Under the pieces are notes generated by a model. It was not told the DNA's origin, did not search any database, and saw only the letters and a list, made by a program, of their open reading frames with translations. A stretch of DNA of 64,000 nt from Phycisphaerae bacterium. Its GTDB lineage: Bacteria; Planctomycetota; Phycisphaerae; Phycisphaerales; UBA1924. The position numbers and the translations under genes are program-made. The stretch lies in contig JAUIES010000001.1 in NCBI GenBank assembly GCA_030429705.1, positions 1,426,001 to 1,490,000 on the forward strand, given 5' to 3'. Below are positions 1 to 64,000 of this stretch, piece after piece (the first letter of the stretch is position 1; every line of letters begins with the position of its first letter).

Positions 1-28
1 AACGCGCGTGCACTGCTGTCATCCCCAT
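1..28 (-). CDS. Possible 5' end of a gene leaving the left edge
   Basis: On the minus strand the stop codon of the lipoprotein gene overlaps an ATG in the arrangement TAATG, and the frame stays open to the window edge (MGMTAVHAR). Such overlaps usually mark translationally coupled genes. Only nine codons are visible, so no family can be assigned and the ATG may be fortuitous. Confidence 0.25.
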
Positions 29-630
29 TAATCCTCAGCCTCATCATCAGGCGTGTCGGTGGGTTCGGGGTCGGTGGTTTTCAATGTCTTGGTCGATGGT
101 GGATTGACAAAGTTGGCATCAGGTGGCGAAACGACGCGCGCAGACCATGGCTGAACGAATGACACATTCCAGGGATGGAGCCCGGCATCGAGCCACACGG
201 TCATGCCCTGATACGCGATGCCACCATCAGCCTTGGGACCAAGTTCGAGGACCGGTCTGACAACATCAATCTTTGCCTTCGGCCCGCGCACCCAGACGCG
301 ACCGATGTGATAGGTCGGCAAATGCTCGGTTGCAGGGGTCATCGCGCGAGTGTCAGGGCCGAGACCGGAAAGGATCAGCCTCTGCGCTTCGGGCGTCATC
401 TCGGGTGGCAGATTCACCGTGTAAGGTCCGGCCCACGCGGGGTGATAACGCTCGATCACTTCCTCGAGAGCAGCCGTCACCGCAGGCTTGACCTGGATGA
501 AGTTCGGGCTCGACGGCGCGAGACTCTCAAGCTCGGGATACGACGAATAGCCGACACACCCGCCGAGCGAACTCAGCACGGCGCTCAATCCGACGATCGC
601 AATCTGGGACGCTCTTCTGGTCTGTAGCAC
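28..630 (-). CDS. Predicted lipoprotein of unknown function
   Basis: I place the start at a GTG preceded by AGGAG at 6-nt spacing, giving 200 residues. The longer upstream frame would overlap the divergent ubiX gene and reads like non-coding sequence. The N-terminus is a short basic segment, a hydrophobic stretch and a lipobox LGGC with the lipidated cysteine near residue 25, so the mature protein should be membrane-anchored. The rest has no motif I recognise. The C-terminus is rich in Thr, Asp, Glu and Pro and looks disordered. It is transcribed divergently from ubiX across about 70 bp. The lipoprotein call is firm, the function unknown. Confidence 0.75.
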   Translation of the reverse strand: MLQTRRASQIAIVGLSAVLSSLGGCVGYSSYPELESLAPSSPNFIQVKPAVTAALEEVIERYHPAWAGPYTVNLPPEMTPEAQRLILSGLGPDTRAMTPATEHLPTYHIGRVWVRGPKAKIDVVRPVLELGPKADGGIAYQGMTVWLDAGLHPWNVSFVQPWSARVVSPPDANFVNPPSTKTLKTTDPEPTDTPDDEAED

Positions 631-702
631 GCGATGCTCCTGATAGGGTCTCTCCAACTGTACCCATGCCGGTGGGTGGGCGACGACTACGATCGCAGGT
701 CC

Positions 703-1362
703 ATGACGAATCCTGCACCGCGAAAATTTGTGCTTGGTGTCACCGGCGCTTCGGGCGCTGCGTATGCCCTTCGGACGCTCGAACTCCTGCTCGAGGCGGG
801 GGCGGAAGTCCATTTGGTCGTTTCTGACTATGGCCGCCGACTGTTGGCAGATGAAGCTGGTGTCAAACAGTTGACTGTGACGGCGTTGCTTCCTCATGTC
901 TTCGGCGCATCAGACGAGGTGCCGTGCGGCCTGCGTCGGCGTACGCAGGTTCCTGATGTCGATGCCTGGGACACTCGGCTGGTGGTTCATCCGAACAAAG
1001 ATGTGGGGGCTGTCATTGCGAGTGGCAGTTTTTTGCATCACGGCATGGTCGTGATACCGTGTTCGTCGACCTCGCTCGGTGCGATCGCGACCGGCGCTGG
1101 GTCAAATCTTTTGACCCGGGCTGCTGCGGTGACGCTGAAGGAGCGGCGTCCGCTTGTTCTATGTCATCGTGAAACGCCTCTCAATCTGATCGATATCGAG
1201 AACATGCGGACACTCGCATTGGCCGGGGCGATCAACTGTCCGACGAACCCGGGGCTCTACCTCGGCCCGAAATCGGTCGAGGATCTCGTCGACTTCATGG
1301 CCGGCAAGGTGCTGGATCTGCTGGGTGTTGAGCATGGGCTCAAGACACGATGGGAGGGGTGA
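703..1362 (+). CDS. ubiX: Flavin prenyltransferase UbiX
   Basis: This 219-residue protein matches the UbiX/Pad1 family along its length. UbiX joins a dimethylallyl group to reduced FMN to make the prenylated flavin cofactor used by UbiD-type decarboxylases. Visible signatures are the N-terminal flavin-binding loop GVTGASGAAYA (residues 12-22), a Ser-rich CSSTSLGAIATG segment, NLLTRAADVTLKERR-like sequence (here AAVTLKERR), the RETPLNLI motif and the C-terminal VEDLVDFMAGKVLDLLG helix. The ATG at 703 puts this loop at the usual distance from the N-terminus. No ubiD partner lies in the window. It probably shares a divergent promoter region with the lipoprotein gene. Confidence 0.93.
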   Translation: MTNPAPRKFVLGVTGASGAAYALRTLELLLEAGAEVHLVVSDYGRRLLADEAGVKQLTVTALLPHVFGASDEVPCGLRRRTQVPDVDAWDTRLVVHPNKDVGAVIASGSFLHHGMVVIPCSSTSLGAIATGAGSNLLTRAAAVTLKERRPLVLCHRETPLNLIDIENMRTLALAGAINCPTNPGLYLGPKSVEDLVDFMAGKVLDLLGVEHGLKTRWEG

Positions 1363-1474
1363 ACCTTTCGAGGGCAACAATGATCGGACCAACCTTGATC
1401 AGCAGTTCTCGTCTGCAGGATCGTGAAGAGCCTGATAGATAACTGGGACATTATGTGGGCAAGGAATTCGTCAC

Positions 1475-2449
1475 TCAATGCGACCCATGTTGTTCCCACC
1501 ACGCGATCGTTTGGCGCAGTCCTTCTTCAAACGGCACCTTTGCCCGCCATCCGAGCAGGTCGTCCGCCCGTGAGACATCGAGACACCGCCTTGGCTGCCC
1601 GTCGGGTTTGGTCGGATCCCATCGCAGTTCGCCCTTGAAACCACTGAGACGGGCGATCAGTTCGACGAGATCTTTGATGGTGATCTCCATGTGCGTGCCC
1701 AGGTTGATTGGTGTGGGCTCGGTCATCACCTCAGCCGCCCGTACGACGCCTCGGGCGGCATCATCGACATACAGGAATTCTCGGCTCGCCGAACCGGTGC
1801 CCCAGACATCGATAAACCTGTCGCCTCGTTGTTTCGCCTCGACGCATTTGCGCACAAGCGCGGGGATCACATGGCTCGACTTGGGGTCAAAGTTGTCACC
1901 CGGGCCGTACAGATTCACCGGCAACACATACCCGGCCTGCAAGCCGTATTGGGCGTGATAGGCCCGCAGCATTTCGCCCGCTGCCTTTTTGGCGATGCCA
2001 TACGGTGCGTTGGTTTCCTCGGGGTATCCGTTCCAGAGTGCGTCTTCCTGGAAGGGCACTGGGGTGAACTTCGGATACGAGCAGATCGTTCCGACCTGGA
2101 GAAACCGTCCGCCTCGATCGATGAATCCGGTTTTGCGAGCTCCTTCGATGAGGTTCATCGCCATAGCCATATTGGCGAAGAAGTAACGCCCGGGGTTTTC
2201 TCGATTTGCGCCGATGCCTCCGACCTCCGCTGCCAAGTGCAGGACAACCGTGGGTCCGTGTTTGTCAAAGCTGGTCTTGTACATTGCATCGACAGCCGAG
2301 CTGTCGGTGAGGTCGCAAGTCGCTCGTCTGGGGACATGTATGCGGTCTTCGGACACGCCTCGCTCGTGAAGTTCACGGATGACGCATTGTCCGAGGAACC
2401 CGGCTCCACCAGTCACGATCACGCTCGCCTGTTTCCAGTCAATACTCAT
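1475..2449 (-). CDS. fcl: GDP-L-fucose synthase
   Basis: A 324-residue extended short-chain dehydrogenase/epimerase. It has the Rossmann loop GGAGFLG (residues 14-20), catalytic Ser124 in ICSYPKF, and Tyr150/Lys154 in the YxxxK motif of APYGIAKK. The segment AAEVGGIGANRENP is characteristic of GDP-fucose synthase, which epimerises and reduces GDP-4-keto-6-deoxymannose to GDP-L-fucose with NADPH. The ATG at 2449 is chosen because the longer frame adds about 210 residues of non-homologous Arg/Thr-rich sequence overlapping the divergent gene. The partner GDP-mannose dehydratase is not in the window. Its place next to a flippase and sulfotransferases suggests L-fucose enters a sulfated exported glycan. 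Confidence 0.92.
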   Translation of the reverse strand: MSIDWKQASVIVTGGAGFLGQCVIRELHERGVSEDRIHVPRRATCDLTDSSAVDAMYKTSFDKHGPTVVLHLAAEVGGIGANRENPGRYFFANMAMAMNLIEGARKTGFIDRGGRFLQVGTICSYPKFTPVPFQEDALWNGYPEETNAPYGIAKKAAGEMLRAYHAQYGLQAGYVLPVNLYGPGDNFDPKSSHVIPALVRKCVEAKQRGDRFIDVWGTGSASREFLYVDDAARGVVRAAEVMTEPTPINLGTHMEITIKDLVELIARLSGFKGELRWDPTKPDGQPRRCLDVSRADDLLGWRAKVPFEEGLRQTIAWWEQHGSH

Positions 2450-2504
2450 AATGCCCGGATCATACCGGCTCACCTTGCCGAACAGCGCACGCCTGTGTAG
2501 CGTC

Positions 2505-3767
2505 ATGCCGATGTCGCGCGACAAATCAGCACCATCTCGCACAGACACGCTCCGAACCGGGCGCAGCCGAAAACGGGGTCTGGTCGCGTGGCTCCGTCGG
2601 CGGATCATGCCGGCGATCGCCCGCCTTTTGACGGTCGGTGCGCTGCTGCTTGTGGTCGTTTGGGTGGTGGGGCACACGCTGACGGACAAGTCCATCTGGT
2701 CACAGTATCTGTGGTGGCTGCCGACGCTGTTTGTCCTGGCAGCAGCGTGGCCGATGGTCGTTGTCGCAGCCATCCTCGAACGGTTATCCACACGATTGGC
2801 AGCGTTTCGTCTGCGTGTGGTGACGGGTGCTGCTTTGTTTGCCATTACGCTCTTCGCCCTGTTTGGCGAGTGGCATGTGCATCGGTATCTGATTCCTCCG
2901 CGCAACGGACAGGTCCGTGTTGTGTACTGGAATCTGTCTGTTGATCGTGAGACGGAGGGCGCTCCGCAGTCGGTCCTTGCTGAATCGCCCGACATTGCGG
3001 TCATCGCCAACCCGCGCAATGACCGGTATCGGGCACCCTTCTTTGAGGCGCTGGGCACCCTTGGCGGGCTCTCCGATGCCCCCATGGACGAACAGCCCGA
3101 GGCCGATGAACCTGCGGAAGACGAATCGGCATCGACCGATGGTGAACTTGATACCGGCGATCAGGATGGTGTTTTGGCGCTCGCACCGGCCGACACGCAT
3201 TTCTTGTTTCGTGCCGAGATCGCAGTCGCGACCAAGGGCAACATCACGCGCTATGGACTTGCGCAGTTCGACCTGAGCACCAAGGCGCCCGAAGATCGAG
3301 GTGTTGTGATGTTTGTCGAGATCGCCGGGCTTTCTGATGAACCGATGGTGATGTGGGTTGTTGATTTGCCATCGAGTCCGCTGCAGAGTCGATCTGCCAT
3401 CACTGCCCTGGCCCGGTCGTCGGTCGACCGATGGAACGGTCCGATATTCGTACTCGATTCGATCGGTCGATGGGCACCAGATGGCGAATCGGCGTCTTTT
3501 CCGATGCCTGACATCATTGTCGGTGACTTCAATACGCCTCGCGGCAGCCACTCGATTCAAACGCTGACGACGCTTCCCGGTCGAACCTATCGCGAGTCGT
3601 TTCGGGCTGTCGGGCGAGGCTTGGGTGCGACCTGGCCTCGCAAGAACCCGTATCTCGGCATCGATCTTCTGTTTGCGGATGAATCCATTGCGATTGATCG
3701 GTATCGAACGAAAAATCCGGGGGTCGGGCATCACAGCATGTTGATCGTGGATATCACGCCGCCGTGA
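2505..3767 (+). CDS. Membrane-anchored EEP-fold (endonuclease/exonuclease/phosphatase) protein
   Basis: About 420 residues. After a basic N-terminus come three hydrophobic segments (about residues 35-57, 66-92 and 102-120), then a periplasmic or outward-facing EEP domain. Visible EEP motifs are an early WNLS, a central GDFN and a late ID. Two positions are atypical. The usual LQE metal-ligand motif reads IAN, and the final SDH reads GHHS. A Glu/Asp-rich insertion lies near residues 190-220. The start could be either of two ATGs six bases apart, both clear of the divergent fcl gene. The family includes phosphodiesterases, phosphatases and nucleases. With these substitutions its activity is uncertain. 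Confidence 0.75.
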   Translation: MPMSRDKSAPSRTDTLRTGRSRKRGLVAWLRRRIMPAIARLLTVGALLLVVVWVVGHTLTDKSIWSQYLWWLPTLFVLAAAWPMVVVAAILERLSTRLAAFRLRVVTGAALFAITLFALFGEWHVHRYLIPPRNGQVRVVYWNLSVDRETEGAPQSVLAESPDIAVIANPRNDRYRAPFFEALGTLGGLSDAPMDEQPEADEPAEDESASTDGELDTGDQDGVLALAPADTHFLFRAEIAVATKGNITRYGLAQFDLSTKAPEDRGVVMFVEIAGLSDEPMVMWVVDLPSSPLQSRSAITALARSSVDRWNGPIFVLDSIGRWAPDGESASFPMPDIIVGDFNTPRGSHSIQTLTTLPGRTYRESFRAVGRGLGATWPRKNPYLGIDLLFADESIAIDRYRTKNPGVGHHSMLIVDITPP

Positions 3768-3877
3768 TGCCGATACAGGGCGAATGGGCCCGATGGTGAT
3801 CGAACCAGGCGATCGTTCTTCCCCTACACTCTCCGCCATCATCCGCTGAGGATGGGCCGATCTGTGAGTCCTCCGCG

Positions 3878-5557
3878 ATGACCCCCCAAGACCCGACTCC
3901 TCCAACCAGGCAGAAGCAGGAAGCGCTCGGCAAGAAGGTCAGCAAGGGTGTCTCGTGGATGGTGCTTTCCACCTTTGTGATCAAGTCGCTCAGTTTCGCT
4001 GCGACCTTCGTTCTCGGAATATTGCTCAATGATAGTGATTACGCGGTCTATGGCATCGCAATGGGGATCGCCGCGTTTGCGCAGGTTTTGCGCGATGGCG
4101 GATTGCGTCAGATCCTGATTCAGAAGCAAGCCCATCGATATCACAAACTCTCGGGGTCAGTCTTCTGGCTCAGTGCGGCGTTCAATGGATCGGCGGGGCT
4201 TCTGCTTGCGCTTGCTTCATGGCCGTTGTCATGGATGTACGGCGAACCTCTGTTGGCACCGGTGTTACTCGCGACGGCGACCTCGATCGTCATCTCGACC
4301 CCACTCGGCATCTATCGAGCACGGATGGCGGTTGACCTCAATTACAGACGGCTTGCAGAAGCGCGGACTATTTCATCAGCGGTCCGGTATATTGCGATGA
4401 TCGCGTTCGCAGCCGCCGGGCTCGGGCCGCTCGCGTTCACGCTTCCACTCGTCCTGTGCGCCATTTTTGAGGGTCTCTTCGGCTACGCCATCACGCGCGA
4501 TATGCCGTGGATGCGTCCCCCCCGTTTTCGTCTGTGGCCTGCGCTGTGGTCAAAGAGCAAGTGGTTGATTTTGGGTACATTTGCCATGTCCACACTCCGC
4601 CAAGGCGATTATCTTGTGCTTGGGTGGCTCAAGATTGCGGGTGTCGTATCGATGTCGGCGGTTGGTTACTATGTCTTTGCGTATCAGATCGCTGTACAGA
4701 TCAATGTCCTGGTTGTTGGCAATTTGCACGCGGTTCTCTTTCCCGCACTTTCAAAATTGGCAGACGAGCCCGAGCGACATCGACGGGCGGTTTTGCGCGC
4801 TGTTCGTGTCATGATGCTTTTTGGTTCGGCGTTCGGTCTCGCGCTGGCTTGCGCGTTTACGCCGTTACAGACGATCCTGTGGGGAGGCAAATGGACACCC
4901 GCGATCGCGGCGGTTTTATGGATGGCTGCGTTCTTTCCGCTTCGACTGTTGACGGGCGTACTCAACTCAGCACAACTTTCCAAGGGGCGATACCGCGAGT
5001 GGTTCTGGCTCACGCTCATTCAGGGCATGGGCATGATGGCAGCTGCCGCTCTGGCGGGGACGCTTTCAAATCCGATCATCGGCAAGACCTTGCTCGACAG
5101 GCTGCACACGACACTTCGTCTCCCGTTTGATTTCCCCGATCTTCCGACCAATCCATCAGGCATCATCTCATTGGTCGTTGGGATGTACTTTGCGATTGGT
5201 GTTGCACCGACCGTGATCTGGGGGCTTCATCGATTGGGCGTGCCGGCGAAGGACACGATCCGGGCGGTGCTCCCGACCTGGCTTGTGGCATGCGCCGCCG
5301 CGAGTGTGACTTTCGTTCTCGTGAAGCAAGTCCAGGTGCCGACGGTCAATATTGAACGACTCGATGCAGCGATCGACCTCGCGATTCGCATGGTGCTGTT
5401 TGGTTCGTTGTATCTGCTCGGTTTGCGGGTGTTCCTCACAAAGTCACTGGCGGAAACGATCGATGTTCTTCCGAAGCGCTTTTCAAAACGCATCAATCGC
5501 GTGTTGCGGCTTCCTGTTAAGGGCAAGCCATACGATCAAGCCAACCCCGTTGCATGA
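3878..5557 (+). CDS. Polysaccharide flippase (Wzx/MOP-type transporter)
   Basis: A 559-residue membrane protein with a cytoplasmic basic N-terminus (KKVSKGVSWM) typical of Wzx-like flippases, followed by roughly a dozen or more hydrophobic segments across its whole length. Members of the MOP superfamily move undecaprenyl-linked glycan units, or related lipid-linked sugars, across the inner membrane before polymerisation or export. It begins 110 bp after the EEP gene and ends 12 bp before a sulfotransferase on the same strand, so it is probably co-transcribed with the sulfotransferase. The loop near residues 390-430 (SNPIIGKTLLDRLHTT onward) interrupts the membrane pattern. Substrate cannot be read from sequence. 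Confidence 0.85.
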   Translation: MTPQDPTPPTRQKQEALGKKVSKGVSWMVLSTFVIKSLSFAATFVLGILLNDSDYAVYGIAMGIAAFAQVLRDGGLRQILIQKQAHRYHKLSGSVFWLSAAFNGSAGLLLALASWPLSWMYGEPLLAPVLLATATSIVISTPLGIYRARMAVDLNYRRLAEARTISSAVRYIAMIAFAAAGLGPLAFTLPLVLCAIFEGLFGYAITRDMPWMRPPRFRLWPALWSKSKWLILGTFAMSTLRQGDYLVLGWLKIAGVVSMSAVGYYVFAYQIAVQINVLVVGNLHAVLFPALSKLADEPERHRRAVLRAVRVMMLFGSAFGLALACAFTPLQTILWGGKWTPAIAAVLWMAAFFPLRLLTGVLNSAQLSKGRYREWFWLTLIQGMGMMAAAALAGTLSNPIIGKTLLDRLHTTLRLPFDFPDLPTNPSGIISLVVGMYFAIGVAPTVIWGLHRLGVPAKDTIRAVLPTWLVACAAASVTFVLVKQVQVPTVNIERLDAAIDLAIRMVLFGSLYLLGLRVFLTKSLAETIDVLPKRFSKRINRVLRLPVKGKPYDQANPVA

Positions 5558-5569
5558 AGACCAAGGCCT

Positions 5570-6547
5570 ATGTCGGAACCAAACTATTTCTTCCTCGTCG
5601 GCTCGCCACGCTCTGGCACAACGCTGCTTCAGACGATGATCATGCGCGCCCCCGGCGTGACCATGCCGCCCGAGTTGCACTTCATCCACATCACCTACAA
5701 ACGGCGTCATCGCATGCCAGACCTGCGGACTGATGCCGGATGGGAACAAGCGATGAATGCGATCAAGGCTCGTTGCGCCCACTCCGATATCGACATGGAC
5801 CACGAAGTGTTTGCCGAGCTGTGCGGGCAGGCAGACCGAAACTATGGCGACCTGTTCCGGTGTTGGCTCAAGGCGATTGGAAGGCTTGAACAGGCGACTT
5901 CGGTCGGCGAAAAGACACCCAATCACTGTGAGTGGATTCCTGAACTTGCCACGATGATTCCCGAAGCGCGATTCGTTCACATCATGCGCGATCCGCGCGA
6001 CTCGGCGCTCTCGCAGCGTGAGGCGTTCGGTCGACCATCGTTGCAAGCGGCGGTGCGATGGAAGCGTGATCTGGCGATGCACAAGGACTGTCTGCGCCTC
6101 ATGCCGGCGTCACGATACACAGCGGTTCGCTATGAGGACCTGGTCACAGACCCGGCAGCCTCGATCGAACGGTTGTGTACATTCCTTGGACTCACATACC
6201 GCGAAGAGATGCTTGATCCTGCCGGGCGCGAGAAAAAGGGATTTGCGTCGTATGAAGAGCACAAGCTTCGCACGCTCGAAAAAGTCACTTCGTCGCGCAT
6301 CGGTCGATACAAGACGAAGATGGGTGCGATGGATGTTGCCGTCATCGAGCATATCTGCGGGCCTTTGATGGAAGAGATGGGATATACGCTTGAAAACAAG
6401 CCCAAACCGCTCGCATGGCTGGGCATGGCGGTGCAAACGCCTCCTGTGATTTTCAGGCGTATTCGCGGCGATCGTCGCCGGCAGAAGATGCTCGACAAAG
6501 AGGCCGCCCACGGGAAGCCCGTCTTCCATCAAGAACAGTCGGCGTGA
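5570..6547 (+). CDS. Sulfotransferase family protein
   Basis: A 325-residue PAPS-dependent sulfotransferase of the Sulfotransfer_3-like group. The 5'-phosphosulfate-binding loop is GSPRSGTTLL (residues 11-20). A GEKTP motif lies at 113-117 and the 3'-phosphate-binding motif is MRDPRDSALSQR (139-150). The likely acceptor is a glycan, inferred from the flippase 12 bp upstream and the GDP-fucose synthase nearby. There is no signal peptide, so it should act in the cytoplasm before export. The C-terminus is a basic tail (RRIRGDRRRQK). It is convergent with a second, unrelated-looking sulfotransferase 27 bp away. Confidence 0.88.
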   Translation: MSEPNYFFLVGSPRSGTTLLQTMIMRAPGVTMPPELHFIHITYKRRHRMPDLRTDAGWEQAMNAIKARCAHSDIDMDHEVFAELCGQADRNYGDLFRCWLKAIGRLEQATSVGEKTPNHCEWIPELATMIPEARFVHIMRDPRDSALSQREAFGRPSLQAAVRWKRDLAMHKDCLRLMPASRYTAVRYEDLVTDPAASIERLCTFLGLTYREEMLDPAGREKKGFASYEEHKLRTLEKVTSSRIGRYKTKMGAMDVAVIEHICGPLMEEMGYTLENKPKPLAWLGMAVQTPPVIFRRIRGDRRRQKMLDKEAAHGKPVFHQEQSA

Positions 6548-6574
6548 CACTGCGCCCTGTGGTGGGGTTCTCGA

Positions 6575-7441
6575 TTACGCGTTCCAGTCTGAGACATCGA
6601 CACCGATCAGTGCTTCAAGTTTGCGATTTGGTTCGCGGAAGTACTCAACCAGCATGGCGCGTGTTTCGGGTTTCATACCTTTGTACTGTCCGGCTTTCTT
6701 CGTCTTCTGCTTCCGGTTCCATTTGCGGATCATCGGCCCGACTTTGCTGTCGCGGACTGCTCGGATGGCCCACCCGAGACCTACGCCTTTAAGCCGATCT
6801 TGCATGTCGGGCATGATGACCGCGTTATCCGTCTTGCCAAGCCAACTTGGTTTGTAGTCTGCATCGACACCGATGTGTGAATAGATATCTCTTATGAACT
6901 TGCGTTCACGATGGACCAGGTCGTCGTATAACTGGACCAGAATTTGTTCGCGCGGGAACAGTTCAAAATACCGTTCGAGTTGTTCGTGGTACTTGCCGCG
7001 TTCCATGATATCTGGTTCCTGCTCGAGCGCCTCTTCAAAGGTCTCATAGTTCAGGTCGCCGTGTCGCTTGAGTTTGTACGCCGAATAGGCGCGTTCTACC
7101 GGGTTGCGTAGACATGCGATCAGCCGCGCGTCGGGGCACATGGCGCGGATTCGCTCGGGCACGGATTCGACATTGATGTAAGCCGGGGTTGCCTCACCCC
7201 AGGCCACATGTTCTGAAGTCACGGGTGCGAATTTCGCACGGTACCACGACTCACCTTGTTCGAAGTTGTTGTTGAAGAAGTGCAGTTCTTTTGGGTCCGC
7301 CATGAACACCTGCGGGTGTTCCGCCAGGCATTTGTGGACCCAGGTGGTGCCGCATCGCTGTCCGCCGAGGTGGATAAAGGTCGGCAGTGCGCCTGTCGCC
7401 ACCGGTCGTGATTGATCGTGTGTGTCCGTCGCTGTTGTCAT
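6575..7441 (-). CDS. Sulfotransferase domain protein (heparan-sulfotransferase-like type)
   Basis: The 288-residue product begins at an ATG preceded by GGAGGG, four bases upstream. The PAPS loop is GGQRCGTTW (residues 26-34), followed by KELHFF (51-56), GEATPAY (82-88) and the 3'-phosphate motif LRNPVERAYSAY (111-122). This order and wording match the family typified by heparan N- and 3-O-sulfotransferases and their bacterial relatives, distinct from the convergent neighbour. The acceptor is presumably a cell-made polysaccharide. The C-terminal 40 residues are strongly basic. It is divergent from a small unknown gene across 108 bp. Confidence 0.9.
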   Translation of the reverse strand: MTTATDTHDQSRPVATGALPTFIHLGGQRCGTTWVHKCLAEHPQVFMADPKELHFFNNNFEQGESWYRAKFAPVTSEHVAWGEATPAYINVESVPERIRAMCPDARLIACLRNPVERAYSAYKLKRHGDLNYETFEEALEQEPDIMERGKYHEQLERYFELFPREQILVQLYDDLVHRERKFIRDIYSHIGVDADYKPSWLGKTDNAVIMPDMQDRLKGVGLGWAIRAVRDSKVGPMIRKWNRKQKTKKAGQYKGMKPETRAMLVEYFREPNRKLEALIGVDVSDWNA

Positions 7442-7549
7442 GAAACCCTCCGGTCTGCGGAACTGTATCGGCACACAACCCCTGACGGTTCGGCACAATC
7501 AACGAAGGACACATTCGACCGATAAGATACTTGAGCGGAGGACATCACT

Positions 7550-7885
7550 ATGGCGGGCAACCAAACCACATCCAAGGTCGGCGATCATCCCCTGACCGAC
7601 TTTCGGCATCATGGTCGCCACCCATTTGCACCGCAGATCGAACGACTGCTTCAGGAGATTGACGAGACGGAGCCCGGTTGGTTGGACCGCTGTCCACCTG
7701 CTGAGCAGGCTCGGTGGGACACTCAGTTTCACCGTTGGGCTGCGAAGCTCGATCTCGCCGATGGCATCGAAAACCTGGTTCAGAAACTGCGACAACTGCA
7801 AGATGAGCAGATAGCCAAAGCGCCGCCTCCCGATGTGCCAGCGAAAGTTGATCCAAGCGTCACGCCCGACACAAGCTCGGCGTGA
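7550..7885 (+). CDS. Small hypothetical protein, 111 aa
   Basis: The ATG is preceded by a good GGAGG at about 7-nt spacing, which supports translation. The protein is soluble and charged, with a helical middle (about residues 25-85, including the coiled-coil-like LVQKLRQLQDEQ) and a Pro/Ser/Thr tail. I recognise no family. It stands alone between the divergent sulfotransferase and the convergent cheV gene, 30 bp before the latter's stop. Confidence 0.6.
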   Translation: MAGNQTTSKVGDHPLTDFRHHGRHPFAPQIERLLQEIDETEPGWLDRCPPAEQARWDTQFHRWAAKLDLADGIENLVQKLRQLQDEQIAKAPPPDVPAKVDPSVTPDTSSA

Positions 7886-7915
7886 TCGCGTGCTGCAACT
7901 GGTGCGTCGATGAGA

Positions 7916-8884
7916 TCAGGCAGCGGCACGAGTCTCTTGTGAAAGTTGCCCGGTGACAGCCTGGTCAACGAGCAAGACAACTTCATGTAACTCCGGCTTG
8001 GCGATTTGTTTGGTGGCGCCGACTTGTTCTCCTTTGTTCATGTTGTCGTCATAAATCAGACTACTGAACAAGAGCACCGGGAGATCGGTTAACTCAGGGC
8101 GTTCTCGGATGCGGCGGGTGAGCGCGAGCCCGTCGAGCATTGGCATCTCGATGTCACTGACGATGCAGTCAAATCGCCGATCATCAGGCGTGAGAGATGC
8201 CTCGATCATCTTCCATGCAGCGGCACCATCAGAACACACTTCGATGTCGGCGTACCCAGAATCAGTGAATACGCGCGAGATCGCGGTGCGGATGAACGCC
8301 GAGTCATCGGCGATGAGCACGCGATAGGAACCTCGATCGACCTGATGAGGATTTTCCACACTGGTGATATGCAGTTTTTCTTCGAGCGAGATCGCGTCAG
8401 CGATCGATTCGAAGTCGATCATCAGAATCAAGCGGTCATCAAGATCGAGAACGCCGGTACAAGTCGAAACTGCCAAAGTCCCGGTTGGTTGTCCCAACGA
8501 GTCAACATCGGGAGCCGGTTTGACTTTATTCCAACTTACACGGTAGATCTGTTCGACACTTTCGACGACAAATCCGGTTCGTCGGCCATTGAACTCGGTG
8601 ATGATGACGCGCTGGTCGTCGTGTGCGACACCTTCGCTCGTGGTCATGCCGAGGTGCTTGCCCAGATCGACAATCGGGACCAGCGTCCCGCGCATGTCGA
8701 TCATGCCGAGGAGCGACTCATGCATGCCTGGTGTCTTGGTCGGTTGCATGCCACGAATCACCTCGCGGACCTTGGCCACATTGACTCCGAACGGTGAGCC
8801 ATCGAGCGAAAAGACGAGCACTTCGAGTTCGTTGGTTCCTGCTTCGAGCAGGATTTCGTCGCGTTTATGGTGCTGGGTGGTCAT
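7916..8884 (-). CDS. cheV: Chemotaxis protein CheV (CheW domain plus receiver)
   Basis: A 322-residue protein with an N-terminal CheW-like coupling domain (about residues 18-170) and a C-terminal response-regulator receiver (about 186-310). The receiver keeps the acidic pair in IADDS (193-194), the phospho-acceptor Asp244 in VSDIEMP, a Ser/Thr position in LFSSL and the lysine in AKPE. CheV proteins link receptors to CheA and tune signalling by phosphorylation. The start at 8884 follows GGGAG at 6-nt spacing and places the CheW domain correctly. No other chemotaxis gene is nearby, so it is an orphan here. Confidence 0.92.
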   Translation of the reverse strand: MTTQHHKRDEILLEAGTNELEVLVFSLDGSPFGVNVAKVREVIRGMQPTKTPGMHESLLGMIDMRGTLVPIVDLGKHLGMTTSEGVAHDDQRVIITEFNGRRTGFVVESVEQIYRVSWNKVKPAPDVDSLGQPTGTLAVSTCTGVLDLDDRLILMIDFESIADAISLEEKLHITSVENPHQVDRGSYRVLIADDSAFIRTAISRVFTDSGYADIEVCSDGAAAWKMIEASLTPDDRRFDCIVSDIEMPMLDGLALTRRIRERPELTDLPVLLFSSLIYDDNMNKGEQVGATKQIAKPELHEVVLLVDQAVTGQLSQETRAAA

Positions 8885-8956
8885 GCAGTGCTCCCTGGGT
8901 CGTGCTCGCATCATGCAGGCAGACACCTTGAGCATCGGCAACTTGTGAGGTCCGAT

Positions 8957-9865
8957 TTACTCGGAGGGTGCCGCGTCGTCACCTTGTCCGACTAAACCCC
9001 GCCAACGGTCAATCACGCTGTGGTCTGTGAGGTCGTATCGCAGAGGTGTCAGGGTGATACACCGCCGAAACAAGTAGTCGACATCGGTATCGGGGTCCGT
9101 GTCGTGAAAGTCGAGCCCGCCTCCTGAAGCCCAGAAATAGGGTGAACCATCTGGCGCTTCGCGCCGGGTGTATTGATCGGCGATGCCATGGATATTCATG
9201 GGGCACACAACAATCGGCATTTCGGCGGATGGATCAAAGTCCCCATCTTCACCGGGTGAAGATGAGCTGCGGGGCGATGCACCAGAGCCGGCTCTGGCTC
9301 GTGCGATCGACTCCGCGTCCTCGGCGGCTGTCACCGGATCCTCGCAACGAGGGATATTGACGCTGAGGCACGCATGCGCGTCGGGCAGGCCATGCGTCAG
9401 GATGGACTTGAATGCTCGTCCTGCGTGTTTGGCAGCGAGATCAAATCGAGGTTTTCCTCGGCCGAGGTGGAGGCTCACCGCGATGGAAGGCACCCCGAGG
9501 AATGCCGATTCGATTGCCGCTGCGACCGTTCCTGAATAAATGACATTGATCCCGACATTGGCGCCAGCGTTCATGCCTGAGATGACGAGATCGGGCATGC
9601 CCCCCATGCGTTCTGGCCAGATATGCGATATGGCGAGTTTCACACAGTCCGCGGGTCGCCCGTCCACTGCGACACCGATGTCGTTGTCGACTTCGACCGT
9701 TTCGGTCATCAGGGGTTGATGGAATGTCACGCCATGGCTCGTTGCACTTTGCACGGTCAACGGCGCCACGATCAACAATTCGTCGGCGATGGTTCGGATT
9801 TCGCGACAGAGCGCGAGAAGCCCCGGCGCGCGAATCCCGTCATCGTTGGTCAGCAGTACACGCAT
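8957..9865 (-). CDS. surE: 5'/3'-nucleotidase SurE
   Basis: A 302-residue SurE phosphatase, which dephosphorylates nucleoside monophosphates. The metal-binding NDDG motif is at residues 7-10, and the conserved Ser/Asn segment ISGMNAGANVG carries the other active-site residues. GTVAAAIES and the PADCVK segment are also family-typical. An insertion rich in Ser, Gly and Asp (ARAGSGASPRSSSSPGEDG) sits in the second half, lengthening the protein relative to the usual 250-260 residues. It lies between cheV and the ArfB-like gene on the same strand, with gaps of 72 and 63 bp. Confidence 0.95.
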   Translation of the reverse strand: MRVLLTNDDGIRAPGLLALCREIRTIADELLIVAPLTVQSATSHGVTFHQPLMTETVEVDNDIGVAVDGRPADCVKLAISHIWPERMGGMPDLVISGMNAGANVGINVIYSGTVAAAIESAFLGVPSIAVSLHLGRGKPRFDLAAKHAGRAFKSILTHGLPDAHACLSVNIPRCEDPVTAAEDAESIARARAGSGASPRSSSSPGEDGDFDPSAEMPIVVCPMNIHGIADQYTRREAPDGSPYFWASGGGLDFHDTDPDTDVDYLFRRCITLTPLRYDLTDHSVIDRWRGLVGQGDDAAPSE

Positions 9866-9928
9866 GCAACACCGTATGCATTGAACAAGCAGAGGCTGAG
9901 GTGCGTGGCCGCATGATTCGCTCGTGCG

Positions 9929-10375
9929 TCAGTCTTCGCCTCGCCGTCGTTTCTTGATCTCGCTTCGACGCTTCTTGTCTTTGATGCGTCGCTCTTTGGC
10001 CCAGCGTGGCGTTCGCGTTGCGACGCGGCGTTTCGGCGGGTTCATGGCTCGGACCAACAACTCACGAAGCCTCGCATAGCAGGCTCGTTCGTTCTGCAGT
10101 TGCGATCGCATCTCGTCTGCTGAGATGACGAGTTCGCCATCGACAGTGATGCGTGATCCGGCGAGCCGAATGAGTCGATCGCGAGCGCTCGGGCTGATAG
10201 GAATGTCCAGTACAGATACGCGCATTTGCGCCTTGGTTGACCGTTTGTTGACATTCTGTCCGCCAGGTCCTGAACTGGCGACAAAATCGACGCGCACCGC
10301 ACCCGGTCGCACCCAGATTCCCGGTGCGAGTTGCACCGAGCCCTCTGGTCCAGCCTGATCGTCGTGCATTGCCAT
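9929..10375 (-). CDS. arfB: Peptidyl-tRNA hydrolase ArfB-like ribosome-rescue factor
   Basis: A 148-residue protein with the class I release-factor GGQ loop (SSGPGGQNVNK, GGQ at residues 38-40) but no codon-recognition domain. It ends in a long, very basic tail (residues about 110-148, Lys/Arg rich). This architecture is that of ArfB/YaeJ, which inserts its tail into the empty mRNA channel of stalled ribosomes and hydrolyses the peptidyl-tRNA. It is divergent from the barrel-protein gene with 47 bp between starts. A second in-frame ATG two codons downstream is possible. Confidence 0.92.
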   Translation of the reverse strand: MAMHDDQAGPEGSVQLAPGIWVRPGAVRVDFVASSGPGGQNVNKRSTKAQMRVSVLDIPISPSARDRLIRLAGSRITVDGELVISADEMRSQLQNERACYARLRELLVRAMNPPKRRVATRTPRWAKERRIKDKKRRSEIKKRRRGED

Positions 10376-10422
10376 CGTCAGATCGTTACCCTTCTGATGT
10401 CCTCAATCGAACGGAGACCACC

Positions 10423-11295
10423 ATGCGATTTCGTTTCTTTGCCATAGCGTGTGCGATTGCGACCTCGGCGAGCGCTCAAGACGGCACAGATCCTCGAGCG
10501 GTCGAACAGATCGGCAACGGCGCAAGCGGTTGGACGATCGCGTTCACGCCTCGACTGTGGTACGCGGGACCGGCGGGGGATGTGAATCTTCCGGGTGGCA
10601 CCCTTGCGATGGACAAAGTCGATCTCGATGATTTGAACATGGACTCACCACGAGCGACACCTTACGGGGAACTCAAACTGCAGCGAGGCAAGCTTCGGAT
10701 TGCACTCGGTGGGTCTGTATTCGATGCTTCAAACACAGCGACATCGCCGCGCACGATCGCCTTGGGTTCTGTTTCCGTGTTTTCAGGAGAAACAACTCGT
10801 CTCGACTTCTCCACATGGACTGCAGAAGCCCGAGCTCTCTACGAGGTCTATTCCTACCGGGATGGCACGACCGCAGACGGGCGAAACACACTCAGTGCCC
10901 GGGTTTTGGTGGGTGGCGGCGTACGGGTGTCGTCCATCGACCTCGATTTTGCCGTCGTGCCAACAGATGTCGCTCGCATCGGGACTGAGATGACCGCGGT
11001 CGCGTACGACGGGACTTTCGCCGAGCCGATACTCGCTGGTGCGCTCGAACTTGATCTATACGAACGGTTTATGTTTTCGGTCAATGCGACTGGTGGGGCT
11101 TTTGGAACGGGCGATCGTACTTCGGCAAGTTTCACGGTCGAGCCTGCGTTGATATGGCATCCGCAGCACAATATCGGCCTTGAAATTGGGTACAAAATGC
11201 ACATTTATCGTCTGAAAGATGGTGTCGAACCCGCCCAGTTTGAGTGGTCAGGATCCATCGCAGGGCTGTATGCGGGGGTGTCAATCCGGTTCTAG
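10423..11295 (+). CDS. Predicted outer-membrane beta-barrel protein
   Basis: The start at 10423 has GGAG upstream and gives an N-terminal signal peptide (MRFRFFAIACAIATSASAQ, cleavage after ASA). The 290-residue product shows alternating hydrophobic/polar segments separated by turns and ends in an aromatic-terminated strand (GVSIRF). This is a typical C-terminal signal for outer-membrane insertion. The overall look is of a small outer-membrane protein without a known ligand. It is divergent from the arfB-like gene and is followed by a 262-bp gap before the HU gene. Confidence 0.7.
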   Translation: MRFRFFAIACAIATSASAQDGTDPRAVEQIGNGASGWTIAFTPRLWYAGPAGDVNLPGGTLAMDKVDLDDLNMDSPRATPYGELKLQRGKLRIALGGSVFDASNTATSPRTIALGSVSVFSGETTRLDFSTWTAEARALYEVYSYRDGTTADGRNTLSARVLVGGGVRVSSIDLDFAVVPTDVARIGTEMTAVAYDGTFAEPILAGALELDLYERFMFSVNATGGAFGTGDRTSASFTVEPALIWHPQHNIGLEIGYKMHIYRLKDGVEPAQFEWSGSIAGLYAGVSIRF

Positions 11296-11350
11296 TTATC
11301 AGTATTGGCCATATGTGGCTCCATCTGGCCAGTTGATTGCAACTTCTGTG

Positions 11351-11379
11351 TTGACCTACACCTACTACTCTGTCATACT
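11351..11379 (+). promoter_or_regulatory. Candidate sigma-70-type promoter of the HU gene
   Basis: TTGACC and CATACT are separated by 17 bp, close to the vegetative consensus. Transcription from here would give the HU-family gene a 5' leader of about 170 nt. The rest of the 262-bp gap shows no gene I can support. This is a motif match only. Confidence 0.45.
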
Positions 11380-11557
11380 ACGACTCGGCGACGAAAACAC
11401 CACCGTTTCGCGTCGGCGTCGGGAATTGATATGGGTCTGTTCTGCCCACTTGTCTTGTTGAACGGCTGGTGAATCGAATGCTCTCCAAGAGCCAAGATCT
11501 TCAGTTCAATTCGGCTTGATGAGTCCAACGAAACTTGCCCAGCCCTAGGGAGGACAT

Positions 11558-11911
11558 ATGGCAACCATCACCAAAAAAGACCTGATTGATCAGATCTCAA
11601 CTGAAACCGGATACCGCAGGTCTGATGTCAAACACACAATTCAGGCGTTTCTCGACCATGTGACCACCGAACTGGGCAAGGGCAATCGGCTGGAGTTTCG
11701 TGACTTTGGTGTGTTCGAAGTGCGCGATCGTGCAGCACGCGTTGCCCAGAATCCCAAGACACTTGAACGCGTGCAGGTTCCGAGCCGACGAACGGTCAAG
11801 TTCAAGATCGGCAGGAAGATGCGTGAAGCACTGGACAACGGTGAAGTTGTCAATGCACCCGTCGTCGAAGTACGCGCTCAAGCGGACACCCTTGCCGACT
11901 TGAGAAGGTAA
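11558..11911 (+). CDS. HU/IHF-family DNA-binding protein
   Basis: A 117-residue member of the bacterial histone-like family, which bends and compacts DNA as a dimer. The start follows GGGAGGAC at good spacing. Residues 1-90 carry the family fold: TKKDLIDQIS at the N-terminus, the FRDFGVFEVRDRAAR segment before the DNA-binding arm, AQNPKT in place of the usual RNPKT-type arm tip, and VKFKIGRKMREAL at the end. A tail of about 25 residues extends past the usual HU length of about 90 and is not basic. HU versus IHF subunit cannot be decided. It is convergent with nadA, 6 bp away. Confidence 0.92.
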   Translation: MATITKKDLIDQISTETGYRRSDVKHTIQAFLDHVTTELGKGNRLEFRDFGVFEVRDRAARVAQNPKTLERVQVPSRRTVKFKIGRKMREALDNGEVVNAPVVEVRAQADTLADLRR

Positions 11912-11917
11912 CACCGT

Positions 11918-13126
11918 TCAAGCGCCCGGGACGGGTGCCTTTGGATCACTGACAAGACTCAACATGCGATCGAGTGCCAGGATGGCACCCTTTTGGACGA
12001 TCGGATCAACACTGATCTGATTACGAACTGTGGGTGTGTCTACATCGACGCCACACAGTCCATCAAGTACCCAAAGCAGGTGTGGTTCGTCGATGCGGTA
12101 CATCGTGGTGCACAGGCATTGGCAATCTGAAAGCAGCCGAACCTCGACTCCGCGTTCGGCTTCCTGGACGCGGAGTCGATTGACGAGGTTATGTTCTGTG
12201 CCCACTGCCCAGCGCGAGCCTTTAGGCGATTCACGAACGGTGTCGAGAATGAACTCGGTCGACCCAGACAGGTCGGCGAGGTCGACGACTTCCTTGGCGC
12301 ACTCGGGATGGACCAGTATCTTCATGGGCTCTAAGCCCGGTTCCAGAGCAGCATTGGCTTGATGAATCTCTGCAGCGTGCTCCGGGCGAAACAACTTGTG
12401 CACGGAGCAATGCCCAGCCCACAGAATGACACGGGCTGCTTCGAGTTGTTCTTCCGTGGCGCCGCCGAATGGCTCACCCATGCGCGCCATTTTGGGGTCG
12501 TACACGCAGGTCTGGGCATCAACATCGATGCCAGACTTGGCAGCGGTGTTTCTGCCGAGGTGTTGATCGGGGAGGAACAGGATTTTGACATCGTCGGCTT
12601 GATTCATCGCCCAGGCGAACACCCGGTCGGCGTTGGAACTGGTGCAACAGGAGCCGCCGTGTTCACCGACGAATGCTTTGATGGCGGCGGTGGAGTTGAC
12701 ATAGGTGATCGGGACGAGTGTGCCTGACCACCCTGATCGGCGCAGTGATCCTTGGATCGCATCCCAGGCTTCGACGGTCTGGTCGTAGTCAGCCATATCA
12801 GCCATGGAACAGCCTGCCGAAAGATCGGGCAACATGACCGCAACACCCTCGGGTGTAAGGATGTCGGCGGTTTCTGCCATGAAGTGGACGCCACAGAAGA
12901 TGACAAACTTGGCGTTTTGCTTTTCAACGACTTCGGCAGCCGCCTGACTCAGTTTTAATGAATCACCTTGCAAGTCGGCATGACGGATCACCGCGTCGGT
13001 TTGATAGTGATGTCCGAGGATGACCAGATCATCGCCGAGTTGAGCGCGCCGATCAGAGATCGCTGCACCCAGTTCGTCGCTGGTCATCGCGTTGTATCGC
13101 TCGGGGAGCGAGGGCTGCCACAACAT
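11918..13126 (-). CDS. nadA: Quinolinate synthase NadA
   Basis: A 402-residue [4Fe-4S] enzyme that condenses iminoaspartate and dihydroxyacetone phosphate to quinolinate in NAD synthesis. Family segments are ILGHHYQTDAVIRHAD (residues 37-52), FCGVHFMAETADIL, SAGCSMADMAD and FLPDQHLGRNTA. Candidate cluster cysteines are Cys106 (AGCSMAD), Cys240 (WAGHCSVH) and one of the Cys335/337/339 group in SDCQCLC. The start at 13126 follows AGGTGG. A longer frame adds seven residues. No nadB or nadC is adjacent. Confidence 0.95.
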   Translation of the reverse strand: MLWQPSLPERYNAMTSDELGAAISDRRAQLGDDLVILGHHYQTDAVIRHADLQGDSLKLSQAAAEVVEKQNAKFVIFCGVHFMAETADILTPEGVAVMLPDLSAGCSMADMADYDQTVEAWDAIQGSLRRSGWSGTLVPITYVNSTAAIKAFVGEHGGSCCTSSNADRVFAWAMNQADDVKILFLPDQHLGRNTAAKSGIDVDAQTCVYDPKMARMGEPFGGATEEQLEAARVILWAGHCSVHKLFRPEHAAEIHQANAALEPGLEPMKILVHPECAKEVVDLADLSGSTEFILDTVRESPKGSRWAVGTEHNLVNRLRVQEAERGVEVRLLSDCQCLCTTMYRIDEPHLLWVLDGLCGVDVDTPTVRNQISVDPIVQKGAILALDRMLSLVSDPKAPVPGA

Positions 13127-13215
13127 GGGTATCCACCTTTCCGTCACGGGGACTATAGGGAAGGGCGGCCAATCACGGGCGGTTGTCTGACCGACGGATT
13201 ACCGAGGCGATGCGT

Positions 13216-13557
13216 TCATGCAGCAGCAGCACGCGACGGGGCTTTGAGGTCTTCCTGAAGACTCTCGAACTGGACAGCGACAACCTGGTGGCGGTCGAGG
13301 ACAGAACTGCATCGGACGACACGAGCCGGGACGAGTTCGTTGCGGAAGACGATGGGTCGGCCGTCGGTCTTGAGTGCGATTTCGACGAGTTGACCTGCTC
13401 GAATTGCGGTCGGTGTCTGAACTGACAACATGGCACCGCCCGGGGAGAGATCACTGGTCAGCGCGCCCAGGTAGCGTCCGGTCCGAGAACAACGCACCTT
13501 ACAGCACATTTCGCTGGTCCACCGTTCGTGTTCGCGTCGATCAAATCGCTCACCCAT
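13216..13557 (-). CDS. PilZ domain protein
   Basis: A 113-residue single-domain protein with a very strong AAGGAGGT ribosome-binding site. The c-di-GMP-binding signature is complete: RREHER (Arg8...Arg12) and the DLSPGGA motif (Asp36, Ser38, Gly41). PilZ proteins of this size act as c-di-GMP-responsive adaptors. The tail is Ala-rich. It is divergent from the GT2 gene across 167 bp. No associated output gene is evident, though this window also contains a degenerate HD-GYP protein. Confidence 0.85.
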   Translation of the reverse strand: MGERFDRREHERWTSEMCCKVRCSRTGRYLGALTSDLSPGGAMLSVQTPTAIRAGQLVEIALKTDGRPIVFRNELVPARVVRCSSVLDRHQVVAVQFESLQEDLKAPSRAAAA

Positions 13558-13724
13558 CGTTCGACCTCCTTGTCGTTGACAGATCTTTCTTCGGCTGGAA
13601 GAAGGGAGGCGGATCGCATTGGCTCGATGTGTGCAACGGGGGTAAGAAACTTGCGCATTCGCGCAGCCTGTGCGCTCACCCGAATCGTCAAGTTGTCGCG
13701 GGGTTCACTCCGATAGCGACCACC

Positions 13725-14774
13725 ATGAGTGAAATAGAAGCCACCGTCATTATCCCGACCCATGACCGTCCCGCGAAGATCCGCGAGTGCATCAGGCTTT
13801 TGAGCCGCCAAACGATCGCACCTGAGAAGATTCAGATTTTGGTGGGCGTGGATGGTGAAGAGCAAGCCCCGACGCCGACGCTGGGCGAGTTCTGGACCGG
13901 ACCTGGCGAGAATCTGACGATTGATGCCGCCCCGCACGCCGGACAGGCAGCGGTTCGCAATCGGTTGTTGCCCAAGGCACTGGGCAGAACACTGATTTTT
14001 CTGAATGACGACATGCGTCCGGAGCCGGGCTTTGTCAAAAGTCATCTGGCTGCGCACCAGACGCACTCATCGCCGGAGTATCCCGCGATCGTCGTGGGCG
14101 ATAGTCCGTGGCTGACCTACGACAATGACCGCATGTTCGACCGACTGATTCGCGAGTCGTCGATGATCTTCTTTTATGATCAGATGTACAAAGCGAAAGA
14201 CGCTGCCCAGCGTGACTGGGGGTTCCGTCATGCGTGGATGTTGAATTTGTCGATTCCGACGCACGCGGTGCGGGCTGTCGGGGGGTTGACTGAGTTCCCG
14301 AATACCTATGGGTATGAAGATGACGAACTCGCGCATCGTGTTATTCAACGATTTGGTGCGCCGGTTCGGTTCTGTCCTGATGCGGTTGCGTGGCATGACC
14401 ACCGATACAATCCGGTCGATTATCTCTCTCGCGAGTATCGGCTTGGTTATGCCGCCCTGTCGTTCGCCCAGACTTCGCCGGGATGTGCGCGCAGCCTGTT
14501 CGGGCGGGACATCCTCTCGCCAGAGGAGCAGCAGTACACCGAGTCATTTGTTGTCCGTGAAGAACGAGCGGCGAAGACGGCGCTCGCAGCGTTCATGACC
14601 CTGGCCAACATGCCGGCGGACTTTGCCGAAGGCCCGTTTGCGAGCGAACTGATTGATGTGTGCTATTCGCAGCACTTGCCGCTCAAGCGATGGTGCTGGC
14701 GTTCGGGGTTACTCGATGCACTCGTTGGCGCGGGCGAACAGGCTGATGCGCCTCGACTGCGACTTGCAGCGTGA
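13725..14774 (+). CDS. Glycosyltransferase family 2 protein
   Basis: The start at 13725 gives 349 residues beginning directly with the GT-A fold (ATVIIPTHDRPAKIRECIRLL). The metal/nucleotide-binding acidic motif is FLNDDMRPEPG, and a galactosyltransferase-C-terminal-like segment follows (FPNTYGYEDDELAHR). The longer upstream frame crosses the PilZ promoter and is not coding-like. It likely adds a sugar to a surface glycan, though it stands apart from the two glycan clusters. A strong intrinsic terminator lies just past its stop. Confidence 0.85.
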   Translation: MSEIEATVIIPTHDRPAKIRECIRLLSRQTIAPEKIQILVGVDGEEQAPTPTLGEFWTGPGENLTIDAAPHAGQAAVRNRLLPKALGRTLIFLNDDMRPEPGFVKSHLAAHQTHSSPEYPAIVVGDSPWLTYDNDRMFDRLIRESSMIFFYDQMYKAKDAAQRDWGFRHAWMLNLSIPTHAVRAVGGLTEFPNTYGYEDDELAHRVIQRFGAPVRFCPDAVAWHDHRYNPVDYLSREYRLGYAALSFAQTSPGCARSLFGRDILSPEEQQYTESFVVREERAAKTALAAFMTLANMPADFAEGPFASELIDVCYSQHLPLKRWCWRSGLLDALVGAGEQADAPRLRLAA

Positions 14775-14793
14775 TCAAACAAGAGACGATGAA

Positions 14794-14825
14794 AAAACGA
14801 GCGATCATGTCTGATCGCTCGTTTT
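14794..14825. terminator. Bidirectional intrinsic terminator
   Basis: A 14-bp perfect inverted repeat, AAAACGAGCGATCA and its complement, surrounds a 4-nt loop. It ends in T-rich sequence on both strands. It sits between convergent genes (the GT2 and the porin) and can terminate both. Confidence 0.9.
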
Positions 14826-14847
14826 CATTTTGTGCGCCTCGATGTTT

Positions 14848-16047
14848 TTAGAACAGCAACTGCACCTGTGCGATGAGTCCGAGTTGTCCATCGTTGATGT
14901 CAGTGAGCAGGTTGTGGCCATCAGATGTTGCGATCCCGCTTCCGGTGACTGCATCGAAGTGGTAGGTGAGGTCGACAGTGAGTTTGGCAGCGTGGCTTTC
15001 GGGAGAAATGTATCGATTCCATCCGACAGTGAGCGAGTTGAAATCGGCCGCGCCCGCAAAATCATCGGGAAAGAAGCCGCTGTAGCGAGCAAAAATTTCG
15101 TCGGCATCTGAAATGAAGACGCCGCCTTGGACGACAACGCCGAAGTCGTCAGCGCTGGTGGCGGCGGTTACATCCATATTGCGCCAGATGCCAGCGGCGT
15201 AGAGATTCCAGCCATCCGCAACGAACGAGAAGTCGCCGGTGATGGTGGTCATATCCATCGAGTTGGGGAGCGATGGATTGGTGTCGCCCATCGACTGCCA
15301 GTGGCCGGCGAGTCCCAGCATGGCACCCTGCGTCGCGCCGCGAAATGAAGTGAACTGTTTGTACTGTTTAAATCCTGCATCGCCGAGAAGCACTTCCGCT
15401 CGAGCGGTGAGTGCGATGTCAGATTCCATGGCGCTGTTGAAGCGTGTGTTGTCGGTGTTGAATCCGTCGGAGACCATGAACGCGAGTCGCCATGACTCTT
15501 GGGCGTAGTTCAACTCGACGCCTTGGCTGTAGTCCTGGTTGAAGGTCTCATTGACCGGCGAGCGCTCGCTTGTGAGTTGTCGTTTGGATGAGACCAGTTC
15601 TTCGCGCAGGAATGGTGACTTGAACTGTCCGAATCGAAGGGTCCAGTCGTCGGTTAGTTTCCAGTTGATTTCCGCAGTTTCGAGAGCTGCCAGACCGGTC
15701 GATCGATTGAAAGCCAGTTGGATGTTCGCGTGGATGGTATCGGTGACCTTTGCTTTGGCGGCGATCTTGGCTCGACGCATGACAAATCCAACGGTGACAT
15801 CGTCATCGGTTCCGCCGCCTGCGTTTGTTGGTTGGTCGTCTCGGAAGTTTGCCTGATATCGAAACTGCAGTTGTCCGCTGAGAGTGATGATGGGCGGTTC
15901 ATCCGTCAGAAAAGACGACCGTTGCTCGGCACTCTGCATCAGCGCCCGCGAAGAAGCGATATCAGTATCAGCGGCTGAGACTTTCGATACGCCGATGATA
16001 CCAGCCATGCCGATCAATCCGAGTGGAAGCGCCTGGAACCTGTTCAT
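14848..16047 (-). CDS. Porin, phosphate-selective OprP/OprO-like
   Basis: The 399-residue precursor starts at an ATG 7 nt after GGAG and has a signal peptide ending near SAA. The mature protein opens with LSGQLQFRYQANF, and the pattern of alternating strands runs to a terminal phenylalanine (QVQLLF), as in outer-membrane porins. Segments such as FVMRRAKIAAKAKV and LRFGQFKSPF are typical of the OprP/OprO group. Substrate specificity cannot be read reliably. An extended -10 element lies about 45 bp upstream of the start. It is convergent with the GT2 across a shared terminator. Confidence 0.85.
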   Translation of the reverse strand: MNRFQALPLGLIGMAGIIGVSKVSAADTDIASSRALMQSAEQRSSFLTDEPPIITLSGQLQFRYQANFRDDQPTNAGGGTDDDVTVGFVMRRAKIAAKAKVTDTIHANIQLAFNRSTGLAALETAEINWKLTDDWTLRFGQFKSPFLREELVSSKRQLTSERSPVNETFNQDYSQGVELNYAQESWRLAFMVSDGFNTDNTRFNSAMESDIALTARAEVLLGDAGFKQYKQFTSFRGATQGAMLGLAGHWQSMGDTNPSLPNSMDMTTITGDFSFVADGWNLYAAGIWRNMDVTAATSADDFGVVVQGGVFISDADEIFARYSGFFPDDFAGAADFNSLTVGWNRYISPESHAAKLTVDLTYHFDAVTGSGIATSDGHNLLTDINDGQLGLIAQVQLLF

Positions 16048-16091
16048 GTTCAATCTCCGTTGGAGTGCGTGATTTGGGATTTGCGTGCGCA

Positions 16092-16100
16092 CTTATAGCA
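16092..16100 (-). promoter_or_regulatory. Extended -10 promoter element of the porin gene
   Basis: On the minus strand the sequence TGCTATAAG fits the TGn-TATAAT extended -10 pattern, about 45 nt before the porin ATG. No good -35 hexamer is visible, as is common for extended -10 promoters. Confidence 0.45.
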
Positions 16101-16222
16101 CAAGATTGATCACGATTTGCTTCACCAACGGGTGGACTAGAAGAAATTGATTTGAATCAGAACACTCTTCACGGAATCTAAACACAGCGATTGGGCGAGG
16201 ATCCGTTTTTCCACATTGTTGA

Positions 16223-17602
16223 TCACCGCTCGAGCATCATGGCTTCTAGCCTTTCGAGCCGCTCGAGGAGTTCGTCGTTTTGTGCCTGAAGAGCCTTGAT
16301 CTGGGCATCTTTTTCTTCACGCAATGTGCGGAGTGCTTCGACCGTGTGCGCTTCAAAACCATGGATGCTAAGCGATTTGTAGCCGTCGTACTCTGAGACC
16401 CATTCGGGGAAGACGGATTCGACTTCTTGTGCGATAAACCCGGTCCATTGGCCGGGTCCTGCGCCGCGCATGGATGGGTCTTTGTAGTAGAAGGTCGTGC
16501 CTCGCAGTTGCAGCAATCGGTCGAGCGATCCTTCGAGTGGTTGGATATCTCGTTTGAGGCGTCGATCGGAAGTTGCTGCCCAGGCTCCGCCTCCTGGCTT
16601 CCATGCGGTGCCGTCACTGCCAAACCACAAGGCGAGCGAGTCATCGTTGTCTGCGGTGATGCGGAACCAGTCTGTCTGTGACCCGCCGTTGTCGTTGCCG
16701 ATGACGACATCGAGGTAGGTGTCATTTGAACCGGGGTTTGATCGTTCGAGATAGATCGGGTCTGTGTTTTCGTTTGGGTCGCCGAAGTAGATCCGGTCTT
16801 CAGAGCGAATTTTGATATCGCCTTCGACATCGAGCATGTGTGCGGGTTCTGAGGTGCCGATCCCGACTTCGCCTTCGAAGTAGTTTCGCCCCCCCATGAA
16901 GTATCCTGCCCAGCCGGCGTTGTCAGCGACCTGACCGTACACACCAAATCCACTACCCGCGTGATAGCCAGCAACGCCAACGCCTCGATCTGCGGTGCCG
17001 TTGTTGATGCCCCAGACACCAGCGGACCATGTGCCTGGTGCGGTGCGATCGACGATGCCGCGGACGCCAGCGACAGAATTGGCTCCGGTCTGAGAGCCAT
17101 TGGCGGTTGAAGTCGTTGTGCCCCAGACACCGACACCATCGTTGCCTTCGCCGAACACGCCTGCTCCGTTTGAACTCAATGTGCGTCCATAGACGCCATA
17201 GGAGGCAAGGTTTGCGGTGCTGTTGTTGGCAAAGCCGTAAACACCTCGACCCTTTCGACCGTTGCTGACCCCGAACACGCCATAGCCGTTGCCGTTGACA
17301 TTGTTGGCGAGCCCGTACAAGCCTCGGCCGTTGACACTTTTGACGACGCTGTAGGTGCCATAGACCGTGCCGGTGGCTCTGTTGTTGGTGAGGGAGAGGC
17401 TTCGTGATCGTTCGGATCGAACATCGAGCGGGTAGAGCGGGTTTGGGGTTCCGACACCGACATAGCCGCTGTCGTAGTAGATTCGGCTACCAATCGTCGT
17501 CCACTGCGCACTGGCGGCGGTACTGGTGACGACCGCACCAATGGCCAATGTGAGGTTGCGCAACGAACGACTTGGGGTCTTTGAGCACGCACGATTCATC
17601 AT
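16223..17602 (-). CDS. Secreted protein with C-terminal Peptidase S74 (intramolecular chaperone) domain
   Basis: The 459-residue precursor begins at an ATG with TTGGAG upstream and has a signal peptide cleaved near ASA-Q (residue 32). Residues 45-240 are Gly-rich repeats with the recurring pattern G-x-G-V-x-G (GYGVFG, GRGVYG, GAGVFG, GVGVWG), like stacked beta repeats of phage-tail-type fibres. VGIGTSEPAHMLDVEGDI follows near 247. The S74 self-cleaving chaperone starts at SDRRLKRDI (residue 345), where Ser345 and Lys350 are the signature residues. The protein ends in a coiled coil (422-459). Such domains trimerise a fibre and then cut themselves off. It probably forms an extracellular or surface fibre. 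Confidence 0.85.
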   Translation of the reverse strand: MMNRACSKTPSRSLRNLTLAIGAVVTSTAASAQWTTIGSRIYYDSGYVGVGTPNPLYPLDVRSERSRSLSLTNNRATGTVYGTYSVVKSVNGRGLYGLANNVNGNGYGVFGVSNGRKGRGVYGFANNSTANLASYGVYGRTLSSNGAGVFGEGNDGVGVWGTTTSTANGSQTGANSVAGVRGIVDRTAPGTWSAGVWGINNGTADRGVGVAGYHAGSGFGVYGQVADNAGWAGYFMGGRNYFEGEVGIGTSEPAHMLDVEGDIKIRSEDRIYFGDPNENTDPIYLERSNPGSNDTYLDVVIGNDNGGSQTDWFRITADNDDSLALWFGSDGTAWKPGGGAWAATSDRRLKRDIQPLEGSLDRLLQLRGTTFYYKDPSMRGAGPGQWTGFIAQEVESVFPEWVSEYDGYKSLSIHGFEAHTVEALRTLREEKDAQIKALQAQNDELLERLERLEAMMLER

Positions 17603-17794
17603 GGATTCTCCAACCAGAATAATGGGACAAGGCGCGGGGGTCTGTGCGTTCATTGAACAACACACCCACGGTCGTTGTTGAACATGCACGAGCTCCGTGA
17701 GCCAGCGACATCGCCACGATGTCCAGCATGTTGCATCTGCCGGGCGGTCATCCATCCGGTCTGACAACAATACGCACGCATGTGCGGTCAGTTG

Positions 17795-19288
17795 CTAGTT
17801 GTCGAGCACCTTGATTGGAAACAGTTCGCTGGGCGTGTGCTCTGCGGCCATGATGGCTTCTGCTCGGGACACGACTTCGGGGTACTTGGCCGATACATCG
17901 TTCGTTTCGCCGGGATCGGTGTGCAGGTCAAACAACTGCACAGCAAGTTTCCCTTGACGCAGACCAATTCGAATGGCTTTGAATCGACCATCGTCGAGGA
18001 GGACTGCTTGCGACTGTGGGCCTTCGGGAAACTCCCAGTACAGGAACGGTCGATGGGCCTGATCGTTCGATTGGCCGAGCAATGTTGGGGCGATGCTGAT
18101 GCCATCGAGACCGTTGACTGAGGAGTTGTCGATCAGATCGAGAAAGGTCGGGACGAGGTCGTAGGCGATCGCGGGTGTGGCGCTTTGTGAACCCGGCGCG
18201 ACGCGACCTGGCCAACGGGCGACGAATGGCACACGAATGCCGCCTTCCCACAGTTGGGCTTTGCGTCCACGCAGTTCACCGACCGAGTCGAAGAACTTCA
18301 GATCAACGCCACCAACCCAACTTGCACCGTTGTCCGAGGTCACGATGACGATGGTGTTGTCTGCGAGCCCTTGGTCGTCGAGGTGTTTGAGGATTTGGCC
18401 GATGACATCGTCGAAATATGAGATCATGGCTGCATAAGTCGCTCGGGGTCGAGCGTTCGGCAAGTACCCCGCATTGCCGAGGTAGTGTTCATCGTCCCAA
18501 TCTGCCGGATACTGATCGACCCATTCTTGAGGGGCTTGCAGAGCAAGGTGGGGGATGACGCTCGCATAGTACAAGAAGAACGGCCCGTCATCATTGTTGT
18601 CGAGCCATCGCATCATCTCTTGTGCGATCATGGTTGGTGCGTAGTGCTCGGTTCGATATCGTTCGTTGTACGCGGCTTCGTTTTCAAGTGGTTTTTCCAG
18701 TTTTTGTGAAGAACGGAACCAGGTGTTGCCCGGCAGGATGTGGACATCGTGGTTGCGCCAGAGATGTGTTGGGTAGTAGTTGTGTGCAACCCGCTGGCAG
18801 AGATAGCCATAGAAGTGGTCAAAGCCCTGGTAGTTGGGGTGGCCGGTCGAGCCGGGCCCCCCCAGGCCCCACTTGCCGAAGACACCGGTCGCGTAGCCTT
18901 TTTCTTTGAGTCGCTCCGCGAGCGTAACTTCTTCGTCAGGGATCGGCCATTGCCCCTCAGGGCCTTCCGGGTCGTGCCAACGCGTGCCGGGGACCTCACG
19001 GTTGCCGCGAATGGTGGCGTGCCCCGAGTGCATGCCGGTGAGCAGGGAGCATCTTGAAGGCGCACACACCGGGTTTGCGGTGTAGTACCGCGTGAGTTTC
19101 ATGCCTTCATTTGCCAGTCGGTCGATGTTGGGTGTCTGGATCTTTTGCTGGCCATAAGCACCGACTTCGCGGTACCCGAGGTCATCGGCGTAGATGAGCA
19201 CGATGTTTGGGGGCGTTGCGTGGCCTTGCGTGGCAAAAACACAGAACATCAGAAGGACTGGAACAACAACTGACATAAGAATTTTCAT
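17795..19288 (-). CDS. Secreted sulfatase (formylglycine-dependent, type I)
   Basis: A 497-residue sulfatase with signal peptide (cleavage near GHA, residue 24). Early metal-binding residues are in NIVLIYADDLGY. The CxPSR motif CAPSRCSLLTG carries Cys75, the residue oxidised to formylglycine by the sulfatase-maturing enzyme, which is not in this window. FGKWGLGG and the later TSDNGA motif complete the active site. It removes sulfate esters, probably from an external polysaccharide. It is divergent from the DASS-type transporter across 83 bp, suggesting the two act together. Confidence 0.93.
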   Translation of the reverse strand: MKILMSVVVPVLLMFCVFATQGHATPPNIVLIYADDLGYREVGAYGQQKIQTPNIDRLANEGMKLTRYYTANPVCAPSRCSLLTGMHSGHATIRGNREVPGTRWHDPEGPEGQWPIPDEEVTLAERLKEKGYATGVFGKWGLGGPGSTGHPNYQGFDHFYGYLCQRVAHNYYPTHLWRNHDVHILPGNTWFRSSQKLEKPLENEAAYNERYRTEHYAPTMIAQEMMRWLDNNDDGPFFLYYASVIPHLALQAPQEWVDQYPADWDDEHYLGNAGYLPNARPRATYAAMISYFDDVIGQILKHLDDQGLADNTIVIVTSDNGASWVGGVDLKFFDSVGELRGRKAQLWEGGIRVPFVARWPGRVAPGSQSATPAIAYDLVPTFLDLIDNSSVNGLDGISIAPTLLGQSNDQAHRPFLYWEFPEGPQSQAVLLDDGRFKAIRIGLRQGKLAVQLFDLHTDPGETNDVSAKYPEVVSRAEAIMAAEHTPSELFPIKVLDN

Positions 19289-19371
19289 GTCAACAGCATA
19301 ACGGCACAGAGGACGGATGTGTACTCGGTTTCGGAGCGATGCCTACGCTCAGCGTCATCTGGAGGCCGTGC

Positions 19372-21174
19372 ATGACAGTCGAGATCGTGCTTGTGATCGG
19401 CATTACCCTATCGGTTCTCGTCCTTCTCGCGACGACGCGGATTGCCGCCGATGCAATTCTCGCAGCGGCACTCACTGCCGTTCTCGCGTTTCCGGTTCCC
19501 ACTGATGCGGGATGGCAACTCGGTCTCATCACCGCTAAGCAAGGGCTTGCAGGATTCAGTAACGATGGCGTGCTCACCGTTGGCGTTCTATTCATAATCG
19601 TGACAGGGCTTCGAGAAACCGGGGGAATCGACTGGATTGCATCGCGTTTGCTCGGCAGGCCTAAGAGCGAGCGGAGTGCCGTCGTCCGAGTGATGATTCC
19701 TGTTTTTGGTCTCAGTGGCTTTCTGAACAACACGCCTGTGGTTGCCATGATGATCCCTGCGATCCAAGACTGGGCCAAGAAACTCCATCTGCCACATTCA
19801 AAGCTACTCATTCCGCTCAGTTATGCGTCCATACTTGGAGGTACCTGTTCGCTGATCGGCTCGAGTACGAATCTCGTGATCGCGGGGCTGGTGATTGCTC
19901 AGACAGATCTTGCGCCACTCGGAATGTTTGATATTACATGGGTGGGGTTGCCGACGGCAGTCATCGGTCTCATTTTTCTCGTTCTGGCCGGCCCGCATTT
20001 ATTGCCTGATCGCCATCGTGACAGCGGGCCCTTGGTAGATACCAGAGAGTATGTATTGGAGCTTACGATTCCAACAAGTAGCAGCATCGCTTCCAAGACT
20101 GTCGAGCAGGCAGGGTTACGACATCTTCCTGGGTGCTTTCTGATCGAAATCGAGCGGGGTGACGAGATTATCTCGGCGGTGGGTCCGAATCAGAAACTCC
20201 AGGTCGGCGATCGACTGGTCTTTGCCGGAATCGTCGATTCAATCAAAGAACTGGTGAATACGCGTGGACTCGCACTGGCTTCGAACCAGGTCTTTAAACT
20301 CGATTCTCCTCGATATCGTCGTCGGCTGTTCGAGGCAGTCGTTTCCCCGTCTTCCCCGGCTGCGGGCAGATCAATCAAGCAGTCTCAGTTTCGCAATGTT
20401 TATCGCGGTGCGGTTATTGCTGTCGCGAGGAACGGCGAGCGTGTGCGCGGGCGTATTGGCGACATCGTCGTGCAACCTGGTGACCTGCTGTTGATTGAGT
20501 CGGACCCTGGGTTTGCGGCGCGACATAACAACGCCCGCGATTTTCTGTTGGTCAGAACGCTCGAAGACTCCACCCCTCGCCGACACACCCGAGCCCCGAT
20601 TGCGATTGCAATTCTCGTCGGGATGGTGGCGCTCGCAGCGTTCAATGTGTATTCGATGCTTGTCTCTGCCTTGCTCGCTGCGGGATTCATGGTTTTGACC
20701 CGGTGCTGCACGATTACAGAGGCGCGGCAAAGTATTGACTGGTCGGTGCTCGTCGTGATTGGTGCTGCACTCGGGATTGGTGCGGCAATGGATGAGACGG
20801 GGGCTGCGGATCTTCTCGCCGGTTCGATGCTGACGATCGCGGGTACGCATCCTTGGGTTGTGTTGCTCGCGATCTATCTGATCACTTCGCTGCTGACGGA
20901 GTTCATCTCGAATAATGCTGCGGTCGCGCTGCTGTTTCCAATAGCACAAGCAACCGCCGAGTCTCTCGGTGTCAATTTCATGCCTTTTATCATCGCGATA
21001 ATGATGGCCGGGTCGGCGAGTTTTGCCACGCCTGTTGGGTATCAGACGAATCTGATGGTGTATGGGCCAGGTGGATATCGGTTCAGTGATTTCCTGCGGA
21101 TTGGCATGCCGATGAACATGATCACCGCTTTGACTGCGGTGCTCATCACGCCACTGGTGTTTCCGTTCGCATGA
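19372..21174 (+). CDS. DASS/SLC13-type anion transporter with two RCK_C (TrkA-C) domains
   Basis: I use the ATG at 19372, preceded by GGAGG at 6 nt, giving 600 residues. The N-terminal half has about six membrane segments and conserved loops GFLNNTPVVAMMIP and LGGTCSLIGSSTNLVI. Two soluble RCK_C domains follow (about residues 224-300 and 317-395, each with an L-x-x-GD-x-L pattern: LQVGDRLVF and VQPGDLLLI). The C-terminal membrane half has SNNAAVALLFP and TPVGYQTNLMV. This layout matches SAC1/SLT-type sulfate transporters. Adjacency to a divergent sulfatase supports sulfate as substrate, but that is inference. Confidence 0.88.
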   Translation: MTVEIVLVIGITLSVLVLLATTRIAADAILAAALTAVLAFPVPTDAGWQLGLITAKQGLAGFSNDGVLTVGVLFIIVTGLRETGGIDWIASRLLGRPKSERSAVVRVMIPVFGLSGFLNNTPVVAMMIPAIQDWAKKLHLPHSKLLIPLSYASILGGTCSLIGSSTNLVIAGLVIAQTDLAPLGMFDITWVGLPTAVIGLIFLVLAGPHLLPDRHRDSGPLVDTREYVLELTIPTSSSIASKTVEQAGLRHLPGCFLIEIERGDEIISAVGPNQKLQVGDRLVFAGIVDSIKELVNTRGLALASNQVFKLDSPRYRRRLFEAVVSPSSPAAGRSIKQSQFRNVYRGAVIAVARNGERVRGRIGDIVVQPGDLLLIESDPGFAARHNNARDFLLVRTLEDSTPRRHTRAPIAIAILVGMVALAAFNVYSMLVSALLAAGFMVLTRCCTITEARQSIDWSVLVVIGAALGIGAAMDETGAADLLAGSMLTIAGTHPWVVLLAIYLITSLLTEFISNNAAVALLFPIAQATAESLGVNFMPFIIAIMMAGSASFATPVGYQTNLMVYGPGGYRFSDFLRIGMPMNMITALTAVLITPLVFPFA

Positions 21175-21184
21175 GCGTGTGCCT

Positions 21185-21751
21185 TCATGCCTTGCTGTAA
21201 GCAGCCTTGAGCCAATCAACAAGCTCTTCATCAACCTGTTTGACATGTTCAACACGAACCCGGTGGCTGACCATGCTGTTGAAACTGCCTGATTCTTCCA
21301 ACCGATCTGTGGTGTCGTGTCCCTTGAGGTTGATACCAACATCAATCCGTGTCTTGGTGCTTGGCTGGACGATCGCGAACTGCTTTGAGCGTCGCAGACT
21401 GACATAGGCTTTTTTGGGTGCAATCTCGATGTCTTTGCCGAATCGTGCGGTTGCTTTGATAATGGCATCGTAGACGGGGCGTAATTCTGCTTTTGGGCCG
21501 GCGTATTGAGCGTTGACCAGATCGTCTTCGCTTGCCGCACTCCCTGCGTCAGAGGCGAGCGTCTTGTGCGCGACGAGGTTGGCGAACCCATGAGTCATGC
21601 CGTGGTCGGCCTTGAGCATTTTGACGATTTCGCCATGCTTTGCGAGTTTTGATGCCTTGGCGATCTTGAGCCATTGCTCGAGCGTCTTGCCCGTCTTTTC
21701 TTTCATGTTGGCGATCATGGCTGCAGCCATGTCTTCGGGTGAAGAAGGCAT
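21185..21751 (-). CDS. DUF4287/DUF5655-type protein
   Basis: A 188-residue soluble protein. The N-terminal 70 residues (MAAAMIANMKEKTGKTLEQW, then a helical KHGEIVKMLKADHGMTHGFAN) match my recollection of the DUF4287 family. The C-terminal half (PVYDAIIKATARFGKDIEIAPKKAYVSLRRSKQFAIVQP) resembles DUF5655, which ends many such proteins. No biochemical role is known to me. It starts 2 bp after the SRPBCC gene stops, so the two are almost certainly an operon. Confidence 0.8.
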   Translation of the reverse strand: MPSSPEDMAAAMIANMKEKTGKTLEQWLKIAKASKLAKHGEIVKMLKADHGMTHGFANLVAHKTLASDAGSAASEDDLVNAQYAGPKAELRPVYDAIIKATARFGKDIEIAPKKAYVSLRRSKQFAIVQPSTKTRIDVGINLKGHDTTDRLEESGSFNSMVSHRVRVEHVKQVDEELVDWLKAAYSKA

Positions 21752-21753
21752 GA

Positions 21754-22233
21754 TTACACGGTCTCCGTGGATTCTGAAGAAGCATGGGCCGACTCACATG
21801 CGGCTTTGATGTCGGCCAGATCGGCGACGAGACATTTAACGAGCGATTTGGTCATGGCTGCAAACACTTTTGACAAGACTTTGGCCATAAATGTTTCGGG
21901 TGTGCCGGTAAAGGTAAATGTCATCTTTGTGATGCCCGGCTCAACTTCTTCAAAAGTGATCGGGGTGAGGTAGTGGGTGCCGCAACTTCTGGCTTCAACG
22001 ACATATTCATTGGGGGGATCCCACTTGATCACCCACATGGTCTCTGTCGCTTTCTTTCCGAACATGATGCGTGTTTCGCGCCACTTGGTGCCTTCACCCA
22101 TTGGTCCGTCGGAGAGCATCTCGATTTCGGTAATGCCGCGAATGCGATCGGCAGCGTTGGGGATATCGCTGGCGATCTGGAAAACAAGATCGATTGGTGC
22201 GTGAATGGTCTCGGAGACAACGATTGGTTTCAT
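21754..22233 (-). CDS. SRPBCC (START-like) family protein
   Basis: The 159-residue product from the ATG at 22233 has the START/Bet v1-like layout. A beta strand opens it (KPIVVSETIHAPIDLVFQIASDI), followed by helix and curved-sheet strands (GTKWRETRIMF, MWVIKWDPPNEYVVEA, ITKMTFTFTGTP) and a long C-terminal helix. These proteins bind hydrophobic ligands in a deep cavity. The longer frame adds twelve residues unlike the family. It is tightly coupled to the downstream DUF4287 gene. Confidence 0.82.
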   Translation of the reverse strand: MKPIVVSETIHAPIDLVFQIASDIPNAADRIRGITEIEMLSDGPMGEGTKWRETRIMFGKKATETMWVIKWDPPNEYVVEARSCGTHYLTPITFEEVEPGITKMTFTFTGTPETFMAKVLSKVFAAMTKSLVKCLVADLADIKAACESAHASSESTETV

Positions 22234-22344
22234 GCCAATCAGCGTATCGGTGGGTTGTCGCGCGTGCAACCCCAGTTGGCAGGGGTCGTCGCGGTTGGTG
22301 TACTGTGAATTCGATCAGGGTGATCGCGACGCGTCAGGGTTTCG

Positions 22345-23871
22345 CTACGCAGCCTGACCTGGCGTTTCGCCATAAAGCCGAACGACCCGCAGGCCTTGCT
22401 GTTCGTACTGCGATCGTCGGTCCCATATCGTCGTTTCATGCAGCCAAGAACTGATGACGACGACGCCCGCTCCTGATTGGGCGGCTTCCGATGGGGGTAT
22501 GACGGGTCGCCCCATGATCATCCTGCCGTGTTGGCTGGGGTCGTCATCTGTAAACGCGACGATGGCCCCCCCGCATGAATCGATCTCTTCGGCTAGCCAA
22601 GTGGTGTGTGCGCCGAGCCCGTGGATGATGATGCGGTCGGCTCCATGCTCGGCAAGTGCGCGGCTGAACCGTGCTCGTGCGTCTGGTGGGACGGATCCGG
22701 GGCGATTGACATCATGGAATGGCTCGACAACCCTGCGTGGCGGGCGTTCTGACTGGGCGGCGATGATCAGTTCACGCTCGGCAGCATCACCCATTGCGGC
22801 GTGTGAAAACAAACGCTGTGCCCGAGCGTGCGCAGCCGATCCTACCTTAGCAACGCCGCGATCGATGACGCGCTTGACGCTGTCTGCCAGAGCACAGCCA
22901 ACGGTTTCTGCATCATTGATGGCGGAACAGGATGCGATTTCACCTGCTTCGCCGTGACCAACCAGATCTTGGGCACCGGAGGGCGTGTCGCTGATGACGA
23001 GCGCACAGCCGTGCGCCATGGCTTCGAGCGCAGCGAGGCTGAGCCCTTCGATGCGTGATCCAAGTACGAATACATCGTGTCGGTCGAGTTGTGTTGACAC
23101 TTCGCTCGGCGGTATAGCGCCGAGGAGTCGGACTGAGGGTCGTTGGCTTGCGCTCACTTGCAGCGCCTGGGTTGCAGGACCATCACCGACGATTGTCAGA
23201 ACATGCTCAATGCTGTGTTGGTTGAGTGCATCAGACATGGCGATCAGTGATGAGACCCGCTTGACAGGTTCATCCAGTCGACCTGTGTAGATGAGTCTGA
23301 TCGCATCGCTGTGAGGTCGCTGCGCTACAACTGGGGGAACAGCAACGCCGTTGATGACGAGACCGACGCGGTCTCTTTCGTTTGGCAGATCGCGTTGCAT
23401 GGATGCACATAGCCAGGCGCTGACACCCACGATACGGGACATCGCCCAGCTGTAGCGCTCGAAGATGGCCTGTTCATACGGCATGGGCGAGTGTCGCCAA
23501 CCAACCAGTCGTGCGCCGGTTTGCATGCAGACTTCGGCGCAGGCTGCGAAACAGTCAGCATCGCGTGTTGGCAAGAGTATCGCGTCTTGACCGGTTCGCT
23601 CGCTCACAGCCTCAGTGATGGTCTTGTACGCCTCGATCACCCTAGACAGGTCGCCGTTGTAGGTTCTGGGTGGGCGCAGGTCGTTCAGGTTGACCACTTC
23701 GCATCCTGGCGGCGGTGCGCACTCGACCTCGTCGTGGCCGGGGGTCCCGCCGTGCACAACGAGCGTGATCGGCCAACCTCGATTGCTGAGCACTTCTGCG
23801 AGCGTGTACGCCCATGTGGTAACCCCTCCGATCGTGGTTCCTTCGGGCAGCATGATGACGATGGGGTTCAC
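22345..23871 (-). CDS. GT4-type glycosyltransferase with extra C-terminal domain
   Basis: A 508-residue protein. Residues 1-390 form a GT-B glycosyltransferase: the acceptor-side loop GGVTTWAYTLAEVLSNRG near the N-terminus, VGWRHSPM, IYTGRLDEPVKR, and the nucleotide-sugar region SRIEGLSLAALEAMAHG. Residues about 409-508 form an added domain (GLGAHTTWLAEEID, FTDDDPSQHGRM, VISSWLHE) not found in simple GT4 enzymes but shared with the GT2 at 29659. Its start overlaps the stop of the upstream GT4 by 4 nt, so the pair is an operon. Donor and acceptor are unknown. The context is surface glycan synthesis. Confidence 0.87.
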   Translation of the reverse strand: MNPIVIMLPEGTTIGGVTTWAYTLAEVLSNRGWPITLVVHGGTPGHDEVECAPPPGCEVVNLNDLRPPRTYNGDLSRVIEAYKTITEAVSERTGQDAILLPTRDADCFAACAEVCMQTGARLVGWRHSPMPYEQAIFERYSWAMSRIVGVSAWLCASMQRDLPNERDRVGLVINGVAVPPVVAQRPHSDAIRLIYTGRLDEPVKRVSSLIAMSDALNQHSIEHVLTIVGDGPATQALQVSASQRPSVRLLGAIPPSEVSTQLDRHDVFVLGSRIEGLSLAALEAMAHGCALVISDTPSGAQDLVGHGEAGEIASCSAINDAETVGCALADSVKRVIDRGVAKVGSAAHARAQRLFSHAAMGDAAERELIIAAQSERPPRRVVEPFHDVNRPGSVPPDARARFSRALAEHGADRIIIHGLGAHTTWLAEEIDSCGGAIVAFTDDDPSQHGRMIMGRPVIPPSEAAQSGAGVVVISSWLHETTIWDRRSQYEQQGLRVVRLYGETPGQAA

Positions 23872-24974
23872 GCGGCTCGCTCCTTTTCTTCGGCGTGAGC
23901 GCTCTTCAGAATGCGGGCAGCTCTGGCGGTGTAACTCAGGTTCTGAGCGAGTGTGCGCCTGCGAGCTCGGGCTGCGTGATCTGACCGTGTTGCCAAAGCA
24001 GTCTCGATTCCGAGCGCGAGTGATTCGCCGTCATCGGGTTCACACCAGGTGACGGGTTCCTGCCCAAGCGCCTCGACGAGCGCAGGGATCCGAGACACGA
24101 CGAGTGGTGAACCTGATGCGAGGTATTCGCCGAGTTTGACGGGGCTCGTCCAGTCTTTCGATGCTTCTTTGTTTGATGGTGGCAGGAGCAGGACATCAGC
24201 GCCGCGCGTCCACGCTGGTACCTGTCGATGCTCGACCGAGCCATGGACGGTGACATTGGACATGCCGAATTTTCGCACCGTGTCTTTCACTCGTTGTTGA
24301 TCTTGTTCGAGTCCTCCGACGAGGTGGAACTGGAACGCAGGGAGTCGTTGTGCTGATTCGAGAATTGCGGGCACGCCCTTGTAGTCGTACAAGTGTCCGG
24401 CGTAGACGATGTGAGGCCCGACGCTGCCGTAGTCGTGCGGCGTTGCAGTGTCGAAGAGTTCAAAGTCCACGCCGTCGGCAACAACCCACACACGATCTGC
24501 CCGCGCTCCGCGTTGAATGAAGTCATCGCGCAATACGCGCCCGATGGTGATGACGCTGCGCATGGCGTTGTTGACTTGAGTTTCTTGCAGACACTGATCA
24601 AGCAGTTCGTTTTCGACACCAACATGGGCATGTGATTCCATGATTGAGACGATGCCTGCTCTGGCTGTGAATAGCGGGCCCCAGAAGTTTCGGGCGTACA
24701 CGAGGTCGACTTTGTCTTGTTGTGCTGTTCGAGCAGCCCACGCGCCAAATGATTCTGGATCCTCTTGCGCCGAATCAGCGGGCGCGAATCGCCAGTGCAA
24801 GTCGTGTTCGGCGTACGCCGATCCGGGTTGGCTCAGGGCGTGGTTTTCTGGTTGCAGGCAGTACACGCTGACTTCGTGGCCGAGCCGATGGAATCCGCTT
24901 GCGGTCTTGATCGTGTTGATGACATGGGCGCGTGACGACCCAGGTTGAATTTGGCTGATGACACCGATTCGCAT
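23868..24974 (-). CDS. GT4-type glycosyltransferase
   Basis: A 368-residue GT-B enzyme. The start at 24974 opens with MRIGVISQIQPGSSRAHVIN and a Rossmann-like first domain (GFHRLGHEVSVYCLQ). The second domain has HIVYAGHLYDYKGVPAILES, the FHLVGG strand and KLGEYLASGSPLVVSRIP, where retaining GT4 enzymes usually have an E-x7-E motif. It precedes and overlaps the extended GT4 by 4 nt (ATGA). It is divergent from a small sulfotransferase across 153 bp. Confidence 0.87.
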   Translation of the reverse strand: MRIGVISQIQPGSSRAHVINTIKTASGFHRLGHEVSVYCLQPENHALSQPGSAYAEHDLHWRFAPADSAQEDPESFGAWAARTAQQDKVDLVYARNFWGPLFTARAGIVSIMESHAHVGVENELLDQCLQETQVNNAMRSVITIGRVLRDDFIQRGARADRVWVVADGVDFELFDTATPHDYGSVGPHIVYAGHLYDYKGVPAILESAQRLPAFQFHLVGGLEQDQQRVKDTVRKFGMSNVTVHGSVEHRQVPAWTRGADVLLLPPSNKEASKDWTSPVKLGEYLASGSPLVVSRIPALVEALGQEPVTWCEPDDGESLALGIETALATRSDHAARARRRTLAQNLSYTARAARILKSAHAEEKERAA

Positions 24975-25127
24975 GATGAAGTCATCGGCCCATTGGCACG
25001 GGTGTGTCGAAGATGAGGCGGTCGCGCGATTGCGCAATGATTGCGCTTCGCGTCACAACAACTTGTACAGCTTGAAAGCCCATGACGAGGCACCATCACG
25101 CCGACAACATGGGCAGGAGAACAGCAC

Positions 25128-25676
25128 ATGCATCAAGGGTACATCTTTGGCATTGGACTCAGCAAAACCGGGACGCACACACTCAACGAGTGTTTGAATA
25201 TCCTTGGCTACAAGTCGATTCACTTTCCTGACCCGGCGCTCATGACCGCCCGCGCGTTTGATCAAGCGTTGCAGGGTTACAACGCGGCGACTGACATATC
25301 CGTGGCTGCGTATTTTGATGTGCTCGACCGGAAGTATCCGGGGAGCAAGTTTGTGTTGACCAAGCGTGCGCTAGAGCCCTGGCTCGACAGCGTCGAAGAT
25401 CATCGGCAACGCCGGGCGCATGAACTCACGAATCGAGATTGCCCGAAAGCGGTCGTTCGCGAAAAAATCTATGGCACGCGCGGTTTTGACCGGAAGACAT
25501 TTGCCCGGGCCTACGACACCCATCTTGCCAGAGTGCGCGCCTATTTCAGCCAACGCACTGATGATCTGCTTGAACTGAGTTTGTGTCGCTCGACAGACTG
25601 GCAGCCGCTCTGCGACTTTCTGGATGCGCCCGTGCCTGCAGCGCCGATTCCATGGTTGAATCGAACCGCAGCGTGA
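25128..25676 (+). CDS. Small sulfotransferase family protein
   Basis: A 182-residue protein resembling the Sulfotransfer_4 group. The phosphosulfate-binding loop is IGLSKTGTHTLNECL (residues 9-23). The 3'-phosphate region is KFVLTKRALEPWLDSVEDH, with the helix Trp and Ser typical of this group. The C-terminus ends in the short WLNRTAA. At 182 residues it is somewhat shorter than many relatives, but both cofactor motifs are present. It is the third intact sulfotransferase of the window and sits inside the second glycan island, divergent from the GT4 operon. Confidence 0.8.
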   Translation: MHQGYIFGIGLSKTGTHTLNECLNILGYKSIHFPDPALMTARAFDQALQGYNAATDISVAAYFDVLDRKYPGSKFVLTKRALEPWLDSVEDHRQRRAHELTNRDCPKAVVREKIYGTRGFDRKTFARAYDTHLARVRAYFSQRTDDLLELSLCRSTDWQPLCDFLDAPVPAAPIPWLNRTAA

Positions 25677-25753
25677 CGAACCGCGCAGGACCGCGGGCGT
25701 AAAGATGGGCGATGACACCAATCGCGTTGCTTTAAAGAGTTCGGGCTCGGTGC

Positions 25754-26506
25754 TCAGCCCAGGCCACACAGGACGGTGTGGCAGGCGAATGGCGATCGTT
25801 TGAGCAATCGCGCCTGAAAACCGATCTCGCGAATCAACCCGCGCGACCACGGCATGTCATCCTGCGGCATTAATCTTGACGCGTGAACACAGAACCCGCA
25901 TGATTTGACAAAGCGAACAAACTCGTTTTGTGCCCATTCGCGGACATGCTCGGGTTTTTCAGACTTGCGGCATGTGCGGCCGCGACGGCGATTGCGTTCG
26001 GGTGTCGAGATCAACACGAGTCCATCCCGTGCCACGACGCGTTGAATCATGGCCATCGCCGGAGCGGGGTTGACAAGGTGTTCGACGACATCTGCGAAGA
26101 TCACGAGGTCAAAGGGTTCGTCCGGTTCAAAGGATGGTTTTTCGAGATCAACTTCCAAAAATGTGCCGGTTCGATCAAGTCGGTTGCAGTTTGCGACGGC
26201 TGAAGGTTGATCAATGCCGACGATGGTGGCGCCGGTCGGTGCGATGGAGCGCTCGAGTTTGGTTGCGACCCCGCACCCGACATCGAGCACGCGCGTAAAC
26301 CCTGTGCGGCGGATCAAGCGTTCCGCCCAATCGTACACATGTGACTGGTATTTTCCGCTTTGGCTGATACGCCAAGGACTCCAGTACCCTTCGTCATCTC
26401 GATTGGCATCGAGTGTGACATTGGTGTCTTGCGCTTCGTATCCTTTGGGCAGGTACAACGATTTCGCATCGGGTGCGGACGGCTCGTGTGTTGTCAGCGT
26501 ACTCAT
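25754..26506 (-). CDS. SAM-dependent methyltransferase, class I
   Basis: A 250-residue Methyltransf_11/23-like protein. SAM-binding motif I is RVLDVGCGVATKLE, the acidic end of strand 2 is IVGIDQPSA, and motif IV-like sequence is FDLVIFADVVEHLVNP. The gene overlaps the stop of the GT4 at 26503 by 4 nt (ATGA), so it is translated with it. It probably methylates a sugar of the exported glycan, or the lipid carrier end. An in-frame start further up would overlap the GT4 more. Confidence 0.85.
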   Translation of the reverse strand: MSTLTTHEPSAPDAKSLYLPKGYEAQDTNVTLDANRDDEGYWSPWRISQSGKYQSHVYDWAERLIRRTGFTRVLDVGCGVATKLERSIAPTGATIVGIDQPSAVANCNRLDRTGTFLEVDLEKPSFEPDEPFDLVIFADVVEHLVNPAPAMAMIQRVVARDGLVLISTPERNRRRGRTCRKSEKPEHVREWAQNEFVRFVKSCGFCVHASRLMPQDDMPWSRGLIREIGFQARLLKRSPFACHTVLCGLG

Positions 26507-27852
26507 GCGACTCTCCGATTCGCTTTGAGTCTGCCCATGTGTGCCAAGACGGGTGCGCATCGACTGTCGGGCAGGTGTTCAAGCAGTGTTTCGAGCGATT
26601 CCTGCCATGCTTCGGCAATCTTTTCTGGCGAATGTTGGAGCAGTGCTGCATTCCATCGAATCAGGGGCGCATGCCTTACTTCACTTGATCGACCTGCATC
26701 GATCGCGGCCTTATGGGCCTCTCGCTCGAGTTGCACGACGCGGTCGATGCCAAAGCGCTGACGCGTTCGTTCAGCGGCGCAGGCACCGAGTTGGTTTCGC
26801 CAACTCAAGTCAGACAAGACGCCCGCGAGGGCATAGGCGAAGGTCTCGCTTTCGCCCGGCACACGAATACCGGTCACCCCGTTTTCGATCAGACAACCGA
26901 GACCGGGTGTGTCAGCGACGATGCAAGGTGTGCCACACGCCATGGCTTCGATCACGCTCTTGGGATGCCCCTCGAGTGCGCTGGCGTGCGCGTAGATGGA
27001 TGCGTGGGACATTCGATCGAGCACGAAATCGTGTGGTTGAATGCCCAGGAACCGCACGGTTGCGCCGGTTTCATTCGCGAGGGCTTCGAGCGCTGCGCGC
27101 TCGGGGCCGTCGCCAATAATTTCGAGGACAGCATGTTCTTCGTCAGGTTGATCAGCAACGGCTTTGATCAGGTTCTCGACGCGTTTTCGCTCGACCAGTT
27201 GGCCGACATAGAGGACCACGCCGCGCTCTCGATCTTCTGCTTCGAGGATCTTGCGATTCGTAAAGACATAGTTTGGAATGACGCGGGTGTGTTCGGGTGC
27301 GAGCCCGTCTCGCCAACTCAGGTCGTCGATGATTTGCCGTGTTGTACCGACCACGATGTCCGCGAGGCCGATGACACCTTGTTCGATTAATGCGGCTTCT
27401 CGGGCTTCGCGCGAGCCGGGGCCATTTTCGCGTGAGAGGAACTGTGAACGAAGGTAGCCACACCGAGCGATCAGACCTACAGCAACGCCACGATCACGCA
27501 AACCGGCGGTGAGCGCACACGCTGCGCCCGCATCATCCATTTGATTTGTTTTGATCACCGCGTCTCGAATGGGTCCGACTGTCGCGAAGAGGCGATCGGT
27601 GAGTGTCGATACATAGGTCGGTGCGTCATGTCCGTCGTCGTTGACGATGACTGAGACATGTGATCCGAGCGATTGTGCAATGGGGATATCTGTTGCATCG
27701 CCGTGTGAAATCACAACGATGCGTTCATAATCCGCGCCGAGTTGTTCGTAGAGCGCCCATTCGCGATTGAGGAGTCCGAGCCGATTCCATTCGGCGAGTG
27801 ACATCCCGCGCGTGAGTGTGAGGATCAGTGTTTCGGCAATGTTGTGACTCAT
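26503..27852 (-). CDS. GT4-type glycosyltransferase
   Basis: A 449-residue GT-B enzyme. The N-terminal half has an aberrant first strand (ETLILTLTRGMSLAEW). The second domain is canonical, with VVLYVGQLVERKRVENLIKA, VLEIIGDGPERAALE, and ALEGHPKSVIEAMACGTPCIVADTPGLG carrying the E-x7-E type motif. It forms a two-gene operon with the downstream methyltransferase through an ATGA overlap. It starts divergently from the methyltransferase at 27911 with about 60 bp between the starts. Confidence 0.88.
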   Translation of the reverse strand: MSHNIAETLILTLTRGMSLAEWNRLGLLNREWALYEQLGADYERIVVISHGDATDIPIAQSLGSHVSVIVNDDGHDAPTYVSTLTDRLFATVGPIRDAVIKTNQMDDAGAACALTAGLRDRGVAVGLIARCGYLRSQFLSRENGPGSREAREAALIEQGVIGLADIVVGTTRQIIDDLSWRDGLAPEHTRVIPNYVFTNRKILEAEDRERGVVLYVGQLVERKRVENLIKAVADQPDEEHAVLEIIGDGPERAALEALANETGATVRFLGIQPHDFVLDRMSHASIYAHASALEGHPKSVIEAMACGTPCIVADTPGLGCLIENGVTGIRVPGESETFAYALAGVLSDLSWRNQLGACAAERTRQRFGIDRVVQLEREAHKAAIDAGRSSEVRHAPLIRWNAALLQHSPEKIAEAWQESLETLLEHLPDSRCAPVLAHMGRLKANRRVA

Positions 27853-27910
27853 GCGTGTTCCCGCTCGCCAATGGTCAAGCCCACATCGACAGGTGTTCGA
27901 TACGACCGGT

Positions 27911-28846
27911 ATGCCTGTGATGAACCCAACACTGTCAGTTCCTCAGTCTGATAACCCCACGCCGGAGTTGAATCCGCAGTCGCTCAACGGCGACCATGAC
28001 CTTTCTTCGGACGAGCGGGCTGCCTACCTCAATTTCCATGCCGCCCGGAACAGGGCCAATGCTGAGCAATCGAAAGCAGGGGGTGTGCAGGTCCGGTCAT
28101 TTCGTTCGAGAGCGTCTTCACCCAAAACGCTCGCATCCCCCTCCAGAGTCGCTATGGACGATTTCATTCATCAGCGTGCACAACAATTTGCCCGGATATG
28201 GGGAGGTCGCGCTCTCCGCGTACTTGATATCGGTTGCGGGTCTGGTTATGCATGTACTCTCCTCGAACAGGGGGGTCTGTCCGGCGAGTATATCGGGGTC
28301 GATCATGAACTTCATCCTTCATTCGAAGCGGTGACAAGCGCACAATTTGCGCGTCGACATATCAGCACCGACATTCTGAATCTTGACCCGAATGCGATCG
28401 GTTCGGTCGATTTGCTTGTATCCATGACCTCACTCGAACACTTTGAAGATGATGTTGGTGCGTTGCAGATCGCTCGACGATGTCTCGCGCCTGGCGGGGG
28501 CGAGTTGCACATCGTGCCGGCAGAAGATGGGCTTCGTCTGTGGGAGACGCATGGCTGGCGTCAGTACTCGCCCGGGTGTGTTCAATCGCTGTGTCCTTCG
28601 GCGGCGCTCTATCGCATCGGTGGCGCGGCTTCGGCATTCACACACTATCACCTGATTACCAAGCCGAATCGAGCGCATGTCGACTGGAGAAGTCGGCATC
28701 CGAAGTTGTACCGCGCGATGCGCTCGTTCAGTTTGGCGCTCGACCCGATCTGCGGCAACAGGCCGGCATCGCTGTATGCAGCGGTGATTTCACCAACACG
28801 AACAACACAACACGAGGGAGAGGCATCCAGCCTCTCGGCAGCATGA
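27911..28846 (+). CDS. SAM-dependent methyltransferase, class I
   Basis: I take the ATG at 27911 (or 27920), avoiding the overlap with the divergent GT4, giving about 311 residues. A long polar N-terminal region (about 80 residues) precedes motif I (RVLDIGCGSGYACTLLE). IGVDHELHP and the motif-IV-like region SVDLLVSMTSLEHFEDD follow. It ends with a 4-nt overlap (ATGA) with the next methyltransferase. A sugar-O-methyltransferase role is inferred only from the neighbourhood. Confidence 0.82.
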   Translation: MPVMNPTLSVPQSDNPTPELNPQSLNGDHDLSSDERAAYLNFHAARNRANAEQSKAGGVQVRSFRSRASSPKTLASPSRVAMDDFIHQRAQQFARIWGGRALRVLDIGCGSGYACTLLEQGGLSGEYIGVDHELHPSFEAVTSAQFARRHISTDILNLDPNAIGSVDLLVSMTSLEHFEDDVGALQIARRCLAPGGGELHIVPAEDGLRLWETHGWRQYSPGCVQSLCPSAALYRIGGAASAFTHYHLITKPNRAHVDWRSRHPKLYRAMRSFSLALDPICGNRPASLYAAVISPTRTTQHEGEASSLSAA

Positions 28847-29655
28847 GTTCCACCATTATCCGACGCAACGGCCGACTTGAGATGTACCGCGAAGGGGCGG
28901 ACACACCTGCGTATTGGGATGCCCACTGGGCGGAGCACCCCCCCGAACCCATGACCGGCATGGGCATGTATTGTGGGTTTCGCGATGCGATCGAACAGTA
29001 CATGCCGCGCGACGGTCGCATCATTGAAGCGGGCTGTGGGAACGGGAACACGGCGCGGACGATTCGCGCAGCGGGTTTTCACATCGAGGGCATCGACTTC
29101 GCTCCGAATGTGATCGAGGCAAATCGGAGCATCGACCCCGAGGGCGTCTATCGCGTTGCGGATGTCAGACATCTGGACGATGCATCAAGTTCGATAGACG
29201 GGTACATGTCGTTTGGCGTTGTTGAGCATTTTGCCGATACCGAACGCCGAGAGATTCTGCTTGAAGCGGCTCGATGTCTCAAGCCGGGCGGAGTTGCGCT
29301 GTTCACGGTGCCGCACTTCAATCTCGTGCGGCGGCTGCGGTTTGGTTTTGCAGGTGGTCAGCCGCCGAAGGATGTGCCGTTCTATCAGTACTTTTTCAGC
29401 GCGAGCGAGCTGACCGCGGATCTGCGTGCGGTAGGTTTTCAGATTACGCATGTGGACGCCTACGACGCGTACAAGGGGATCAAGGACACGATCGGCGGGA
29501 AATCGATCTTGGATCGACTCCGCGCGACAAGCCCGCAGTGGCGGCGACGGGTGGACCAGCCGCCGCGCTGGGTTCGGCGGACTGCCGGGCACATGCTGCT
29601 TGTCATCGCGACTAAACCAGCAGATGGTGTTTCGACAGTTCGAGAGGCGGCATAA
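28843..29655 (+). CDS. SAM-dependent methyltransferase, class I
   Basis: A 270-residue Methyltransf_11-like enzyme starting at the ATG that overlaps the previous stop. Motif I is IIEAGCGNGNTARTIRAAG, followed by IEGIDFAPN, VADVRHL, and the MSFGVVEHF segment. The motif LKPGGVALFTVP follows. The longer frame with an N-terminal extension would be antisense to other genes and is rejected. It is followed 3 bp later by the GT2 gene, so a methyltransferase-methyltransferase-GT2 operon is likely. Confidence 0.87.
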   Translation: MSSTIIRRNGRLEMYREGADTPAYWDAHWAEHPPEPMTGMGMYCGFRDAIEQYMPRDGRIIEAGCGNGNTARTIRAAGFHIEGIDFAPNVIEANRSIDPEGVYRVADVRHLDDASSSIDGYMSFGVVEHFADTERREILLEAARCLKPGGVALFTVPHFNLVRRLRFGFAGGQPPKDVPFYQYFFSASELTADLRAVGFQITHVDAYDAYKGIKDTIGGKSILDRLRATSPQWRRRVDQPPRWVRRTAGHMLLVIATKPADGVSTVREAA

Positions 29656-29658
29656 ACG

Positions 29659-30873
29659 ATGGCGGTGACGGTGCTGCTCCCGGTGTATCGCGCCAAACGC
29701 GATGAACTTGAACGGTCGTTTGATGACATCTGTTGTCAAACCTGCGAAGACCTCGAGATTCTTGTCATTTTGAATGGGTCTGATGCCAGCACGCATGAGG
29801 CAGCGACGGCGTTGTGCGCGCGCGAACCGCGGGGGCGCGTGATTGAACTGAATCAGGCAAACCTGGCTGCGGCACTCAATGCCGGGATGCAGGAGGCGCG
29901 GTTCGAGTTGATTGCTCGCATGGATGCGGACGATCGGTGTGAGCCGCATCGTATAGCGCAGCAGGTTGCGGCGATGGAGAGCCGGCCCGAGGTTCTGGCG
30001 CTCGGATCGGCGTATGAGATCGCAGATCGGCAAGGCCGACGGGTGGGGGTGGTGACACCGCCTTCTGATGGTGCAGAATCACGATGGAAACTGTTGGTCT
30101 CAAACCCGTTTGCGCATGGTTCGATGATGCTTCGGCGATCGGCGGTGCTTGCAGCGGGTGGGTATGACGCGTCGTTCGTGCGAAGTCAGGATTACGACCT
30201 GTGGGTTCGACTCAGTGAGATCGGCGAGGTGTGTGCACTGCCGCAGGTACTGTACACACTGACACGATCGGATCGGGCGTTTGGAGCGACCCCTGAGCAA
30301 GGTGAACACGCTGCACGGGTGATGGCGCGGGCGTGGGCGGGGCTCGCTCGCGGCGACCTGGACGAAGCAGCGGCTGGACGAATGATTGAGCGGCAGAGTG
30401 TCGCTGGGGTTATTGCAACATTGGAAGATCGCATGAGCGAGCGAGGGCCCACGCTGACCGATGTGGCTGCATGGCTCTTCGGACAGTGGGCATCTCCTGG
30501 ATCGCATGTCAAGGCGTTTGATGTCGCGCGAGGTGCAAGGCTGCGCGAGGTTGGGCGCGCGATGCAGGATGCGGGCGTGACGCGCGTGTGGCTGTGGGGC
30601 GCCGGGCGGCACACAGGGTGGTTGCTCGATCATGTCGATGATCTTGGGGTGCCCGTCGCGGGCATTGTTGATGATGCACTCGCGGGGCAGGAACGGTTTG
30701 GGCGTGTCATCGAGTCGCCACAGGCCATGCGCGGGGGGGAGCATGTGCTCTTGTCGAGCGATTGGCATGAAGATGCGATGTGGGCATCATCAGCCGAGGC
30801 GCGAGGTCGGGGTGTGCGCGTGTGGCGGATGTATGCGGACGAACCGGTACAGCAACGAACACAAGTCGCATGA
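29659..30873 (+). CDS. GT2-type glycosyltransferase with extra C-terminal domain
   Basis: A 404-residue protein. Residues 1-210 are a GT-A domain: AVTVLLPVYRAKRDELERSF at the N-terminus, the metal-binding DxD as ARMDADDRC, and RSQDYDLWVRLSE as the acceptor-side motif. Residues about 305-404 repeat the added domain of the GT4 at 22345: WLWGAGRHTGWLLDHV, GIVDDALAG, LLSSDWHEDAMW. The linker (about 215-300) is helical. It starts 3 bp after a methyltransferase, is last in the operon, and ends 8 bp from the convergent GNAT gene. Confidence 0.88.
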   Translation: MAVTVLLPVYRAKRDELERSFDDICCQTCEDLEILVILNGSDASTHEAATALCAREPRGRVIELNQANLAAALNAGMQEARFELIARMDADDRCEPHRIAQQVAAMESRPEVLALGSAYEIADRQGRRVGVVTPPSDGAESRWKLLVSNPFAHGSMMLRRSAVLAAGGYDASFVRSQDYDLWVRLSEIGEVCALPQVLYTLTRSDRAFGATPEQGEHAARVMARAWAGLARGDLDEAAAGRMIERQSVAGVIATLEDRMSERGPTLTDVAAWLFGQWASPGSHVKAFDVARGARLREVGRAMQDAGVTRVWLWGAGRHTGWLLDHVDDLGVPVAGIVDDALAGQERFGRVIESPQAMRGGEHVLLSSDWHEDAMWASSAEARGRGVRVWRMYADEPVQQRTQVA

Positions 30874-30880
30874 TGCCTCG

Positions 30881-31381
30881 TTAAACTTGACCAAGTGCGA
30901 GCGAGTAGTGGTATTCGTCAGCGGATTCGCCATCGATTCGGATTGCATCGGGCTCGATGCCCCATTGGGTGAAGCCGAGCGACTGGTACAGGTGATTGGC
31001 AGCGACCGATCGGTTTGACGCGGAAAGGTTGATGCGCGCGACACCCGGCCAGGTGTGTGCGTGATCGATGCAGGCAGCGAGTACAGCCCGTGCGATTCCT
31101 CGTTGGCGAACAGAGGGGGATGTATAGACACCCCAGATCATCGCGATGTGCGCGATCTTTGGGCGGGTGTGTTGGAAGAGGCCGACTGAACTGACGATTT
31201 GCCCGTCAACCAATTCGACGAAGATGACATTGCGGTCATTCAGCCGTTCTGCAAGCGCGTCCTGCGTTTCAAGGGCATCGTCATCAGGCGAAGACAGGAA
31301 TGACCAGGGCTCGGCGACCAGCATGGCTCGTCGGAATGCGATGTATTCGTCATAATGGGTTGGCTGAAGAAGGTGTGGCAT
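30881..31381 (-). CDS. GNAT-family N-acetyltransferase
   Basis: About 166 residues from the ATG at 31381. A TTG 24 nt upstream would add eight. The acetyl-CoA-binding segment is VYTSPSVRQRGIARAVLAACIDHAH, matching the R/Q-x-x-G-x-G/A signature of GNAT enzymes. LYQSLGFTQWGIEPDAIRI is the C-terminal strand-helix-strand typical of the family. Substrate is unknown. It is convergent with the GT2 and downstream, on the same strand, of the sulfotransferase remnant and pfkA. Confidence 0.8.
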   Translation of the reverse strand: MPHLLQPTHYDEYIAFRRAMLVAEPWSFLSSPDDDALETQDALAERLNDRNVIFVELVDGQIVSSVGLFQHTRPKIAHIAMIWGVYTSPSVRQRGIARAVLAACIDHAHTWPGVARINLSASNRSVAANHLYQSLGFTQWGIEPDAIRIDGESADEYHYSLALGQV

Positions 31382-31425
31382 CGGGTGGCAACTCTTGTAT
31401 GACAAGGCATGGGTACGGGGGTACT

Positions 31426-31648
31426 TTAGTTGCGTTCGCGCCGTTTCGGGTTGGTTTTGAGAAACGATGCAAGAATCGGGCCGATCAGTCTATCTCGGTT
31501 TTGGAAGTATGCGAGTTGTGTCGTGAACGCTCGACCTGCAGCGCGGACTTGTTGCTCGAACAGTTGGGCGGGCGAGGCCCAGGCGAAGAGTTCGAGAGCG
31601 TGTTGTTCTGGCGGTCTTCGGGATGTGAATGAAGATGATGCGTGTCAT
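31426..31648 (-). pseudogene. Decayed sulfotransferase remnant coupled to pfkA stop
   Basis: Immediately after pfkA, in a TGATG overlap, an ATG opens MTRIIFIHIPKTA, the exact style of N-terminus seen in sulfotransferases that begin IFIHIPKTAGTT. Within about 40 nt the frame switches. The other frame then reads HALELFAWASPAQLFEQQ, followed by a segment ending FLKTNPKRRERN and stop at 31426. This resembles a sulfotransferase C-terminus (aromatic helix, FEQQV, Phe-Gln-Asn-Arg). Only about 70 residues remain of an expected 250 or so. The simplest reading is an internal deletion plus frame change. Neither frame has a complete gene, so this is called a pseudogene. Confidence 0.55.
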
Positions 31649-32763
31649 CAGTCGCCGAAACAGGTATAAACGGAACGAGCGGCTTCGATGAGGGGGTCGT
31701 TGCGTGTAACGAGTCTTTGTTTGTCGGCTGCAGAGGTAATCTCAACATCGGCGAGTTGGCCGTTCTGCATGACAACGAGTCTGTTTCGTTTACCGAGATG
31801 CAGCATGCGCATAGCGTGATCGCCAAAGAGTGTGGCGAGCACGCGGTCACCGGGGACAGGCGTGCCACCGCGCTGCACATGACCCAGAACGACATAGCGA
31901 GATTCGATTTCGGTTTTGTCTTCGAGTTCATTGGCGAGCCACTTACCGATGCCGCCGAGGCGGATGGGATCTGGGCTCGTGGGATCGATCTTCTCGACGA
32001 TCTGTTTGCCGCCTTTGAGCGATGCTCCTTCCGATGCACAGATGATGGTAAATCGTTTGCCGCGTTGAGAGCGTTTGATGCAATAGTCAGCGACGATGTC
32101 GAGATCGAAAGGGATCTCGGGGAGGAGGATGACATCGGCACCCGACGCAACGCCGGCGTGCAGCGCAAGCCAGCCGGCGTTTCGACCCATGACTTCCACG
32201 ACCATGACGCGGTGGTGGCTGGCGGCGGTCGTGTGGACGCGGTCGAGGGCTTCGGTTGCGACCGCGACGGCTGTCTGGAAGCCGAAGGTGATATCAGAAC
32301 CCCACAGATCGTTGTCAATGGTTTTGGGGACACCGATGCAGTTGATGCCTCGGTCGGCGAAGGGTTTGGCAGCGGACATGGTGCCGTCGCCACCGATGAC
32401 GATGAGCGCCTCGATGCCGTGCAAGTTGAGATGTGTCATACAGACATCGGTGAGGTCTTTGAACTTGATCGAGCCGTCGGCATTTTTACCGACGGGGTAT
32501 GCCTGTGGGTTGGCTTTGTTGGACGAACCCAGGATGGTGCCACCGACACCGAGGATATTTGAGACATCGTCGATGGTGAGCGGTCTGATGCGGTCTTCGA
32601 TGAGGCCGAGGAACCCGTCTTCGATGCCCATCACTTCGATGCCGTTGTAGATGGCATCTTTGGTGACGGCCCGGATGACAGCGTTGAGCCCCGGGCAGTC
32701 GCCGCCTCCTGTGAGGACACCGATGCGTTTGACGCCGGATGCTGAGACTTGGGTGTTGGCCAT
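31648..32763 (-). CDS. pfkA: 6-phosphofructokinase (group III PfkA type)
   Basis: A 371-residue phosphofructokinase phosphorylating fructose 6-phosphate in glycolysis. The N-terminal ligand loop is GVLTGGGDCPGLNAVIR. GGDGT lies at residues 124-128, with a Gly at the position that is Asp in pyrophosphate-using enzymes, arguing for ATP. The later motif PKTIDND (146-152) has the Lys typical of the PPi/group III lineage. The MGRNAGWLAL and GHVQRGG motifs are intact. The gene is monocistronic except for the coupled sulfotransferase remnant directly after it. Confidence 0.93.
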   Translation of the reverse strand: MANTQVSASGVKRIGVLTGGGDCPGLNAVIRAVTKDAIYNGIEVMGIEDGFLGLIEDRIRPLTIDDVSNILGVGGTILGSSNKANPQAYPVGKNADGSIKFKDLTDVCMTHLNLHGIEALIVIGGDGTMSAAKPFADRGINCIGVPKTIDNDLWGSDITFGFQTAVAVATEALDRVHTTAASHHRVMVVEVMGRNAGWLALHAGVASGADVILLPEIPFDLDIVADYCIKRSQRGKRFTIICASEGASLKGGKQIVEKIDPTSPDPIRLGGIGKWLANELEDKTEIESRYVVLGHVQRGGTPVPGDRVLATLFGDHAMRMLHLGKRNRLVVMQNGQLADVEITSAADKQRLVTRNDPLIEAARSVYTCFGD

Positions 32764-32885
32764 GGTTGAAAGGGTATCGGGTTGAGGAGGTTTTTGGCGT
32801 GAGAAGTATGCATGTGTGCAATAAGGGTTGAACGGGGGCGTTGAGCGGTGTGGAAGCGAAAACGACTATTTTCAGGAGGTCTGTG

Positions 32886-33602
32886 ATGAACAAGCCATTT
32901 TTGATGGTGTTGGCGGTGGGGATTGCGGCGAGTGTTTCGAGTGGTCAGTTTGATCGTGGCGGCGAACGGCGCGGGCCTCAGATTGGTGGGCCGGGGGGTC
33001 CGGGCGGCGAAATGCGCGAACGCATGCACGATCGGGCGATTGAGCACTTTGATGCCGATGGCGATGGCCAACTGAGTGCAAGCGAACGCGAGTCCGCCCG
33101 TGCCTTTGCGCAGGAACGGCGTGCGATGCAGCAAGCGAAGTTAGTCGCACGATTTGATGCAGACAAAGACGGCACGCTCAGCGAATCCGAACGACAGGCT
33201 GCACGGGATTCGATGCGTGCCGAGATGGAAGCCAAGCGTGCAGCGATGATCGCTCGGTTTGATGTGGACGGGGACGGATCGCTCGATGAATCTGAGCGTG
33301 AGGTTGCCCGTGAGACCATGCGTGCCGAAATGGAAGCCAAGCGTGATGCGGTGCTGAAACAGTTTGATGCAAACGGAAATGGTCGTCTGGATATCGACGA
33401 ACTGAAGCGTGCAGACGCTGCGGGTGCGTTGCCGGATCAGCCTCGCGGACCTCGTGGCATGCGTCGCGGCGGGCCTGGTGGCGGGGATGAGGCTACGCGT
33501 GAACGCCGGAGGGGTTTCGAGGGCCGACGCGGGGGTGCTGAACGGGGACCGGGTGCGGCTCGTCGAGACGGAGCCAAAAAGCCAGGCGATATTGAAAACT
33601 GA
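32886..33602 (+). CDS. Secreted EF-hand protein with four calcium-binding loops
   Basis: The start at 32886 has an AGGAGG upstream and gives a 238-residue protein with a signal peptide (cleavage near SSG-Q, residue 20). Four EF-hand loops, DADGDGQLSASE (56-67), DADKDGTLSESE (91-102), DVDGDGSLDESE (126-137) and DANGNGRLDIDE (161-172), are spaced exactly 35 residues apart. All have Asp/Asn at calcium positions and a final Glu. Gly/Arg-rich low-complexity segments flank them. It likely binds calcium at the cell surface or periplasm. Intrinsic terminators follow the gene. Confidence 0.88.
   Translation: MNKPFLMVLAVGIAASVSSGQFDRGGERRGPQIGGPGGPGGEMRERMHDRAIEHFDADGDGQLSASERESARAFAQERRAMQQAKLVARFDADKDGTLSESERQAARDSMRAEMEAKRAAMIARFDVDGDGSLDESEREVARETMRAEMEAKRDAVLKQFDANGNGRLDIDELKRADAAGALPDQPRGPRGMRRGGPGGGDEATRERRRGFEGRRGGAERGPGAARRDGAKKPGDIEN
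33051..33401 (+). repeat. Four tandem ~105-bp EF-hand repeat units
   Basis: The four calcium loops recur at a constant 35-codon interval. The helices between loops 2-3 and 3-4 share near-identical text (RAEMEAKR both times), so this part arose by recent tandem duplication. Confidence 0.7.
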
Positions 33603-33654
33603 AAGAAAGCGCGAGTGAGGGTAAATTGCATCGGTATCCGATGCGTTTCAGGCG

Positions 33655-33687
33655 GCCTGGACGGCGATTGCGGTCCAGGCTGTTTTT
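33655..33687 (+). terminator. Intrinsic terminator downstream of the EF-hand gene
   Basis: An 8-bp stem, GCCTGGAC paired with GTCCAGGC, with a 10-nt loop is followed closely by TTTTT. A second small hairpin (GCATCGG-TAT-CCGATGC) lies just upstream at 33628-33644. It separates the EF-hand gene from the DUF58 operon. Confidence 0.7.
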
Positions 33688-33727
33688 CTATGCAGATGGG
33701 GTGTTTTGAGGCGATAGGATGTAGAGC

Positions 33728-34726
33728 ATGAGTGAACCCACGCCGAAGCGAGACGGTGAGCGACTGGATGCGTCGCTGTATTTGCATCCGAAGACGCTTG
33801 CGCGGCTTGGGAGTTTTGAACTCCGCGCGAAGATGATCGTTGAAGGTGTGATGAGCGGACAACACCGCAGCCCGTATCAGGGTGTGAGCGTTGAGTTTGC
33901 CCAGCATCGGCAGTATGTCTCCGGCGACGACATTCGACATCTTGACTGGAAGGTGTACGGACGCACCGACAAATTGCATCTGAAGCAGTACCAGCAGGAG
34001 ACCAACCTCGATCTCGTGGTGATGGTCGATTCGTCGGGATCGATGGATTATGGCTCGCGGTCGTTCGAAGACGCATCCGGCATGGGTCAGAAACACTCGC
34101 CGGATGGTCGGGTGTATTGGTCCAAGTTTGACCATGCGACAGCCACGGCTGCGGCGCTTTCGTATATCACACTTGCGCAGGGTGACCGGGTGGGGCTGGT
34201 GGTCTTTGCCGACGAGATTCGCCGAATGGTGGGGCGTTCAAGCCAGCGCGGGACATGGCGGCAGATAGTCGAGGCGCTCGCGACGCAGCCGGTCGATCGA
34301 GAGACCGACTTTGGTCGCGTCGTCGATCAGACACTTTCCAAGGTTTCTAATCGATGTTTGATCGCGCTCGTCAGTGATCTGTTTTCGGATACCGATGCGG
34401 TGAAGGCTGCGATGGCGCGGATTGCGCACCGCGGGCATGATTTGATCTTGTTTCAGGTGATGGACGGCGCGGAACTGGCATTCGGGTTTGAAGACCTGTC
34501 TCGGTTTGAAGGGCTCGAAGGCGAGGGGCGGCTTTCGGTTGATCCGCGAGCACTACGGGCTGGTTATCTTGAAGCGCTGCGCGAGCATAATGAGCAGATC
34601 GAGAAAACCGCCCGGTCATTTGGTTTCGATTACGAGTTGGTCAATACCAACAACTGGCTCGGGCCGACGCTTGGGGCGTTTGTGGCTCATCGGAACGCAC
34701 AGATCAAGAAGAGGAAGTATGGGTGA
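33728..34726 (+). CDS. DUF58 domain protein with vWA-like fold
   Basis: A 332-residue protein with the DUF58 signature GDDIRHLDWKVYGRTDKLHLKQY (residues 67-87) followed by a von Willebrand A type metal site, DSSGSM (101-106). DUF58 proteins usually sit beside a MoxR-type AAA ATPase, with which they are thought to form a chaperone-like system. No MoxR gene is visible here. It is the first gene of a long run on this strand, 62 bp before the BatA-like gene, and lies after a terminator, so it likely has its own promoter. Confidence 0.9.
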   Translation: MSEPTPKRDGERLDASLYLHPKTLARLGSFELRAKMIVEGVMSGQHRSPYQGVSVEFAQHRQYVSGDDIRHLDWKVYGRTDKLHLKQYQQETNLDLVVMVDSSGSMDYGSRSFEDASGMGQKHSPDGRVYWSKFDHATATAAALSYITLAQGDRVGLVVFADEIRRMVGRSSQRGTWRQIVEALATQPVDRETDFGRVVDQTLSKVSNRCLIALVSDLFSDTDAVKAAMARIAHRGHDLILFQVMDGAELAFGFEDLSRFEGLEGEGRLSVDPRALRAGYLEALREHNEQIEKTARSFGFDYELVNTNNWLGPTLGAFVAHRNAQIKKRKYG

Positions 34727-34788
34727 GGTTCGGCTGTTGATGTGGTGAATCAGGAATTGTCAGTGGTGGGGGTATTGGAGTTGCGGCC

Positions 34789-36987
34789 TTGAGTTTTCTG
34801 CATCCGGGTTTATTTCTGGCAGGGTTGGTCGCAATCGGGCTGCCGGTGTTGATTCACCTGCTCACGCGTCGTCGTCGCAAGTCGGTGCGGTGGGGGGCGA
34901 TGCGATTCTTGATGGAGGCGTATCGCCGGCAACGGCGGCGATTGCGGCTTGAACAGTTTCTGTTACTGCTCACACGCTGTGCCTTGGTCGGGTTGATCGG
35001 GATTGGTCTGGCGCGACCGATCTTTGGAGCAGCCTCTGACGGTCGTTTGGGGTCGCGAACAGTTGTATTGGTTGTGGACAACAGTCTCGGGTCTTCGACG
35101 GTGGATTCGAACGGTGTCAGCGATCTGGATCGGTCGAAGGCGCGTGCTGCGGAAGTGCTTTCGGGTCTGGATGCGATGGCTGGTGATCGCGTCGCGCTGG
35201 TCACGCTGGGCGGACCGGTACGGAGCGTTGTCATGCCACCAAGTGGCGATATCGGCTCGGTCGGGCGTCTTGTGGAGGGATTGGCAACGACTGATTCTGC
35301 GGCCGATTTCGAAGGTCTGGGGCCGATTCTGGACAATGTGTCGCCTGACGATGCGCAGATCGTCGTCCTGAGCGGCTGGCGCCGAGGCAGTGTGAGCACG
35401 CTGCAGTCGAGTCAGTCCGGCGCTTCGTGGCGCTCCGATCTGGGTGTGTTGGTGTCGCAACCGGCGAGCGCATCTGGTTCCAATATCAGTGTTGCCAGCC
35501 TCGAGCCCCCTCGGTCGTTGCTCGTTTCTGGTGGTGGCGGTCCGGCAGATTTTGCCAACCCCGCTCGTGTGACGCTGGTTCGCTCTGGTGAGGGCGTCTC
35601 GCGTGCGGATGTGACGCGTATTACAGCGTTTCTCGATTCGGTCGGAGGCACAACAAGCACCAATTCGATCGGTGAAGTCATCGTGCGATGGTCCGCTGGA
35701 CAGACAGAAGCGATTGCGACCATTGCCCTTCGAGCCGATGCGATCACGACCGGTACCTCGTATGGGGTCCTTCGCGTGACGATCGATGGTGACGCGGTGG
35801 CTGGCGATAACAGTCGGCAAGTGCCCATCGAATTGCGTGAACAGTTGCGCGTGGCGATCATTGCGCCAGGTCGATTTGGGCAGGCGGTCGGTGTGCAACG
35901 GTTTGGAGCGATCGACTGGGTGCGGCTCGCGCTGGCGCCTTCTGACGATGATGAGCGGGGGCTACGGCTGATTGAAATCGACCCAGGTGCGCTCGATCGT
36001 CCGCGGGTCGCAGGTCTTGACGCTGCGGTCGTGTTGCGCCCGGACCTGGTGCGGGCGGACGGTTGGGCGGTCTTGCGTGCAATGGCGGACCGGGGGGGGC
36101 TCGTGCTCGTCACGGCGGCAGCGGGCGAAACAGTGCAGGACTGGACGGACGGATTTGAGAGTGCGTTTGAGACCGGCTGGACCATCGGCCGCGAGGCTAT
36201 GGATTTGGTCGATATGCCAGCGATCGAAGAACCGGGATCGCGCTCGGGCTCGGTCCTGGGCGTGCTGAGCGGTGAGTTGTCGTTTCTCGTGGACGCGGTT
36301 CATGTTTCGAGGGTGCTCAGTGTGAGCGGTGTTTCTGATGTGGCGGTGGTGTTGCGACTCCTTTCCGGTGAGCCTCTGCTTGTCATGTCGCGCCCGGCGG
36401 AGGGTCGTGGGGTCATTGCGGTGCTGGCGACTGCAATCGATGTTGATTGGACTGACTTGCCGCTCAAACCACTCATGGTGCCCTTGATGCAGGAACTCGT
36501 GCGGCAGGGTGTTGCCCAGGGCAGCGCGGGCATTCGACTGACTGCAGGCGGTCTGTTTGGACAGGACGGACGGACTCAGCAACTGACACCGGTTGGTGGT
36601 GGACGATCGGTCCGTGTGCAGGCTGAAGGCACACCGATGCGTGATGCAGGCGTGTGGCGTGGTCTGGACGAGGCTGGAGCAACCGTCGGGTTGCTCGCGG
36701 TCAATGCGGACCACGCTGCCGGTGATGTGACGCTCGGAAGCGCTGATCAAGTCGAGTCAGCTTTTCGAGGATTTGGTCTCGACAACCTCGGTATGTTGGA
36801 TGCCACGGGTGCGAATGGATCACCGAGTGATGGCCCAGCCAACGAGTCGCTACGGCGCGATGGCTGGTCCTGGGTGATTCTGCTGTGCGCCGCGGTGTTA
36901 GCGGTGATCGAGATGTTCATGGCCCGTGTGGTCAGTCATGCTGGACACATGTTTGGCGCTGACACGGGATTGGGGCAGACAGCATGA
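34789..36987 (+). CDS. BatA-like membrane protein with degenerate VWA domain
   Basis: The start is a TTG with TTGGAG upstream at 8 nt. The N-terminus MSFLHPGLFLAGLVAIGLPV is the BatA-type anchor, followed by a second membrane helix (residues about 55-78). The third transmembrane segment is near residue 700. The VWA domain opens with VVLVVDNSLG (91-101), so the MIDAS Ser-x-Ser is altered at its last position. The middle is a long beta-rich region. It overlaps the next gene by 4 nt (ATGA). Topology suggests a large extracytoplasmic domain held by membrane helices. Function unknown. Confidence 0.85.
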   Translation: MSFLHPGLFLAGLVAIGLPVLIHLLTRRRRKSVRWGAMRFLMEAYRRQRRRLRLEQFLLLLTRCALVGLIGIGLARPIFGAASDGRLGSRTVVLVVDNSLGSSTVDSNGVSDLDRSKARAAEVLSGLDAMAGDRVALVTLGGPVRSVVMPPSGDIGSVGRLVEGLATTDSAADFEGLGPILDNVSPDDAQIVVLSGWRRGSVSTLQSSQSGASWRSDLGVLVSQPASASGSNISVASLEPPRSLLVSGGGGPADFANPARVTLVRSGEGVSRADVTRITAFLDSVGGTTSTNSIGEVIVRWSAGQTEAIATIALRADAITTGTSYGVLRVTIDGDAVAGDNSRQVPIELREQLRVAIIAPGRFGQAVGVQRFGAIDWVRLALAPSDDDERGLRLIEIDPGALDRPRVAGLDAAVVLRPDLVRADGWAVLRAMADRGGLVLVTAAAGETVQDWTDGFESAFETGWTIGREAMDLVDMPAIEEPGSRSGSVLGVLSGELSFLVDAVHVSRVLSVSGVSDVAVVLRLLSGEPLLVMSRPAEGRGVIAVLATAIDVDWTDLPLKPLMVPLMQELVRQGVAQGSAGIRLTAGGLFGQDGRTQQLTPVGGGRSVRVQAEGTPMRDAGVWRGLDEAGATVGLLAVNADHAAGDVTLGSADQVESAFRGFGLDNLGMLDATGANGSPSDGPANESLRRDGWSWVILLCAAVLAVIEMFMARVVSHAGHMFGADTGLGQTA

Positions 36988-39323
36988 ATGCGATGCTTGA
37001 CATGCTGTTCGGGCTCAATGAAATGGGATTCGGTGATCCAGATGCGGTGTTCGGTTTTGCGCGACCATTGGCTGCTTGGGTCTGGGCGATTGCGATCGGT
37101 GTGTTACTCGCTTTGAGTTGGCTTTCGTATTGGCGATTGGCGTGCTCGCGGCGCACGCGTCTTGTTCTGGCGAGTGTGCGAGGCTTGCTTTTGGTGGTGC
37201 TGCTGGTATTGGTGAGCGGACCCGAGTTGCGACGCGACAACGAACAGACAGAAGAAGATTGGCTCGTGGTGATGGTCGATCGGTCGGGTTCGATGCTGCT
37301 GCCCGATGGTGGCGTCATTGGTCAGCGTGTGACGCGCGATGCACAACTGCGATCGCTTCTTCAGGAAGAGTCGGCGGTGCTTGATCGACTGACGGCTGAG
37401 AAGCGTGTCTTATGGCTCGGGTTTGATGCAGGTGCGTTTGATATTGAGCGCGATGCGATCCCATCGCCTGCCGGGCGGACGACTGCGTTGGGTGATTCGC
37501 TTCGAGACGCGCTCGACCGCGTTGCGGGGCGACCGATTTCGGGTGTGCTGATCTTGAGTGACGGGCGATCGCTCGATCAACCGAACCGCTCGGTCATGCG
37601 ATCACTCGACCGGCAGCGTGTGCCGGTTTTTGCGGTGGGGCTTGGAAGCGATGAGCCAATAGGAGATCTTGCTGTTCGAAGCGTGCAGGCGCCCGGCGTT
37701 GTGTTTGCAGGTGATGTGCTGATGGCGCAGGTCGAACTCGAACGGCAAGGTGGGGGCATCGGCGATGACAGCGAAGTGGTTCTTGTCGATCTTGATACGG
37801 GGGAGATATTGGATACGCGTGATGCGTCGTTTGACGAATCAGGACGAGCCTCTTTGACGATGTCCGCTCGGGTTGCAGAAGCAGGTGAGCGCCGACTGGC
37901 TGTTCGGGTGTCGCCGACGAATGAAGATTTGATTGCGGAGAACAACGCGGTCGAGTTTGCGGTGGAAATGGTGGATCGTCCGTTGCGTGTGCTCTATGTC
38001 GATGGCTATCCGCGGTGGGAGCATCGGTATTTGAAGAGCCTTCTTTTGCGCGAAAGTTCGGTGAGGTCGAGTTCGCTTTTGATCGCTGCTGGTCGTCGGT
38101 TTGAGCAGGAGGGCGATGTCGAGCTCGCATCACTGCCGGAATCGGTTGAAGAATGGGCGGCTTTTGATGTTGTTGTGATTGGTGATCTGCGCCCTGAGTT
38201 GATCGGGGAGCGCGCGCTTTCACAATTGCGCGAGCATATCGCCGATCGGGGCGCTGGCTTGATCTGGCTTGGTGGCGATGGCGCGACACCTTGGGCGTGG
38301 CGTGGTTCGGCGCTCGAAGACTTGCTGCCGATGTCACTTGAGACCGAGCGTTCTGTGTCTGGTTTTGACGATCCGGTGACGATGTCGCGAACAGAGGCTG
38401 CAGCATCTTTCGGGCTTCTCGGGCTCGAACTTGCGGGCGAGTTTGGTGCGGTTGAACCGGGGTGGCCTGACCTGTTGAGTGACCCTGCGACAGGGTGGTC
38501 GAGGCTTTGGGGGGCGCAGCGGATTGATGCATCGGCGGTCAAGCCGGGGGCGGTGACGCTAGCAACGCTGACTCCTGAGTCGATGTATCGGCCGAACGGT
38601 GTTGGTGCCGATGTGCAATGGCCCGGCGTACTCATGATGCGGTTTGGCGCGGGGACAAGCGTCTATGTCGCGACCGATGAGATCTGGCGTTGGCGCTATG
38701 GCCGGGGCGAGGATTTGTCTGAGCGATTCTGGGTGCCCTTGATTCGTCAGATGGGTCGAGCGAGTCTGACACGGGGCGATCGCAATCTGTTATTGACCGT
38801 AACGCCGGAGGACGCGACGGTTGGACAGGGTGTGCGCGTCGTGATCGAGTTGCTCGATCAATCGTTGATTGATGCCCGGCCATCTGCGATTGTGACGGAG
38901 GTTGTGGCTGGTGATGGCTTGAGCATGCCGATTGTGCTCGCACCCGATCCTGACGGTCGCGGGCGATACTTCAGTGGTGTCTGGACACCCATCGAGTCAG
39001 GTCGATTTGTCGTGCGGATCAATGACCCATTGATGGGGCGGCACGAGGGTGAGCGTGTCGTTCGCGTTGCGTGGCCGGATGATGAATCGCGTCGACCGGA
39101 GACAGACCATGGACTCCTCAAAAACCTGAGTGAGACCACTGGCGGCCAGTTCCTTGAAGTCTCAGCGTTCGCTGAAATTGAAGCGCTGTTACCAAACCGC
39201 GAGGTGACGATCGCTGGTGAACCGGAGATCGAGACGCTCTGGGACAAGCCGATCTCACTATTGGTTTTCCTGCTTCTGGTTGGTTTCGAGTGGATTTGGC
39301 GGCGATTGGTACGGTTGGCGTGA
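36984..39323 (+). CDS. Membrane-anchored VWA protein with glutamine-amidotransferase-like domain
   Basis: A 779-residue protein. Two membrane helices lie near residues 29-50 and 61-80, with another at the C-terminus (ISLLVFLLLVGFEWIW). Between them is an intact VWA domain with MIDAS DRSGSM (99-104), a beta-sandwich region, and a segment (LRVLYVDGYPRWEHRYLKSLL, DRGAGLIWLGGDGA) that resembles the class I glutamine amidotransferase-like fold often attached to such VWA proteins. No catalytic Cys-His pair is evident. It is translationally coupled to the BatA-like gene, and a 132-bp gap precedes the next gene. Confidence 0.85.
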   Translation: MNAMLDMLFGLNEMGFGDPDAVFGFARPLAAWVWAIAIGVLLALSWLSYWRLACSRRTRLVLASVRGLLLVVLLVLVSGPELRRDNEQTEEDWLVVMVDRSGSMLLPDGGVIGQRVTRDAQLRSLLQEESAVLDRLTAEKRVLWLGFDAGAFDIERDAIPSPAGRTTALGDSLRDALDRVAGRPISGVLILSDGRSLDQPNRSVMRSLDRQRVPVFAVGLGSDEPIGDLAVRSVQAPGVVFAGDVLMAQVELERQGGGIGDDSEVVLVDLDTGEILDTRDASFDESGRASLTMSARVAEAGERRLAVRVSPTNEDLIAENNAVEFAVEMVDRPLRVLYVDGYPRWEHRYLKSLLLRESSVRSSSLLIAAGRRFEQEGDVELASLPESVEEWAAFDVVVIGDLRPELIGERALSQLREHIADRGAGLIWLGGDGATPWAWRGSALEDLLPMSLETERSVSGFDDPVTMSRTEAAASFGLLGLELAGEFGAVEPGWPDLLSDPATGWSRLWGAQRIDASAVKPGAVTLATLTPESMYRPNGVGADVQWPGVLMMRFGAGTSVYVATDEIWRWRYGRGEDLSERFWVPLIRQMGRASLTRGDRNLLLTVTPEDATVGQGVRVVIELLDQSLIDARPSAIVTEVVAGDGLSMPIVLAPDPDGRGRYFSGVWTPIESGRFVVRINDPLMGRHEGERVVRVAWPDDESRRPETDHGLLKNLSETTGGQFLEVSAFAEIEALLPNREVTIAGEPEIETLWDKPISLLVFLLLVGFEWIWRRLVRLA

Positions 39324-39455
39324 CCTGTTTGTGACGATTGTGGCGTGGATTTCCGTTCGGTATCAACCAGAATTGGGCGATAATGGTAGTGTGTGAGGCG
39401 CGCCATCTGGAACTCGTAAGGCGGAGATGCGCATAAGCAGGCGAAGGAGCGCAGC

Positions 39456-42400
39456 GTGACTGAGCAGAGTGGTCGACAGCGCGTCGAGGTATTGGTGCGA
39501 TTTTTGGAAGTGGTCCGCCGAGGGGCGCGAGCACTGCTCGTGACTCGAGCCGTGTTACTGTGGGTCGGTCTTGCGATTGCTGCGCTCGTTGTGGGCGGCT
39601 TGTTGGACTATCTGTTGCGCGCGCCGATGGGTGTGCGGCTGGTCGGACTTGTGTTGGCTGTTGGGTTTGGTGTCTGGGGATTCATCAGGTTCGTTGTGCC
39701 GGCGATGGTTTTTTGGCCTGGCCTTGCAGAGATTGCGCTGCGCGTTGAATCGCAACCCGTCGGTCGTGGCGGCGAGATGCGCGGGTATCTCGCGTCGGCG
39801 ATCGAGTTGGAAGGTTCGACGCAACACTCGGCGATGGGCGACGCGATGCGAGAGCGGGTCGTCGAGGAAGCAATGGAACGCTGGCGCGGCGGCGCGGCGT
39901 GGTCTGTGCTGCGACCGAACTTTGCCGCACGGGCGGCGGTGCTTGCATTTGGCATCGTGCTCAGCGCAGGAGCAATCGGGGTCGTCGAGCCTGCACTCGC
40001 GAAGACTGGCGTTGTACGACTCATGGCTCCTTGGGCGGGCGCGGAGTGGCCGAAGCGTCAGGTCGCGATGAACGCGGTTGATGTTCATGTGCAGGCGTTC
40101 GATGAAGCGATCGCGATGCGTGCTGCAGTGCTTGAGACGAATCGGGCTCTCGGTTCAACGCCTGTCAAAGTGTGGTACCGAGGCGTCGTGGGCGACGACA
40201 GTGGGGCGTGGCGGTCGGCTGCGTTGACCGGTCAGCGCAGGCGAGATGCAGCGACCGGGGGCGAACTCTACGAGAGACTCATTGACCCGGCGGATGTCTT
40301 CGCTTCGTTCGGACCGATCGACGATGGCTGGATTGAGTATCGCTTCACGACTGTCGATGATGAAACGGAAGTTGGACGCGTGCGGGTCGTGCAGCCTCCT
40401 GAAATCAAGCATGTGCGTGCGACGATTACCCCGCCGGCATATGCGATCGCTGTCGCAGAGCGAGCGGGCCTTGCCTTTGGTGAAGACATCGAAATGGGGC
40501 TCGGCGATGACGATCGGGCGTTGCTTTCCCGGGTCTTGGCCGGTTCCCGGGTGTCGATCGAGATTGGGCTCAGCAAATCGGTCCCTGTTCCAGCAGATGA
40601 GGGCACATCGTGGCTCGATGACCTGCGCGATGCAGCAAGTGATCTCAATGTTTCATTTCTTGGCGATCGCGTTGTGCTTGACGCCGTCGTCCATCAGACT
40701 TTGCGCCTGCCGGTGTCCGTGGTCGATTCGTTCGGATTGACGAATCGGGATGAACCGGTGTATGTATTGGATGTGTTGGTTGATGACGAACCCGAACCGA
40801 TTGTCCGTGATCCTGATCATGATGAGCAACTGGTTTCGACCGCGGTTCTTGATGTGCGTGGTGATGGCCGCGACGACCTTGGGCTGATTTCATTGTCACT
40901 TGAACAAATGATCGCTGCAGCACCCGCGGGTTCTGAAGGGCAGGTCGTGGGTGGTGTCGAAGGTGTGGGTGATTGGGAGACGATCGGACACCGGTCATTC
41001 AACGATGAACCGGCTGGGGAGGTCGCGTCGCGCGTCGATCTTGGCGCTTTGGGTGTGCGAGCGGGCGAAGAGGTGTGGTTGAGTGTTGTCGCGATTGATA
41101 GTTATGGTGCTGCCGGATTGGGCCGCGAGCCCGTTCGTTCGGCGGTCCGACGGATTCGAGTCATCAGCACATCTGAGTTGCTCGACCAGGTCCAGTCGGA
41201 ACTGAGTGGTCTTCGTCAAGCAGCGATGCGCCTTGACGAGCAGCAGTCGGAACTTGCTGAACGCCTCGCGAGCGATGATGCATCAGCAGCGTTGGCGGAT
41301 GCGCAGCGAGCGCTCACCGAGCGTATTGCCGCGCAAGCGACGACTGTCGAGCGGTTGATGGATCGCCAAGCGCGCAATGGGCTTGAGGATGAAGCCCTCG
41401 CTGGCATGCTCGCTGACGCGCAGGCGGCTATTCGGGAGGCGGCTTCTGCTTCGAGTGCTGCTGCTCGCGATATTGATGAGGCAGAATCAGGTGAAGGACG
41501 AGAGCGCGAGATTGCTGAAGAAGAGGCCGCGCAAGAGCAACAGCGCGTGCGCGATGAGTTGGCAGGGTTGATTGATCAGTTGGATCGCGGTGAGGATGGC
41601 TGGGTCGCGCGCCGATCTGTTGAACAAGTTCTCGAAGAACAGCGTGAGTTGTTCGAACAAACGCAGGCTGCCGGCGAGCGCATGCTCGGTCGCGACGGGT
41701 CATCATTGACACCGGAGGAGCAGACCGAACTTGATCGGATCGCCGAACGACAACGAGAAGTCGCCCGGCGTGCAGCGGACGCGATCGATGGACTCGGTGA
41801 GCGTGGTCGGCAACTGAGCGAAGCTGACCCGGCGCAGGCCGCAGCGATGGCCGAAGCCGAGCGCCAGGGCCGTGAGCAGGAAGTCGCCGAGAGCCTCGAA
41901 CAGGCAGCGGACGATGTCGGCGCAAATCGCACATCATCAGCCCAGGCCGGTCAGCAGCAGGCGATGGACGCGCTCGAGCAAATGCTCGACGAACTCGACA
42001 ACGCCGAACGGCAGCGCAATGCTGCACTACTTCGACAGTTGGCGAGTTTGATTCAGTCGATTCAGGGGTTGATTGGTGCTCAGGAAGATGCTTTGGCACG
42101 CTTGATCGCGCATCAGGATGGCCGCGAGGTGTCAGGGCTCGATGATGAGATGATCCGCTTGCGCGGGAACACACTTGCTGTCTCTGCCGACGCGACCGGA
42201 CCGGACCTGATGCGCATTCGTGGACTGATCGATCGTGCAGCGGAGGCTCAAGAGCATGCGATTGCTGCGCTCCGTGCGGAGCCGATGGATGGCGAAGAAG
42301 CAGAACGCCGCGAACAGACGAGTCTCTTGCGACTTCGCGAGGCGTTGACAGAAGCGGAACGACAGGAAGCGGAGACGGAAGCCGCTGAACAAGAGCAGCA

Positions 42401-43097
42401 ACGGCGTGAACTCCGGCAGGCGTACCGCGAGCAACTCGAACAGCAGGTCGTGCTGCGAGACGAAAGTGCGCAACTGTCCGGCGAACAACTCACTCGGCGT
42501 GAACGAGCGACGGCTCGAGGCATTGGACAGCGGCAATCGTCAATTCGCGATGCCATGGCAGACCTGCTCAAATCGACCGAGGGGCTCGATGAAGCGACCG
42601 TGTTTGTCTTTGCTCACCGGCGCCTCGATCAGTTGATGGCTCGGTCGGCCGAGAGGCTCGGGCGCGGCGAGGTCGACAGTTTGACGCTGCGTGATCAGGA
42701 CGGTGCGGTCAACATTCTTCGCTCTCTGGTCGAGGTTCTGGGCAATGACAGCGGGCCGCAGAACGAGTTTGATCAAGGTGCCGATGGACAGAGTCAGGGT
42801 CAGAGTGGTGGCGGCGAAGCAGGCGGCGGCGAGCCCGAGCCGTTGCTTCCACCGATCAAGGAACTCATGTTGCTTCGCGCCATGCAGGCGGAAGTTGCGG
42901 TGTGGACCCGTCTACTAGATGAATCGGGGCAAGCAACGCGCGAGGACATTGCAGAACTTGGTGCGCTGCAGCGTGAGATCGCCGACGAGGCGCGATCGTT
43001 GATCGAACGCATGGAGCAACAGAATAATGGCGGCGGCCAATCACCGGATGTGCTGCCGGAACCCGGGACTGGTTTTGGAGCGGAGGTGACACCGTGA
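39456..43097 (+). CDS. Very large DUF4175-like membrane protein with long coiled coil
   Basis: A GTG start with GAAGGAG upstream gives 1213 residues. Three membrane helices lie in the first 180 residues (about 29-52, 60-85, 152-176), an arrangement typical of DUF4175/TIGR02302-like proteins. After a beta-rich region (200-560), residues about 570-1150 are almost entirely Glu/Gln/Arg/Ala heptad-like coiled coil. A Gly/Gln-rich tail follows. The C-terminal stop overlaps the next start (GTGA). The size and coiled coil suggest a structural or tethering role in the envelope. The family assignment is tentative. Confidence 0.75.
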   Translation: MTEQSGRQRVEVLVRFLEVVRRGARALLVTRAVLLWVGLAIAALVVGGLLDYLLRAPMGVRLVGLVLAVGFGVWGFIRFVVPAMVFWPGLAEIALRVESQPVGRGGEMRGYLASAIELEGSTQHSAMGDAMRERVVEEAMERWRGGAAWSVLRPNFAARAAVLAFGIVLSAGAIGVVEPALAKTGVVRLMAPWAGAEWPKRQVAMNAVDVHVQAFDEAIAMRAAVLETNRALGSTPVKVWYRGVVGDDSGAWRSAALTGQRRRDAATGGELYERLIDPADVFASFGPIDDGWIEYRFTTVDDETEVGRVRVVQPPEIKHVRATITPPAYAIAVAERAGLAFGEDIEMGLGDDDRALLSRVLAGSRVSIEIGLSKSVPVPADEGTSWLDDLRDAASDLNVSFLGDRVVLDAVVHQTLRLPVSVVDSFGLTNRDEPVYVLDVLVDDEPEPIVRDPDHDEQLVSTAVLDVRGDGRDDLGLISLSLEQMIAAAPAGSEGQVVGGVEGVGDWETIGHRSFNDEPAGEVASRVDLGALGVRAGEEVWLSVVAIDSYGAAGLGREPVRSAVRRIRVISTSELLDQVQSELSGLRQAAMRLDEQQSELAERLASDDASAALADAQRALTERIAAQATTVERLMDRQARNGLEDEALAGMLADAQAAIREAASASSAAARDIDEAESGEGREREIAEEEAAQEQQRVRDELAGLIDQLDRGEDGWVARRSVEQVLEEQRELFEQTQAAGERMLGRDGSSLTPEEQTELDRIAERQREVARRAADAIDGLGERGRQLSEADPAQAAAMAEAERQGREQEVAESLEQAADDVGANRTSSAQAGQQQAMDALEQMLDELDNAERQRNAALLRQLASLIQSIQGLIGAQEDALARLIAHQDGREVSGLDDEMIRLRGNTLAVSADATGPDLMRIRGLIDRAAEAQEHAIAALRAEPMDGEEAERREQTSLLRLREALTEAERQEAETEAAEQEQQRRELRQAYREQLEQQVVLRDESAQLSGEQLTRRERATARGIGQRQSSIRDAMADLLKSTEGLDEATVFVFAHRRLDQLMARSAERLGRGEVDSLTLRDQDGAVNILRSLVEVLGNDSGPQNEFDQGADGQSQGQSGGGEAGGGEPEPLLPPIKELMLLRAMQAEVAVWTRLLDESGQATREDIAELGALQREIADEARSLIERMEQQNNGGGQSPDVLPEPGTGFGAEVTP

Positions 43098-43747
43098 GAA
43101 AGTTGATTTGTGCTACGGTGGTGGCTGCGTGCTGCGGGTTGGCGGTGGGTCAGCCAGAGCGATCGGGTGTTCCGAGCCTCGATGAGTTGCTCGGGCTTGA
43201 AAGCGATGGGGCTTCATCAGACACGGATTCTGGGGTGGGGGATGCGTTGATCGATCCGTCGCGATTGGAACTGGATCGAAAACTCACCGCTGAAGAGGCG
43301 CAAGAACAGTTTGCCCAGGCGGTTGCCATGATGGGTGATGCGGCCGCCAGGCTGGATCAGGCGGGCGACACCGGTCTGACCACGCAACGGCTGGAAGAAG
43401 CGATCTTGAAAAAACTCGATCAGGTGATCGCTGCAGCAGAAGAGTCGCAAAGTTCGAGCAGTTCGAGCAGCAGTTCTTCGTCGTCGTCGTCACAGCAGCA
43501 ACAACAGCAACAGCAAGATCAGGCGAACCAACAGAGCGGATCAGCGAATCCGGAGCAGGCTCAGGAAGGGTCACCAGGGCGGGAAGGGGAGCTGGGGCCG
43601 AGCCCGACCGCGGGGAGTGCGGGCTGGGGGCAGTTGCCCGCTCGCACGCGTGATGCGCTCCTCGAGGGATTGAGCGACCGGTATAGCGCTTTGTATGAAC
43701 GAATGACGGAGGCGTACTACCGGCGCCTCGCGGAGGATCGACCATGA
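43094..43747 (+). CDS. Exported protein with Ser/Gln homopolymer linker
   Basis: The GTG start overlaps the previous stop by 4 nt. The 217-residue protein has a signal peptide (CCGLAVGQ, cleavage near residue 20) and a short helical segment with the pattern AEEAQEQFAQAVAMMGDAAARL. A low-complexity linker follows, with 14 consecutive Ser (residues 120-133) and then 8 Gln (134-141). The C-terminus is compact (RTRDALLEGLSDRYSALYERM, then AYYRRL). Its last four bases overlap the next ATG. No family is recognised. Helix-linker-helix layout suggests a bridging adaptor. Confidence 0.75.
   Translation: MRKLICATVVAACCGLAVGQPERSGVPSLDELLGLESDGASSDTDSGVGDALIDPSRLELDRKLTAEEAQEQFAQAVAMMGDAAARLDQAGDTGLTTQRLEEAILKKLDQVIAAAEESQSSSSSSSSSSSSSSQQQQQQQQDQANQQSGSANPEQAQEGSPGREGELGPSPTAGSAGWGQLPARTRDALLEGLSDRYSALYERMTEAYYRRLAEDRP
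43451..43516 (+). repeat. Ser/Gln codon-repeat tract
   Basis: Fourteen serine codons (mix of AGT, AGC, TCG, TCT, TCA) followed by eight CAG/CAA glutamine codons. Part is a (TCG) run and part a CAG/CAA run, so slippage-driven length variation is plausible. Confidence 0.8.
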
Positions 43748-44814
43748 AACTGCGTAGAGCAGCCGGTCTGTCTGTGTTGATTGCGGCGACCATGGCAAAT
43801 GCACAGATTGTCGGTCCAGACGAGCCCACACGATCGTCGGCGACAAATGAAGCGGCGGAAGGCGAAATGAACACTGCTCTGGATCAATCGATCCAACGCG
43901 GGCTTGCCTATCTGGCAACACAACAAGGTCCGGACGGCGCGTATTCGGGCGGACGATTTGGAAAGAATGTTGCCATCACAGCGGTGGCATGTCTTGCATT
44001 TATGGCAGATGGTAATCTGCCGGGTCGCGGACCGTATGGCGATATCGTCGAACGCGGCGTCGATTTCATCCTCGCAAGCAGCGCGGAAAACGGGCTTGTG
44101 GCGGCCGACGCTGCAAACGGTCCGATGTATGGCCATGGGTTCGCGACGCTGTTTCTCGGTGAAGTCTACGGCATGAATAGCGGGGGGGGTGATACGGAGC
44201 GTTCTCGACGCGTGCATGAAGCATTGGTTAAAGCGGTTCGTCTGATTGAACGAACACAGAACGAAGAGGGCGGCTGGCGCTACAACCCGGTGCCATATGA
44301 CGCCGATTTGAGCGTGACAATCTGCCAGATCATGGCGCTGCGCAGCGCTCGAAATGCCGGGATTGAAGTCTCAAAAGAGGTGATCGACAAGGCGATTGAA
44401 TATGTGCACGCCTGTCACAATCGTGATGGCGGGTTTCGATATCAATCGGACATGGGTCCGAGTGCGTGGCCTCGATCGGCGGCAGGGATCGCGAGCCTGT
44501 TTTACGCAGGTGTGTATGAGGATGATGCGATCGATCAAGGGTTGACATACCTGGCGAACAATGCCATGCCGGGCAAGGTTCGTGCGTCGCAGGCGCACTA
44601 TTTTTACGGGCACTATTACGCAGTGCAAGCCAATTTTTTGGCTGGCGGCGAACACTGGGCGGCCTGGTGGGCCGCGATTCGTGGCGAGTTGCTCGATTCA
44701 CAACTGTCAGACGGATCGTGGCTGGATCGAAGCGTTGGTAGTTCGTATGGCACCGCGATGAGTTTGATCGTGTTGCAGATGCCCAAGCGATATCTCCCCA
44801 TATTTCAGAAGTAA
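43744..44814 (+). CDS. Secreted prenyltransferase/terpene-cyclase-like alpha-alpha toroid protein
   Basis: A 356-residue precursor with signal peptide (cleavage near ANA-Q). The mature part has repeated QW-like motifs: GPDGAYSGGRFGKN, EEGGWRYNPVPYDAD, NRDGGFRYQSDMGPS and SDGSWLDRSVGSSYG. Each is followed by a helix (AITAVACLAFM, SVTICQIMALRSA, AGIASLFYAG). This is the fold of squalene-hopene cyclase, prenyltransferase beta subunits and complement thioester domains. None of the cyclase Asp-rich motifs is evident, so it is more likely a binding or structural domain. Start overlaps the previous stop by 4 nt. Confidence 0.8.
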   Translation: MKLRRAAGLSVLIAATMANAQIVGPDEPTRSSATNEAAEGEMNTALDQSIQRGLAYLATQQGPDGAYSGGRFGKNVAITAVACLAFMADGNLPGRGPYGDIVERGVDFILASSAENGLVAADAANGPMYGHGFATLFLGEVYGMNSGGGDTERSRRVHEALVKAVRLIERTQNEEGGWRYNPVPYDADLSVTICQIMALRSARNAGIEVSKEVIDKAIEYVHACHNRDGGFRYQSDMGPSAWPRSAAGIASLFYAGVYEDDAIDQGLTYLANNAMPGKVRASQAHYFYGHYYAVQANFLAGGEHWAAWWAAIRGELLDSQLSDGSWLDRSVGSSYGTAMSLIVLQMPKRYLPIFQK

Positions 44815-44825
44815 GGCGGCTGAGC

Positions 44826-46037
44826 ATGCGGATAAAGCGGCTTGGGTTTTTCGTTGCACATCTCCTGACTTGTGCGTCGGCGATGGGCTCGGTCGAGGCA
44901 AAGTGGATCGTCTGGGGCAGTGATCTTCAGGCGACCACCGGGCCGGTGATGGCGATTGAAAACAACCGCGTCAAGATGTCAGATGAGCGTGGTCTCGACA
45001 CGACGGTGTCGGATGCCGTTGCCATGGTGCGATTTGAAGAGATGAACGGTCGCAGATCAGTCTGGCCGGTGGACGGTCGCATGGGCGGCGGAGCGTTTGA
45101 CGCGTTTGTGACGCTGACGGATGGTCAGCGCTGGGAAGCGTCGCTCTTGGATGAGTCGGCTGGCGAAGACGAGTTGGTTCTCGCCGTTCGACTTGTAGGT
45201 CGAGTCGTCGTGCCTTTGGATGTGGTTCAATCAGTGGTGATGGCTGAGGGAGACCGGTGGCCCGCGATCGATGTTGGACCAAACAACGATGGATTCGATC
45301 GGATTCGTCTCGCGAACGGCGATGTCCTGAGGGGGACAGTGTTCTCATTCGGGTCGCAAGTCGAAATTGAAAGTGACAACGGCGTTGTGAGCGTCGATCG
45401 GTCGACGGTGCGGCAGATGGTCTTGGTCAATCCGCGCGTTCCTTCTGCTCCCGTGCGCGTTTCGCTCGCATCTGGGTCGATCTTCGGCACCCGCGCTGTG
45501 TCGGGAGATGAAGCACTTCACTTTGAAGTCGTCGCGCCAGTTGGTGAACGAGGCGCAACTGTGTCACTTGGCGCTGTGCATGCGACCGCGGTGGTGGGTG
45601 TGGAGTTTGAGCCCGGAAGGCTGATACCGTTTGACAGACTGCGGGTTATCGATGCACAGCCTGAAGGCGGTCGGATGTGGACAGCTGACCCGGTGTCGTT
45701 GAGCGGTGCACGGCTCGGACAGCAGGTGGTCCGATTGCCAGGGCCGATGACAGTTGAATGGACCATTCCTGGCATCGGCGAACGAGCAGCCGGTGTGTTT
45801 GCTTTGCGTCGAAGCGAAAGCCAATGGGCAGACTGTATCGTGCGGCTGGAGCAAGACGGCGAAGTGCTTTTTGAAACCCAACTGAATCGAGCATCGCCGA
45901 GCGCCGCGTTTTCGGTTGCTCTGAATGCGAGCAGATCGATCTCGGTGCGGGTGTTGCCTGGTGCGTACGGACCGATTGACGATGTTGTCGAGATTCGATC
46001 GGGTTGGGTGTTGCTCGCCGATGGCGAAACAGAGTAA
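44826..46037 (+). CDS. Exported protein of unknown function, beta-rich
   Basis: A 403-residue precursor starting 11 bp after the toroid gene and carrying an N-terminal signal peptide (cleavage near VEA, residue 25). The body is beta-rich, with two similar segments (VTLTDGQRWEASLLDE and IRLANGDVLRGTVFS) that read like small SH3-like or beta-barrel units facing an L-x-x-G-x-x-x-x-G pattern. The C-terminal 130 residues (MTVEWTIPGIGERAAGVFALRR, then ISVRVLPG) resemble a sugar-binding NPCBM-like sandwich, but this is weak. It closes the coupled gene set. Confidence 0.7.
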   Translation: MRIKRLGFFVAHLLTCASAMGSVEAKWIVWGSDLQATTGPVMAIENNRVKMSDERGLDTTVSDAVAMVRFEEMNGRRSVWPVDGRMGGGAFDAFVTLTDGQRWEASLLDESAGEDELVLAVRLVGRVVVPLDVVQSVVMAEGDRWPAIDVGPNNDGFDRIRLANGDVLRGTVFSFGSQVEIESDNGVVSVDRSTVRQMVLVNPRVPSAPVRVSLASGSIFGTRAVSGDEALHFEVVAPVGERGATVSLGAVHATAVVGVEFEPGRLIPFDRLRVIDAQPEGGRMWTADPVSLSGARLGQQVVRLPGPMTVEWTIPGIGERAAGVFALRRSESQWADCIVRLEQDGEVLFETQLNRASPSAAFSVALNASRSISVRVLPGAYGPIDDVVEIRSGWVLLADGETE

Positions 46038-46092
46038 TGCCAAATCCCATGAACTCTTTGGCTGCGGGATTCGCGGCTGAAGGGAGCATCGG

Positions 46093-46332
46093 ATGTATAC
46101 GCCTCGAAGCGCTGGGATTGGTTACTTGCTTTGGTTGGGTTGTTTCTTTGGTTTTTGCGGCCTGCACCGCTTCTACATGGGCAAGTGGGTCTCGGGCTTG
46201 ATCTGGCTTTTCACTTTTGGCCTGCTCGGTATCGGCCAGTTCATTGATCTGTTCCTGATTCCATCAATGACCACAAACGCCAATCGAGGCGTTCGCTTTG
46301 AACAGCGGCGTGTGGTCGCCATGCCGGCCTGA
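46093..46332 (+). CDS. TM2 domain protein
   Basis: A 79-residue two-helix membrane protein matching the TM2 domain: helix 1 GYLLWLGCFFGFCGLHRFYMGKW and helix 2 GLIWLFTFGLLGIGQFIDLFLIP. The GLHRFYxG motif between the helices is the family signature. The function is not known to me. It lies 55 bp after the exported protein and is the last + strand gene before the convergent amidohydrolase. Confidence 0.85.
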   Translation: MYTPRSAGIGYLLWLGCFFGFCGLHRFYMGKWVSGLIWLFTFGLLGIGQFIDLFLIPSMTTNANRGVRFEQRRVVAMPA

Positions 46333-46364
46333 TTTACGACAGCCGAGTCGCGCGTTGGTGCGCG

Positions 46365-47714
46365 TTACTCAGGATCGATGATTTTAAGTTGACGGTACTT
46401 TTCTTCGTACTTGTCGCGCAACTTGGTCTGTTTGTTTGAAAGGTCGATCTGCCGACCTTGAATGAACGCATGGGTGAGGTTGGTTTTGATCTCGAGGAGC
46501 GGGCCATCGGTCACAATGAGTGTGGCATCTTTGCCCGGTTCGATCGAACCAAGCCTGTCGGCGAGACCGAAGATCTGTGCGGGTGCCAGCGTGATCGATC
46601 GAATGGCGATCTCGTGATCGAGCCCGTACGCGACTGCAGTCGCAGCTTCATACGGCAGATTGCGAATGTTTGCGTCGAGATCAGAAGGCGCCAGACACCA
46701 TGTCACGCCAGCGCTGTGCAGTTGTTGCGGGCGCGTAAAAGCGTCGTCGTATGAGGCATCGGTCCGGGCCGGAAAGCCATGGGTTCCTTGCAAAATGACA
46801 GGAACATTGTGGTCAGCCAGAAGTGCGGCACACAGATGCGCGTCTCGACCGCCGAGGATCACGAGGCGAAGTTCGTTTGCATCAGCCCACTGCAGAGCCG
46901 AAGTGATCTGATCGACCGAATCGGCGTTGACCAAAATGGGCCGCTGGTGTTCCGCATTCTGGATATACGGCCTGAGCGATTCGAGTCGCAGGTCGCTTGT
47001 TCGTTCTGTCGCTTGCAATGCGAAATATGCGCGGGCCGCGTCGAAGAGGTTGGTCAGATCGTCAAGGGGGGGCATGCCCTCGGGTCGATCATCGGGTTTG
47101 CCAGTCCAGCGATTGGTCGGCCTGTCGATGCGAGGCCAGTTGATGACGAGGGCGGCGTCGGGTGTGATGGTCATGTCCTCCCATGTCCAGCCGTCGAGAT
47201 TGAGAACCGATGCCTGACCGGGGACGAGTCCGCCGCTCGGGAGCGTGAGCGCCGTCAGAATCCCGTTGGTGCGTGCGACGGGAATGAGGGTTGAGTCTGG
47301 GTTGACCGAAACGCAAGCGCGTACTTCCGGTTTGATGTTGCCGACTTCGTTGTAGTCGCGCATGGCGCGAACGGCACCGATTTCGGTGAGGCCGAGGCGC
47401 GTATTGGCTGCGAACAAGCCTGGGTAAATGTGTTGACCTGACACATCGATTGTGTGCACATCTGACGACAACCGAACAGTGCGCGCATCACCGATATTGG
47501 TGATCACCCCATTTTCAAACATGACAATGCTGTGTTCGATGGTGGGGCCGACGACGGGGTGCAGGGTTGCTCCGAGCAGGGCGATCGGTCCATTCTGCGT
47601 CGGGGCTTTGTGGGTCAGGTCTTGGGCCCGTGATTGCTCACTGAAGAGCATGACGAAACAAAGGGCCGCCCAAACCGAACGAACGAGGAGCAAAGCGTGA
47701 TCATGGATTCTCAT
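46365..47714 (-). CDS. Secreted amidohydrolase-like protein, metal motif missing
   Basis: The ATG at 47714 gives 449 residues with a signal peptide (cleavage near SRA-Q). The fold signatures of the amidohydrolase superfamily (imidazolonepropionase-like) are present at both ends. The N-terminal composite-domain strands are ALLGATLHPVVG and VDVSGQHIYPGLFAANT-like sequence; the C-terminal part is ITLAPAQIFGLADRLGSIEPGKDATLIV. However, the usual HxH after the PG motif reads NTR, so the first pair of zinc ligands is absent. It is probably periplasmic, and may bind rather than hydrolyse. It is divergent from the RND adaptor across 127 bp. Confidence 0.8.
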   Translation of the reverse strand: MRIHDHALLLVRSVWAALCFVMLFSEQSRAQDLTHKAPTQNGPIALLGATLHPVVGPTIEHSIVMFENGVITNIGDARTVRLSSDVHTIDVSGQHIYPGLFAANTRLGLTEIGAVRAMRDYNEVGNIKPEVRACVSVNPDSTLIPVARTNGILTALTLPSGGLVPGQASVLNLDGWTWEDMTITPDAALVINWPRIDRPTNRWTGKPDDRPEGMPPLDDLTNLFDAARAYFALQATERTSDLRLESLRPYIQNAEHQRPILVNADSVDQITSALQWADANELRLVILGGRDAHLCAALLADHNVPVILQGTHGFPARTDASYDDAFTRPQQLHSAGVTWCLAPSDLDANIRNLPYEAATAVAYGLDHEIAIRSITLAPAQIFGLADRLGSIEPGKDATLIVTDGPLLEIKTNLTHAFIQGRQIDLSNKQTKLRDKYEEKYRQLKIIDPE

Positions 47715-47841
47715 GGGCACAGTGTAGTGAGACTCCATCTCTTGTGAGAGACGAGTTGAGATCAGATTCGGACGGTGAACGGTCGGGTTGGCTCCTAGAG
47801 TTGCGTTCGTGGGTTCTGGAAGTATCGCCGGGAGGTTCACA

Positions 47842-49494
47842 TTGTTGAAGTTGATCTCGCTTGGGCTGCGGATTGTGGTAGGGCTGGTGGTGCTCTTGAT
47901 CGGTTTCGGACTGATCGGATTCATGGTGAGTACGCGCGAAAAGCCGCAGTTAAAACCAGGCGTTTTTGCTCCGCTCTTTGTTGAGGGTCTTGTGCTCGAG
48001 CCTCAGCCGCTTGCTCGATCGTGGTCCGGGTACGGCACCGCCAATGCAATGAACAGTGCCCGTGTGTCGCCGCAGGTCTCTGGTCGTGTCCTCGAACGCT
48101 CTGCAGAAGTCGAAGCGGGATTTGTTGTGGCCAAGGGTCAGCCGCTGTTTGTATTGGATGCGATTGACTTCGAGTTGGCAGCGAGCAACGCGAGGAGTTC
48201 AATGACTTCGATTCAAGCCCAGCTTGACGGGCTCGATATCGAAGAAGACCGTGTAACTCGGCAGGTTGAACTCGCTCGCGAGGAACAGGCGATCGCTGAA
48301 CGCGATCTGGCGCGAGCGAGCGATGTCATCGGCCGCGGTGCTGGCAACGACAGTGAAATCGATCAGTGGACGAGTGCTGTTCGTCGTGCGCAGCGGGCGG
48401 TTGTTGCTCTCGAACAACAACTTGATTCCATCCCGAGTCGGCGCGACGACCTGCAAGCCCGCAAAAACGCAACGCAATCGCAGTTGGGACAGGCTGAGGA
48501 AAACATCCTTCGTTCCACTGTGAATGCACCGATCGACGGCGTGCTGCAGTCTGTGTCGCTCGAGGTTGGTGAGTGGGCACAGACGGGGCAAGAAGGTGCT
48601 GTGATTGTTGACCTGTCCAAAATCGAGATCCCATTGCGGGTGGGTGTTGGCGCATCGGGTTTGATTTCAGTCGGCGATCGGGCTGAGATTCGCATGCGGG
48701 CGGAGGACAGCGTGTCGTGGACAGGTCGAGTGTCGCGCATCGCACCACAGATGAATGCCCAGACCCGAGCCATGACGGTGTATGTGGAAGTCGAGCAAGA
48801 CCCCTCGGCTGCGCGCGTGTTGCGGCCGGGGCAGTTCGTGATCGGCACGATTTACGAGTCAACAACCCAACAACAACTCATCGTGCCGAGGCGAACCCTC
48901 GATGCTGGTCGTGTTTTGATTGCGATGGATAGCGGGGGTGATGTCGCTGCGGTGTGGCCCCTCGCCGAACGAATCGCTGGGACGATTGCTCGATCAATTT
49001 CGATTGACACTAATCTTCAGGTCGGGACCGGTGCAGCAGATCTCGGTGCCGTTGTTCAACGATCGGCAGAGATTGAAGTCGGATCGAACGCTGTGGCATT
49101 GGCAGAGGTGCTCACTGTTCCTGCATCGGGTTGGTACGCGGGCGACGGTAAAGTGCGGGTTGGCGAAACCATTCAACGGGAGTTGACACAGACACTGACG
49201 CCCGCGGTAGCGCGATGGTTGATCGAGACGGACGCAGCATCGCTTCCTCAGTCGCTACAGGATGAACTCGCGATAACGCAGCGGCTGCTGGTCGTTGAGT
49301 CCGTCGAAGTGGAGTCACTGTTTACCGTTGAACAGGTGTTTGCAGACCTCGATCCTGTCGAGTCGCAGTGGGTTGTCGTGCGTGCGCGCGATGGCCGAGA
49401 CCTCGCGCACCAGGTGTTACTCACCACGAACCTTGAGCAACTGTCCGATGGCATGATGGTTGAAGTCGAGGTGCGCGGAGGGGAAGCGCCATGA
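47842..49494 (+). CDS. RND efflux membrane-fusion (adaptor) subunit
   Basis: I place the start at a TTG 6 nt after GGGAGG. A TTG further up at 47788 is also possible. The 550-residue product has one N-terminal membrane helix and a split lipoyl domain (VSPQVSGRVLE before and VNAPIDGVLQSVSLEVGEWAQTGQ after). A coiled-coil hairpin lies between (VELAREEQAIAERDLARAS). A C-terminal region is longer than in standard adaptors: about 120 residues are inserted before the final VVRARDGRDLAHQVLLT segment. The start of the permease overlaps by 4 nt. Confidence 0.88.
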   Translation: MLKLISLGLRIVVGLVVLLIGFGLIGFMVSTREKPQLKPGVFAPLFVEGLVLEPQPLARSWSGYGTANAMNSARVSPQVSGRVLERSAEVEAGFVVAKGQPLFVLDAIDFELAASNARSSMTSIQAQLDGLDIEEDRVTRQVELAREEQAIAERDLARASDVIGRGAGNDSEIDQWTSAVRRAQRAVVALEQQLDSIPSRRDDLQARKNATQSQLGQAEENILRSTVNAPIDGVLQSVSLEVGEWAQTGQEGAVIVDLSKIEIPLRVGVGASGLISVGDRAEIRMRAEDSVSWTGRVSRIAPQMNAQTRAMTVYVEVEQDPSAARVLRPGQFVIGTIYESTTQQQLIVPRRTLDAGRVLIAMDSGGDVAAVWPLAERIAGTIARSISIDTNLQVGTGAADLGAVVQRSAEIEVGSNAVALAEVLTVPASGWYAGDGKVRVGETIQRELTQTLTPAVARWLIETDAASLPQSLQDELAITQRLLVVESVEVESLFTVEQVFADLDPVESQWVVVRARDGRDLAHQVLLTTNLEQLSDGMMVEVEVRGGEAP

Positions 49495-52400
49495 GTTTGC
49501 CTCGGTTTGGTGTTCAAAACCCAGTTGTCGCCAACCTGGTGATGTTTGCCATCGTCGGTGCGGGCATCTTGTTTGGTATCACATTGCGCCGTGAGTTTTT
49601 TCCAGCGGTCGATGCGACCTTCGTTGCGGTGTCGGCACCTTATCCGGGTGCTGCTCCTGACGAAGTCGAAGACGCACTCGCGACCAAAATCGAAGATCGA
49701 CTGATCGATGTTGACGGGGTGAAAGAAGTTTCATCGACGATCAACGAAGGCGGTGCCGGCATCCTTCTTGAGTTTGAGGAAGGCACCGATATTGATGAAG
49801 CCGTTTCTGAAGTCAAGCGCGAGATCGACGCGCTCCAGGATTTGCCCGAGCAATCGGAACGAATCGTGGTCAGGAAGATCGAGCCGCAGTTGCCGGTCAT
49901 TATCGTGACCATCTTTGGCGATATCGATGAGCGGGCGCTCAAGACAGCGATTCGTCAGGTTGAAGATGACTTGAAGAGTCTGCCGGGTATGGGCGACGCA
50001 GCGATCGGCGGCATTCGGCGAGACGAGATATCGATTGAAGTCTCACCAGAAGCGATGTTGGAGTACGGCCTGAGCTTGCCGATGGTCGCCGATCGCATAC
50101 GCGAAGCGATGCGTGAAATGCCGGGCGGTTCTGTCCGCGCACCAACACAAACCGTTGGTGTGCGCGCAATGGGTGTCGACGAGCGAGCGGATACGGTTCG
50201 AGAGATCATTGTGCTCGCTGCGGGTGACGGCCGAATCGTTCGACTTGACGATGTCGCTGATGTTCGCAGTGGGTTTACCGATACGGATACGGCGTTCCGG
50301 TTCAATGGCAAGCCCACGGTGTCGATCACGGTGTTCAAGAAGGGCGATCAGGACATTGTCAAGATGGCCGAGATGGTCAAGGCTTATGTCAAAGGGAGAC
50401 GCGGCGAGTCGCTTGAGTTGACCCTGACCGAACGGATCGGGGCCGCTATGCAACGACCCGGTTCTGAAGAGGCTCCATCGCCGCGCGTTCAGGCGTATCG
50501 GCTCGGACTTGAGCGCGGCCCTCCTCCGGGCGAGATATCAACCACAACGGACCTGTCTCGATTTGTCGTGGGCCGACTTGATCTGTTGACTCGAAACGCG
50601 CTGTGGGGGGGTCTCCTTGTCTTCATCACACTCGTCCTGCTCCTGAATTGGCGCGTGTCGTTCTGGGTGGCGGTCGGGCTGGTGATTTCCCTCCTCGGCA
50701 CACTGGTCGTCATGCGCATCACCGGCATCACGCTCAACTTGCTCACCATGTTTGGGTTGATCGTGGTGCTGGGTATTTTGGTCGATGACGCCATTGTCGT
50801 GGCTGAAAATATCACCGCCAAGCACGAAGAAGGACTCAGCCCGAAAGAAGCCGCTATCGCAGGAACCGAGCAGGTCGGATGGCCGGTCGTGGCGACGGTG
50901 CTGACGACGGTGTTTGCGTTCCTCCCTTTGGCATTGATTCAGGGCAACATCGGCGACTTCATGGAGGTATTGCCGATTGTCGTGGCGTGTGCTTTGTTTG
51001 TGTCGTTGATCGAGAGTTTATTCATCCTGCCTTGTCATATGGCTCACAGTCTGCGATCGCTCGATCGGAAAGAGCCGGGCCCGCTGATGGCCCCGCTTGT
51101 GCGATTTGAAGCCCGATACGACAGGGCTCGAGATGCTTTGTTCACGCGCGTGATTATCCCAGGCTATGCGCGGGTTCTGCGGTATTCACTCCGGTTTCGT
51201 TACCTGTCATTGATGATCGCAGTCTCGGCTGTATTGATCAGTGTGTCGTGGCTCGCAGGTGGCAGACTTCAGTTCATTTTCTTTGAAGTGGACGACAGCG
51301 AAACCGTGAATGTCGAGTTGCGGATGCCCGTCGGTACCCCCATGGAAGAGACAGATCGGTATGTGAGACTCATCGAACAGGTTGCTTCGCAGCAACCCGA
51401 GGTGGTGACGACTTTTGCCCAGACCGGTGAGATCGGCGACTTGAGCGGCGGTTCCGGGGGGGCGAGTACCGGAAATGTCGGTCAGGTCATCCTCGAGCTC
51501 ATGGTCGTCGAAGAACGCACGCGACTCGGAATGCGCTCGAGTAGCGAAGTGATGGTGGCAATCCGCAAGGAACTCGGCCCATTGCCGGGGATCAAGAGTC
51601 TTCGGCTCGAGGGTGTCTCCGGCGGCCCTGGTGGACCGGCATTGAGTTTTACCGTTGCTGGCAACGATCAGGACAAGATTGATCACGCGATCGAGCGAAT
51701 TCAGGAGCGACTTGGCGAGTTTGTCGGCGTGTACGACATCTCGACGAATGTCGATGCGGGGCAGCGGGAGATTCGGTTTACGCTGCGCGATGGAGCGCGT
51801 GAACTCGGCTTTACCCGGTCAAACCTGGGTCGTCAGATACAGGCGGCCGTGTTCGGTATCGAAGCGTTTACCTTTGCGGGTTTCCGTGAAGATGTGGATG
51901 TGCGGGTCATCGCGCCCAAGAGCGTTCGGCGGAGTATCGAAGGGCTCGAGAAAATGTATGTGTTGACGCCAGCGGGCGTGCCGGTGCAGATCGGTGATGT
52001 TGCTGCGATCGAGCTCGGCGAGTCGTACGCGACCGTCCGGCGCCTCGACAGGATGCGCGCCGTCAGCGTGACCGCGGATGTTGATCGCGGGACCGGCGCG
52101 AATCCTGAGTCGATCGCAGCTGAGATGAAGCCGTTTCTCAATCGTGTTGTAGCAGAAACGCCGGGTGTCCGCGTGCTTGAGCGAGGCCGGCAGCAGGATG
52201 TTGCCGAATCGATGAGTACGCTGCCACTCGGCATGCTGGTCGCGATGGCATTGATCTATCTGGTGCTGGCGTGGCTTTTCAAGAGTTACACGCAGCCTCT
52301 GGTCGTGATGGCAGCAATTCCCTTCGCGACCATCGGGATGATCTGGGGGCATGTCATCCTCGGGTATTCCATGACCTTCCTTTCACTCATCGGGTTTGTC

Positions 52401-52817
52401 GCTCTTGCGGGTGTTGTTGTGAACGATTCGTTGATCTTCATGGAGTTTTTCAACGGTGCTCGCAGGAACGGTGCGGATGTGGCCTCGGCGGCGATCGGTG
52501 CCGGACGGGCTCGCGTGCGTGCGATTTTGCTGACGACCATCACGACGGTGCTGGGGCTCTTGCCGCTGATGCTTGAGCAGAGTCTGCAAGCGCGATTCCT
52601 GATCCCGATGGGCATCACCATCGCTGGCGGGCTTGTCTCGGCGACCGCGATCATTCTGATTGTGTTGCCCGGGTTGTTGATGATTCTCGATGACATTCGT
52701 CGCGTCATGAACGCCTTGTGGAGTGGACAAAGGGAAAGTCCTGTCGATCCGATGACGGTGCCACTCCCGACCGAACCCAAAGCGACCGATTCGAGTGCGA
52801 ATAACCTATCGGCGTAA
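49491..52817 (+). CDS. RND family efflux permease (HAE1/AcrB-like)
   Basis: A 1108-residue inner-membrane pump with two homologous halves of six helices and large periplasmic loops. The proton-relay acidic pair is in helix 4 (GILVDDAIVVAENI). The second half has ALAGVVVNDSLIFMEFFN, the equivalent helix. The N-terminus carries FGVQNPVVANLVMFAIVGAGILF. It exports drugs or other hydrophobic solutes with proton antiport. It overlaps the adaptor's stop by 4 nt, but no outer-membrane TolC-type gene is adjacent. Confidence 0.95.
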   Translation: MSLPRFGVQNPVVANLVMFAIVGAGILFGITLRREFFPAVDATFVAVSAPYPGAAPDEVEDALATKIEDRLIDVDGVKEVSSTINEGGAGILLEFEEGTDIDEAVSEVKREIDALQDLPEQSERIVVRKIEPQLPVIIVTIFGDIDERALKTAIRQVEDDLKSLPGMGDAAIGGIRRDEISIEVSPEAMLEYGLSLPMVADRIREAMREMPGGSVRAPTQTVGVRAMGVDERADTVREIIVLAAGDGRIVRLDDVADVRSGFTDTDTAFRFNGKPTVSITVFKKGDQDIVKMAEMVKAYVKGRRGESLELTLTERIGAAMQRPGSEEAPSPRVQAYRLGLERGPPPGEISTTTDLSRFVVGRLDLLTRNALWGGLLVFITLVLLLNWRVSFWVAVGLVISLLGTLVVMRITGITLNLLTMFGLIVVLGILVDDAIVVAENITAKHEEGLSPKEAAIAGTEQVGWPVVATVLTTVFAFLPLALIQGNIGDFMEVLPIVVACALFVSLIESLFILPCHMAHSLRSLDRKEPGPLMAPLVRFEARYDRARDALFTRVIIPGYARVLRYSLRFRYLSLMIAVSAVLISVSWLAGGRLQFIFFEVDDSETVNVELRMPVGTPMEETDRYVRLIEQVASQQPEVVTTFAQTGEIGDLSGGSGGASTGNVGQVILELMVVEERTRLGMRSSSEVMVAIRKELGPLPGIKSLRLEGVSGGPGGPALSFTVAGNDQDKIDHAIERIQERLGEFVGVYDISTNVDAGQREIRFTLRDGARELGFTRSNLGRQIQAAVFGIEAFTFAGFREDVDVRVIAPKSVRRSIEGLEKMYVLTPAGVPVQIGDVAAIELGESYATVRRLDRMRAVSVTADVDRGTGANPESIAAEMKPFLNRVVAETPGVRVLERGRQQDVAESMSTLPLGMLVAMALIYLVLAWLFKSYTQPLVVMAAIPFATIGMIWGHVILGYSMTFLSLIGFVALAGVVVNDSLIFMEFFNGARRNGADVASAAIGAGRARVRAILLTTITTVLGLLPLMLEQSLQARFLIPMGITIAGGLVSATAIILIVLPGLLMILDDIRRVMNALWSGQRESPVDPMTVPLPTEPKATDSSANNLSA

Positions 52818-52900
52818 GAGGTCAACGCGATTGTTGATCCGGTGGGGGCAGCGTTCGATCGAGAACATTGGAAGGCTCGAAGCCAGCCGATGTGCGTCTG

Positions 52901-54328
<1,428 letters not shown>

Positions 54329-54408
54329 TTTGATACCTCCATGAGACAAGCGATGCTGCCACACACATTGTTCGCCAGACGACTTCGAATGTGACGAACT
54401 TGTGACGG

Positions 54409-54876
54409 TTACTGGCGTTCGTATTCGGCCCATGATGATGAAGTCTCTCCCACGCGAATGCGTTCGACGATCAGGTCGGAACGCAAGCGATAACGCTCGC
54501 CGCTGGAGTCGGTATACGAATCACCAGCAGCAACTTGTGCTTCCAGATAGTCAAAGATGCTCTTGGCGAGCACTTCTGTCGTCGGATCTGTGTTTTGAAA
54601 GGTCACAACGCGCGTGCCGGGCGTTTCGGCGAGTGTTTGGGCAAGCGGGTCGTCGCTGTTAATTGCGAGCGCATGGTCGAAACGGTCAATAAAGTCATGG
54701 AGGGCGAGCCTGAGGGCTTTGAAATCGCACACCATGTCGTTCTGGTCGAGTGTCTCAGCGGCGACGACGATATCGATGCGCCGTGAATGGCCATGGGGAA
54801 ATCGGCAGCGACCGGGGTGCTTGAAAAGCATGTGACCGCTTTCGACTTCAAATGACTTGCAGATTCGGTAGGTCAT
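54409..54876 (-). CDS. queD: 6-carboxytetrahydropterin synthase QueD
   Basis: A 155-residue pterin synthase of the QueD/PTPS family, acting on dihydroneopterin triphosphate in preQ0 synthesis. The zinc ligands are His15 (SGHML), His28 and His30 (FPHGHSRR). The catalytic cysteine is Cys24 in HPGRC. ERIRVGETSSSWAEY forms the C-terminal family segment. I use the ATG at 54876. A longer frame would add 35 residues in an unlikely upstream extension. It follows queE by 134 bp. Confidence 0.92.
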   Translation of the reverse strand: MTYRICKSFEVESGHMLFKHPGRCRFPHGHSRRIDIVVAAETLDQNDMVCDFKALRLALHDFIDRFDHALAINSDDPLAQTLAETPGTRVVTFQNTDPTTEVLAKSIFDYLEAQVAAGDSYTDSSGERYRLRSDLIVERIRVGETSSSWAEYERQ

Positions 54877-55010
54877 GAACAGATGGTAGAAGGCGATGGA
54901 GAAGCGGGTCACACGGGACTCTTTCCAAATGTGATCCGATTGCGGTCTTGCCAGATTCCGGGCACGAGCACCCAGGGCCACGGGTGTTCACCTCGACCAT
55001 TGCAGGCTTG

Positions 55011-55730
55011 TCAGGTGCCCCGGGTATTCCCAAACAACTGGATGTGAAGTCGAGGGCAGTATCGCCAGCCGCGGGAAATGCAGGTATCGAGAATCCAGCG
55101 GACTTCTTCTGGTGTCGGCGATGTGACGCCTTCGGGCATGAGCAGAATGTCATCCGGCCCGATCAAGTGAGTCGGATCAACACTCGATAGAAACGCGTCG
55201 ATCTCGGGCAGGTCATCTTCGTTCGACACCACAAACTTGAGTTGGCGGTCTGGGGCTGTGCAGAGCAGCGTGTTCACCGCGTGCGGGTTCAATCGTCGTT
55301 GCTCATGCCGACGGGTCCACGAGCCGTCGGGGTCTCGAGGGTCGTCAGTTGGTGTGGAGTTTTTGAGTTTGGGGCTGATGCTGATGAGATCGCACGAAAC
55401 ATCAGGCGCCACAGTCCCGGCTGTTTCGATGGTGATGTGAAAACCAGCCGTCTTGAGTTGTGCGGTGAGCTCTGTCACCTGTTTGAAAATGAGCGGCTCG
55501 CCGCCTGTCAGAACAACATGGCCGACCTTTGATTGCCTTGCGTGTTCAACAATCGCGTCGATTGTCAGCGGCTCAGACTCCGGGTTCCAACTCGCGTACG
55601 GCGTGTCACACCAGGTACACCGAAGGTTGCAGCCCGACAGTCGAATGAAGTATGACGGAACGCCAGACAGTTTGCCCTCACCCTGTACGGAAAGAAACAG
55701 TTCTGATACTGGCAGGGGGGGTGTGGTCAT
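55011..55730 (-). CDS. queE: 7-carboxy-7-deazaguanine synthase QueE
   Basis: A 239-residue radical-SAM enzyme that converts 6-carboxytetrahydropterin to CDG. The [4Fe-4S] motif is CNLRCTWC (Cys34, Cys38, Cys41), in QueE's CxxxCxxC spacing. The N-terminal SVQGEGKLSG and the glycine-rich VLTGGEPLI SAM motif are present. It starts 12 bp after queC ends, so the two are co-transcribed. Confidence 0.95.
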   Translation of the reverse strand: MTTPPLPVSELFLSVQGEGKLSGVPSYFIRLSGCNLRCTWCDTPYASWNPESEPLTIDAIVEHARQSKVGHVVLTGGEPLIFKQVTELTAQLKTAGFHITIETAGTVAPDVSCDLISISPKLKNSTPTDDPRDPDGSWTRRHEQRRLNPHAVNTLLCTAPDRQLKFVVSNEDDLPEIDAFLSSVDPTHLIGPDDILLMPEGVTSPTPEEVRWILDTCISRGWRYCPRLHIQLFGNTRGT

Positions 55731-55742
55731 GGCTATGCGATG

Positions 55743-56432
55743 TTACGCAGGCAGGGCATACAGCGTAGGGTCGGGGATGCCGGCGGCCTCGAAGCCTGCG
55801 CGGCGCAATAAGCACGAATCGCAGCCCCCGCATGCTCGGCCGACGGCATCAGGGTCGTAGCACGAATGGGTCATGCTGTAGTCGATACCCAGGTCGGTCC
55901 CTCGTCGGATGATCTCGGCTTTCGACAGATCGATGAGCGGCGTGCAGATCGAGAGCGCCGAGCCTTCGACAGCAGCCTTCGTTGCGAGGTTGGCGGTGTG
56001 TTCAAATGCTGCAATAAACTCGGGTCGGCAATCTGGATAGCCGGAATAGTCAACCGCCGTCACACCAAGCCAGATCTCGCTGGCACCGCTCACTTCTGCG
56101 AACGCGGTCGCAAGCGAAAGGAATACGAGATTGCGAGCGGGAACATAAGTCACCGGAATGTCATCACCCAGATTCTCTTTGGGAACGGGGATAGTGTCCG
56201 TCAGGGCGCTGCCACCAAAGGCCGCCAGATCGATGGGGATAGTCAGGTGTGAATCTGCGCCCAATGCATGAGCGATCTTCGTTGCTGCGACAAGTTCATG
56301 CCGATGGCGTTGCCCATAATCAAACGAGAGGCAATGGCATCGGCGATGCTGACTCATCGCGATGGCAAGCGTTGTGGCGCTATCGAGTCCGCCTGAGAGG
56401 AGCACCGCTGCATTGATCTGTGAATTTGGCAC
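55743..56432 (-). CDS. queC: 7-cyano-7-deazaguanine synthase QueC
   Basis: A 229-residue N-type ATP-pyrophosphatase that makes preQ0 from CDG. The PP-loop is [14 protein letters not shown] (residues 11-24), followed by SFDYGQRH and [11 protein letters not shown]. The C-terminal zinc site is a Cys cluster, [18 protein letters not shown]. The start is GTG. The upstream sequence shows no preQ1 riboswitch I can recognise. Confidence 0.95.
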
Positions 56433-56528
56433 AGCACAATGGTAGAAGCCGAATCAGGGCGCTGCGAATTGAGCCTGCTCGTAACAGCCCCGGAAACAGT
56501 TTTTGAAAAACGACGGTGCATTGGCCGT

Positions 56529-57788
56529 TCAACTCGCATCGCGAAGTTGAGACTGATCTTTGGTAGCACGATTGATCAAGGCTCGGGCCACGCCGTGTAG
56601 GTCGAACGGGCGATCTTCGGTCGCATAGAAGTTGTCTGCGAGGACATCCTGGCCTTCCGCTCGCAGCACTTCGATGTTGGGGGTTGTGGTCAGATCGATC
56701 TCTTGGCCGAGATCGTGCAGATCGGGGTTGCTGATGTCCTGAATCTCGCGCACCACAGGGCGGCATGGTTCGGTTGGGTACCAGCGGGTGACAACGCCGG
56801 CCATGGCGTTTGAAAGTTGGACGATCGTGCCGGGTGCATAAGGGGGGATCACGGTGTACAGACCGAGCAAGGCGACCGGATCAATCCGATCGGCATACGG
56901 CGATTCGCCGAGCAATCGCAAGGCCCGAACGGTTGGCATCGGGCGCCCGCCCGGGAACGCCGGTCGACGCAGTGCCAGAAAAAAACCGGTCGCAGCTGCG
57001 ATACGGGCAAAGACATGGATATCGGTACCGACTGGCGTATGGATGCCCGTGTTCGAGCGACGAGCAGGGTAGCCGCTGCCATCAAACCGCTGGTGGTGGT
57101 GCAGGACAACCGCTGCAGCCGCGGCATCAACTTTACCACGCACCATTTCAAATCCCTTGAGCACATGGTGTCGCCAATCCGGGTCTTCTTCATCGTGCGA
57201 TTCATAGTAGCGTTCACGGACTTCTTCATCGAGGGCGAGCGCGCCAATGTCTTGTAACAACGCGCCGACGCCGAGCGAAGAGACATTGCGGGCTTTTGCC
57301 GGTGCGAGACGCGGGCGTTGATGTTCCAAATAGAAGTCGAGTTTCAATCCGATCAGTAGCGAGATATATGCATTGTCGGCTGCAGAACGAAACAACGGAT
57401 GCGCCAGGTCGTGCAGATCCTGCACATGCTGGGCCGCGTGCGGGTTCTCTTGCAGAGCAGTCAGAAGCGCCACGATCGCGTTCTGGAACGGACGATAGTC
57501 CAGGTCGGGATCGGCGCTATCGCGCGTTTGTTCAAATGCATCTGCGATAGTCTGGTTGACACTGGCCCGCGCGTGAATGACCTGTTCAGATGTGTATTCA
57601 GCGATCTCTTCGAGACCCGGGTAGGCGATCGAGAGCTCGTGAACGCCGAGTTCCGGGAGTTTGGCAAGTGTTGCCTCGGTGAGTTCTGTCCCGGCGCGGA
57701 GCAGCACAGTCGCCGGCCGCTGCGGGTGAAAGATCGGCATGGCGAGCGTCATGCCGACTCGGGCCTGATTGGCTTGAATTCTGAGCAA
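56529..57788 (-). CDS. Degenerate HD-GYP domain protein
   Basis: The TTG start at 57788 has GGAG upstream at 7 nt and gives 419 residues. A PilZ-like or DUF3391-like N-terminal part (RVGMTLAMPIFHP) precedes the HD-GYP domain. The late motif HHHQRFDGSGYPA (230-242) is intact. The HD pair reads QD (179-180 in LLQDIG), and the first conserved His in the preceding helix and the final Asp are missing. HD-GYP proteins hydrolyse c-di-GMP. This one may have lost that and act as a sensor. It lies 96 bp upstream of queC on the same strand. Confidence 0.82.
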   Translation of the reverse strand: MLRIQANQARVGMTLAMPIFHPQRPATVLLRAGTELTEATLAKLPELGVHELSIAYPGLEEIAEYTSEQVIHARASVNQTIADAFEQTRDSADPDLDYRPFQNAIVALLTALQENPHAAQHVQDLHDLAHPLFRSAADNAYISLLIGLKLDFYLEHQRPRLAPAKARNVSSLGVGALLQDIGALALDEEVRERYYESHDEEDPDWRHHVLKGFEMVRGKVDAAAAAVVLHHHQRFDGSGYPARRSNTGIHTPVGTDIHVFARIAAATGFFLALRRPAFPGGRPMPTVRALRLLGESPYADRIDPVALLGLYTVIPPYAPGTIVQLSNAMAGVVTRWYPTEPCRPVVREIQDISNPDLHDLGQEIDLTTTPNIEVLRAEGQDVLADNFYATEDRPFDLHGVARALINRATKDQSQLRDAS

Positions 57789-57940
57789 ATGTCCACTCCA
57801 CAACGCGCGAGATTCCCGGGTGTCTATCGGCTGATGCAGCCTGTGGATGTGGGACGAATCAGGCAGATCATGCACTTGCGTTGTGTCCTGCGGAATCCGT
57901 CCGGATTCATTGTCGCACGACACTCAATGCCGATGAGCAC

Positions 57941-58936
57941 CTAGTTCAACTTGAGCGCAAACGACAATGCGGCGTATGTGAGATACAACACAAGCAGGAT
58001 GATGCTCTTGGTGCGTCCGAGTCGCGTGCCGACCGCCATTATCGGAATGAGCAGAACCGAGACAAACAACAATGCAGGCAGATGAAAGACGAGCGTGGGT
58101 CGGGTTACGGGAATTGGTGCCGCCAGACCGGCTGCCCCGAGCACCGCGAGGAGATTGAACACATTGGAACCCAGAATATTGCCGATCGCAATATCGGACT
58201 CTCCCTTTCGTGCAGCCTGAATGGAGGCTGCAAGTTCGGGGACAGATGTTCCGAAAGCGATGATGGTGGCTCCGATGACGATTTCGGGAATGTCCGCAGC
58301 ACGGGCAAGGTCGGCACCTCCTCGAACGAGAAGCGCTGCGCCGGCTGACAGACCAATCAACCCGAGAAGTGTGTGCAGCAAGCTCGGCCCGAGTGGTGGG
58401 TGGGTATTGGTCTCAAGTTTGAGCCCATGTTCGTGCTCGTTCTCGAGAGCAGCTTGGAGTGCGTCTGGGTCCGCTTTGCCGGTTTTGTAGTTGTAGATGA
58501 TGTAGGCAATGATCCCTGCGAAGAGGATGCCGCCATCAAGCCGCGAGACCGTCGCGTCGAATAGCAGGCCGCAAGCGATTGCGGTGATGATGAGCATGAG
58601 GATCGCATCTCGACTGACAATTTTGCGTTGAATGTTGATCGGAGAGATCAACGCTGCGAACGGGAGAATGAGGCACATGTTGGCGATGTTTGAGCCGAGG
58701 ACATTTCCAACACCGAGTTCTCCGTTGCCGTCGAGGCTGGCTTTGACGGATGCAAACATTTCAGGTGCGCTGGTTCCGAAAGCAACCACGGTCACACCGA
58801 TGACGAAGGGGCTGAGCCCGAGTCGGCGTGCGATTCGCGCCGCTCCTCGAATGAGCAATTCAGCACCGAAGTATGTCAGCGTGATCCCGACGACCAGAGC
58901 AAGGAGTGCATAAAGGGGGGGTAGTTGATCGGGCAT
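57941..58936 (-). CDS. Calcium/sodium antiporter of the CaCA family (YrbG-like)
   Basis: A 331-residue membrane protein with about ten helices arranged in two inverted halves. Each half has the alpha-repeat core: VAFGTSAPEMFASV with LGSNIANMCLI, and IAFGTSVPELAASIQA with LGSNVFNLLAV. A cytoplasmic loop near residue 180 is Glu/Lys-rich. The CaCA family exchanges calcium for sodium or protons. The ten-helix size is typical of YrbG. It starts 46 bp downstream of the exported unknown gene. Confidence 0.93.
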   Translation of the reverse strand: MPDQLPPLYALLALVVGITLTYFGAELLIRGAARIARRLGLSPFVIGVTVVAFGTSAPEMFASVKASLDGNGELGVGNVLGSNIANMCLILPFAALISPINIQRKIVSRDAILMLIITAIACGLLFDATVSRLDGGILFAGIIAYIIYNYKTGKADPDALQAALENEHEHGLKLETNTHPPLGPSLLHTLLGLIGLSAGAALLVRGGADLARAADIPEIVIGATIIAFGTSVPELAASIQAARKGESDIAIGNILGSNVFNLLAVLGAAGLAAPIPVTRPTLVFHLPALLFVSVLLIPIMAVGTRLGRTKSIILLVLYLTYAALSFALKLN

Positions 58937-58982
58937 GGTGAACTATAAAACTCTGTAAGACCGAGCGATCGATGCTGTTCAA

Positions 58983-60008
58983 TCAGGGGATCAGAGCGTA
59001 GCGTTCTGGCGTGTGTGGGATCAGAACCACGACGAGCGAACGCTCGCGTTCGATGATCGCTTGCCCGTTTGGTCCTGTGCGACCAGAAACACCAGCCTGC
59101 CGACGGAGCAGTTTCTCGCCGATCGACTGGAGTGACGGCGCAACTGGACCCACGACCCGCGAGCTTGGCTGCTGACCGCGCTGCGAATCGGGCTGTGAAG
59201 GAGGTGGTCGATCGACCGGGCGTTCTGGTCGGCCGACCAGGACAGACTCGGGTGATGCAGGATCAACCTCCGGACCAATGGAAGGCGTGTTGTCACCCGG
59301 GCTGGCGTGTTGATCCGGGGTGTTCGACTCTCGAAGAGATGACCAGTCAGCGCTCGGGGCTGCCGGGACAATGACAATGGCGTGATCGGCGGGAATGTCC
59401 AAACTCGCCTTGAGCCTCTTGAACAGAAGCCCCGCATCCTCAATGGTTGTCGGCAACGGATCGATCAAGTGTTCGAATCGTCTTCGATTCACTTGTATAT
59501 GTTGCGGTAACAGTTCAAGCCGAAGCCTCGCCTCCACAACATCGTGGTCTGACGCGCTGGAAATGTCAGGGACAATCCAAGCCCGAGCGAGCAACCGAAA
59601 CCGCCCTTGCGAGAGACGCAACGGGCCGGAATCAAGACGCGTGTAGTCTTCCGGTAGTTCAGGGCCGGTGACCAGAGGAGACCATCTGTAGAGCATGCCG
59701 ATCGACTCAGTCTGTATGGTACTGACCGGCACAAGTGAGTTCATCGCGTTCTCGAGTTCAGCGATCGGGACGGCAATGATCCGCAATCCATTCGCGTGAA
59801 GACGAGACCGGGTGCGTTGGTCCATGCCCGTCTCGACTTCGTCATAGTCGCGCAGCGCAAGACCGATCGTGGTGCCGGTGCTGGCGACCGGAATCAGTTT
59901 CATCTCAAGCCCGAGAAAATTCGTCGGTGTCTCAGTCTGCGCTGGTGTCAGCGTGGTTGCCATGACCAATAGCATCGCGATCAAATTGGCCCGTCGGAGT
60001 ATGCCCAT
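58983..60008 (-). CDS. Exported protein of unknown function with Pro-rich C-terminus
   Basis: A 341-residue precursor starting 6 bp after the LOG-family gene ends, with a signal peptide (cleavage near TPAQ, residue 24). Residues 40-230 look like a globular alpha/beta domain with no family I recognise. The C-terminus (about 240-310) is rich in Pro, Ser, Gln and Arg and probably disordered. It may be part of a four-gene operon with the AsmA-like, LOG and antiporter genes. Confidence 0.65.
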   Translation of the reverse strand: MGILRRANLIAMLLVMATTLTPAQTETPTNFLGLEMKLIPVASTGTTIGLALRDYDEVETGMDQRTRSRLHANGLRIIAVPIAELENAMNSLVPVSTIQTESIGMLYRWSPLVTGPELPEDYTRLDSGPLRLSQGRFRLLARAWIVPDISSASDHDVVEARLRLELLPQHIQVNRRRFEHLIDPLPTTIEDAGLLFKRLKASLDIPADHAIVIVPAAPSADWSSLRESNTPDQHASPGDNTPSIGPEVDPASPESVLVGRPERPVDRPPPSQPDSQRGQQPSSRVVGPVAPSLQSIGEKLLRRQAGVSGRTGPNGQAIIERERSLVVVLIPHTPERYALIP

Positions 60009-60014
60009 GGGTGT

Positions 60015-61181
60015 CTATTCGTCTGGTTCGCAGTCGTTGATCCGGTCGATCAACAACCTGACGAGTCCAAAGTTCCGCCGGGTGTGGTGAAACACGAGCC
60101 TTGGCAGTTCGAGGTGGTCTTCTTCCTGAGGCAATGTGCCGGTGCGTTCGATGGTTCCAGACTTGATCAATGACTGAAACTCGACCGCGAGACGATCGGC
60201 ATCCGCCTGGCTGATCTGCTTCTTGAGTCGGATGACCAGATTGTCGCGGACATAGCGTGAAGAGTGATACAAGCGATAGAAGTGCTGGATATGGTCCGCA
60301 GCGTCAGCAGGATCTTTTGCGATGTAGTACAAGTGCTCATCATCAGGGCTGATCCAGCCTCGACTCATCAACTGATGATCGATGAACCGTTTGCAACCGG
60401 CCCAATACCCGGGAATCGCGAGGTCTGCGTCGCCGCCCGCGACGGTGTGCCCCTCGGTGGGTTCACCTTCGACGAACACGATTGGAATCATGCTCGCTTT
60501 GCCAGTTTGAACGAGTGTGAGTGTCTCAAAAGTCTCGTCAAGCGTACCGAATCCGCCCGGGAAGCAAACAACCGCTTCGGCCTGCGAAAGGAACATCAGT
60601 TTGCGCGTGAAAAAGTAGCGGAAGTGAATCAACTTTTCGTCGTCAGCGATGATCTCGTTGGCAGTGGTTTCAAACGGGAGTCTGATCGCGACACCGAATG
60701 ATGCTTCGCGCCCTGGTCCCTCGTGCCCGGCTTTCATGATGCCATCACCTGCCCCGGTGATCACCATCCACCCTCGTTCGGCCATCACTCTGGAGAATAG
60801 CACAGCGGCCTTGTAATCTGGGTGATCGGGCGGCGTCCGAGCCGAGCCGAAAATCGTCACCTTGTGCGCATCCGGATACTCACCAAAGACGCGGTACGCA
60901 TAACGCATTTCTTTGAACGCAGCCGTGAGGAGTTTGAGCTCCCCTCTGTCTCGGCCATCCGGGATGAGTTTGAGCGAAGTCGTGATGAGATCGCGAACGA
61001 GCCGCGCGTCATATTCGTCGGAAGGCCCGGCGACATCTTCGATGAGATCGCGGATGCGTTCCTGCACTTCGCCATCATCAGCCTTGCGCTGAGCGCCGAG
61101 TTCTGGCGGCGCATCGCTTTGGCCCTTCGGTGCGGTTGAGGACGGCGGATCGAGTTCTTGTCGGTTGTGTTCGTTGGTCAT
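60015..61181 (-). CDS. LOG family / TIGR00730-like protein
   Basis: A 388-residue protein. The central domain has the LOG nucleotide-binding signature: VTIFGSARTPPDHPDY, WMVITGAGDGIMKAGHEG and the catalytic PGGFGTLDETFE. Family members are often misnamed lysine decarboxylases but cleave the N-glycosidic bond of nucleoside monophosphates. N- and C-terminal extensions make it longer than typical 180-residue members. Start overlaps the stop of the AsmA-like gene by 4 nt (ATGA). Confidence 0.88.
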   Translation of the reverse strand: MTNEHNRQELDPPSSTAPKGQSDAPPELGAQRKADDGEVQERIRDLIEDVAGPSDEYDARLVRDLITTSLKLIPDGRDRGELKLLTAAFKEMRYAYRVFGEYPDAHKVTIFGSARTPPDHPDYKAAVLFSRVMAERGWMVITGAGDGIMKAGHEGPGREASFGVAIRLPFETTANEIIADDEKLIHFRYFFTRKLMFLSQAEAVVCFPGGFGTLDETFETLTLVQTGKASMIPIVFVEGEPTEGHTVAGGDADLAIPGYWAGCKRFIDHQLMSRGWISPDDEHLYYIAKDPADAADHIQHFYRLYHSSRYVRDNLVIRLKKQISQADADRLAVEFQSLIKSGTIERTGTLPQEEDHLELPRLVFHHTRRNFGLVRLLIDRINDCEPDE

Positions 61182-64000
61182 TGGTCTTGATTGTTGCCTT
61201 GTTGTTCGAAGTTCTCGATAGCGGTCTTCACTTGTTTGGAACTGAGTCTGCTGCGTTCTCGGAATTCGAGCGCCCGACGCTTGATATCACGCAGGAGTTT
61301 TTCCTGTGATGAGGGTTCTCGGCCGAAAAGAGTTGAAATTGCAGCCCGGGTGTTGGTAAGCGGGTCAGTCGAGATCGCCGGTTCACGAAGCGTCCCCTGG
61401 ACTCGAATCGTCACAAGTTCATCGCGAATGGATTCAAGCACCGGGCTGAGCAGCGGGATTCGCTTGTTTGCTCGGCTATTGACCCGAAGATCGAGTGTCT
61501 GGTCCGGGATGTTGAGTGTCCCATACCCGATCAGTTCGATCGAGCGCGAAAGGACGCTGAGTTCTTCAAAGGTCGCTTCGTCATTGAGCAGGTAGAACCG
61601 TGCCCGGGCGAGTTCGAGTTGTTCACCCATGGGGAGAGCGAGGTTGCTGACTTCAATCAAAGGCACAAGGAGCGGAAGTTTGAGGACGCGCCCTTGCGAA
61701 ACCTGAATCAGACCGACGCCGCGGCGAGGTCCGTCGATCACGCCATACATCGACATGCGAGCATCGATCGATCCTCTCGAATCGTCGACAGCCTGCTCCG
61801 GATCACGCAACTGGGTGTCGAGCGCAAGATCCTGCAAAATGGGAGCGAATCGCACGCCCGAAAGTGTGGATTCAAAGTCGTACTGAATCCGATCGTCCGG
61901 CGTGCTCCAGACGACAGCGGTTGCCGCGATACGACCGCCGTGCGACTCGGCGATAATTGGGTTGACTTCGATTGCCTTGCCGTCAGGTGTCGATCGGAGC
62001 GTGACGGTGCCGTTCGACATCCACACTTGTCCCGCGCGGAATGTCGGCGCATCAACAACCATCTCGAACTCGGGTGTTCCAAGTGTCGGGTCCGTGTGTG
62101 CAACGAAGTCAACCGTTGCAGTCACGCGATCGAGTTCGATGCCGGCGTTCATTGATCCATCCTGCACCATGAGCCTGCCCAATATGTCGAGTCGTGAACC
62201 GGCAACTGATTGTGCATAGAGCAGGTGGCCGCCCTCCAGTTGCAAAGGGCCGTTGACTGTGACCGAGAGTTGATCGAGGACCGACGAGATGGATGATGGC
62301 AACAGTGCCTGCAATTCTGGTGTGAGACTTGTCGCGTCGAGCGAGAACGCAAGATCGGCTTGTTTCTGCTGGTCCGCCGAGGCGAGGTCGCCGACTTCAA
62401 ACCGACCGTCCAGCCGCCCGGACCAGTTCGAGGCATCAAAAGCAAGTTGCTGAATCTTGGCCTGTCCATCTTGAAACGCGATCGAACCTTCGGTGAAGCC
62501 GAGGTTGACGCGTTGCTCGTTGTATGTAAATTCGATGCGGTGTGGATTGATGTACAGCGATGTCAAGTCAAATTGCCGACCAGGCGTGACCGATACAGCA
62601 GCAGTGAGATCGAGCGTGCCCGCCGGGTCGGCATCCGCAAGGAATCGACCAATGGAGTCGGCATCGGCGGGGAGAAATCGGCCGATGACACGACTGTCAT
62701 AGTTCACACCGGTCAAGGTTGCTGATAACACGCTCGCAGCCGCGGCATCACCCGAGTCGACAATCTCTGTGCTCGTCAGGTTGCTCAGCGGTAGCGTGCC
62801 TTGCAGTTCCGCCCGGGCGAATGGCTCGCGATCGATCAGTACACGACCTCCGAACTGTTCAATGTAAACAGCCGACCGTTGCCCTTTGGATATCCGAATG
62901 CTGCCTGTTGATTCGACGATGGTCATATCGAGATCGCGAGCGCGAATCGTCAGGTCCCGCGCTTGATCGATCGTGAGCACCGTTTCCGGCAGTGACTCAT
63001 TGATAGTCTGATGGTTGAGATTGACCGCAATGGTGCCGGTTGGTCTGAATCGCTCTCGCAGATCATGCAGTTGCTGTGCAGCTGGCTGGTCAACCCAGGC
63101 GATTAACTGTTCAACCGGGTGTGTGAGAACAAGGCTTGGCAGGGACGCAGACAGCGATTGGATCTGCATGACATTCTGCGCTGCGTCGCCGTACGCGATG
63201 TTGGCTTGAAGCGAGGCTGCAGCGGGATGATTGTCGTGACCACTGACAAGATCAGCGCCAAGATCAAGTCGCAGTGATGACGGATCGGCGTAAATCGCAC
63301 CCTGAATGTTGGCAAGTTGGAGAGCATCAACAACACCGCCTTGCGAGGGGGTCCATCCATCAATGGTCGCTGTGATCGATTGTGGCGTGACATCGACAAC
63401 ATATGGCGGTCGGTTTGGCTGACCAATCTGCGCGATGCAATCGATGGTTCCACGCAAGCCAAGACTGCCCAACAGTTCGCGTGCGTTCATGGTGCCAGGT
63501 GCCGCGTCCGGGTCGCCCGGAATGGCGTTAATAAGTAGTGGCGTGATCGGTATGTCGGTCGCAGTGATAGTGATCTTCGGGAGGGCATCTTCATTCGTCA
63601 GCCCGGCAAGGGCTTCGACCTGGGCAGAACCACCTGCGAGCGTGTAGAAGTGCCCCTCGCTACTCGAAATTGACGCGGTGTTCTCCTGAATGCGTATCGT
63701 GACATCTTCAGCGACAATCGGAAGCGGGAACTGCTCGGGCACAAACCCGGCGCGCGGCACATGAACAGTGACATCGATGTCCCAGATATTCTCTTCACCA
63801 AGATGACGGAAGATGTCAATATCGACCGATGACCGGCCGCCGAGCGCAAATGGCGGAACTTCAACAAGCGATGTGAGTTCGGCAAGACGATCACGCTGTT
63901 CATCTGAGAGCGTGTTCGCTGAAGATCGGAGCGACTCGAGTTCAGACGCGCGATCGCGCGCCTCCCTCGGCGTTTGAATGAGGTTCTGCTCGCGCAGCGT
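61178..64000 (-). CDS. AsmA-like / DUF3971-type protein, 5' end off the window
   Basis: The frame is open from 61178 to the right edge (about 940 codons), so the gene is partial and its N-terminus lies beyond 64000. A GTG at 63760 is an internal codon, because the preceding frame (NIWDIDVTVHVPRAGFVPEQF) is continuous and protein-like. The sequence is long beta-strand repeats, with LDLTAAVSVTPGRQFDL and a C-terminal YGTLNIPDQTLDLRVNSRA section typical of AsmA-family proteins that move or order lipids across the periplasm. It is the first gene of the overlapping set with the LOG gene. Confidence 0.85.
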   Translation of the reverse strand, partial: TLREQNLIQTPREARDRASELESLRSSANTLSDEQRDRLAELTSLVEVPPFALGGRSSVDIDIFRHLGEENIWDIDVTVHVPRAGFVPEQFPLPIVAEDVTIRIQENTASISSSEGHFYTLAGGSAQVEALAGLTNEDALPKITITATDIPITPLLINAIPGDPDAAPGTMNARELLGSLGLRGTIDCIAQIGQPNRPPYVVDVTPQSITATIDGWTPSQGGVVDALQLANIQGAIYADPSSLRLDLGADLVSGHDNHPAAASLQANIAYGDAAQNVMQIQSLSASLPSLVLTHPVEQLIAWVDQPAAQQLHDLRERFRPTGTIAVNLNHQTINESLPETVLTIDQARDLTIRARDLDMTIVESTGSIRISKGQRSAVYIEQFGGRVLIDREPFARAELQGTLPLSNLTSTEIVDSGDAAAASVLSATLTGVNYDSRVIGRFLPADADSIGRFLADADPAGTLDLTAAVSVTPGRQFDLTSLYINPHRIEFTYNEQRVNLGFTEGSIAFQDGQAKIQQLAFDASNWSGRLDGRFEVGDLASADQQKQADLAFSLDATSLTPELQALLPSSISSVLDQLSVTVNGPLQLEGGHLLYAQSVAGSRLDILGRLMVQDGSMNAGIELDRVTATVDFVAHTDPTLGTPEFEMVVDAPTFRAGQVWMSNGTVTLRSTPDGKAIEVNPIIAESHGGRIAATAVVWSTPDDRIQYDFESTLSGVRFAPILQDLALDTQLRDPEQAVDDSRGSIDARMSMYGVIDGPRRGVGLIQVSQGRVLKLPLLVPLIEVSNLALPMGEQLELARARFYLLNDEATFEELSVLSRSIELIGYGTLNIPDQTLDLRVNSRANKRIPLLSPVLESIRDELVTIRVQGTLREPAISTDPLTNTRAAISTLFGREPSSQEKLLRDIKRRALEFRERSRLSSKQVKTAIENFEQQGNNQDQ

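Follow-up and report, generated by a model that had tools for sequence, protein, structure and literature searches.

Two tailed glycosyltransferase genes in a conserved glycan locus

We analyzed a 64,000-nucleotide stretch of a contig from a Phycisphaerae bacterium (hereafter, the window). Two glycosyltransferase genes in it encode proteins of different fold with a common C-terminal tail, as a first-pass annotation had claimed: both genes are present, their Pfam folds differ, and their tails align (Table 1). That annotation named no strand; the GT-B gene is encoded on the minus strand and the GT-A gene on the plus strand. The GT-B protein carries the GT4-type domains Glyco_trans_1_4 (residues 192-313, 6.7e-22), Glycos_transf_1 and Glyco_transf_4, all above the Pfam cut-off, and the GT-A protein carries Glycos_transf_2 at residues 4-162 (4.1e-23, above cut-off). 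Because GT4-type domains occur on one protein and Glycos_transf_2 on the other, the catalytic folds differ.

The pair is part of an eight-gene glycan locus that is conserved in relatives, and its earlier assignment to a glycan cluster was borne out. Of the 19 loci with a tailed GT2 in the comparison, 18 had a match to GT4c. The start of MTc probably lies near 28840, although its open frame begins at 28480. GT2up adjoins the tailed GT4 in 9 of 27 compared loci and lies about 7.6 kb from it in the window.

Table 1. Genes and tail domains in the window, with the basis of each assignment
Feature	Position	Strand	Basis
GT2up, GT2-type glycosyltransferase	13374..14774	plus	Pfam; synteny
GT4-type (GT-B) glycosyltransferase with C-terminal tail	22345..23871	minus	508 aa, GTG start; Pfam
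Predicted Rossmann-like tail of GT-B protein	22348..22698	minus	Modelled stretch; HMM core residues ~406-500
GT4b, second GT4-type glycosyltransferase, without tail	23868..25037	minus	Pfam; synteny, conserved neighbor
Sulfotransferase-family gene	25128..25676	plus	Pfam Sulfotransfer_4 5.9e-33; synteny, conserved neighbor
MTa, SAM methyltransferase	25754..26560	minus	Pfam; synteny, conserved neighbor
GT4c, third GT4-type glycosyltransferase, without tail	26503..27852	minus	Pfam; synteny
MTb, SAM methyltransferase	27851..28846	plus	Pfam; synteny
MTc, SAM methyltransferase	28840..29655	plus	Pfam on 28480-29655 frame; synteny on 28840-29655
GT2-type (GT-A) glycosyltransferase with C-terminal tail	29659..30873	plus	404 aa; Pfam
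Predicted Rossmann-like tail of GT-A protein	30520..30858	plus	HMM core residues ~302-392

Homology and distribution of the tail

The two tails aligned over about 100 residues with a local BLOSUM62 score of 148, compared with a mean of 29.8 (s.d. 5.7, best 68) in 1,000 shuffles, and when the full proteins were aligned locally, the top-scoring alignment again fell in the tail region. Judged by sequence, the C-terminal ~100 residues of the GT-B and GT-A proteins are homologous; chance similarity was ruled out by the shuffles and by 112 related domains. A search of the host genome with the GT-B tail (E ≤ 1) returned only two copies, the query itself and the GT-A tail (33% identity, E 1.6e-10).

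A recent duplication of the tail within this genome was ruled out by the grouping in a tail tree, in which the GT4 tail of the window clustered with 33 other GT4 tails (SH-aLRT 90) and its GT2 tail with 26 other GT2 tails (SH-aLRT 99), both clusters spanning many genera. The tree was built by a quick method from 95 columns, with 57 of 106 inner branches open, and used 109 of the 112 domains, leaving out the short or poor L083 at 106, L087 and L091.

Matches to the tail were found in 83 of 100 genomes of the host's bacterial family, and the fetched loci contained 112 unique tail domains, of which 8 came from other families. The carriers comprised GT4 and GT2 glycosyltransferases, FkbM, TylF and other methyltransferases, SGNH-like proteins, and unclassified proteins. 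The original description of a tail on two glycosyltransferases holds for this pair but understated the range of partners. For the U1 and U2 proteins, PDB profile searches gave no catalytic relative, and a Pfam scan of four U1 frames and one of four U2 proteins gave no catalytic match. Some relatives outside the family are fused to a winged helix (L109 and L112, with a winged-helix plus Rossmann layout), an architecture typical of sensors.

A contig scan with strict patterns derived from two sequences recovered 6 loci, titled Planctomycetota, Phycisphaerales or Phycisphaeraceae. In a plasmid collection searched at E ≤ 1, the tail alone matched 83 records, and no match spanned 80% of it; among the ten matches listed, with E-values of 0.03-0.5, six carried a sugar epimerase/dehydratase or pglF annotation. 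With the full GT-B protein, 230 plasmid records matched, the ten listed through the catalytic part only. Among the literature matches listed, judged by titles and abstract openings, we found no publication on such tails on glycosyltransferases. A literature search on flagellin in Phycisphaerae gave no usable result.

Predicted fold and conserved residues

The model of the GT-B tail reached a pLDDT of 87.2 and a pTM of 0.81; the GT-A tail was modelled as part of the full protein, and that model is of poor quality beyond the tail (mean pLDDT 63.1, 4 sequences). The best VIA-align rows for the GT-B tail were KijD1 (Z 10.3, 110 aligned, 3.3 Å), MtmC (10.1) and TcaB9 (9.8), tied with succinyl-CoA synthetase (SucD, 9.6) and a Rex-family NADH sensor (9.6). 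For the GT-A tail they were TcaB9 and KijD1 (both 9.4) and MtmC (8.9), and 3nkl (8.2) and WbaP (8.0) did not exceed phosphoribosyltransferase rows (up to 8.6). As SucD and Rex score level with the sugar enzymes, fold alone cannot pick a nucleotide sugar over CoA or NAD(H). The models predict a Rossmann-like tail in both proteins, in agreement with the Rossmann-like start read earlier, each matching the C-terminal domain of sugar C-methyltransferases (Z 9.4-10.3); differing, unrelated folds were ruled out by the models and the structure comparison of both tails.

A profile of 103 tails, compared with PDB sequences, matched 3nkl (1.4e-6) and PerB (3e-5), followed by the FkbM methyltransferase 2py6 (0.0021), KijD1 (0.0065) and TcaB9 (0.011); the best Rex row had an E-value of 0.06 and WbaP one of 1.1. 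Unrelated chains appeared in this search at E-values similar to that of 2py6. What the first-pass annotation lacked was that the fold group was already known from C-methyltransferases, PglD/PerB and PglF/WbaP.

The tail signature is GxGxHT..DD..SSxxHE..Y. The most conserved residues among the 112 domains were G (105), G (110), H (104), T (94), D (111), D (102), S (98) and Y (98). Of the motifs first reported, GxGxHTxWL and the DD pair at segment positions 34-35 were correct, and the last is better written SSxxHE (SSWLHE and SSDWHE in the window tails). This last motif varies within the family, with LSxnSxE in U1 and the second S, the H and the E present in 84, 70 and 83 of 112 domains, respectively. 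Seven alignment columns were at least 90% conserved (G27, G29, H31, D51, D52, S83 and Y109), all within 5 residues past the end of a beta-strand in the tail model; in Rossmann folds, residues after strand ends form the usual ligand side. The consensus of each class of tail (GT4, GT2, FkbM, U1 and U2) retains these seven residues. Among the alignments displayed, relatives outside the family mostly lacked the H, the T, the second D, SS..HE and the Y, so the ligand of the tail may differ from theirs.

The strong conservation of the polar H, DD, S and Y, the Rossmann fold, and the name of the best PDB sequence match, 3nkl (UDP-D-quinovosamine 4-dehydrogenase), would also fit a second active site in each protein, which would then be bifunctional; the added activity could be, for example, that of an NAD(P)-dependent sugar oxidoreductase or a further transfer step. 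We consider this very unlikely, since the tail, at ~100 residues, has no separate domain for a substrate, and the 3nkl chain has 141 residues, its name presumably annotating the whole protein.

Proposed role of the tail

We propose, at roughly even chances, that the tail is an accessory domain that binds a nucleotide or nucleotide-linked sugar and regulates the attached enzyme or holds its substrate. The nucleotide or sugar binding unit suggested at first reading is plausible; that reading also offered a partner in common, or a common step in substrate recognition, as a possible reason for the fusions. The analysis shows the homology, the fold, the set of conserved residues, the fusions to many types of catalytic domain and the conservation of the locus, and from these the type of ligand and the regulatory or tethering role are inferred. 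The ligand would sit at the C-terminal edge of the beta sheet, with contacts from the DD pair, the last Tyr and the two loops that hold GxGxHT (glycine-rich) and SSxxHE. With such binding, several enzymes of one glycan pathway could answer one common ligand through their tails. Against this reading, the catalytic site of a glycosyltransferase itself already accommodates a nucleotide sugar.

The WbaP accessory domain offers a precedent: it is reported to be stabilized by UMP, UDP and UTP, and WbaP to be inhibited by UMP (PMC10942596). The same source states that UDP-Gal destabilized the domain, which counts against our proposal.

The fusion of the tail to enzymes as different as transferases, methyltransferases and a protein of SGNH-like type, which would all act on the same glycan, could also be explained if the tail recognized a common acceptor, either the growing glycan or a lipid or protein carrier, and tethered each enzyme to it. 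This seems quite unlikely to us, because the nearest structure and sequence relatives include accessory domains of nucleotide-sugar enzymes, and no lectin or lipid binder was among the matches listed.

The main rival to the binding-domain reading is a docking or dimerization module that joins glycan-pathway enzymes, its conserved face binding another tail or a common scaffold. The tail occurs on enzymes of very different chemistry, often in one locus, and 25 of the 26 genomes with a GT2-clade tail also hold a GT4-clade tail (chosen cut-offs, kinship uncorrected), the latter being present in 52 of 100 genomes at a strict cut-off. However, the most conserved residues sit in post-strand loops, as in ligand pockets; some genomes (G050, G059 and others, some of them incomplete) hold a single copy at E ≤ 1e-3, which offers no second tail except itself; and tailed GT4 and GT2 lie on separate contigs in some genomes (G073, G085). 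We regard docking as rather unlikely.

A wider form of the ligand-binding proposal, tentative and on the doubtful side, is that in this bacterial family the tail serves as a pathway-wide address or sensor, with one ligand in the same pocket on GT-A, GT-B, FkbM, TylF and SGNH-like proteins; this ligand would probably be a nucleotide or nucleotide sugar peculiar to the surface glycan. If so, the whole glycan assembly line would be switched or tethered together. With one small fold that keeps its core set of putative pocket residues on unrelated enzyme chemistries in glycan loci, the tail is a natural test case for the coordination of bacterial glycan assembly. A common ligand, if bound, would reveal which sugar pathway is involved and open a way to study feedback in soluble glycosyltransferases, of the kind proposed for WbaP.

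Comparison with known domains

Methyltransf_14 (PF08484), represented by TcaB9, KijD1 and MtmC, gave the top structure rows for both window tails. The C-terminal domains of TcaB9 and KijD1 share the predicted fold (Z 9.8-10.3 for the GT-B tail, 9.4 for the GT-A tail), the tail profile aligned over positions 4-105 or 6-105 of 110, and in both families the domain lies C-terminal to another catalytic domain. The gathering cut-off of 23.5 bits was missed by the GT-B tail alone (22.3) and by the full protein (18.5), and the GT-A protein had no Pfam match to PF08484 or PF17836 at E ≤ 1. Whereas PF08484 accompanies a SAM methyltransferase with an N-terminal zinc domain, the window tails follow GT4 and GT2 domains and differ further in having HT, DD and SSxxHE.

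PglD_N (PF17836), whose role is nucleotide sugar binding, is the N-terminal domain of the sugar acetyltransferases PglD, PerB and VioB, whereas the window tail is C-terminal. In the PerB alignment, both sequences have a GxGxH loop rich in glycine and a D where strand 2 ends. PglD_N matched 49 of 103 tails at E ≤ 0.1, but the match is confined to the first half of the domain, and the GT-B tail (17.7 bits) missed its gathering cut-off of 23.4. Unlike PglD_N proteins, the tailed proteins of the window showed no hexapeptide acetyltransferase domain in Pfam.

PF13727 (CoA_binding_3) is the accessory domain of PglF dehydratases and of large phosphoglycosyl transferases such as WbaP. The likeness comes from 3nkl, which we infer to be of this PglF type and to correspond to the non-catalytic N-terminal part of such enzymes, and from the WbaP row (Z 8.0) for the GT-A model. 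PF13727 matched neither window protein at E ≤ 1 and only 1 of 103 tails at E ≤ 0.1; the window proteins also differ in their partners and in having no membrane part by Pfam.

In the solved structure of the FkbM methyltransferase 2py6, residues 42-107 matched the tail profile, which points to the probable existence of a domain of this kind on an FkbM methyltransferase; in that chain the match occupies an N-terminal position. The Rex redox sensor resembles the GT-B tail in fold and L109 and L112 in layout, but has a winged helix, which the tailed proteins of the window lack.

Because the GT-B tail scores just under the Pfam thresholds of both Methyltransf_14 and PglD_N, we read the tail, on sequence grounds, as a diverged relative, expanded in this lineage, of the Rossmann-like accessory domains of nucleotide-sugar enzymes. 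It has a signature of its own, which is ready for use in annotating glycan loci in this part of Planctomycetota.

Two glycosyltransferases of the window share a C-terminal domain

The first-pass annotation proposed a shared C-terminal domain on two glycosyltransferases of one cluster, one GT-B and one GT-A, and gene positions, Pfam assignments and an alignment of the roughly 100-residue tails bear this out. Both genes are present, on opposite strands (see the table). Because Pfam assigns GT4-type domains to the GT-B protein and Glycos_transf_2 to the GT-A protein, their catalytic folds differ. Local alignment of the two tails scored 148; 1000 shuffles averaged 29.8 ± 5.7 and reached 68 at most. 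The top local alignment of the full-length proteins falls in the same tail region. Only two copies, the GT-B and GT-A tails themselves, were recovered from the own genome with the GT-B tail as query (E≤1). The motif described earlier is present in both tails, except that its last element, given as SS-x-W/H-x-E, is to be written SSxxHE and lies after strand 4.

Coordinates of tailed genes and related features in the window and in fetched loci (L numbers)
Feature	Location	Strand	Remark
GT-B protein (tailed GT4)	window:22345-23871	-	
GT-A protein (tailed GT2)	window:29659-30873	+	
GT2up (GT2-type gene)	window:13374-14774		
Interval between GT2up and tailed GT4	window:14775-22344		about 7.6 kb; porin-like, S74-peptidase-like, sulfatase-like and transporter-like genes, as read
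U1 example	L047:9333-10541	+	invariant GGDD block
U2 example	L047:10514-11617	+	SGNH-like blocks
Four tailed genes in tandem	L075:7600-12335 (genome G041)	-	two of the FkbM cluster, two U1
Single open frame, two successive tails	L076:8647-10626	-	
Four neighbouring tailed open frames	L057:8168-17996		
GT2 protein with tail relative	L083:586-1848	+	other family; overlaps next frame
Radical SAM protein with tail relative	L083:1575-3017	+	other family
Winged-helix protein with tail relative	L109:1066-1821	+	above cut-off
Winged-helix protein with tail relative	L112:1501-2217	-	above cut-off
Winged-helix protein with tail relative	L117:625-1794	+	below cut-off

Identity of the tail domain

Structure prediction agreed with a common fold, TcaB9 and KijD1 being among the best VIA-align rows for each tail. 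The AlphaFold2 model of the GT-B tail, built with nine sequences, was confident (pLDDT 87.2, pTM 0.81). It aligned best with the sugar C-methyltransferases KijD1 (10.3), MtmC (10.1) and TcaB9 (9.8), tied within 1 with the uncharacterised 2g6t (9.9), a succinyl-CoA synthetase (9.6) and a Rex-family repressor (9.6), and its first Foldseek row was 3nkl (9.0e-5), which we infer to be a PglF-type chain. In the GT-A tail, modelled within the full protein, blocks over residues 301-390 reached pLDDT 85-94 and the remainder was poor; TcaB9 and KijD1 (both 9.4) were followed by MtmC (8.9), and 3nkl (8.2) and the phosphoglycosyl transferase WbaP (8.0) were also present, not above phosphoribosyltransferase rows (up to 8.6).

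Family models matched the GT-B tail weakly, in each case below their cut-offs. Scanned alone, it scored 22.3 bits for Methyltransf_14 (cut-off 23.5; full protein 18.5) and 17.7 bits for PglD_N (cut-off 23.4; full protein 14.8), with a weak NCBIfam match to NeuD/PglB/VioB (16.9 bits, cut-off 160.8); neither Pfam family matched the GT-A protein at E≤1. A profile of 103 of the 112 tails collected below, leaving out seven of fewer than 70 residues, that of L089 and one cut L073 domain, matched the PDB chains 3nkl (1.4e-6), PerB (3e-5), the solved FkbM methyltransferase 2py6 (0.0021), KijD1 (0.0065), TcaB9 (0.011) and VioB (0.021), with two designed proteins (0.0013, 0.0037) and a hydrolase (0.0064) in the same E-value range. 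We conclude that the tail, although divergent, is related to the Rossmann-like accessory domains carried by nucleotide-sugar enzymes and lies outside any Pfam family as presently defined.

Distribution and fusion partners

A two-sequence profile of the tail matched 83 of 100 genomes of the same family (E≤1e-3) and 14 of 294 genomes of the phylum (E≤1e-4), both counts including the own genome. With the 103-tail profile (E≤1e-8), 22 of the 294 matched, seven from the own family and 15 from others, the latter at 36-59 bits; because at most 16 candidates were scored per genome, the phylum counts are lower bounds. Eight same-order and seven same-class genomes listed in the phylum set gave no match, and 252 further genomes without a match lie outside that listing. 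Six relatives with the tail have records under Planctomycetota, Phycisphaerales or Phycisphaeraceae.

An iterative profile over the fetched loci yielded 156 domain hits, 112 of them unique, eight of which came from other families (two in L083, one each in L085 and L087-L091). Clustering of the parts upstream of the tail placed 43 with the GT4 protein and 30 with the GT2 protein of the window, 11 as U1 (two in one frame), eight as FkbM methyltransferases and four as U2, leaving 11 singletons, among them TylF-type and Methyltransf_24 proteins, and two parts too short to cluster; in the other three domains, the tail stands ahead of a Methyltransf_11 domain. These class names come from the Pfam-scanned members (two GT4, four GT2, two FkbM, one of the Methyltransf_11 group, and all singletons except L091). 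Scanned U1 members had no Pfam catalytic match; with its GGDD block, U1 could represent a GT-A-like enzyme not yet described, which is a guess. Scanned U2 members had no Pfam match, and we take U2 to be SGNH-like from its GDSH, GEIDCR and DGVH blocks. No clear stand-alone tail gene was seen among the 112 domains, hits at contig ends in L028, L073 and L091 being impossible to judge. Several tailed genes can lie together, as in L075 and in L057, whose frames include one with the tail ahead of both Methyltransf_11 and FkbM matches, and a Methyltransf_24 protein with the tail in mid-protein.

The other-family matches comprised 16 places in 15 genomes, with GT2 (four), methyltransferase (three), winged-helix (three), PglF-type dehydratase (two), FkbM (one) and radical SAM (one) partners, one without a match and one truncated and left unscanned. 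Two of the three methyltransferases had Methyltransf_14 above cut-off, one at 190 bits, and the winged-helix fusions are possibly sugar- or nucleotide-sensing regulators of other Planctomycetota. Among the alignments listed, HT, the second D, SSxxHE and the terminal Tyr are missing from most of these relatives; thus, as far as seen, the full signature is confined to the family's own branch.

Conservation of the paired locus

The window order, tailed GT4, GT4b, sulfotransferase, MTa, GT4c, MTb, MTc and tailed GT2 (GT4b and GT4c being tail-less GT4-type genes and MTa-c SAM methyltransferases), was kept entirely in L061 among 27 compared loci, and in L059, L060 and L064 apart from one or two genes that BLAST did not recover. 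GT4c had a match in 18 of the 19 compared loci holding a tailed GT2. The two tailed genes do not always share a locus: G073 and G085 carry them on separate contigs. The FkbM-type locus L047 has an epimerase and a PfkB-plus-cytidylyltransferase protein near its tailed genes, consistent with nucleotide-sugar supply. GT2up adjoins the tailed GT4 in nine of the 27 loci (L048, L049, L055, L059, L060, L061, L064, L073 and L074); in the window the two are set apart, as though the locus had been broken up by an insertion or rearrangement.

In a quick-method tree of 109 tails over 95 columns, with many inner forks unresolved, the own GT4 tail fell within a 34-row GT4 clade (SH-aLRT 90) and its GT2 counterpart within a 27-row GT2 clade (SH-aLRT 99). 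Nine more GT4 tails were placed elsewhere and FkbM and U1 tails were interleaved, a pattern suggestive of tails having been exchanged or fused more than once.

Clade profiles with cut-offs chosen by eye (GT2 E≤1e-34, GT4 E≤1e-31; up to 47-48 candidates scored per genome) found a GT2-clade tail in 26 of the 100 family genomes, a list closing at a clear gap and leaving out G033, whose tail matched in two pieces. A GT4-clade tail was found in at least 52, a lower bound because this list has no clean gap and G023 and G082 fall under the cut-off although their tails lie in the GT4 clade. The GT4-clade tail accompanied the GT2-clade tail in 25 of the 26 genomes (hypergeometric 3e-8, kinship ignored); in G072 the GT4 match is just under the cut-off. 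The seven genomes whose FkbM/U1 loci were read (G003, G012, G018, G041, G042, G052 and G057) appear in neither list.

A conserved face and its possible ligand

Across the 112 domains, the most strongly conserved positions are the two glycines (in 105 and 110 domains), H and T (104 and 94) of GxGxHT, the DD pair (111 and 102), the S, S, H and E of SSxxHE (98, 84, 70 and 83) and the final Y (98). Seven columns of the 103-tail alignment are at least 90% conserved (G27, G29, H31, D51, D52, S83 and Y109), and all lie at most five residues past a strand end in the GT-B tail model; Rossmann folds bind ligands on the side after the strand ends. Each main partner class retains the seven in its consensus, although the rest of the SSxxHE loop is altered in U1 tails (LSxnSxE) and PGG replaces GAG in the Methyltransf_11 group. 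This retention across partners favours a common ligand class.

The most likely function, which we predict with moderate confidence, is that the tail would bind a nucleotide or nucleotide-linked sugar, and that binding would regulate or position the attached enzyme. The WbaP accessory domain offers a precedent for such a sensor: it is reported to be stabilised by UMP, UDP and UTP and destabilised by UDP-Gal, and UMP is reported to inhibit WbaP (PMC10942596). The same paper reports that this domain also provides most dimer contacts (PMC10942596), so the precedent backs ligand binding and docking alike; a docking module is the main rival, and a rather unlikely one. Acceptor binding and a second catalytic role are less likely functions.

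Comparison with known systems

Among the open-licence papers listed, we found no report of the HT/DD/SSxxHE subfamily, of its occurrence across GT-A, GT-B, methyltransferase and SGNH-like partners, or of the conserved paired locus of tailed GT4 and GT2. The fold itself is known from domains attached to methyltransferases, acetyltransferases, dehydratases and phosphoglycosyl transferases; outside the family, relatives of the tail are also fused to FkbM and GT2 proteins.
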